Shown here piece after piece: positions 1 through 24,178 of a stretch of DNA of 24,178 nucleotides; the stretch's first letter is position 1; each line of letters opens with the position of its first letter. Source of the DNA: a virus; the IMG/VR virus record IMGVR_UViG_3300034375_004619, positions 1 to 24,178 of that record, one strand, 5' to 3'. The translations under genes and the position numbers were made by a program. The notes beneath the pieces were generated by a model. That model was not told the origin of the DNA. It searched no databases and saw nothing but the letters and a program-made list of their open reading frames with translations.

Positions 1-1
1 A

Positions 2-427
2 AATGAAGATTATAAGCCCTGTTTCACACAACTCAATATTAATAATCATCACCCAGAGGTAGTTAAATCATTAATACCTTATGTTAGAAATGTATATCAG
101 AAATATATTGATGATACCAAGAGTAAATATCTTCCAAAATTAAAGTTTTTGGAAGAATTTCGTATCAAAAGGTATAATGTTGGTGGAGAGGAGAGATTTG
201 ATGAACATGTTGATGTTATAGATCACGCATCAGCTAGAAGAGTCGTTGCTTTCCTTTTCTATCTCAACGATAATGATGGATTAACAAAGTTTACCGATAG
301 GTTTGAGGTCACTCCTAAAGAAGGTAGAGTTGTTGTATTTCCACCCACTTGGGAATATCCACATTCTGGACTACCACCAAAAAATAAAACCAAGTACATC
401 ATGAGCACTTATATTCACTATGGATAA
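2..427 (+). CDS. 2OG-Fe(II) oxygenase, prolyl 4-hydroxylase-like (5' partial)
   Basis: The reading frame is open from the window edge, so the N-terminus is missing; an internal TTG at 149 is not needed as a start. The visible part carries the double-stranded beta-helix metal site of Fe(II)/2-oxoglutarate dioxygenases. There is an HxD motif (His at 206-208, Asp at 212-214), then a hydrophobic strand ending in YLND, then a distal His in PHSG (362-364). A basic patch (NKTKY) follows where the 2-oxoglutarate carboxylate is bound. Enzymes of this family hydroxylate protein or small-molecule substrates, and T4-like cyanophages often carry several. The substrate cannot be read from the sequence. Its stop overlaps the gene 41 start by 8 bases, so the two are probably co-expressed. 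Confidence 0.8.
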   Translation, partial: NEDYKPCFTQLNINNHHPEVVKSLIPYVRNVYQKYIDDTKSKYLPKLKFLEEFRIKRYNVGGEERFDEHVDVIDHASARRVVAFLFYLNDNDGLTKFTDRFEVTPKEGRVVVFPPTWEYPHSGLPPKNKTKYIMSTYIHYG

Positions 428-1796
428 AATCGAGTTTCTTGTTCTTAAGAATCTTTTACACAATGAGGAATATCTTCGTAAAGTTATTCCCTTTTTGAAG
501 AGTGAATATTTTCAGGATTACAATCAAAAGATTGTCTACGAAGAAATTTTTGATTTTGTATCTCAATACAATGAAGTTCCCACAAAAGAAATTTTATCTA
601 TTGAGATTGAAAAGAGAAAGGATATTAATGAGACTTCATTCAAAGAACTTTGTCATCTTATTGATAATCTTGATGATCAACCAGTAGAATTTGAGTGGTT
701 GGTTGATACAACTGAAAAGTGGTGTAGAGATAGAGCAATCTATATTGCTCTTCTCGAATCAATTTCAATCGCTGATGGTAATGTAAAAGAAAAAACTCCC
801 GACTCTATTCCATCTATTCTTTCAGATGCTCTTGCTGTTGGTTTTGATAATCATGTTGGTCATGATTATCTTGAAGACTATGAAAATCGATTCCGAGTAT
901 ATACTACCAAAGAAGAGAGAGTTGAATTTGATCTAGACTACTTTAATAAGATCACAAAAGGTGGACTTCCAAATAAGACATTGAATATCGCTCTTGCTGG
1001 AACTGGTGTAGGTAAATCTCTTTTCATGTGTCATGTTGCATCATCTGTATTGATGCAAGGGAAAAATGTTCTCTATATTACTATGGAGATGGCAGAGGAA
1101 AAGATTGCTGAACGTATTGACGCTAATCTCTTGAATGTGAATATTCAAGAGATATCAGAACTTCCCAAACAAGTTTTTGAGACTAAGGTTAATAACTTAG
1201 CTAAGAAAACTCAAGGAACTCTAATTATCAAAGAATACCCAACAGCATCTGCACACAGTGGACACTTTAAGTCACTTCTCAATGAACTTGCACTTAAGAA
1301 GTCATTTAGACCTGATATTATTTTCATTGATTACCTTAATATTTGTGCTTCCAGCAGGTATAGGGGAAACAGCACTGTCAATTCATATAGCTATATTAAA
1401 GCTATTGCTGAAGAACTTAGAGGCCTGGCTGTCGAGTTTCAAGTCCCTATCGTATCTGCCACCCAGACCACTCGTTCTGGTTTTGGTAACTCTGATGTTG
1501 ACCTTACTGACACTAGTGAGTCCTTTGGTCTCCCTGCTACTGCTGATCTTATGTTTGCCCTTATTTCGACTGATGAGCTCGAGTCCTTGGGACAGATACT
1601 TGTAAAACAATTGAAGAATCGTTACAATGATCCCACAACATATAAAAGATTTGTGATCGGTATTGATCGAGCAAAAATGAGATTGTATGATTGTGAACAG
1701 TCCGCTCAAGAAGATCTTCTTGACAATAAGAAGGAGGAAGAGTATACTTATGAAGACCAAAAACCCAAGAAATCATTTGAAGGATTCAAGTTCTAA
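420..1796 (+). CDS. 41: Replicative DNA helicase, T4 gp41-like (DnaB family)
   Basis: This is the ring helicase that unwinds the phage replication fork and pairs with the gp61 primase, also in this window. The 458-residue length is close to T4 gp41 (475). An N-terminal helical domain (about 1-150) precedes a RecA-like motor. Walker A reads GTGVGKS (about 194-200), Walker B has a hydrophobic run ending in D304 (IIFIDYL), and a DnaB-type ATQTTRS stretch follows. The C-terminal tail is charged (about 430-458). The ATG overlaps the end of the oxygenase gene, and the stop overlaps the next ATG by one base. A sigma-70-like promoter lies inside its 3' end. Confidence 0.93.
   Translation: MDKIEFLVLKNLLHNEEYLRKVIPFLKSEYFQDYNQKIVYEEIFDFVSQYNEVPTKEILSIEIEKRKDINETSFKELCHLIDNLDDQPVEFEWLVDTTEKWCRDRAIYIALLESISIADGNVKEKTPDSIPSILSDALAVGFDNHVGHDYLEDYENRFRVYTTKEERVEFDLDYFNKITKGGLPNKTLNIALAGTGVGKSLFMCHVASSVLMQGKNVLYITMEMAEEKIAERIDANLLNVNIQEISELPKQVFETKVNNLAKKTQGTLIIKEYPTASAHSGHFKSLLNELALKKSFRPDIIFIDYLNICASSRYRGNSTVNSYSYIKAIAEELRGLAVEFQVPIVSATQTTRSGFGNSDVDLTDTSESFGLPATADLMFALISTDELESLGQILVKQLKNRYNDPTTYKRFVIGIDRAKMRLYDCEQSAQEDLLDNKKEEEYTYEDQKPKKSFEGFKF
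1720..1748 (+). promoter_or_regulatory. Sigma-70-type (early) promoter inside gene 41
   Basis: TTGACA at 1720-1725, a 17-base spacer, then TATACT at 1743-1748. The -35 is perfect and the -10 matches at 5 of 6 positions. The expected start near 1755 would place a leader of about 40 bases before the ORF at 1796. It would give the small genes and mazG a transcript separate from the helicase. Confidence 0.65.
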
Positions 1797-2044
1797 TGTA
1801 TTCTGTATTCAACCCACTTGGTGAAAAAATTGCTGACTGTGGTTCTCTCAGAGATGCTACTAATCTTGTCGGCATGAGAAATGCTAGATGGGATGGACAT
1901 TACTATCAGTTCAAACCAGACTATCAAACAATTGATTTGGAACCATTTCCACAAAATCAACTTCCAACTATTACAATTGGGGGACAAGAAATCCCCATTC
2001 AACAAAAACTACCAAACACACAACAAGAACCACTAGACCTATGA
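1796..2044 (+). CDS. Small protein of unknown function (82 aa)
   Basis: I do not recognise this protein. The ATG overlaps the gene 41 stop (TAATG), and the 3' end overlaps the mazG start by 4 bases. The N-terminal half (VFNPLGEKIADCGSLRDATN) looks like a small folded domain with aromatic residues. The last 25 residues are rich in Pro and Gln and probably disordered. The overlaps on both sides and the promoter at 1720 support a real gene translated with mazG. Confidence 0.7.
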   Translation: MYSVFNPLGEKIADCGSLRDATNLVGMRNARWDGHYYQFKPDYQTIDLEPFPQNQLPTITIGGQEIPIQQKLPNTQQEPLDL

Positions 2045-2448
2045 GCAACGTTGACACCCAAAAGTATGTTGAATTTGTCGATGCGGTCACGTCGCAACCG
2101 TCAAAAGACCACGAAGCGTTTATCTATCGTCTTGAAGAACTCGAAGGTGAAGAGTTTCCTGCCGAGCGACTTCTTACTGCATCTGTAGGTATGTCTGCCG
2201 AAGCAGGTGAGTTTACTGAAGTTGTCAAGAAGATTATCTTTCAAGGCAAACCTGTTAATGAAGAGAACCTATTTCATCTGAAACGTGAACTGGGTGACAT
2301 CATGTGGTATGTTGCACAAGCATGTATTGGTCTTAATACATCTATTGATGAGATTATGGAGATGAATGTTGAGAAACTGAGGTCTCGTTATCCTGGTGGT
2401 GAGTTTTCTGTAAAGAACTCCGAAGTCCGTAAAGAGGGAGACCTGTGA
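2041..2448 (+). CDS. mazG: MazG-like nucleoside triphosphate pyrophosphohydrolase
   Basis: MazG-type enzymes hydrolyse NTPs or dNTPs to monophosphate and pyrophosphate. Phage versions have been proposed to act on host (p)ppGpp or on high-GC nucleotides. The metal-binding pattern of the all-alpha NTP-PPase fold is visible: E54-A-G-E57 on one helix and E83-L-G-D86 on the next (ExxE...ExxD). The length (135 aa) fits the short single-domain phage form. The start overlaps the preceding ORF by 4 bases (ATGA), and the stop overlaps the next start (GTGA). The 3' terminal 90 bases have a diverged copy at 2752-2844. Confidence 0.85.
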   Translation: MSNVDTQKYVEFVDAVTSQPSKDHEAFIYRLEELEGEEFPAERLLTASVGMSAEAGEFTEVVKKIIFQGKPVNEENLFHLKRELGDIMWYVAQACIGLNTSIDEIMEMNVEKLRSRYPGGEFSVKNSEVRKEGDL

Positions 2449-2768
2449 TTAAAAAGTATTATCTCAAAGACCTGGATGTTTCACAACTTCCACTTCTTGT
2501 GAGAGAGAATATTGAAAGATACAAAGACGGCACCGGCAATGGTGCTCCAGTTGAAATGGTGGGTTATTTAGATAACCGTGTAGAACCATCTGCTAATGAC
2601 AAGGGAGAATATTTTACAATGTGGATTTTATCTGCTGATAACAAAAATTTTTCTAATGAATCATCTAATCATTACTGGTTTTGTTTGGTCAAAACACCAT
2701 GGGTATCACCACGCATCGACAAATATCTTGAAAACATTCTAATTACTAAGGATGGAGATGAATGTTGA
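2445..2768 (+). CDS. Protein of unknown function (107 aa) between two mazG 3' ends
   Basis: I do not recognise this protein. It starts with GTG overlapping the mazG stop. It has a mixed alpha/beta composition, with aromatic residues in the middle (EYFTMWIL, NHYWFCLVKTPW), and no membrane segment. Its last codons run into a second copy of the mazG 3' end in another frame. The gene therefore looks like an insert that landed between mazG and the next gene and kept the same GTGA junction on both sides. Confidence 0.7.
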   Translation: MIKKYYLKDLDVSQLPLLVRENIERYKDGTGNGAPVEMVGYLDNRVEPSANDKGEYFTMWILSADNKNFSNESSNHYWFCLVKTPWVSPRIDKYLENILITKDGDEC

Positions 2769-2844
2769 GAAACTAGTATCACGTTATCCTGGTGGTAACT
2801 TTGATGTCCACTATTCTGAAAACCGTAAAGAGGGTGATGTGTGA
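2752..2844 (+). pseudogene. mazG: Duplicated relic of the mazG 3' end (30 codons plus stop)
   Basis: Frame 1 from ATG 2752 encodes 30 residues, of which 23 are identical to the last 30 of MazG. Shared blocks are MEMNVEKL, SRYPGG and RKEGD. The first 23 bases are identical to mazG 2356-2378. The relic ends in TGA overlapping the GTG start of the next gene, as mazG itself does. No ExxE/ExxD helices remain, so it cannot be an active enzyme. It reads as a scar of tandem duplication or gene insertion. Confidence 0.8.
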
Positions 2845-3194
2845 TAAGAATTAAACTCGTTGGTATTAAATTTCTTCAATCTTTTTGGGCTTGTATTTTT
2901 TGTATGGGCGGCGGCATTAGTATCTACCACATCACAGTTGCATCAAAAACTGGATTGATTGGTGCCATCGGGGTATTTGGGACATCATTTCTTCCCGAAT
3001 CATATTCTAATTGGAAAAGTAATATTACATTTACTTTCTTCACCACATTCATTGCAGATATTATCATAGTTCCTACACATTATGGACCAATATGGATGGA
3101 AGCACTTTGTACTGGAATACTTTCTTCCATCTTTGCTGCTCTAACAATTTATGTTAGACACTTTATTAAAACAATCAGGCAAACTTATGACTAA
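2841..3194 (+). CDS. Predicted small membrane protein (117 aa)
   Basis: I do not recognise the family. Three or four hydrophobic stretches are visible: about 10-28 (FLQSFWACIFCMGGGISIY), 35-48, 60-75 (FTFFTTFIADIIIV) and 85-108. This suggests an inner-membrane protein with a short positively charged tail (RHFIKTIRQTYD). The GTG start overlaps the mazG relic stop. The 3' end overlaps the next gene by 8 bases. A role in altering the host membrane would be a guess only. Confidence 0.65.
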   Translation: MIRIKLVGIKFLQSFWACIFCMGGGISIYHITVASKTGLIGAIGVFGTSFLPESYSNWKSNITFTFFTTFIADIIIVPTHYGPIWMEALCTGILSSIFAALTIYVRHFIKTIRQTYD

Positions 3195-3369
3195 AAAAGT
3201 AACACTAGAAATGTCTGTATATCAGGCAGCTGCAATTCGTGAATCATTATTTCAAGACACAAAGGGATATACATACGATGTAACTTGTGTTCCGGAAAGA
3301 GTTGTTCAAATTCGTGAAGGAATTGTTAGTATCGATAATCAACTTGAAGAAATTCTCAAAGAGGACTAA
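3187..3369 (+). CDS. Small protein of unknown function (60 aa)
   Basis: I do not recognise this protein. ATG 3187 is preferred over the in-frame ATG 3151, because 3151 lies deep inside the preceding membrane gene while 3187 gives the 8-base overlap typical of this region. The product is helical and acidic at the C-terminus (EEILKED), starting MTKKVTLEMSVYQAAAIRES. The stop overlaps the next ATG by one base (TAATG). Confidence 0.6.
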   Translation: MTKKVTLEMSVYQAAAIRESLFQDTKGYTYDVTCVPERVVQIREGIVSIDNQLEEILKED

Positions 3370-4091
3370 TGGCAGCACTTGTTTGTAACTTACCTTCTGT
3401 TGAAGTCTGGGTAAGGAAGGAATATCTAACTGACCATCAAAGTGGTCACGGTGAGTTTGTGAAAGGAGTTTGGGTTTCTGCAAAGTCTATTCCTGGAAGA
3501 GCGTTTTATTTTGAAACATATCTTCCTGAGTATGGTGCAATGTATGATAAATTACCTATCAGTGCATTTTTGTCAGACCCAGAAACACCTGATCCTGATA
3601 TGAGTTTACATAATCTTCAGTTCTGGAACTGTATGGATTATGGTGTAGTTGCTGTTCAAAAGCAATTCATTGGATCTATGGATTATGAAGTTTATACCAG
3701 AGATCATGGAACTATGCGTGGAACTTATATCTGTACTCTAGATAATTATCATCAAGATCCTGATGTTATAGATTATGCAACATCAGAGAATCCTGCGGAA
3801 CACAAGTCTCATAATCTAATTGAACTTGTGAACGGTCAGTATTGTCTGTATCCTAATAATAGAACTAGGATTTATGATAATAGTTTGACACCACCAGAGC
3901 CTAAGACCCCAGACTTCAAAGTTTCAACCAAATACTATCAGGTTGAGAATGGGTATGATAGAATGGGACTTGGAGATCAGGAATCTTATTTCTGGAAAAC
4001 TTCTAAAGAAAGAACTGAAATTATCAGTGATTTTAATGAAACAATTAAAGATCTTGAATCAAATGCACCTGATTATGGAGTAGGAAAATGA
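3369..4091 (+). CDS. Conserved-looking protein of unknown function (240 aa)
   Basis: I cannot assign a function. The protein is soluble and rich in Tyr, Asp and His, with no transmembrane segment or signal peptide. Motifs that might help a profile search are WVSAKSIPGRAFYFETYLP (about 36-54), LQFWNCMDYGVVAVQ (about 83-97) and YEVYTRDHGTMRGTYICTLD (about 106-125). The C-terminal 40 residues look helical. It starts by one-base overlap with the previous gene and ends by ATGA overlap with the next, so it belongs to the same translationally coupled run. Confidence 0.75.
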   Translation: MAALVCNLPSVEVWVRKEYLTDHQSGHGEFVKGVWVSAKSIPGRAFYFETYLPEYGAMYDKLPISAFLSDPETPDPDMSLHNLQFWNCMDYGVVAVQKQFIGSMDYEVYTRDHGTMRGTYICTLDNYHQDPDVIDYATSENPAEHKSHNLIELVNGQYCLYPNNRTRIYDNSLTPPEPKTPDFKVSTKYYQVENGYDRMGLGDQESYFWKTSKERTEIISDFNETIKDLESNAPDYGVGK

Positions 4092-4312
4092 AATTTGAGA
4101 TTACAGTAGAAGATTATCAAAAAGCAGGAGAGGAGTTTTGGCCTAAGTATTGGTATGTTGCCAAAGAATTAGGTGAAAATGCTAAAGCCGAAGAAATTTT
4201 GAAAGTTATGGAATCTCTTGCCGGTGTTGCGATGAAACAAAAATCTGAAGATAAGATTGGTCCATTTGGATTTAATAAAAAAAATGATACGGTAAATTCT
4301 GATGAGTGCTGA
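4088..4312 (+). CDS. Small protein of unknown function (74 aa)
   Basis: I do not recognise this protein. ATGA overlap with the preceding gene supports the start. It is a single helical domain with aromatic residues near the N-terminus (FWPKYWYVAKELG), followed by a Lys-rich tail. It ends in DEC, produced where the next gene's ATG is embedded. It overlaps the following ORF by 11 bases. Confidence 0.65.
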   Translation: MKFEITVEDYQKAGEEFWPKYWYVAKELGENAKAEEILKVMESLAGVAMKQKSEDKIGPFGFNKKNDTVNSDEC

Positions 4313-4601
4313 ACCTGAAAATAAACGAAAACCAAAACTATCTGATTCTTTTGGTGGTACAGTAGAAAAAAATATTCCTGATGATGTTGAGTGGATTGAT
4401 GATATTTTCTATATCAAGAAGACAAGATTTGGTCTTTATACATCTATTTTGAAGGAACCTCTTGGTCAACATTTTATTACTGGACCAACATATGAATCAG
4501 TATTAAATGTTTCTCGTTGGCATCTCAAGTGTTTGGAAGAGGGTACACTTCATCTATACACTAGAGTTGTAAATTCTGGTGTTGTTGGTGGCAAGTTGTA
4601 A
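4302..4601 (+). CDS. Small protein of unknown function (99 aa)
   Basis: I do not recognise this protein. It overlaps the preceding gene by 11 bases and is the last gene of the first block. The N-terminal 25 residues are charged and likely disordered (PENKRKPKLSDSF). The rest has a beta-rich pattern (DDIFYIKKTRFGLYTSIL) and ends VVGGKL. The gap that follows contains the first late promoter, so this gene marks the end of the early/middle run. Confidence 0.65.
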   Translation: MSAEPENKRKPKLSDSFGGTVEKNIPDDVEWIDDIFYIKKTRFGLYTSILKEPLGQHFITGPTYESVLNVSRWHLKCLEEGTLHLYTRVVNSGVVGGKL

Positions 4602-4635
4602 TATATGATTTGAATGACTGGGAGAGAAGAGATTG

Positions 4636-4643
4636 TATAAATA
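4636..4643 (+). promoter_or_regulatory. T4-type late promoter
   Basis: A perfect TATAAATA octamer, the T4-like late promoter recognised through gp55, lies 27 bases before the ATG at 4670. The expected start is near 4649. A purine-rich AAAAGG just downstream could serve as the ribosome binding site. Confidence 0.8.
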
Positions 4644-4669
4644 AGAAAAGGTAATCGTGTAGTAAGAAA

Positions 4670-6151
4670 ATGTCTGCAGATCTTCGTGGTATTCTTGAAG
4701 CCTATAGTGCTGTCTATGACAACGATGTAAAAGAAACTCTGAATTCATTTCATGATGAAGTTACAGACATGGATCTCTCACTGATTAGTGAAAGAGAATT
4801 ATCTGATATTGCAGAGGAAGCACTTCAGGAACTTTTTGAAGAAGGATATTCATTGTTTGAATCGGAGATCATTCTTGAGGATGTGATTGTTGAAGCTAGT
4901 TCTTATATGACCGCTATGATGAAAGGTCAGAATAAGTATAGAAAACAACAGAAGAGGCAAGAAAAGATTGATAGGGTTAAGGGTGCTATCAAGGGTGCCC
5001 TTGATACGGCAAAGATGAAAGCATCTACTGGAGCTGTTAAGGCATACGGAGCTTACAGAAAGGCTAAACAAGCAGCTGATGATAAAGCTAGAAGAACATC
5101 TCAAACCGCTAAGAATGTTTCAGCACAAACTTCTAGAAAGGCTTCTGAGGCTAAGGCTCAAGTTAAGTCTGGACTGAAAGGAATGATTCGTAAGGCAGCT
5201 GAGAGAGTTGCTTCTGGAGCTTCTAAAGTTGCTAAGAGAATGACTGAAGGTAAAGATTCTTCATATCTTGAGACAGATATGAAGAAGAGGCAGGAGAATA
5301 ACGAGAAGGCTCGTAAGGAAATGGCAAAGGTGAAGGGTCAGAAGAACCCACATTTTGAAGAAGTATCACAAATCCGTAAGGGTTGGGGTGATGCTTACAG
5401 ATCCATCTATGAGAAGAAGCTTGACCCCGTAGGTAAGGAAGATGGTGATGTAGACAATGATGGTGACGAGGATTCTTCAGACGAGTATCTGATGAAGCGT
5501 CGTAAGGCCATTGGTAAGGCAATGGGTAAGAAGAAAGAGAAAGTTGAAGAGGGTATGAAGCCTTATCCTGCTGAGAAAGTTGCCCGTAAGCGTGAAGCAG
5601 TTAAGAAGAAGGAAGACATCCACGTTGCACGTGGTGAATACGACCAGGCAGACAAGCAGTATAAGCGTGGTGTTGCTCTTGCCTTCAAGAAAAAGATGAA
5701 GAATGAAGAGTTTGAAGACTTTGATCAGATGTTTGATTCTCTGATTGAAGAGGGTTATACAAAGTCTGAAGCTCTTCAGATCATGACTCAGATAGCACTT
5801 GATGAGGATTCACGTCGTACCAGTAATAAACAACAAACTGCTCGTGTAAAGGCTAACATTAAGTCTTTTGGAAGTAACTATACTCCTCCTAGTAATTATG
5901 ATCCTGATGCTAATCGTGGTCAAGGAGAAGTTGTTACTCGTAAACAGATGGAGAAGAAGCGTCGTAAAGCACTTCGTCAAGAAGATTATGTAAATGAAGC
6001 ACAAGCAGCAAGAAACAACCCTGAAAAGTATGAGAGAGAGCAGGCAAAGAAATCTGCTCCTGTTCGTGGAGAAAGAACTCCTATGCCACCAAGAGGTGAT
6101 AAGCGTAGAGAGGACTTTGAGAAGTGGTATGCTAAACAGATGGGTCGCTGA
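4670..6151 (+). CDS. Lysine-rich late protein, probable virion or prohead component (493 aa)
   Basis: The precise function is unknown, but a perfect late promoter drives it. The N-terminus contains GILE followed by Ala (about residues 7-11), which fits the T4 prohead protease consensus (L/I-x-E, then a small residue). An acidic helical region (about 15-75) precedes a very basic Ala/Lys-rich region (about 80-250) that could bind DNA. An EF-hand or dockerin-type calcium loop follows, D260-V-D262-N-D264-G with D271 in position 12. The tail alternates charged helices. Because it is basic, coiled-coil-like and late, a prohead core or DNA-packing protein is a reasonable inference, but not shown. 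Confidence 0.7.
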   Translation: MSADLRGILEAYSAVYDNDVKETLNSFHDEVTDMDLSLISERELSDIAEEALQELFEEGYSLFESEIILEDVIVEASSYMTAMMKGQNKYRKQQKRQEKIDRVKGAIKGALDTAKMKASTGAVKAYGAYRKAKQAADDKARRTSQTAKNVSAQTSRKASEAKAQVKSGLKGMIRKAAERVASGASKVAKRMTEGKDSSYLETDMKKRQENNEKARKEMAKVKGQKNPHFEEVSQIRKGWGDAYRSIYEKKLDPVGKEDGDVDNDGDEDSSDEYLMKRRKAIGKAMGKKKEKVEEGMKPYPAEKVARKREAVKKKEDIHVARGEYDQADKQYKRGVALAFKKKMKNEEFEDFDQMFDSLIEEGYTKSEALQIMTQIALDEDSRRTSNKQQTARVKANIKSFGSNYTPPSNYDPDANRGQGEVVTRKQMEKKRRKALRQEDYVNEAQAARNNPEKYEREQAKKSAPVRGERTPMPPRGDKRREDFEKWYAKQMGR

Positions 6152-6179
6152 TAAATAAGTCGGGAAGTTGACATTCTAG

Positions 6180-6207
6180 CCCCTTGACTTTTTAGTTGAG
6201 GGGTTTT
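6180..6207 (+). terminator. Intrinsic terminator hairpin after the lysine-rich gene
   Basis: CCCCTTGACT (6180-6189) pairs with AGTTGAGGGG (6194-6203) as a 10-bp stem with two G-T pairs. The loop is TTTT and a T run follows (6204-6207). It lies 28 bases after the stop at 6151. The same bases also hold a -35 element (see the promoter at 6184), so the element may end one transcript and start another. Confidence 0.7.
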
Positions 6208-6212
6208 ATAAT
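6184..6212 (+). promoter_or_regulatory. Sigma-70-type promoter for tRNA-Ala, overlapping a hairpin
   Basis: TTGACT at 6184-6189, a 17-base spacer, then TATAAT at 6207-6212. The predicted start near 6219 is just before the tRNA-Ala at 6224. The -35 lies in the left arm of the terminator hairpin and the -10 begins in its T run. Confidence 0.6.
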
Positions 6213-6223
6213 GTTTGATACTT

Positions 6224-6295
6224 GGGGTGTTCGTATAACGGTTATTACTCTGGATTTGCATTCCAGCAATAAGGATTCGATTTCCTTACACTCCA
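6224..6295 (+). tRNA. tRNA-Ala (anticodon UGC)
   Basis: A full cloverleaf can be drawn. The acceptor GGGGTGT pairs with ACACTCC, including the G3-U70 wobble that identifies alanine tRNAs. The D loop contains GG, the anticodon stem is CTGGA/TCCAG with TGC at 6257-6259, and the T arm is AAGGA-TTCGATT-TCCTT. The discriminator is A and no CCA is encoded. It stands alone, far from the main tRNA cluster. Confidence 0.88.
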
Positions 6296-6297
6296 TT

Positions 6298-6304
6298 CTA
6301 AATA
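6298..6304 (+). promoter_or_regulatory. Late-promoter-like element (CTAAATA)
   Basis: CTAAATA is a variant of the late octamer and lies 20 bases before the ATG at 6324. The same variant occurs before 7758. The predicted leader is very short, with no clear Shine-Dalgarno. Confidence 0.45.
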
Positions 6305-6323
6305 CTCAAAAAGTATTAATAAA

Positions 6324-7724
6324 ATGGCAACTCTTTCTGAAGTATTACTTGCTGTTAATAAAGTTACTCAAGATTTGGGAATAACTGAACCTAAAGTAGA
6401 TGCTACTGCTAGATTGACTAAAATTGTAATTAATGTTGATGATAGAGTTTCTGCTAGATCGGATATGGTGGATGCTTTAAAGGCATCTGGATTAAAGCAG
6501 GGTCCTAATAGTAAAGATGCCAAGGTTAATTTTGGCAGTTATGATTTTGTTATTAGTAAGATACCAGAATCCACTTTTGATGGTATTCAAATTAAAGAGA
6601 CTTCAAAATCGGTTATAAGGTATATTTTTAAAGGAAAAAAGGGTGGTTCTGGCGCAGGTGCTACGGAAACTAAAAAGTTTGAGTGTGGTCAAGCAGTATA
6701 TGCTGCTATTGCTTTTATGAAGGGAGGTAAAATAACCTCCTCAGATTTTAATGAAGAAAATATTAAATCTGCAAGTAGTATGTATGATATTGATGATACA
6801 ATTGCAAACATCAAAACTTTAAGTGATGAATGGCATGAATCATGTGTGAAAGGTGCAAATGAACTGTGGGAAAAATTTAGTGAACTAAAAAATAAAGGAG
6901 TCAAGTTTCATAGAGGTGGAGCAGAAGTAAAATATATTGAGGATGCTTTTAAAAGAGTTAAGAGTGCGGAGAAAGTGAGAATTGATATTAATAAGTGGTC
7001 TCCTGCAGACATTTATGTTACTACCAAAAATTATAAACATAAGTGTTTGGATGAAGAGAATACTTTGAAAGGATTGAATCAATGTATGATGCATAGATTA
7101 ATTGGTGAGGGTCAAGGTCCAATAATGTTTGGAGTATCTCTTAAAAAAATTACTGAAAATGCAAAACTATCAACTAAAAATGTAGATCCAAAAACTGCAA
7201 GAGATCATACCTTTGAGAATTTTAATAGGAAAGGTATAGTTGGTGCGGATCTTTATATGAAGTTTAAACCTAATGTTGAGATTCAATTTAGAAGTTTTGA
7301 TGGACCAAAGGCTACCACTGGATTTCAAGGTGAAGTAAAAGGTGCGAGTGCAAACCAGGGAAAGGTTGGTTTAGGTTCTCTTAATTTAATTTTAAAATTA
7401 CATGATCTTGATCAAGTGCCAGATGTTAGACCAATTATTAATCGTGGTGGTGCTGCTAGACAAACTTTGGAATCAAATGTTAAAGAACTTATAGAAAAAA
7501 CATCACCTGGATTTACTGAAAAGAAATATACGGAAGTGATTCAAAATAAAGTGAAAAAAGGAGAACTAGAGGGTTTTCTTTACGCAATGGGGTCAAATTA
7601 TTATCTTTATAAAATCATTACTGGAATATCGAATAATGATAAAAGAAATCAAGTTTGTGAAGATCTTCTCTTATATGCTTCTTCACAATCAGTCATTTCT
7701 GCACCTTATTATAAGTTAGAATAA
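6324..7724 (+). CDS. Unknown 466-aa protein, possible nuclease-like fold
   Basis: The family is not recognised with confidence. The protein has no signal peptide or membrane segment. Its N-terminal 100 residues are alpha/beta. Residues 225-232 read WSPADIYV and residues 269-275 read FGVSLKK. An acidic residue before a beta strand, followed by a strand ending in S-x-K, is the kind of pattern seen in PD-(D/E)xK restriction-like folds (candidate D229 and K274). This is inference from two short motifs only. It lies in the late block after a late-promoter variant, so a virion or late DNA-handling role is possible. Its AT-rich codon use matches its neighbours. Confidence 0.6.
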   Translation: MATLSEVLLAVNKVTQDLGITEPKVDATARLTKIVINVDDRVSARSDMVDALKASGLKQGPNSKDAKVNFGSYDFVISKIPESTFDGIQIKETSKSVIRYIFKGKKGGSGAGATETKKFECGQAVYAAIAFMKGGKITSSDFNEENIKSASSMYDIDDTIANIKTLSDEWHESCVKGANELWEKFSELKNKGVKFHRGGAEVKYIEDAFKRVKSAEKVRIDINKWSPADIYVTTKNYKHKCLDEENTLKGLNQCMMHRLIGEGQGPIMFGVSLKKITENAKLSTKNVDPKTARDHTFENFNRKGIVGADLYMKFKPNVEIQFRSFDGPKATTGFQGEVKGASANQGKVGLGSLNLILKLHDLDQVPDVRPIINRGGAARQTLESNVKELIEKTSPGFTEKKYTEVIQNKVKKGELEGFLYAMGSNYYLYKIITGISNNDKRNQVCEDLLLYASSQSVISAPYYKLE

Positions 7725-7727
7725 TAA

Positions 7728-7741
7728 CTAAATAATAAATA
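7728..7741 (+). promoter_or_regulatory. Late-promoter-like tandem elements
   Basis: CTAAATAA (7728-7735) and AATAAATA (7734-7741) overlap just after the 7724 stop. Similar AATAAATA elements precede 9889 and 20267. An AAGGA follows as a possible ribosome binding site for the mini-ORF at 7758. Confidence 0.5.
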
Positions 7742-7757
7742 AGGACTAATAATATAA

Positions 7758-7826
7758 ATGAAAAGTTTTCTACAGTTTCTAAAAGAATCAGGTGAAGGTG
7801 ACTCATTACAGGTAAACCAATTGTAA
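7758..7826 (+). CDS. 22-residue ORF resembling a bare capsid-targeting peptide
   Basis: The ORF begins MKSFLQFLKES and stops after 22 codons. T4 internal proteins and Alt begin with a near-identical amphipathic peptide (MKTYQEFIAEA) that directs them into the prohead and is cut after I/L-x-E. Here FLKE followed by Ser fits that cut site. It sits directly under late-promoter-like elements, 4 bases before the HNH gene. It may be a relic of an internal protein whose body was lost, a leader peptide, or a chance ORF. Confidence 0.4.
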   Translation: MKSFLQFLKESGEGDSLQVNQL

Positions 7827-7830
7827 AGAT

Positions 7831-9861
7831 ATGATGGATGTTTTTAAATATTTAAAAAACGTTAATACATTACTTGAGGCTAGTGCAGCTGACCAGGCTC
7901 GTGAAATGGGTTTGGAATATGCTGGTTATGGAAAATGGAGAGATCCAAGAACTGGAAAAGTAACTCATAAGAGTACTAAGAGTGGTGGTCAGACTACTCT
8001 TGAAAAACTTGATGCATCAGAAGAACCCAAACAACAACCTACTCAACAAGAACCTCAACAACAAACATTTTCTCAATTCAAACAGATAACTCAACAACAG
8101 GCACAACCTGAACCTCCTGTAGGTGATCAGATGAATAGGGTAGTACCTGGTGGTCCTTCTGAAACTACTTTGACAAGTGGAGACAAAAAAGAAGTAGTAA
8201 AACAACTCTCTCGTGGTCGTGGGAATGTCATGAGTCCTGCGAGAAAGAAACAGATTTCTCAACAGGCTGATGATATGATTACAAAAGATGAGCCTCAGAT
8301 AGAACCGGAGGATGAGACTCAAGAACCAGAAGGTCTTGATGATTTACTCTCTGATATTAGAGGTGAAGAAACACCTAAAGATGAATCAGAGTTTAAAACT
8401 CTTGATGATGTTGTATCAGAAACTCAGGATGATATTGATTATACTAATGATGATGAGGCATTTGATAGTGAATATGAAGAATTCACTAAAGAAGCTGAGA
8501 TTATGATGAAGGCTCTAGCCGATCGTCAGAGAAAGATGATGGAGAAAAAGTTTACAAAGTTCCAAGAATCTTTGTCTACCATTCCAAGTGCAACTGATAA
8601 GAGATCATTTCTTAAGTCAATGGCACATGCAAAGACATTTGAAGGAAGAGTGAATTCTGGTGCAGGTAAGAATAATTTAGGGTATGCTGATGTTCAAAAC
8701 CTTATGGCAAATCGTGATCGTTTATTGGAGGGTTATGGTGATGGATCTCCAGAACAGATCAAAAAGTTTGTTGATTCTGTAAGATCCAATAAGGTATCTG
8801 ATGAGTTTGTTAGTGCATCCTTTGATATTCTTCCTGATTCATTTAAGAAGTCTTTGAGTGGTAAGGGTCAGGTGACTAATGATAAGTATGTGTCAGATGA
8901 TAAGGCACATAAAGACATGCACTATCTTGGCAGAAATGAAGATGGGACAGTAAGACGAGGTGCAGCTAATAATAAGGATAGAGCAAAGTTAATGTGGCGT
9001 ATTTACCTTGAACAGGGTGGTCGTGATGCATACACTGGTCTTCCTCTTGATCTTCAAGCCATGGACTTAGAACATGTTCGTGGTTTTAACAATAAAGATG
9101 GTGGTGCACCAGGTAAAGAGGAGTGGGAACAGAGAGAAAATGATGATAACTTTACTCTAATCAACTCAAATATCAACCAGAAGAAAGTTGATATGTCGAT
9201 GAAAGACTTCTTTGAAAAAGAAGTTGATGTTCATAAGGATAAATCGGAGGAAGATTTTGGTGGTATCGAGAAGTTATTTGAAAAACAAAATCAAATAGGT
9301 GATGTAGGTGATCAACTCGTGAAGACACTTCTTGGTGAAGGTGGTAAAGGTCTCGGTGACGGAGTAACTAGAGAAATCTTACAAGAACACTTTGGTGAAG
9401 ATGATGGAAGATATACAAGTCTAAGAGAAGAGTTTCGTAAAGTTGCAACGGATCCAAAGGATAAGAAGAAAGCGGCAGGTATGAAATCTAAACTTGGTAA
9501 ACAATTACTTAAAGCTGCAGGATTGAGCAGAGGTATTACTGATAAGTCTGGAAGAAGGACGATTGCTCTTCAAGAAAATGTATATCGTGGGTTCTTACAG
9601 TCCATGGCTAATGCAAAACCAAAAGATAGAAAAAGATATATGGATGGTTGGGCAGAAGCAATTGCTTCTGGTAATCAGGAAAGATCACCAAAGGCTGTCA
9701 ATAAAAAATTGATTGAACTTGGTCTTATTGATCAGGATATTCTTGACGATAGGAAGGCTGGTAAGGTCTTTAAGGAAGAGTATGAGACAGTTAAAAGAGT
9801 GTCCACTACTTATGGAAAGTCTTTTCTTTCCAAGTATAATAAGAACAATAGATTCGTATAA
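7831..9861 (+). CDS. HNH endonuclease domain protein, candidate packaged internal protein (676 aa)
   Basis: The N-terminus (MMDVFKYLKNVNTLLEAS) has an amphipathic helix ending in LLE plus Ala, which matches a T4 prohead protease site. Residues about 20-55 form a module with GLEYAGYGKW that recurs in the next gene. A long Gln/Glu/Asp-rich low-complexity region follows (about 60-210). A helical region comes next, then an HNH nuclease core: AYTGLPL (400-406), DLEHV with catalytic H415, and N440 to K452 (DNFTLINSNINQKK). The C-terminal 200 residues are helical. The nuclease call rests on the HNH core; packaging and injection are inferred. ATG 7834 is an alternative start. Confidence 0.75.
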   Translation: MMDVFKYLKNVNTLLEASAADQAREMGLEYAGYGKWRDPRTGKVTHKSTKSGGQTTLEKLDASEEPKQQPTQQEPQQQTFSQFKQITQQQAQPEPPVGDQMNRVVPGGPSETTLTSGDKKEVVKQLSRGRGNVMSPARKKQISQQADDMITKDEPQIEPEDETQEPEGLDDLLSDIRGEETPKDESEFKTLDDVVSETQDDIDYTNDDEAFDSEYEEFTKEAEIMMKALADRQRKMMEKKFTKFQESLSTIPSATDKRSFLKSMAHAKTFEGRVNSGAGKNNLGYADVQNLMANRDRLLEGYGDGSPEQIKKFVDSVRSNKVSDEFVSASFDILPDSFKKSLSGKGQVTNDKYVSDDKAHKDMHYLGRNEDGTVRRGAANNKDRAKLMWRIYLEQGGRDAYTGLPLDLQAMDLEHVRGFNNKDGGAPGKEEWEQRENDDNFTLINSNINQKKVDMSMKDFFEKEVDVHKDKSEEDFGGIEKLFEKQNQIGDVGDQLVKTLLGEGGKGLGDGVTREILQEHFGEDDGRYTSLREEFRKVATDPKDKKKAAGMKSKLGKQLLKAAGLSRGITDKSGRRTIALQENVYRGFLQSMANAKPKDRKRYMDGWAEAIASGNQERSPKAVNKKLIELGLIDQDILDDRKAGKVFKEEYETVKRVSTTYGKSFLSKYNKNNRFV

Positions 9862-9867
9862 TAAATA
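9860..9867 (+). promoter_or_regulatory. Late-promoter-like element overlapping a stop codon
   Basis: AATAAATA overlaps the TAA stop of the HNH gene and lies 22 bases before the ATG at 9889. It matches the late octamer at 7 of 8 positions. Confidence 0.5.
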
Positions 9868-9888
9868 TTATTATAAGATAATAGAGTA

Positions 9889-11175
9889 ATGAAAAATTTC
9901 TTCAACTTTTTAAGTGAAGCACGTAAAACCAAAGCTTCTGAAAAAGCAAGACAACTTGGTTTAACTGGTGATGGAAAAGGCAACTGGGTCAATAAACTCG
10001 GAAATGTTGTAGCCAGAACTGAAGGTGGAGAATTAGTATTTACTCAAAGAAAATCAAAGACGGCTGAAAGAGAATCTTCAAAGGAAAGTAAGTATAAGAC
10101 ACCAGATCAAGAAACTCAGAAAAAACCATCTAATCCAGAAGATATAAAAAAAGAAAGAGAAGTTGGTGATGAGGAAGAACAACAACAAGAAAAGACTGGT
10201 GATACTTTGACATTGGTATTTGGCAGATTTAATCCACCTACAGTAGGACATAAAAAACTTTTAGATAACGCAAGACAAGTTGCATCTGATGGTGATTTGA
10301 GAATTTATCCTTCAAGGTCATTCGATCCAAAGAAGAATCCATTGGATCCTGATCAGAAGACGAAGTTAATGAGAAAAATGTTCCCCGATCATTCTGATAA
10401 TATAGTTAATGATTCTGGTGTTAGGACTATTTTTGATGCTTTAAAGATTGCTAGTAACGATGGATATTCAAATATCAAGATTGTAGTAGGATCTGATCGT
10501 GTCTCAGAATTTGATAGTTTGGCACAGAAATATAATGGTGAACTCTATAACTTTGATGAGATTGAAACAATTTCTGCAGGTCAGAGAGATGATGAAGCAT
10601 CTGATGTTACTGGTATGTCCGCATCTAAGTTGAGAAAGGCTGCGGCTGAGAATGACTTTGAAAGTTTTAGAAAAGGCATTCCTGATAATATTGATGATAA
10701 GACTGCTAAAACCATTATGAATACTGTTCGTAAGGGTATGCAGATTGCAACAGAATCTTGGAGTTTGTGGGAAATTGCTCCTAAGTTTGATTGGAAGAAC
10801 TTAAGAGAAAACTATGTAACTGGTAAAATCTTTAAGATGGATCAGTTGGTTGAAAATCTGAATACTGGATTAGTTGGTAAAGTTATTCGTAGAGGAACCA
10901 ATTACTTGATTTGTGTGACCGAAGAGGGTATGATGTTTAAGTCTTGGATTCGTGATCTTCGTGAGTACACTGAGGTGAAAATGAGTAAGATCGTGAGAAC
11001 TCCTAATAAACCAAATACTTTGTCTGGAACTAATGGATACTTTAAGTATGCATCTAAGATGACACCTGGATTTGAGAAGGGAGATAAGACTAATCTTCAA
11101 GATGGTGGAAAACCATATAAAGGTCCTAAGACATTTAGGGAGTTTATAAATAAGTATAAGAATAGAAGTATCTGA
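9889..11175 (+). CDS. Nucleotidyltransferase (NMNAT/cytidylyltransferase superfamily) with capsid-targeting-like N-terminus
   Basis: Three regions are visible. Residues 1-11 (MKNFFNFLSEA) strongly resemble the T4 internal-protein capsid-targeting peptide, with a predicted cut after LSE. Residues about 18-50 repeat the GxGxW module of the previous gene. Residues about 105-290 are a nucleotidyltransferase domain: GRFNPPTVGH (112-121) is the GxFxPxTxGH phosphate-binding motif, and SASKLR (244-249) is the ISxTxxR-like motif. Such enzymes transfer AMP or CMP to small phosphorylated substrates; the substrate here is unknown. A C-terminal domain (about 300-428) has LVENLNTGLVGKVIRRG. A late promoter for the next gene lies in its 3' end. 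Confidence 0.8.
   Translation: MKNFFNFLSEARKTKASEKARQLGLTGDGKGNWVNKLGNVVARTEGGELVFTQRKSKTAERESSKESKYKTPDQETQKKPSNPEDIKKEREVGDEEEQQQEKTGDTLTLVFGRFNPPTVGHKKLLDNARQVASDGDLRIYPSRSFDPKKNPLDPDQKTKLMRKMFPDHSDNIVNDSGVRTIFDALKIASNDGYSNIKIVVGSDRVSEFDSLAQKYNGELYNFDEIETISAGQRDDEASDVTGMSASKLRKAAAENDFESFRKGIPDNIDDKTAKTIMNTVRKGMQIATESWSLWEIAPKFDWKNLRENYVTGKIFKMDQLVENLNTGLVGKVIRRGTNYLICVTEEGMMFKSWIRDLREYTEVKMSKIVRTPNKPNTLSGTNGYFKYASKMTPGFEKGDKTNLQDGGKPYKGPKTFREFINKYKNRSI
11145..11152 (+). promoter_or_regulatory. T4-type late promoter inside a coding region
   Basis: A perfect TATAAATA lies within the last codons of the nucleotidyltransferase gene, 32 bases before the ATG at 11184. The expected start is near 11158. 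Confidence 0.75.
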
Positions 11176-11183
11176 CTACTACA

Positions 11184-11906
11184 ATGAAAAGAAATTCATA
11201 TTCAAACTGGAGAGAAGATCTTCGTGAAGTTATGGATACCATTAATCCAGATACTGACGAACCTGAAAGGAGTGTTAAGGATAAGAAAGTAAAAAACAAA
11301 GTTGTCATCAACCCTGAACTCAAGGAAGCTTTTGAAGGTATTGGTGCAACTGTCCTTGAGGTTTTTGAACTTGATGAAAAGATTGATCTTAAAAAAGCTG
11401 ATATGGGTGACGTTGTAAAAGACTTTTATAAGTCAGATGCTCCTCAGTTCAAAGGTAAGACCAAGAAGGAACGTCAGAAAATGGCTATCGCCGCCAAGTT
11501 AACTGCAGAACGTGGTGGTAGAAAACTTGGTGAAGAGGCATCAATGTCTCAACAAGAACTCATGCTTCAGAAAAAGAAAGCAAGAATTGATAAAATGATC
11601 GCTATGAGAAGGGAACAAGAATTGAAAAAGTCGAAGAGTGGTGGTCAATCTCAACCTGCAAAGGCAATGGGTGAAGAGTTTTTTGGGGAAGAAGAATCTG
11701 ATCGTTTAAAAGATCGTCATCTAGAACGTGGTGGTATGAGTGCTCGTGCCGATTACACTAAACCACCTAAGGGCATAAAGACTGGCCCTATGACTGATAC
11801 TGAAAAAGAAAAATCTAGAAAGGCATCTCAGGCCGCAATGGATTTTGTCAAATCACAGATTAAATCAAAATATGGATCAAAATCAATTATTGATACAAAA
11901 AAATAA
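11184..11906 (+). CDS. Late protein of unknown function, Lys/Glu-rich (240 aa)
   Basis: The function is unknown. The N-terminus reads SYSNWREDLREVM, a motif I associate with cyanomyophage late proteins, but I cannot cite a function for it. A block at about 74-115 (VVKDFYKSDAPQFKGKTKKE, then AIAAKLTAERGG) is followed by charged helices, likely coiled coil, to the C-terminus. It has no membrane segment. A perfect late promoter 32 bases upstream supports late expression and a structural or assembly role. The 3' end overlaps a 45-residue ORF in another frame. Confidence 0.7.
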   Translation: MKRNSYSNWREDLREVMDTINPDTDEPERSVKDKKVKNKVVINPELKEAFEGIGATVLEVFELDEKIDLKKADMGDVVKDFYKSDAPQFKGKTKKERQKMAIAAKLTAERGGRKLGEEASMSQQELMLQKKKARIDKMIAMRREQELKKSKSGGQSQPAKAMGEEFFGEEESDRLKDRHLERGGMSARADYTKPPKGIKTGPMTDTEKEKSRKASQAAMDFVKSQIKSKYGSKSIIDTKK

Positions 11907-12009
11907 TAAGGAATTTTACGAATTAGAAGCACCTTTATTTGTTTGTTGTCCTGGTCATTTCACTCAAGGTTATGGTTGGCTTGGAAGGCCTGATTATAGA
12001 AAAAAATGA
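11872..12009 (+). CDS. Possible 45-residue protein (FVCCPGHF motif)
   Basis: This short ORF starts at ATG 11872 inside the end of the previous gene and fills most of the gap that follows. The product is not random-looking: its C-terminal half contains FVCCPGHFTQGYGWLGRPDY, with adjacent cysteines, a histidine and many aromatics. I do not recognise a family. No good Shine-Dalgarno is seen at 11872. It could be a small gene or a decayed fragment. Confidence 0.4.
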   Translation: MDQNQLLIQKNNKEFYELEAPLFVCCPGHFTQGYGWLGRPDYRKK

Positions 12010-12043
12010 TATATAGATTAGATACCTTTATTGGGAACTAATC

Positions 12044-12247
12044 ATGTTATCATTCTTACTTCCATTTGCTTACAAAATTGTAGATTCTACAGTTTCTAAA
12101 ATTCCTGAAAACGAGGAACTTGGTGAAAAATTGATTGAAATCTGTCTCGTCATTCTTGGTAAAGCTGTTAAATTGACCAAGACTGACATGGATGATCAAC
12201 TACTTGAAGCTGTATCTAAGGCTATCAGGGCTAGAGAAGAGGGTTGA
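12044..12247 (+). CDS. Small helical protein of unknown function (67 aa)
   Basis: The N-terminus is hydrophobic (MLSFLLPFAYKIV), followed by a helix with a second hydrophobic stretch (LIEICLVILGKAVKL) and a charged tail. It has no clear signal cleavage site. It could sit at a membrane or be an amphipathic helical bundle. A small lysis-related membrane protein is possible, but nothing in the sequence proves it. A strong terminator follows 7 bases after the stop. Confidence 0.65.
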   Translation: MLSFLLPFAYKIVDSTVSKIPENEELGEKLIEICLVILGKAVKLTKTDMDDQLLEAVSKAIRAREEG

Positions 12248-12254
12248 TTTTTCA

Positions 12255-12286
12255 ATAGGAGGTCTTTATTAAGTCCTCCTATTTTT
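12255..12286 (+). terminator. Intrinsic terminator
   Basis: ATAGGAGG (12255-12262) pairs perfectly with CCTCCTAT (12275-12282). An inner CTT/AAG extends the stem and TATT forms the loop. TTTTT follows at 12282-12286. This is a classic Rho-independent terminator for the late run ending at 12247. Confidence 0.88.
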
Positions 12287-12293
12287 ATAAATA
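12286..12293 (+). promoter_or_regulatory. T4-type late promoter abutting the terminator
   Basis: A perfect TATAAATA begins on the last T of the terminator's T run. The expected start is near 12299, giving a leader of about 28 bases before ATG 12327, with an AAGG ahead of the start codon. Confidence 0.82.
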
Positions 12294-12326
12294 TTAGTAT
12301 CATAGAAATTTATCTAAGGCAAAGAC

Positions 12327-13097
12327 ATGGCACTCTGGGGTAATAATGACGCTGTAGGGTCTACAGGAACAGTATCTCTTAACTATTCTACAGGCGTTGT
12401 AACAGGAAGTGGAACAACTTTCGGTCAAGTTGGTGCTGCAGCAACCGGCGACGTAATGAGATTTGGTATTCGTGGTTCTGGTGGAACTTATTTTGGTGAT
12501 GCTGTTATTGTTGGTATTGCAAGTACCACCCAGTTAACCATTGGATCTACTGCTGGTCTGAGTGGAGCATCTATTGCATCTACCGACTTCACAGTATCTC
12601 AACTTCCTAAGTATACCATTCTTGATAGTTCATTTAGTCAGACATTAACTTCCGCAGCAAGTTCAACTACTCTTACTCAAACTGGAACGGCGACAACAAA
12701 CTCTGGAATTGGATCAGATATTATTTCTACAGTTGTAGATTCTTTTGTAATCTCTGGTGACTTTTTAGTTAATGATGGAAACATCATTGAAATTTCAACT
12801 GTTGGTTCAACGACTATTTCTTTAGCTTCAACTATTTCTGCTGGAATATCGACTAATGATGTTCTTACATTCAAGAGAAATGTTGATGGATATGATAGAT
12901 ATGTTTTTGGTGTAGCTGAAGGTGGAGCTGATTCAGCATCTGGAACGGCATATGAAACTGGTGTAGGTTGGGTTGGAGTTACTACTTACATTGACAATTC
13001 TGGTTCTTTAAGAGTTAAGAAAGAGATTCTAGTGGCTATGTCTGGTATTACTACTGGTAATACTCCTCTTTATAACGGTGATCCAGATCTTTCCTGA
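12327..13097 (+). CDS. Virion structural protein, beta-rich (256 aa)
   Basis: The protein is rich in Gly, Ser, Thr, Ile and Val, almost without Lys, Arg, Cys or helix-forming runs, so it is mostly beta strand. It begins MALWGNNDAVGSTGTVSLNY and contains strand-turn repeats such as STTQLTIGSTAGLSG and GSTTISLASTISAG. This composition is typical of phage surface or tail proteins, and proteins starting in this way occur in cyanomyophages. The perfect late promoter and preceding terminator make it the first gene of its own late unit. The exact position in the virion cannot be read here. Confidence 0.75.
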   Translation: MALWGNNDAVGSTGTVSLNYSTGVVTGSGTTFGQVGAAATGDVMRFGIRGSGGTYFGDAVIVGIASTTQLTIGSTAGLSGASIASTDFTVSQLPKYTILDSSFSQTLTSAASSTTLTQTGTATTNSGIGSDIISTVVDSFVISGDFLVNDGNIIEISTVGSTTISLASTISAGISTNDVLTFKRNVDGYDRYVFGVAEGGADSASGTAYETGVGWVGVTTYIDNSGSLRVKKEILVAMSGITTGNTPLYNGDPDLS

Positions 13098-13100
13098 TAA

Positions 13101-13487
13101 ATGATTTTTACTGAGTTGAACGAGGATAATTTTCTATTATTCGCTATTAAAAACTATGAAAATCCTCAATCGGTGACGAGAGAGGATTTTGAAAAAGATC
13201 TAAATCATTTCAGATATATCAAAAGACTTCTTAAGAGATATAAGAGTGGTGGTGAATTAAAAATTCACTTATTGATAAATCATTTTATCATTCTTTATAA
13301 TATTTTTGATGACGCTGCCACTCCTATGTTATTTTTTAAGATTGATAGATCTCTTTGGTCTACGGTAAAAACATTCATTGTTTTTCTCAATAGACTACCT
13401 GAATTTCCAAGATGTTATATTCACGAAATCGAAGATGATCAAGTTTGTTTAAGAGAATTGCAGAGGATTACCGATGGAGAAAACTAA
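13101..13487 (+). CDS. Protein of unknown function in the late block (128 aa)
   Basis: I cannot assign a function. The protein is mainly helical with long aliphatic/aromatic helices (LLINHFIILYNIFDD, FIVFLNRLPEFP). It has conserved-looking basic (RYIKRLLKRYKSGG) and acidic (HEIEDDQ) segments. It starts 3 bases after the beta-rich protein and overlaps the next gene by 14 bases, so the four genes 12327-14167 form one coupled unit, likely from the late promoter at 12286. Confidence 0.7.
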   Translation: MIFTELNEDNFLLFAIKNYENPQSVTREDFEKDLNHFRYIKRLLKRYKSGGELKIHLLINHFIILYNIFDDAATPMLFFKIDRSLWSTVKTFIVFLNRLPEFPRCYIHEIEDDQVCLRELQRITDGEN

Positions 13488-13785
13488 GATTGATAGAATT
13501 ATAGATGCGTTTCGTTCCGCAATGTATAGTGAATTTAGTGTCTCTGAGGAAGGAATGGTAGCAAATCCTCCTGGAGGATCTGGTGGATTTAGTGGTTCTT
13601 CTAATGCTGCTGGTCCTACTGCTGGTTATGATCCAGTTATGAAAATTGATGGTAGAAATAAGTATGTTAAAAAATACATAAATGACCTTCTAAAAAGAAG
13701 AGAAAAGAGATCTCAGAAGAAGGCAATGAAGACAGCATTAAATTTTAATCCTTACTTCAAGCCTCACAATGGAAAATCAAGTTAA
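13474..13785 (+). CDS. Small late-block protein with Gly/Pro-rich linker (103 aa)
   Basis: The function is unknown. A helical N-terminus (about 1-22) is followed by a flexible segment, NPPGGSGGFSGSSNAAGPT (about 31-49). A basic helical C-terminus follows (KYVKKYINDLLKRREKRSQKK). The Gly/Ser/Pro linker joining two helical ends suggests a flexible connector or a virion-associated peptide. It overlaps both neighbours by 14-17 bases, which indicates translational coupling. Confidence 0.7.
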   Translation: MEKTKIDRIIDAFRSAMYSEFSVSEEGMVANPPGGSGGFSGSSNAAGPTAGYDPVMKIDGRNKYVKKYINDLLKRREKRSQKKAMKTALNFNPYFKPHNGKSS

Positions 13786-14167
13786 GATAGCCGTATTAGA
13801 ACAAAAAATAGAAGATTTAAAACCTATCATTATTAGGATTGATACTGCTATTGAGAAGTTGAGTGAGGTAAATACTAGTGTGAGTAGAATGCTTGCCATT
13901 CATGAAGAAAGAATATCAAAACAGGAAGAAGTTGACGTTGTATTATTTTCAAAGGTTGACAAACTCCGTGATAAAATGGACATCAATCATAACTGTGTGC
14001 TTGCAAGAATACAGAGATTAGAGAAAAAGGTTTGGATAATGATAGGTTGTGCCACTGCTTTATCATTTTTACTAAACAGTCCATTTTATCAAAATAATAA
14101 TAATTTAAAAAAAATCTTGACATCTTACAATCTAACTCCTATACTAACTGGTAGTCGTCTTAGTTAA
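13769..14167 (+). CDS. Coiled-coil protein with one C-terminal membrane segment (132 aa)
   Basis: Residues about 1-90 form a heptad-rich coiled coil (EQKIEDLKPIIIRIDTAIEKL onward). One hydrophobic segment follows, WIMIGCATALSFLL (about 90-103), then a polar Asn-rich tail. This layout resembles XhlA-type and similar holin-associated proteins, but no specific match can be claimed. The sequence downstream of the membrane segment contains the promoter for gene 61. Confidence 0.7.
   Translation: MENQVKIAVLEQKIEDLKPIIIRIDTAIEKLSEVNTSVSRMLAIHEERISKQEEVDVVLFSKVDKLRDKMDINHNCVLARIQRLEKKVWIMIGCATALSFLLNSPFYQNNNNLKKILTSYNLTPILTGSRLS
14117..14145 (+). promoter_or_regulatory. Sigma-70-type (early) promoter for the gene 61-nrdA-nrdB run
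   Basis: TTGACA at 14117-14122, a 17-base spacer, then TATACT at 14140-14145. The expected start near 14152 is about 17 bases before the primase ATG. The promoter is embedded in the 3' end of the coiled-coil gene and marks the switch from late genes to replication genes. Confidence 0.72.
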
Positions 14168-14168
14168 T

Positions 14169-15161
14169 ATGGATTATATTGATGTAAAGTACATCAATTT
14201 GATTTCCTCAAGACTTTCAAAATTCAAAAAGATTAAACCATATCTTTATAATTTTCGATGCCCTATTTGTGGAGATTCTAAAAAGAATAAAAATAAATCA
14301 AGAGGTTTTCTTTATAGGGTAAAGAATAATAGTAATTATAAGTGCCACAATTGTGGTATCAGTATTTCTTTCAATTCCTTTCTTAAAGATCTAGATACTG
14401 AAATTCATAAACAATATATTTTTGAGAAGTTTAAAGAAGGACATACCGGAAAAAACTTTGTGACTGAAACACCAGAAAGTATTTTTGAACAAGTTAAAAC
14501 CTCAAAACCAACTTTCACAACAAAAGTGAAAATTGAACTACCAAAAGCTTTTGATGTAGATGTATCTAAAAGGTATTTGGAATCAAGAGCAATTTTTGAT
14601 GGTGAATTTTATTATGTAAAAAATTTTAAAGAGTTTGTTAATTCTATTAAACCAGGAACATTTGATTCTACCAAGTATGGTGAAGAAAGAATTGTAATTC
14701 CACTTATTAGAAATAGGAAACTTATCGGAGTTCAGGGAAGAGCACTATCTTCTAACCCTGTTAAATACTTAACCATCATGTTGGATGAAGATGAACCAAA
14801 AATCTATGGGATTGATCGAGTTGATAAAGAACTTCCCGTCTATATCGTTGAAGGCCCCTTTGACAGCACTTTCCTCCCTAATAGTGTGGCTTTGTGTGGT
14901 AGTGACGGTCAAGTTAGTGATCTTGAAGGAAGCGACAAAGTTTTTGTATATGATAACGAACCCCGTAATAAAGAAATTGTTAATCGAATTGAACAGTGTA
15001 TTGAACGGGGAGAAAGTGTCGTCATCTGGCCATCAAACATAAATCAAAAAGACATTAATGATATGATCTTGGGTGGACATAATGTTCAAAATTTGGTAAA
15101 ATTGAATACTTACAAAGGATTGGAAGCAAAACTAAAATTTACTATTTGGAAAAAGGTATGA
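14169..15161 (+). CDS. 61: DNA primase, T4 gp61-like
   Basis: The primase makes RNA primers for lagging-strand synthesis with the gp41 helicase. An N-terminal zinc ribbon has C31-P-I-C34 and C59-H-N-C62. A linker precedes a TOPRIM domain that starts with IVEGPFDS (catalytic Glu) and continues to VFVYDNEPRN with metal-binding Asp. A QKDINDMIL segment follows. The length (330 aa) is close to T4 gp61 (342). It overlaps nrdA by 4 bases (ATGA). The sigma-70-type promoter immediately upstream suggests early transcription. Confidence 0.92.
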   Translation: MDYIDVKYINLISSRLSKFKKIKPYLYNFRCPICGDSKKNKNKSRGFLYRVKNNSNYKCHNCGISISFNSFLKDLDTEIHKQYIFEKFKEGHTGKNFVTETPESIFEQVKTSKPTFTTKVKIELPKAFDVDVSKRYLESRAIFDGEFYYVKNFKEFVNSIKPGTFDSTKYGEERIVIPLIRNRKLIGVQGRALSSNPVKYLTIMLDEDEPKIYGIDRVDKELPVYIVEGPFDSTFLPNSVALCGSDGQVSDLEGSDKVFVYDNEPRNKEIVNRIEQCIERGESVVIWPSNINQKDINDMILGGHNVQNLVKLNTYKGLEAKLKFTIWKKV

Positions 15162-16834
15162 CTAACGGTACAAAAGTTGTTAAGAGAAATGGTAATATTG
15201 AGTCTCTTGACCTGGATAAGATGCACCTGATGGTTGCAGAGGCTTGTAGGGGTCTTGCAGGGGTCTCTGCAAGTCAAGTGGAGATGACTTCTGGTATTCA
15301 GTTTTATGATGGAATTACCACGAAAGAAATTCAGGAGATCCTGATTAAGAGTGCGAGTGATCTGATTGATCTGGAACATCCAAATTATCAATATGTTGCT
15401 GCTCGACTTCTCTTGTTTTCTCTAAGAAAACAACTTTATGGTGTTATGAGAGATCATCCTTCACTTGTTGATCATATTCAAAAACTTTGTTATGATCACA
15501 TTTATGATAAGGAAATATTTTCCAAGTATTCTTTGGAAGAAATTCAAAAGGTAGAAACTTTTATTGATCATGATCGTGACTACTTGTTTACATATGCGGG
15601 ATTACGGCAGGTATCCGATAAATACTTAGTGCAGGATAGGAGCACTGGGGAGGTTTACGAAACTCCTCAGTTCATGTACATCATGATTGCTCTGACTATT
15701 TTCCAAGAGTATCCTAAGGAGACAAGACTTTCTTACGTTAAGAGGTATTATGACGCAATCTCCAAACACAAACTCAACATCCCAACACCAATCATGGCAG
15801 GGGTCAGAACACCCCTTCGTCAATTTGCATCTTGTGTTCTCGTTGATGTTGATGACTCCCTCGATAGTATCTTTAGCAGTGATATGGCTATTGGCAGATA
15901 CGTCGCACAGAGGGCTGGTATCGGCATTAACGCTGGCAGAATCCGTGGTATCAACAGCAAAATACGAGGTGGCGAGGTACAACATACAGGCGTTGTCCCC
16001 TTCCTTAAAAAGTTTGAAGCAACTGTCCGATGCTGTACACAGAACGGCATCAGAGGTGGTTCTGCTACAGTTCACTTTCCTATCTGGCACAAAGAAATAG
16101 AGGACATTCTTGTTCTTAAGAACAACAAAGGTACAGAGGACAACCGAGTTCGTAAACTAGATTATAGTATTCAAATCAGTAAACTCTTCTATGAACGTTT
16201 CATCCAAAATGGAGAAGTCTCACTCTTCTCTCCACACGACGTTCCTGGTTTGTATGATGCTTTTGGTACTGATCGATTTGATGAGTTGTATGTGGGTTTT
16301 GAACGAGATGACTCTATTCCGAGAAAGACTATCGGAGCTCAAGAACTCATTCTGGACCTTCTGAAAGAAAGAGCAGAAACAGGTCGAATTTATATCATGA
16401 ATATCGATCATTGTAACTCTCACTCCTCCTTTAAGGATAAGGTTGAGATGAGCAACTTATGTGTTGCTGGTAATACAAAGATTAAAGTAAGAATTACTAC
16501 TACTAAAGAAGTTGTTGGCAATACAACAAGCACATATCGTCTTCCTCCCCTTGAAATTGAAATTCAACAACTTCAAGAATTTATTGAAGAAGGTTTGCCT
16601 TTGGATTGCATAGAAGTTCTTTCTCGTGATATTGACACTGGTAATCAAGAAATTGATTATCATCAAATAACTGCATTTGCTCAAACATCACCAAAAGCAA
16701 AAGTAATGAAAATTACTGATGAAGAAAGTGGTAAGAGTGTTGTTGTTACTCCAGATCATAAAGTTTATACAAAAAATCGTGGATATGTGATAGCAAAACA
16801 TCTTAAAGAAACTGACATTCTAAATATTATTTGA
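15158..16834 (+). CDS. nrdA: Ribonucleotide reductase large subunit, N-terminal half fused to N-intein
   Basis: This is the first half of a fractured nrdA. ATG 15158 overlaps the primase stop and is preferred to the in-frame TTG 15146. Residues 1-434 are the N-extein. They contain an ATP-cone-like domain (about 1-95) and the redox cysteine C226 (FASC), equivalent to E. coli C225. The extein ends MSNL, with the active-site Asn. From residue 435 the sequence is an N-intein of 124 residues, and the frame stops there. On its own this protein lacks the thiyl-radical cysteine and the second half of the barrel, so it must be joined to the 17563 product by trans-splicing. Spliced NrdA would be 765 aa, near T4 NrdA (754). 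Confidence 0.93.
   Translation: MTNGTKVVKRNGNIESLDLDKMHLMVAEACRGLAGVSASQVEMTSGIQFYDGITTKEIQEILIKSASDLIDLEHPNYQYVAARLLLFSLRKQLYGVMRDHPSLVDHIQKLCYDHIYDKEIFSKYSLEEIQKVETFIDHDRDYLFTYAGLRQVSDKYLVQDRSTGEVYETPQFMYIMIALTIFQEYPKETRLSYVKRYYDAISKHKLNIPTPIMAGVRTPLRQFASCVLVDVDDSLDSIFSSDMAIGRYVAQRAGIGINAGRIRGINSKIRGGEVQHTGVVPFLKKFEATVRCCTQNGIRGGSATVHFPIWHKEIEDILVLKNNKGTEDNRVRKLDYSIQISKLFYERFIQNGEVSLFSPHDVPGLYDAFGTDRFDELYVGFERDDSIPRKTIGAQELILDLLKERAETGRIYIMNIDHCNSHSSFKDKVEMSNLCVAGNTKIKVRITTTKEVVGNTTSTYRLPPLEIEIQQLQEFIEEGLPLDCIEVLSRDIDTGNQEIDYHQITAFAQTSPKAKVMKITDEESGKSVVVTPDHKVYTKNRGYVIAKHLKETDILNII
16460..16831 (+). other. N-terminal half of a split intein (124 aa)
   Basis: It begins at Cys1 in block A (CVAGNTKIKV). 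Block B, TPDHKVYTKNRGY, carries the TxxH histidine that activates the first splice bond. It has no endonuclease domain and ends NII-stop. The matching C-intein is at 17563-17661. Confidence 0.93.
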
Positions 16835-16863
16835 TTATTATAGGAAGTGTAATGTCTATATTT

Positions 16864-16871
16864 TATAAATA
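16864..16871 (+). promoter_or_regulatory. T4-type late promoter in the hairpin loop
   Basis: A perfect TATAAATA lies in the loop of the inverted repeat. With the usual spacing the start falls near 16877, leaving only the right arm in the late transcript, 18 bases before the endonuclease ATG. Confidence 0.82.
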
Positions 16872-16876
16872 GTTAT

Positions 16877-16890
16877 GAGATTACACTTCC
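16877..16890 (+). repeat. 14-base copy of the nrdA sequence next to the intein insertion point
   Basis: GAGATTACACTTCC is identical to 17668-17681 in the C-extein, which starts 6 bases after the splice junction. It overlaps the predicted late start site and the right arm of the hairpin. The inverted arm repeats 11 of these bases on the other strand. Confidence 0.9.
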
Positions 16891-16894
16891 TATT

Positions 16895-17569
16895 ATGAGA
16901 TCATATATTGTGTATAAAATTACCAATAAGAAAAACGGAAAATCTTACATAGGAAAAACTGAATACTCTTTAGAGCATCGTTGGAATCGTCATTTATCAT
17001 CAGCAAGAAATGGTTCTAAATTTAGATTTCATTCTGCGATTAGAAAATATGGTGAAGATTGTTGGGACTTATCAGTGATTGAAAACTATCAGACTGAAGA
17101 TGAAAATTTTATCAATGAAAAAGAATCGCACTTTATCAAACTTTTTGAAAGTGATACTAAAAGGGGATATAATGCTACTTCAGGTGGAACTGGTGGTTGG
17201 ATGCTTCCCAGATGCTCACAGGAGGTTCAGGAAGAATGGAAAACTGGTATTTCTATAAGAACTACTGGTTATAATAATCCAAATTATTCTGGACTCACTG
17301 ATGAACAACTTATAAAAATAGGAATAAAATTTGCTAAAAAGTATGGATTTATTGGTGGCAGAAAAAGAATAGTTGATTTTGCTCTTAACGAATTAAATAT
17401 AAAATTTCCAAAACATTTTTCCAAAAATAGATTTGGGGGAAAGCATCAAAACTTTTATAAATGTATTGAAGAACAAACTGGATTAGTGTATAATCCTTAT
17501 TATAGAGATGAAACACAGAGAAAACTTGCTAAGCAACTTTTAGAACAAAACAGGAGAAAAAAATGCTAA
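16895..17569 (+). CDS. Free-standing GIY-YIG homing endonuclease in the nrdA gap
   Basis: The N-terminal nuclease domain carries the GIY-YIG signature. Y7 (IVYKITN) and Y18-I-G are followed by an Arg in HRWNRH (29 or 32), E77 (NEKESHF) and N93 (GYNATSGG). These match the catalytic Tyr, Arg, Glu and Asn of I-TevI. The C-terminal region (about 130-224) is basic with helix-turn-helix-like segments and probably binds DNA. The expected job is to cut intein-free nrdA and spread the locus by repair copying. It ends by overlapping the C-intein ATG, and its last codons hold that gene's AGGAG. Its leader has an inverted repeat and a late promoter, as in I-TevI. Confidence 0.88.
   Translation: MRSYIVYKITNKKNGKSYIGKTEYSLEHRWNRHLSSARNGSKFRFHSAIRKYGEDCWDLSVIENYQTEDENFINEKESHFIKLFESDTKRGYNATSGGTGGWMLPRCSQEVQEEWKTGISIRTTGYNNPNYSGLTDEQLIKIGIKFAKKYGFIGGRKRIVDFALNELNIKFPKHFSKNRFGGKHQNFYKCIEEQTGLVYNPYYRDETQRKLAKQLLEQNRRKKC
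17552..17556 (+). promoter_or_regulatory. Ribosome binding site for C-intein-NrdA
   Basis: AGGAG lies 6 bases before ATG 17563, inside the endonuclease gene. It fixes the start of the second nrdA half and shows it is translated as its own protein. Confidence 0.8.
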
Positions 17570-17661
17570 AGATTGAATATCTCGAAGAAGAAATCCCAGT
17601 ATATGATATTACTGTAGAAGGAACTCATAATTTCTTCGCAAATGATATTCTAGTTCATAAT
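17563..17661 (+). other. C-terminal half of a split intein (33 aa)
   Basis: Blocks F and G are clear: VYDITVEGTHNFFAN, then ILVHN. The His-Asn ending supplies the residues for Asn cyclisation, and Cys at +1 accepts the N-extein. The length of 33 suits a classic split position. Confidence 0.94.
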
Positions 17662-18657
17662 TGCCAAGAGATTACACTTCCAACTAAACCCCTTCAACAT
17701 ATTGATGATGAGTATGGAGAGATTGCACTTTGTATTCTTTCTGCTATTAATGTTGGTAAGGTTAAGTCTGATGAAGAACTGGAAGATCTCTGTGATCTTT
17801 CCGTTCGTAGTCTTGAAGAACTCATCGACTATCAGGAGTATCCTGTAAAGTCTGCAGAACTTGCCACAAAGGCTCGTAGGTCTCTTGGAGTAGGTTTTAT
17901 TGGTTTAGCACATTACTTGGCCAAACTGGGATATAATTATGATTCTCAAGAGGCGTGGGATGCTGTTCACGGACTTTCTGAGTCTTTCCAATATTACCTC
18001 TTGAAATCCTCTAACCAAATTGCTAAGGAAAAAGGTCATTGTGAATACTTTGGTAGAACCAAGTATTCTGATGGTATTCTTCCCATCGATACATATAAAA
18101 AAGATGTAGACGAACTCTGTTCACAGGATTTGAAACATGATTGGGAAGGTCTTAGAACATCTATCACCACTTACGGTCTCAGGCACTCAACATTGTCGGC
18201 ACAGATGCCATCGGAGAGCAGTTCCGTTGTGTCAAATGCAACCAACGGAATCGAACCACCTAGAGACTACCTGTCCATTAAAAAGTCGAAGAAAGGACCT
18301 CTTAAGCAGATTGTTCCACAGTATTCGACACTGAAGAATAATTACACTTTGTTGTGGGAAATGCAAAGTAATAAAGGTTACATCAATATTGTTGCCGTGA
18401 TGCAGAAGTTCTTTGATCAGGCTATCAGTGGTAACTGGAGTTATAATCCAGAAAATTATCCAGATAATGAAGTTCCAGTTTCACAGATGGCAAATGATTT
18501 TTTGACTACATATAAGTACGGGTGGAAGACTTCTTACTATCAGAATACTTACGATATCAAGACTGATGAAATTGTTGAAGAGAAGTCAGATTTACAAAAC
18601 CTACTAGAGGAATTAAGTAACACAGAGGAGGAAGCTTGTGACAGCTGTTCAATTTAA
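17563..18657 (+). CDS. nrdA: C-intein fused to ribonucleotide reductase large subunit, C-terminal half
   Basis: Residues 1-33 are the C-intein; residues 34-364 are the C-extein. The C-extein begins with Cys, Gln, Glu (CQEITLPTKP). This Cys is the equivalent of E. coli C439, the thiyl-radical residue, and the Glu equals E441. The second redox cysteine lies 23 residues later (IALCILS), the same spacing as C439 to C462 in E. coli. KTSYY carries the radical-transfer tyrosine pair (Y730/Y731 equivalents). The C-terminal CDSC matches the mobile redox cysteines. After splicing, NrdA reduces ribonucleoside diphosphates with NrdB. The 3' end overlaps nrdB by 20 bases. Confidence 0.94.
   Translation: MLKIEYLEEEIPVYDITVEGTHNFFANDILVHNCQEITLPTKPLQHIDDEYGEIALCILSAINVGKVKSDEELEDLCDLSVRSLEELIDYQEYPVKSAELATKARRSLGVGFIGLAHYLAKLGYNYDSQEAWDAVHGLSESFQYYLLKSSNQIAKEKGHCEYFGRTKYSDGILPIDTYKKDVDELCSQDLKHDWEGLRTSITTYGLRHSTLSAQMPSESSSVVSNATNGIEPPRDYLSIKKSKKGPLKQIVPQYSTLKNNYTLLWEMQSNKGYINIVAVMQKFFDQAISGNWSYNPENYPDNEVPVSQMANDFLTTYKYGWKTSYYQNTYDIKTDEIVEEKSDLQNLLEELSNTEEEACDSCSI
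17668..17681 (+). repeat. nrdA copy of the 14-base sequence; probable part of the homing site
   Basis: GAGATTACACTTCC encodes E-I-T-L-P of the NrdA active-site loop, starting 6 bases after the splice junction. It matches 16877-16890 exactly. Confidence 0.85.
18625..18631 (+). promoter_or_regulatory. Strong ribosome binding site for nrdB
   Basis: GAGGAGG lies 6 bases before GTG 18638, inside the end of nrdA. It decides the GTG start. Confidence 0.85.
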
Positions 18658-19831
18658 GGTTCCGTCATTTGATGATAGTAAAAATACCAGTGTAAAAGGA
18701 ATGACGGTATTTAACTCTGATTCTTATGATGTCAAAAAACAACCAATGTTTTTTGGTAGACCATTAGGAATTCAGAGATATGACTCTTACAAGTATCCTG
18801 TTTTTGATAAATTAACTAGTCAACAACTTGGATACTTTTGGAGACCTGAAGAAGTTTCACTACAGAAAGACCGTGGAGATTATCAGACACTTCGTCCTGA
18901 ACAAAAGCATATCTATACAAGTAACCTCAAATATCAGATTATGCTTGACTCCATACAAGGGCGTGGTCCTGGGATGGCTTTTATACCTTATTGCAGTCTA
19001 CCCGAGTTAGAAGCATGTATGGAAGTGTGGGGATTCATGGAAATGATCCATAGTCGTTCTTACACATATATTATCAAGAACGTCTATGCAGACCCATCTC
19101 AAGTGTTTGATACTATTATTACTGATGAGAGAATTCTGGAACGCGCTAGTAGTGTTACAGAATCCTATGACAATTTTATTCAAACAGCTCAAAATTATTC
19201 AAGTGGTAATGATTGGATTCATCGTTTAGAAGATGTTACACACGCACAACAATCATTAAAAGATGTCAAACGAAAATTATACAGGGCAGTCGCCAACGTT
19301 AACATTCTTGAAGGTATTAGGTTCTACGTTAGTTTTGCTTGTAGTTTCGCCTTCGGTGAACTTAAGCTTATGGAAGGATCAGCTAAAATCATCTCTCTTA
19401 TCGCCAGAGACGAAAACCAACACTTAGCAATCACTCAAAATATTTTGAATAAGTGGAAATCTGGTGATGATCCTGAAATGAAACAGATCATGAAAGAAGA
19501 GGAAGAGTGGACTTATAAGATGTTTGATCGTGCTGTAAATGAAGAGAAGAGATGGGCAGACTATCTCTTCAAAGATGGAAGTATGATTGGCTTAAATGAC
19601 AAACTTCTTCAACAATATGTTGAGTGGACAGCTAATCGTAGGTTGAAGGCCATTGGTCTTAAACCAGTATATGATATTTCTGCTAAGAACAATCCACTTC
19701 CTTGGACACAACACTGGATCTCTTCCAAAGGATTACAGGTTGCACCACAAGAGACTGAAGTTGAAAGTTATGTAGTTGGTGGTATTAAGCAAGATGTCAA
19801 AAAAGATACCTTTTCAGGATTTCAGTTATGA
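18638..19831 (+). CDS. nrdB: Ribonucleotide reductase small subunit (class Ia)
   Basis: This subunit houses the diiron-tyrosyl radical that feeds NrdA. All ligands of the E. coli enzyme can be matched: D104 (LDSIQGR), E135 and H138 with radical Tyr Y142 (EMIHSRSY), E225 (LEGIRFY), E259 and H262 (ARDENQH). The length (397 aa) is near T4 NrdB (388). GTG with a strong Shine-Dalgarno sets the start. It is coupled to nrdA by a 20-base overlap, so the two subunits are made together even though nrdA itself arises from two proteins. The C-terminus (KKDTFSGFQL) is the likely NrdA-binding tail. Confidence 0.95.
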   Translation: MTAVQFKVPSFDDSKNTSVKGMTVFNSDSYDVKKQPMFFGRPLGIQRYDSYKYPVFDKLTSQQLGYFWRPEEVSLQKDRGDYQTLRPEQKHIYTSNLKYQIMLDSIQGRGPGMAFIPYCSLPELEACMEVWGFMEMIHSRSYTYIIKNVYADPSQVFDTIITDERILERASSVTESYDNFIQTAQNYSSGNDWIHRLEDVTHAQQSLKDVKRKLYRAVANVNILEGIRFYVSFACSFAFGELKLMEGSAKIISLIARDENQHLAITQNILNKWKSGDDPEMKQIMKEEEEWTYKMFDRAVNEEKRWADYLFKDGSMIGLNDKLLQQYVEWTANRRLKAIGLKPVYDISAKNNPLPWTQHWISSKGLQVAPQETEVESYVVGGIKQDVKKDTFSGFQL

Positions 19832-20246
19832 ATTTGAGGTAGTTTTCGACAAAGAGAAGGAAACTACCATACAAAAAATTAAGAGGTGGATATCCAAGAG
19901 AAAACCACCTCTTAATATTATTTTTATGCACTTATTTTCTTATGTAGAAATGTGGTATTGGGAGGGTAAACTAAAACAAACTATGTCTGATGTTGATAAT
20001 CAGATAGAAGATTTACATGAATTGTGGGACAATGAGCACTCCATCAAAAGAAATACTACAGTAGAGATTGAACCTTCTGAAGTTCCTCACCTTCCAACTC
20101 TTAGGATTAAAAATGAAGTTGTTGATCGAGGATCTGAAGAACCTATTTCAAGTGTGGAAACTATAATTCCTAAAAATTTGTTTCCTGACCCATGGGATGG
20201 AGATTGGAATGATGGAGCATATATACATCTGGAAAGAAATAAATAA
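19794..20246 (+). CDS. Protein of unknown function downstream of nrdB (150 aa)
   Basis: I do not recognise this protein. ATG 19794 is preferred over an in-frame TTG 19776; both lie inside nrdB, giving a long overlap. The N-terminal half is basic (IQKIKRWISKRKPP) with an aromatic/hydrophobic helix (LNIIFMHLFSYVEMWYW) that may lie at a membrane or a protein surface. The C-terminal half is acidic and Pro-rich, ending DPWDGDWNDGAYIHLERNK. It is probably co-transcribed with nrdB. A late-promoter-like octamer overlaps its stop. Confidence 0.65.
   Translation: MSKKIPFQDFSYEFEVVFDKEKETTIQKIKRWISKRKPPLNIIFMHLFSYVEMWYWEGKLKQTMSDVDNQIEDLHELWDNEHSIKRNTTVEIEPSEVPHLPTLRIKNEVVDRGSEEPISSVETIIPKNLFPDPWDGDWNDGAYIHLERNK
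20238..20245 (+). promoter_or_regulatory. Late-promoter-like element (AATAAATA)
   Basis: It matches the late octamer at 7 of 8 positions, overlaps the TAA of the preceding gene, and lies 22 bases before GTG 20267. The same variant and spacing occur before 9889. Confidence 0.45.
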
Positions 20247-20266
20247 GGACATAATGTTATAATTAT

Positions 20267-20734
20267 GTGGCAAAGAGTAAAGATTATTCAAATCCTTGGA
20301 CTTACATGGAACGAACTTTTGATAGTATTGATGTTGGGGATTACTTTGGTTTTGTTTACCTCATTACCAATCTCACAAACCAACGACAGTACATTGGGAG
20401 AAAATACTTTTGGTCGTTTAGAACTCCTAAAGGAAAAAAGAGAAAAGTAAAACAAGAATCGGATTGGAAAAAATATTATGGATCTTGTCCAGAATTAAAG
20501 GAGGATGTGAAAAAATTTGGAAACGAGAACTTTAAAAGAGAAATTCTTTCTTTGCATGAAACTAAAGGGAGAACAAACTTTGAGGAGACTCGACAATTAT
20601 TTGTAAATAATGTCTTGAGTGAATCTCTTGACAATGGGGAACCGAAGTATTATAATAGCAACATCCTCGGTCGTTACTACCGCAAGGATTACTTTGAGTC
20701 GTGTGAAGGATTAAATCCTTGTGACGAATGTTGA
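20267..20734 (+). CDS. GIY-YIG family endonuclease-like protein (155 aa)
   Basis: A short GIY-YIG domain is visible: GFVYLITN (28-35) and QYIGRKYFW (41-49), then a basic KGKKRKVK stretch, WKKYYGS and KKFGNENFKREIL. It lacks the long DNA-binding tail of the gap endonuclease, so it may be a degradative nuclease, a Seg-like mobile enzyme or a domain with another role. GTG 20267 is chosen because it keeps an N-terminal NPWTY segment before the domain; ATG 20306 is the alternative. It overlaps the lysozyme-like gene by 7 bases. A perfect sigma-70 promoter lies inside it. Confidence 0.72.
   Translation: MAKSKDYSNPWTYMERTFDSIDVGDYFGFVYLITNLTNQRQYIGRKYFWSFRTPKGKKRKVKQESDWKKYYGSCPELKEDVKKFGNENFKREILSLHETKGRTNFEETRQLFVNNVLSESLDNGEPKYYNSNILGRYYRKDYFESCEGLNPCDEC
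20628..20656 (+). promoter_or_regulatory. Perfect-consensus sigma-70 promoter inside the GIY-YIG gene
   Basis: TTGACA at 20628-20633, a 17-base spacer, then TATAAT at 20651-20656. The expected start near 20663 is about 65 bases before the lysozyme-like gene. It overlaps coding sequence, so it could be chance, but full consensus with ideal spacing is rare. Confidence 0.6.
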
Positions 20735-21363
20735 GTTCTATGAATTACGTGTTTACTAAGTTTCTACCACTTGCTTTGGCATCTATTATTCCTGCTGCTT
20801 GTGCTTATCCAAGTATCAGTGAGATCAAAAACCCACCTGAAGTTGATGTAACTGTCAACATGGAGAAGGCAGTTCCTATTGAGGTGGTAGAATATAAGGA
20901 ACCAACATGGAAGTGTCCTGATTGCACACCAAATGAAAAGTATGTCCTTGCACAACTCCAAGAACACACCAAGATCTCAGATCGCAATGCTCTTGCAACG
21001 ATCATGGGTAACATTAAACAGGAGAGCAAGTTCCTTCCCAACATTTGCGAGGGAGGGGCTCGAGTTCCTTACAACTCTTGCCATCGTGGGGGTTATGGTC
21101 TTATTCAGTGGACCACAGTAGGACGTTACAATGGTCTTGGTAAGTTTTGTTCTAAATATGGTTGTGATCCAAGCAGTTTAGAAGGTCAAACTCGATGGAT
21201 GATTAACGAACCTATCTTCCAACGATATCTTCCCATGTTTGAAGGAACTGGACAAACCGTTCGACAATACATGGTTCCAGCATACTACTGGTTGGGGTGG
21301 GGTATCAAAGGTAACAGAGAAGTCTACGCTTGGGACTACACTAAGAAGATGGTCCTAGCTTGA
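20728..21363 (+). CDS. Secreted phage lysozyme (tail-lysozyme-type domain)
   Basis: An N-terminal signal-like segment (FTKFLPLALASIIPAACA) is followed by a linker. A peptidoglycan-cleaving domain of the phage tail lysozyme type comes next: IMGNIKQESKF with the likely catalytic Glu (codon 21022-21024), then GGYGLIQWT and GRYNGLGKF. It would cleave the host cell wall. The leader (ending AACA or, less likely, a lipobox-like PAAC) implies export rather than release through a holin. ATG 20728 overlaps the previous gene; ATG 20740 is an equally good start. Two Cys pairs, CPDC and CSKYGC, could form disulfides outside the cytoplasm. Confidence 0.8.
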   Translation: MLSSMNYVFTKFLPLALASIIPAACAYPSISEIKNPPEVDVTVNMEKAVPIEVVEYKEPTWKCPDCTPNEKYVLAQLQEHTKISDRNALATIMGNIKQESKFLPNICEGGARVPYNSCHRGGYGLIQWTTVGRYNGLGKFCSKYGCDPSSLEGQTRWMINEPIFQRYLPMFEGTGQTVRQYMVPAYYWLGWGIKGNREVYAWDYTKKMVLA

Positions 21364-21388
21364 CAAGGTTTCCCACATAACCTATAAT
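21360..21388 (+). promoter_or_regulatory. Perfect-consensus sigma-70 promoter for the tRNA cluster
   Basis: TTGACA at 21360-21365 (its GA is part of the lysozyme stop), a 17-base spacer, then TATAAT at 21383-21388. The expected start near 21395 is 8 bases before tRNA-Arg. Confidence 0.85.
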
Positions 21389-21395
21389 ATGTGGG
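21372..21395 (+). repeat. Dyad across the tRNA promoter -10
   Basis: CCCACATA (21372-21379) and TATGTGGG (21388-21395) are exact complements with 8 bases between them, centred on the -10 box. It could be an operator or a weak terminator hairpin. No T run follows. Confidence 0.7.
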
Positions 21396-21402
21396 TATTC
21401 AA

Positions 21403-21476
21403 GGGTCAGTAGCACAGCGGATTAGTGCAACGCTCTTCTAAAGCGTAGGTCGTAGGTTCGAATCCTACCTGACCCG
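21403..21476 (+). tRNA. tRNA-Arg (anticodon UCU)
   Basis: Acceptor GGGTCAG/CTGACCC, D stem GCAC/GTGC, anticodon stem ACGCT/AGCGT with loop CTTCTAA (TCT at 21437-21439), T arm GTAGG-TTCGAAT-CCTAC. All stems are perfect. Discriminator G, no encoded CCA. It reads AGA. Confidence 0.95.
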
Positions 21477-21490
21477 TTGTCTTCTTTACC

Positions 21491-21646
21491 ATGAAACCAG
21501 TAGACATCTTACTTCTAATATCTGAATTGGAAGGTTGCTATACGCACACTAAGAAACTTGGTTTTGAAGAAGACAATGCAATCTTCGATCAGTTGAGAAA
21601 GAAGTATTACAAACTATACTTCAAACTCAAGAGAGAAGAATCCTAA
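21491..21646 (+). CDS. Small ORF inside the tRNA cluster (51 aa)
   Basis: The ORF fills the gap between tRNA-Arg and tRNA-Asn. The product is helical and charged (MKPVDILLLISELEG at the start, KKYYKLYFKLKREES at the end), with a Tyr/Lys-rich C-terminus. I do not recognise it. There is no clear Shine-Dalgarno. An ORF of this length that exactly fits the spacer is worth keeping as a candidate. Confidence 0.5.
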   Translation: MKPVDILLLISELEGCYTHTKKLGFEEDNAIFDQLRKKYYKLYFKLKREES

Positions 21647-21658
21647 ACCTTCCACCAA

Positions 21659-21732
21659 TCCTCTATAGCTCAATCAGGCAGAGCACGGAACTGTTAATTC
21701 TGGGGTTACTGGTTCGATTCCAGTTGGAGGAG
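21659..21732 (+). tRNA. tRNA-Asn (anticodon GUU)
   Basis: Acceptor TCCTCTA/TGGAGGA, D stem GCTC/GAGC, anticodon stem CGGAA/TTCTG with loop CTGTTAA (GTT), T arm ACTGG-TTCGATT-CCAGT. Discriminator G. It is the only tRNA here without U34. Confidence 0.94.
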
Positions 21733-21734
21733 TT

Positions 21735-21980
21735 AGGAACTTGAGACGTTCCAACCAAAGGTGCCCAGCGGTTCGGATATACCGAAACCCTGTAGTTGGG
21801 AATCAGCCCCCTTTGGATGTTCAGGGTGGACCCCTGTCCTACTCCATTACAAACTGTCAGAATGTTGGGTTGAGTGCCCCTCTATCATCCAAGGCCTTGG
21901 ATGATTAAGACATTCGGATAAGTGTAGTGTACTACTATATAACCATGGAGAAATCCTAAACTACAGGTTGGTTCACCTGT
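21735..21980 (+). ncRNA. Candidate structured RNA between tRNA-Asn and tRNA-Thr
   Basis: This stretch of about 250 bases has no ORF of note but many nested helices. Hairpin GGAAC/GTTCC lies at 21736-21752. A three-helix arm has CCAAAGG (21755-21761) with CCTTTGG (21810-21816), CCCAGC (21764-21769) with GTTGGG (21795-21800), and GGTTCGG (21770-21776) with CCGAAACC (21782-21789). Hairpin CAGGG/CCCTG lies at 21822-21836. An outer GAATGT/ACATTC pair (21860-21865 and 21910-21915) encloses a 22-base palindrome. Hairpin ACAGGT/ACCTGT ends at 21980. It is probably co-transcribed with the tRNAs. manA- or wcaG-type cyanophage RNA motifs are possible identities but were not tested. Confidence 0.55.
21884..21905 (+). 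repeat. 22-base perfect palindrome
   Basis: ATCATCCAAGG (21884-21894) is followed directly by its complement CCTTGGATGAT (21895-21905). As RNA it makes a tight hairpin with a GGCC loop; as DNA it is a perfectly symmetric protein site. Confidence 0.85.
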
Positions 21981-21983
21981 ATT

Positions 21984-22055
21984 GCCTCCGTAGCTCAGTG
22001 GTAGAGCAGGGCTTTTGTAAAGCTCAGGTCGCAAGTTCAAATCTTGTCAGAGGCT
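21984..22055 (+). tRNA. tRNA-Thr (anticodon UGU)
   Basis: Acceptor GCCTCCG/CAGAGGC has one C-A mismatch at pair 6. D stem GCTC/GAGC, anticodon stem GGGCT/AGCTC with loop TTTGTAA (TGT), T arm GCAAG-TTCAAAT-CTTGT. Discriminator T. The imperfect acceptor stem is the only oddity. Confidence 0.9.
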
Positions 22056-22059
22056 CCTT

Positions 22060-22131
22060 GCGAGATTAGTTCAGTGGTAGAACGCCATCCTTCCAAGTTG
22101 GATGTCACCGGTTCGAATCCGGTATCTCGCT
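22060..22131 (+). tRNA. tRNA-Gly (anticodon UCC)
   Basis: Acceptor GCGAGAT/ATCTCGC, D stem GTTC/GAAC, anticodon loop CTTCCAA (TCC) on stem CCATC/GTTGG with one T-T mismatch, T arm ACCGG-TTCGAAT-CCGGT. It starts 4 bases after tRNA-Thr. Discriminator T. Confidence 0.93.
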
Positions 22132-22151
22132 TTTCCTTTTCTTAAGGAAAA
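22131..22151 (+). repeat. Short hairpin between tRNA-Gly and tRNA-Val
   Basis: TTTTCCTT (22131-22138) pairs with AAGGAAAA (22144-22151) around a 5-base loop. No T run follows on this strand. It probably acts as a processing or spacer hairpin. Confidence 0.5.
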
Positions 22152-22164
22152 ACTGGATAACTAC

Positions 22165-22236
22165 GGGTGAATAACTCAGAGGTAGAGTAGTACGTTTACA
22201 CCGTATTTGTCGGGGGTTCGATCCCCTCTTCACCCA
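22165..22236 (+). tRNA. tRNA-Val (anticodon UAC)
   Basis: Acceptor GGGTGAA/TTCACCC, anticodon stem GTACG/CGTAT with loop TTTACAC (TAC), T arm GGGGG-TTCGATC-CCCTC with one G-T pair. Discriminator A. Confidence 0.93.
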
Positions 22237-22257
22237 TATATAACATCGATAATTAGT

Positions 22258-22482
22258 ATGAAAGAAAAAAAGATTCGTAAACTAATTCAAAAACCTTTGA
22301 GATTTCATCACCAAGATATTCATGATGAATTAGGAGAAATTAAGGAGATGTTAAAAGATGTTATGTTACAGATGCAAACAATGCAACAAAGAGTTGACCA
22401 GCAACACGAAAATACAATGTTGCGGTTGTCCGAACATGATGACAATCACGGAGAACAAGGTTTCAGCCTTGGACCTAAGTAA
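22258..22482 (+). CDS. Small coiled-coil protein of unknown function (74 aa)
   Basis: ATG 22258 is used because the open frame upstream runs through tRNA-Val. The N-terminus is basic (MKEKKIRKLIQKPLRFHH). A heptad-like helix follows (HDELGEIKEMLKDVMLQMQTM and beyond), then a polar His/Gly-rich tail. No family is recognised. It lies between tRNA genes, which in such phages is a common place for small accessory genes. Confidence 0.6.
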   Translation: MKEKKIRKLIQKPLRFHHQDIHDELGEIKEMLKDVMLQMQTMQQRVDQQHENTMLRLSEHDDNHGEQGFSLGPK

Positions 22483-22606
22483 AGTAATATTACTAAATTC
22501 TAAAAAGATTGTAAATAATCATGGTATTCTGACAAAAAATGATTTAGAATATCAAGAAAGTAGAAGAAAACGTAAAATTCGTAAATTAGACTTCGAGGTA
22601 CGCTAA
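22436..22606 (+). CDS. Small basic protein of unknown function (56 aa)
   Basis: The start is uncertain: ATGATG at 22436-22441 lies inside the previous gene, giving a 47-base overlap. The frame stays open further upstream but only as a shadow. The C-terminus is strongly basic (ESRRKRKIRKLDFEVR), which suggests nucleic-acid binding. The stop overlaps the next ATG by one base (TAATG), a junction common in this genome that supports a real gene. Confidence 0.5.
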   Translation: MMTITENKVSALDLSKVILLNSKKIVNNHGILTKNDLEYQESRRKRKIRKLDFEVR

Positions 22607-22803
22607 TGATTAATCTGGATACTCGATATCATGACTACTTACATACTAATAAATGTTTTAATATTAATGGCAAATGTGAAAAAGTAGTTGGGTATGGGTG
22701 GACAGATGATGGAAAAGACATTACTGGTTACTATGTCTTGACAAAAAACTACAAATTACATTATAATCTTAAAGAAGAGTTCCGACAAATGGAAGAACTC
22801 TAA
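22606..22803 (+). CDS. Small protein of unknown function (65 aa)
   Basis: I do not recognise this protein. It has alternating beta-like stretches with many Tyr (VVGYGWTDDGKDITGYYVLT) and two Cys in CFNINGKC, and probably forms a compact beta domain. It starts by one-base overlap with the previous ORF and ends 3 bases before tRNA-Ser. A sigma-70-type promoter lies in its 3' end. Confidence 0.6.
   Translation: MINLDTRYHDYLHTNKCFNINGKCEKVVGYGWTDDGKDITGYYVLTKNYKLHYNLKEEFRQMEEL
22738..22767 (+). promoter_or_regulatory. Sigma-70-type promoter for tRNA-Ser, tRNA-Pro and talC
   Basis: TTGACA at 22738-22743, an 18-base spacer, then TATAAT at 22762-22767. Both boxes are perfect consensus. The expected start near 22774 is about 33 bases before tRNA-Ser. 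Confidence 0.68.
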
Positions 22804-22806
22804 TAT

Positions 22807-22891
22807 GGAAGAGTGGCCGAGTGGTTTAAGGCGTTTGTCTTGAAAACAAAAGTAGGTAACACTACCGGAGGTTCGAATCCTCTCTCTTCCG
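22807..22891 (+). tRNA. tRNA-Ser (anticodon UGA)
   Basis: Acceptor GGAAGAG/CTCTTCC, anticodon stem TTTGT/ACAAA with loop CTTGAAA (TGA), long variable arm (GTAGGTAACACTAC) typical of serine tRNAs, T arm GGAGG-TTCGAAT-CCTCT. Discriminator G. Length 85. Confidence 0.95.
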
Positions 22892-22894
22892 CCA

Positions 22895-22968
22895 CGGAAT
22901 GTAGCTCAGTTTGGTAGAGCACTGCTTTTGGGAAGCAGGGGTCGCACGTTCGAATCGTGTCATTCCGA
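22895..22968 (+). tRNA. tRNA-Pro (anticodon UGG)
   Basis: Perfect acceptor CGGAATG/CATTCCG, anticodon stem CTGCT/AGCAG with loop TTTGGGA (TGG), T arm GCACG-TTCGAAT-CGTGT. Discriminator A. It starts 4 bases after tRNA-Ser. Confidence 0.94.
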
Positions 22969-22970
22969 CT

Positions 22971-22984
22971 AGGATTTAAATCCT
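22971..22984 (+). repeat. 14-base palindrome between tRNA-Pro and talC
   Basis: AGGATTTAAATCCT is a perfect palindrome 3 bases after the tRNA and 30 bases before the talC ATG. It may be an operator or help separate tRNA from mRNA. Confidence 0.6.
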
Positions 22985-23014
22985 TAACATTTATACGAAT
23001 TGGAAATTTTTTCA

Positions 23015-23665
23015 ATGAAAATCTTTTTGGACACTGCTGACTACGACGCTATTGCTGAACGTTATGCTACTGGTTTGGTAGATGGTATTACAACTAACCC
23101 GACACTAGTTCGTAAATCTGGTGTAGACTATCTTGAATTCATCAAGACACTTTCAGGTGACTTTGCTTTTGAAAGTATTTCTGCCGAAGTTGATGGTGAA
23201 CTTGCCGAACAGATGCTTGAAAACGCAAATCAATTTCTCGATCTCAAAGATCCTTCTATCACTATCAAACTACCTCTTACTAAAGAAGGTTTGATTGCTT
23301 GTCGTGATCTTGCTATGGGTGGTGTCAAGACTAATGTCACCCTTTGTTTCTCTGCGGCCCAAGCAGTGATGGCCGCTAAGGCAGGTGCTACATACATTTC
23401 CCCATTTGTGGGTCGTATGAACGATAATAGTTTCAGTGGCGTCGAACTGGTACGTGCTATCTCTGGTTTGTACTGTGCTCAAGGTGTTGAAACTAAAGTT
23501 CTTGCAGCATCCCTTCGTGATGTTCATCATGTTTCTCGTTGTCTGTTGTATGGTGCTAATGTTGTAACACTTCCACCAGCAGTCTTCGATAAGATGTATA
23601 ATCATGTATTGACAGATGCTGGTCTTTCAATTTTTGAAAAGGATTTTAAAGAAATTGGTGGTTGA
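23015..23665 (+). CDS. talC: Transaldolase, TalC/fructose-6-phosphate aldolase-like family
   Basis: This is the cyanophage auxiliary transaldolase. It moves a dihydroxyacetone unit between sugar phosphates and is thought to favour the pentose phosphate pathway, giving NADPH and ribose for phage DNA. The barrel starts MKIFLDTADYD with D6, followed by TTNPTL (26-31). The Schiff-base lysine is K85 in ITIKLPLT. LCFSAAQA, ISPFVGRMND and AASLRDVHHV continue the TIM barrel. The 216-residue length fits the short family. ATG 23015 is preferred because the conserved protein begins there. It lies directly after tRNA-Pro, so it is probably read from the promoter at 22738. Confidence 0.95.
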   Translation: MKIFLDTADYDAIAERYATGLVDGITTNPTLVRKSGVDYLEFIKTLSGDFAFESISAEVDGELAEQMLENANQFLDLKDPSITIKLPLTKEGLIACRDLAMGGVKTNVTLCFSAAQAVMAAKAGATYISPFVGRMNDNSFSGVELVRAISGLYCAQGVETKVLAASLRDVHHVSRCLLYGANVVTLPPAVFDKMYNHVLTDAGLSIFEKDFKEIGG

Positions 23666-23671
23666 GAGGGG

Positions 23672-23700
23672 TTGACACACTTGAAAATTTGATATATTAT
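23672..23700 (+). promoter_or_regulatory. Sigma-70-type promoter after talC
   Basis: TTGACA at 23672-23677, a 17-base spacer, then TATTAT at 23695-23700. The expected start near 23707 precedes ATG 23722 by about 15 bases and also serves the tRNA-Ile. Confidence 0.65.
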
Positions 23701-23721
23701 TCTCTTATACATACTCTAACT

Positions 23722-23895
23722 ATGAATTTTTACTCGGTGGAATATTGGGAAGAAAACTGGGAAACATTGATCGAAAGAGTTGAAAATGGAGAACATATAG
23801 GAATTGAAAACAAAGATGGAAATAGAGCAGTTATGATACCTGCAGATGATGAACTGGTACGAATACACACTGAGTTAAATAACGACGCTCAGTAG
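23722..23895 (+). CDS. Small Phd/YefM antitoxin-like protein (57 aa)
   Basis: ATG 23722 is chosen because the open frame upstream contains the promoter. The product reads NFYSVEYWEENWETLIERVE, then GEHIGIENKDGNRAVMIPADD. The layout of a short strand, a helix, then I-x-I-x-N-x-x-G-x-x-A-V-M-I-P resembles the DNA-binding fold of Phd/YefM antitoxins. No toxin gene follows; a tRNA does. It may be an orphan antitoxin that neutralises a host toxin, or a small repressor. The family call is by pattern only. Confidence 0.55.
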   Translation: MNFYSVEYWEENWETLIERVENGEHIGIENKDGNRAVMIPADDELVRIHTELNNDAQ

Positions 23896-23904
23896 TGTAT
23901 TCAA

Positions 23905-23976
23905 GGGACTATCACATATTGGTTAATGCCCATTCCTTATAAGAGTGTGAACCGGGTTCAATTCCCGGTAGTCCTA
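23905..23976 (+). tRNA. tRNA-Ile (anticodon UAU)
   Basis: Acceptor GGGACTA/TAGTCCT with G1-U72, a weak 3-bp D stem, anticodon stem CATTC/GAGTG with loop CTTATAA (TAT), T arm CCGGG-TTCAATT-CCCGG. Discriminator A. Most bacteria read AUA with a lysidine-modified CAU anticodon instead, so a UAU anticodon is notable. Confidence 0.88.
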
Positions 23977-23977
23977 T

Positions 23978-24010
23978 TACATATACTTATTGTATAAATA
24001 GGTGTATGTA
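23978..24010 (+). repeat. Inverted repeat around a late promoter
   Basis: Bases 23978-23991 pair with 23997-24010 as a 14-bp stem with two G-T pairs and a 5-base loop. TATAAATA lies in the loop and right arm. It starts 2 bases after tRNA-Ile. Confidence 0.65.
23993..24000 (+). promoter_or_regulatory. T4-type late promoter
   Basis: A perfect TATAAATA lies 28 bases before ATG 24028. The expected start is near 24006, beyond most of the surrounding inverted repeat. Confidence 0.78.
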
Positions 24011-24027
24011 TTATTTCATTTACCATT

Positions 24028-24178
24028 ATGTTTACTACAATTACCAAATGCAAAGGTTGTGGATGTGATATTCTTAACGAAAGAATCACAAAAGGAGCAC
24101 TTAAAAAATGGTGTAGTGAATCTTGTAGAGCAAAATGGAGGTATAAAAATGATCCTGTAATCAAAGATAGGAACACTT
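24028..24178 (+). CDS. Zinc-ribbon-like protein (3' partial)
   Basis: The ORF runs off the window. The visible 50 residues start MFTTITKCKGCGCDI and contain a second pair, WCSESCRAKWRY, so four cysteines (CxxC...CxxxC) can bind zinc. This N-terminal pattern occurs in several phage proteins, including some homing nucleases, but the remainder is needed to decide. A perfect late promoter lies just upstream. Confidence 0.65.
   Translation, partial: MFTTITKCKGCGCDILNERITKGALKKWCSESCRAKWRYKNDPVIKDRNT

Follow-up and report, generated by a model that had tools for sequence, protein, structure and literature searches.

The stretch of DNA analysed here (the window; IMG/VR record IMGVR_UViG_3300034375_004619, 24,178 nt) derives from a T4-like marine virus and carries a fractured nrdA gene, in which fusions of NrdA to the N and C halves of a split intein (IntN and IntC) lie around the gene for a free-standing GIY-YIG homing endonuclease (Table 1). 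The three genes are co-directional, with gaps of 60 and -7 nt and the endonuclease frame embedded in the transcription unit of another gene; since they run in the same direction, any message that starts upstream and makes the C-terminal part of NrdA carries the nuclease frame as well. The predicted structure of the endonuclease (mean pLDDT 66) has a GIY-YIG-like alpha/beta N-terminal part and C-terminal helices. The same nrdA site is found in relatives as intein-less alleles and with contiguous (cis) inteins that have no nuclease (L243, L244, L250), and the nuclease within the intein site may be exchanged for an HNH enzyme (L255) or for either of two other GIY-YIG types (L257, L262); this nrdA intein slot is reused by unrelated nucleases. 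A search of the INPHARED collection for annotated isolates carrying the cassette returned none, the best tblastn identity being about 44%.

Table 1. Features of the split nrdA locus and of the endonuclease leader, in window coordinates.
Feature	Position	Strand	Remarks
NrdA N-terminal part + split-intein N half (IntN)	15146-16834	+	Pfam ATP-cone, Ribonuc_red_lgN, Ribonuc_red_lgC 1-213, Intein_splicing
Left arm ATAGGAAGTGTAAT	16840-16853	+	Doubles as an inverted near-copy of the insertion-site sequence in nrdA
T4-type late promoter TATAAATA	16864-16871	+	Inside the hairpin loop
Predicted late transcript start	16876-16878	+	Inferred from box spacing and T4 late-promoter geometry
GAGATTACACTTCC, candidate operator/homing-site mimic	16877-16890	+	14/14 copy of the C-extein start
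Right arm ATTACACTTCCTAT	16880-16893	+	Followed by a single base (16894) and the endonuclease ATG (16895); no Shine-Dalgarno sequence
Free-standing GIY-YIG homing endonuclease, 224 aa	16895-17569	+	PF01541, E=7e-12
Shine-Dalgarno AGGAGA for the IntC-NrdA gene	17552-17557	+	Within the endonuclease 3' end
Split-intein C half (IntC) + NrdA C-terminal part	17563-18657	+	Overlaps the endonuclease gene by 7 nt
GAGATTACACTTCC in the C-extein, beside the intein junction	17668-17681	+	Codons E-I-T-L-P

The first-pass annotation had described a perfect 14-bp inverted repeat ending one base before the endonuclease ATG, with a late box in its 26-nt loop (16854-16879), and these coordinates were confirmed. 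With two mismatches allowed, the repeat lengthens to 20 nt (18/20; 16837-16856 and 16877-16896) and extends into the ATG; the IntN-NrdA stop codon (TGA, 16832-16834) stands 5 nt ahead of the left arm. No canonical Shine-Dalgarno sequence lies at a usable distance in the 3' arm of the window family, an SD-like AGGAAG being placed in the left arm instead. With the right arm lacking such a sequence, it is the start region, and not a canonical ribosome binding site, that would be occluded. Comparing the folds of long and short leaders, as had been proposed, gave -24.9 kcal/mol for the RNA of 16829-16908 against -11.35 ± 2.48 for 200 dinucleotide shuffles, none of which was as low (z -5.46), and structure at chance level for the predicted late leader starting at 16877 (z -0.01 against shuffles). 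A stable hairpin over the translation start is thus predicted on long transcripts only, and the late promoter is so placed that transcripts from its predicted start would lack the 5' arm. The TATAAATA box occurs five times in the window, always on the + strand, where 2.2 occurrences are expected. Among the seven window genes preceded by the box form NATAAATA, which was used for this comparison and for the late-promoter scan below, the endonuclease alone has a strong hairpin (-25.2, the others -3.9 to -9.4). No intrinsic terminator was found at the hairpin. Within the left arm, a mini-ORF (ATG TCT ... TAG) was rejected as not conserved, most haplotypes having ATT, and the sole match to a known RNA family, a sub-threshold microRNA hit (E 0.085), was taken as chance.

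The nuclease is encoded at 80 IMG/VR loci, and about 75 related loci keep the leader. In pairwise comparisons of the deduplicated, ungapped leaders, the left arm diverged by 3.0%, the right arm by 5.6% and the loop by 8.5%, with TATAAATA invariant (0%) inside the loop; fourfold-degenerate nuclease sites diverged by 25%, and the 60 nt upstream of the leader by 54%. This low divergence of the leader against the high divergence upstream indicates that the conserved unit starts sharply at the left arm and travels with the control region. Pairing was retained in 96% of the 252 inner pair cells of 18 distinct arm haplotypes (226 Watson-Crick, 17 G-U and 9 broken). The comparison across relatives suggested by the first-pass annotation therefore bore it out in that the arms stay complementary and the box unchanged, but not as regards compensating changes: the arm haplotypes of the close family contain no double change, and pairs are kept through G-U about as often as they are broken, so that covariation within it is no evidence for or against pairing. 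The arms of the L052 group (GGGAG/CCTCC) were considered as compensatory and rejected, since in register they give a G-U pair beside an A-C mismatch. L090, a divergent locus, shows two GC-to-TA double changes in a perfect 17-bp stem, which could also have arisen through template-switch correction of the palindrome. The same endonuclease locus (L090 4265-4975; also L127) has its late box altered to TATAACTA and its reading frame shifted near the N-terminus, and is a decaying or misassembled copy.

Leaders of the same design, with independent sequences, are also found ahead of other endonucleases, both in the nrdA slot and at other sites. The GIY-YIG nuclease of L262 is 43% identical to that of the window and its leader is unrelated in sequence; its stem pairs the late box, here in the left arm, with GGAG-N7-AUG and hides both the Shine-Dalgarno GGAG and the AUG, an arrangement similar to that of the GIY-YIG leader in L322. 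The same nrdA slot is occupied by HNH-NUMOD3 nucleases in L255 and L324, whose leaders form a strong stem that conceals AAGGAG and the AUG and has CATAAATA in its loop; the pattern recurs in HNH homologues at other sites (L342, L349, L351, L356, L357 and L358). Sequestration of a canonical Shine-Dalgarno sequence in the 3' arm, which does not occur in the window family, is found in L255, L262 and L342-L356. In the aligned HNH leaders (L342-L357; four distinct rows, with a weak shuffle control), 97.4% of pair cells pair and two cells break; six pairs have changes on one side that leave them paired, and two pairs are changed on both sides. No hairpin of this kind precedes the short GIY-YIG nuclease that L257 carries in the nrdA slot. 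These independent leaders support the reading of the window leader as a hairpin with an internal late promoter. Other matches to AAGTGTAAT...ATTACACTT that had no box were mostly unrelated. A single contig (IMGVR_UViG_3300013795_000128) holds two palindromes of the AAGTGTAAT/ATTACACTT type (L107 13-60 and L122 2579-2627) that are nearly identical to each other, with TATAAATA present on both strands; they are apparently a repeated element of another phage.

We then scanned 2.0 Mb of T4-like phage DNA (19 virus records) for NATAAATA, the late promoter of cyanomyoviruses (PMC2984593), at 8-45 nt before an ATG, and scored each of the 314 distinct genes found by how strongly the start region pairs with the part of the leader that precedes the predicted late start. 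Homing endonucleases, of several GIY-YIG and HNH kinds, made up 11 of the 12 strongest leaders. With endonucleases assigned by Pfam and the window family counted once, their median score was -10.25 (30 genes), against -6.8 for 280 others (Mann-Whitney p = 1.4e-5); the contigs had been selected for carrying nrdA or these nucleases, and the difference held when the seed families, which had led to the contigs, were left out (p = 2.3e-4). Scores of -16 or lower were reached by 6/30 endonucleases and 4/280 others (p = 8e-5), one of the four being GIY-YIG-like. Many endonucleases in the scan have no strong hairpin. SegE-type GIY-YIG genes, which are widespread in these phages and of which the window has one at 20267-20734 (PF19835, 184 bits), have a late box and no hairpin (-4.8 to -9.1); the window copy may be a resident nuclease that is no longer mobile. 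Together with these hairpin-less genes, the scores indicate that the design belongs to some mobile nucleases, and not to late genes or to all nucleases. Two further leaders were noted, both read on the - strand: at L392 955, a non-nuclease gene (MANQIIIDIGAVANDGTG...) has a late-box leader hairpin as strong as those of the endonucleases, and at L369 18794, where the product resembles a PD-(D/E)XK endonuclease, the late box pairs with the bases preceding the ATG.

The anatomy of the leader, its conservation and the recurrence of its design in unrelated leaders are direct observations. As their best explanation we consider it quite probable, on the sequence evidence, that the leader is a switch of the kind known from I-TevI and Aeh1 mobE, which prevents synthesis of the nuclease from long messages and permits it from messages with a late start. 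The 54-bp leader would be a portable expression switch that moves with its endonuclease. Long messages started upstream, which are needed for both halves of NrdA and presumably read through early in infection, would fold into the 14-20 bp hairpin, the 3' arm of which abuts the endonuclease AUG and would block initiation. At the late stage, TATAAATA in the loop would be recognized by the phage sigma factor, which would start a message near 16877; such a message would have no left arm, its start would be open and the nuclease would be made.

The arms also resemble the nrdA insertion site. The arm core GAGATTACACTTCC was compared with 55 distinct intein-less nrdA junctions and matches them in one fixed register with a mean of 10.9/14, above the maxima of 20,000 shuffles (10.38) and of 1,304 real 14-mers of the endonuclease gene (9.36). 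A tracking of the local extein by the arms at synonymous sites was considered and rejected, the arm being fixed while the extein varies. A sequence like the presumed homing site lies at the late promoter, and its parallel with the I-TevI operator suggests that the palindrome perhaps serves as an operator too. In an autorepression acting on DNA, either alone or alongside the RNA hairpin, the arms would be two inverted operators, one on each side of the late promoter, to which the endonuclease would bind by virtue of their likeness to its presumed homing site in nrdA; I-TevI is likewise a repressor of its own late promoter. The match to intein-less junctions above controls, perfect in the window, is consistent with this, as is a conservation of the arms in sequence that goes beyond pairing alone; in T4, the I-TevI operator shares 15/20 nt with the homing site and overlaps the late promoter (PMC2988022). 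Against it, the mimicry is absent in L090, L262, L322 and L255, which keep the hairpin design, and the match at individual loci is often just 11-12/14. We regard autorepression as a possibility that deserves attention, short of being the expected outcome. Somewhat more doubtful is the proposal that one palindrome performs both jobs known from I-TevI, hiding the early start as RNA while its arms, as DNA and as inverted copies of the insertion site, serve as operators for repression of the nuclease's late promoter by the nuclease itself; were this dual role true, target recognition and self-control would be written in the same bases.

The position of the leader raises other explanations. Across 26 distinct combinations of IntN tail and gap, the IntN stop lies 4 ± 1 nt ahead of the stem (2-5 nt in 25/26), even where the C-terminal tails of IntN are wholly unrelated; this spacing may matter for ribosome traffic, or may reflect simple packing. 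It would suit a translational coupling in which the folded stem brings the ribosome that terminates on IntN to the endonuclease AUG for re-initiation, and there is a precedent in T4 genes 25 and 38, where stems shorten the spacing (PMC3014915). Those genes have a Shine-Dalgarno sequence upstream of the stem, which is missing here, close packing alone could yield the spacing, and coupling leaves unexplained both the invariant promoter in the loop and the Shine-Dalgarno sequences hidden in analogous leaders; we judge it improbable. A still poorer account makes the hairpin a processing site at which RNase III or E would cut the nuclease message away from the nrdA messages. A long, nearly perfect stem speaks for it, yet the stem is short for RNase III, and the late box in its loop would go unexplained. 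The conservation boundary exactly at the left arm and the resemblance of the arms to the insertion site would also be expected of a mobility scar or cassette end, that is, of a copied target sequence in which the promoter lies by accident. To this we give hardly any credence, as the leader is under purifying selection with TATAAATA invariant and independent leaders of the same geometry precede unrelated nucleases.

If the leader is the expression switch that we favor, a control familiar from just a few T4-type endonucleases would be extended to a split-intein element in marine phages, and unrelated selfish nucleases would have repeatedly acquired a leader with a late promoter in a hairpin. A general rule that can be tested follows, namely that any nuclease inserted into an essential early gene must have a switch by which it stays off on the early message, and the copies of the homing site in the arms open a cheap and direct route to testing self-repression.

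The first-pass annotation had drawn its analogy with T4 I-TevI, and the likeness is upheld by the features that the window shares, or is predicted to share, with this enzyme of the td intron: a GIY-YIG nuclease, a hairpin on early and middle transcripts only, a late promoter at the hairpin and an operator resembling the homing site. I-TevI differs in being intron-encoded and in having a canonical ribosome binding site in the stem, and its single operator overlaps the late promoter, whereas the window has two inverted copies that flank the promoter. The annotation also knew of no such control between split-intein genes. Our literature search likewise found no description of this split-intein version, several key papers lying beyond its reach, but there is a closer precedent in mobE of Aeromonas phage Aeh1, on which Gibb and Edgell reportedly published in 2007 and 2009. 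The mobE gene lies co-directionally in a split nrdA, with a hairpin over its start and late-promoter messages without the 5' arm (PMC2988022). It thus has in common with the window an endonuclease gene inside nrdA, the hairpin over the start and the late promoter; it differs in that MobE is an HNH enzyme, no split intein joins nrdA-a to nrdA-b and the hairpin sequesters a canonical ribosome binding site, and no copies of the homing site in the arms are reported in that review (PMC2988022). The order of an IntN-gene half, an endonuclease and an IntC-gene half is shared with other fractured genes. Dassa et al. in 2009 are said to have described such genes, with split inteins flanking a free-standing endonuclease, and to our knowledge expression control was not a theme of their work. 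A survey (PMC3653736) counts seven intein-interrupted nrdA subunits in that metagenomic work. F-CphI and the psbA intron of cyanophage S-PM2 (collaborative homing) likewise pair a free-standing endonuclease with a separate splicing element; there the element is a group I intron and not a split intein, and the literature searched describes no hairpin and late-box leader. The type of control is therefore already known, including from the split nrdA of Aeh1; new are the split-intein setting, the 3' arm without a Shine-Dalgarno sequence, the homing-site copies as arms and the comparative evidence pointing to repeated independent use across T4-like marine phages.
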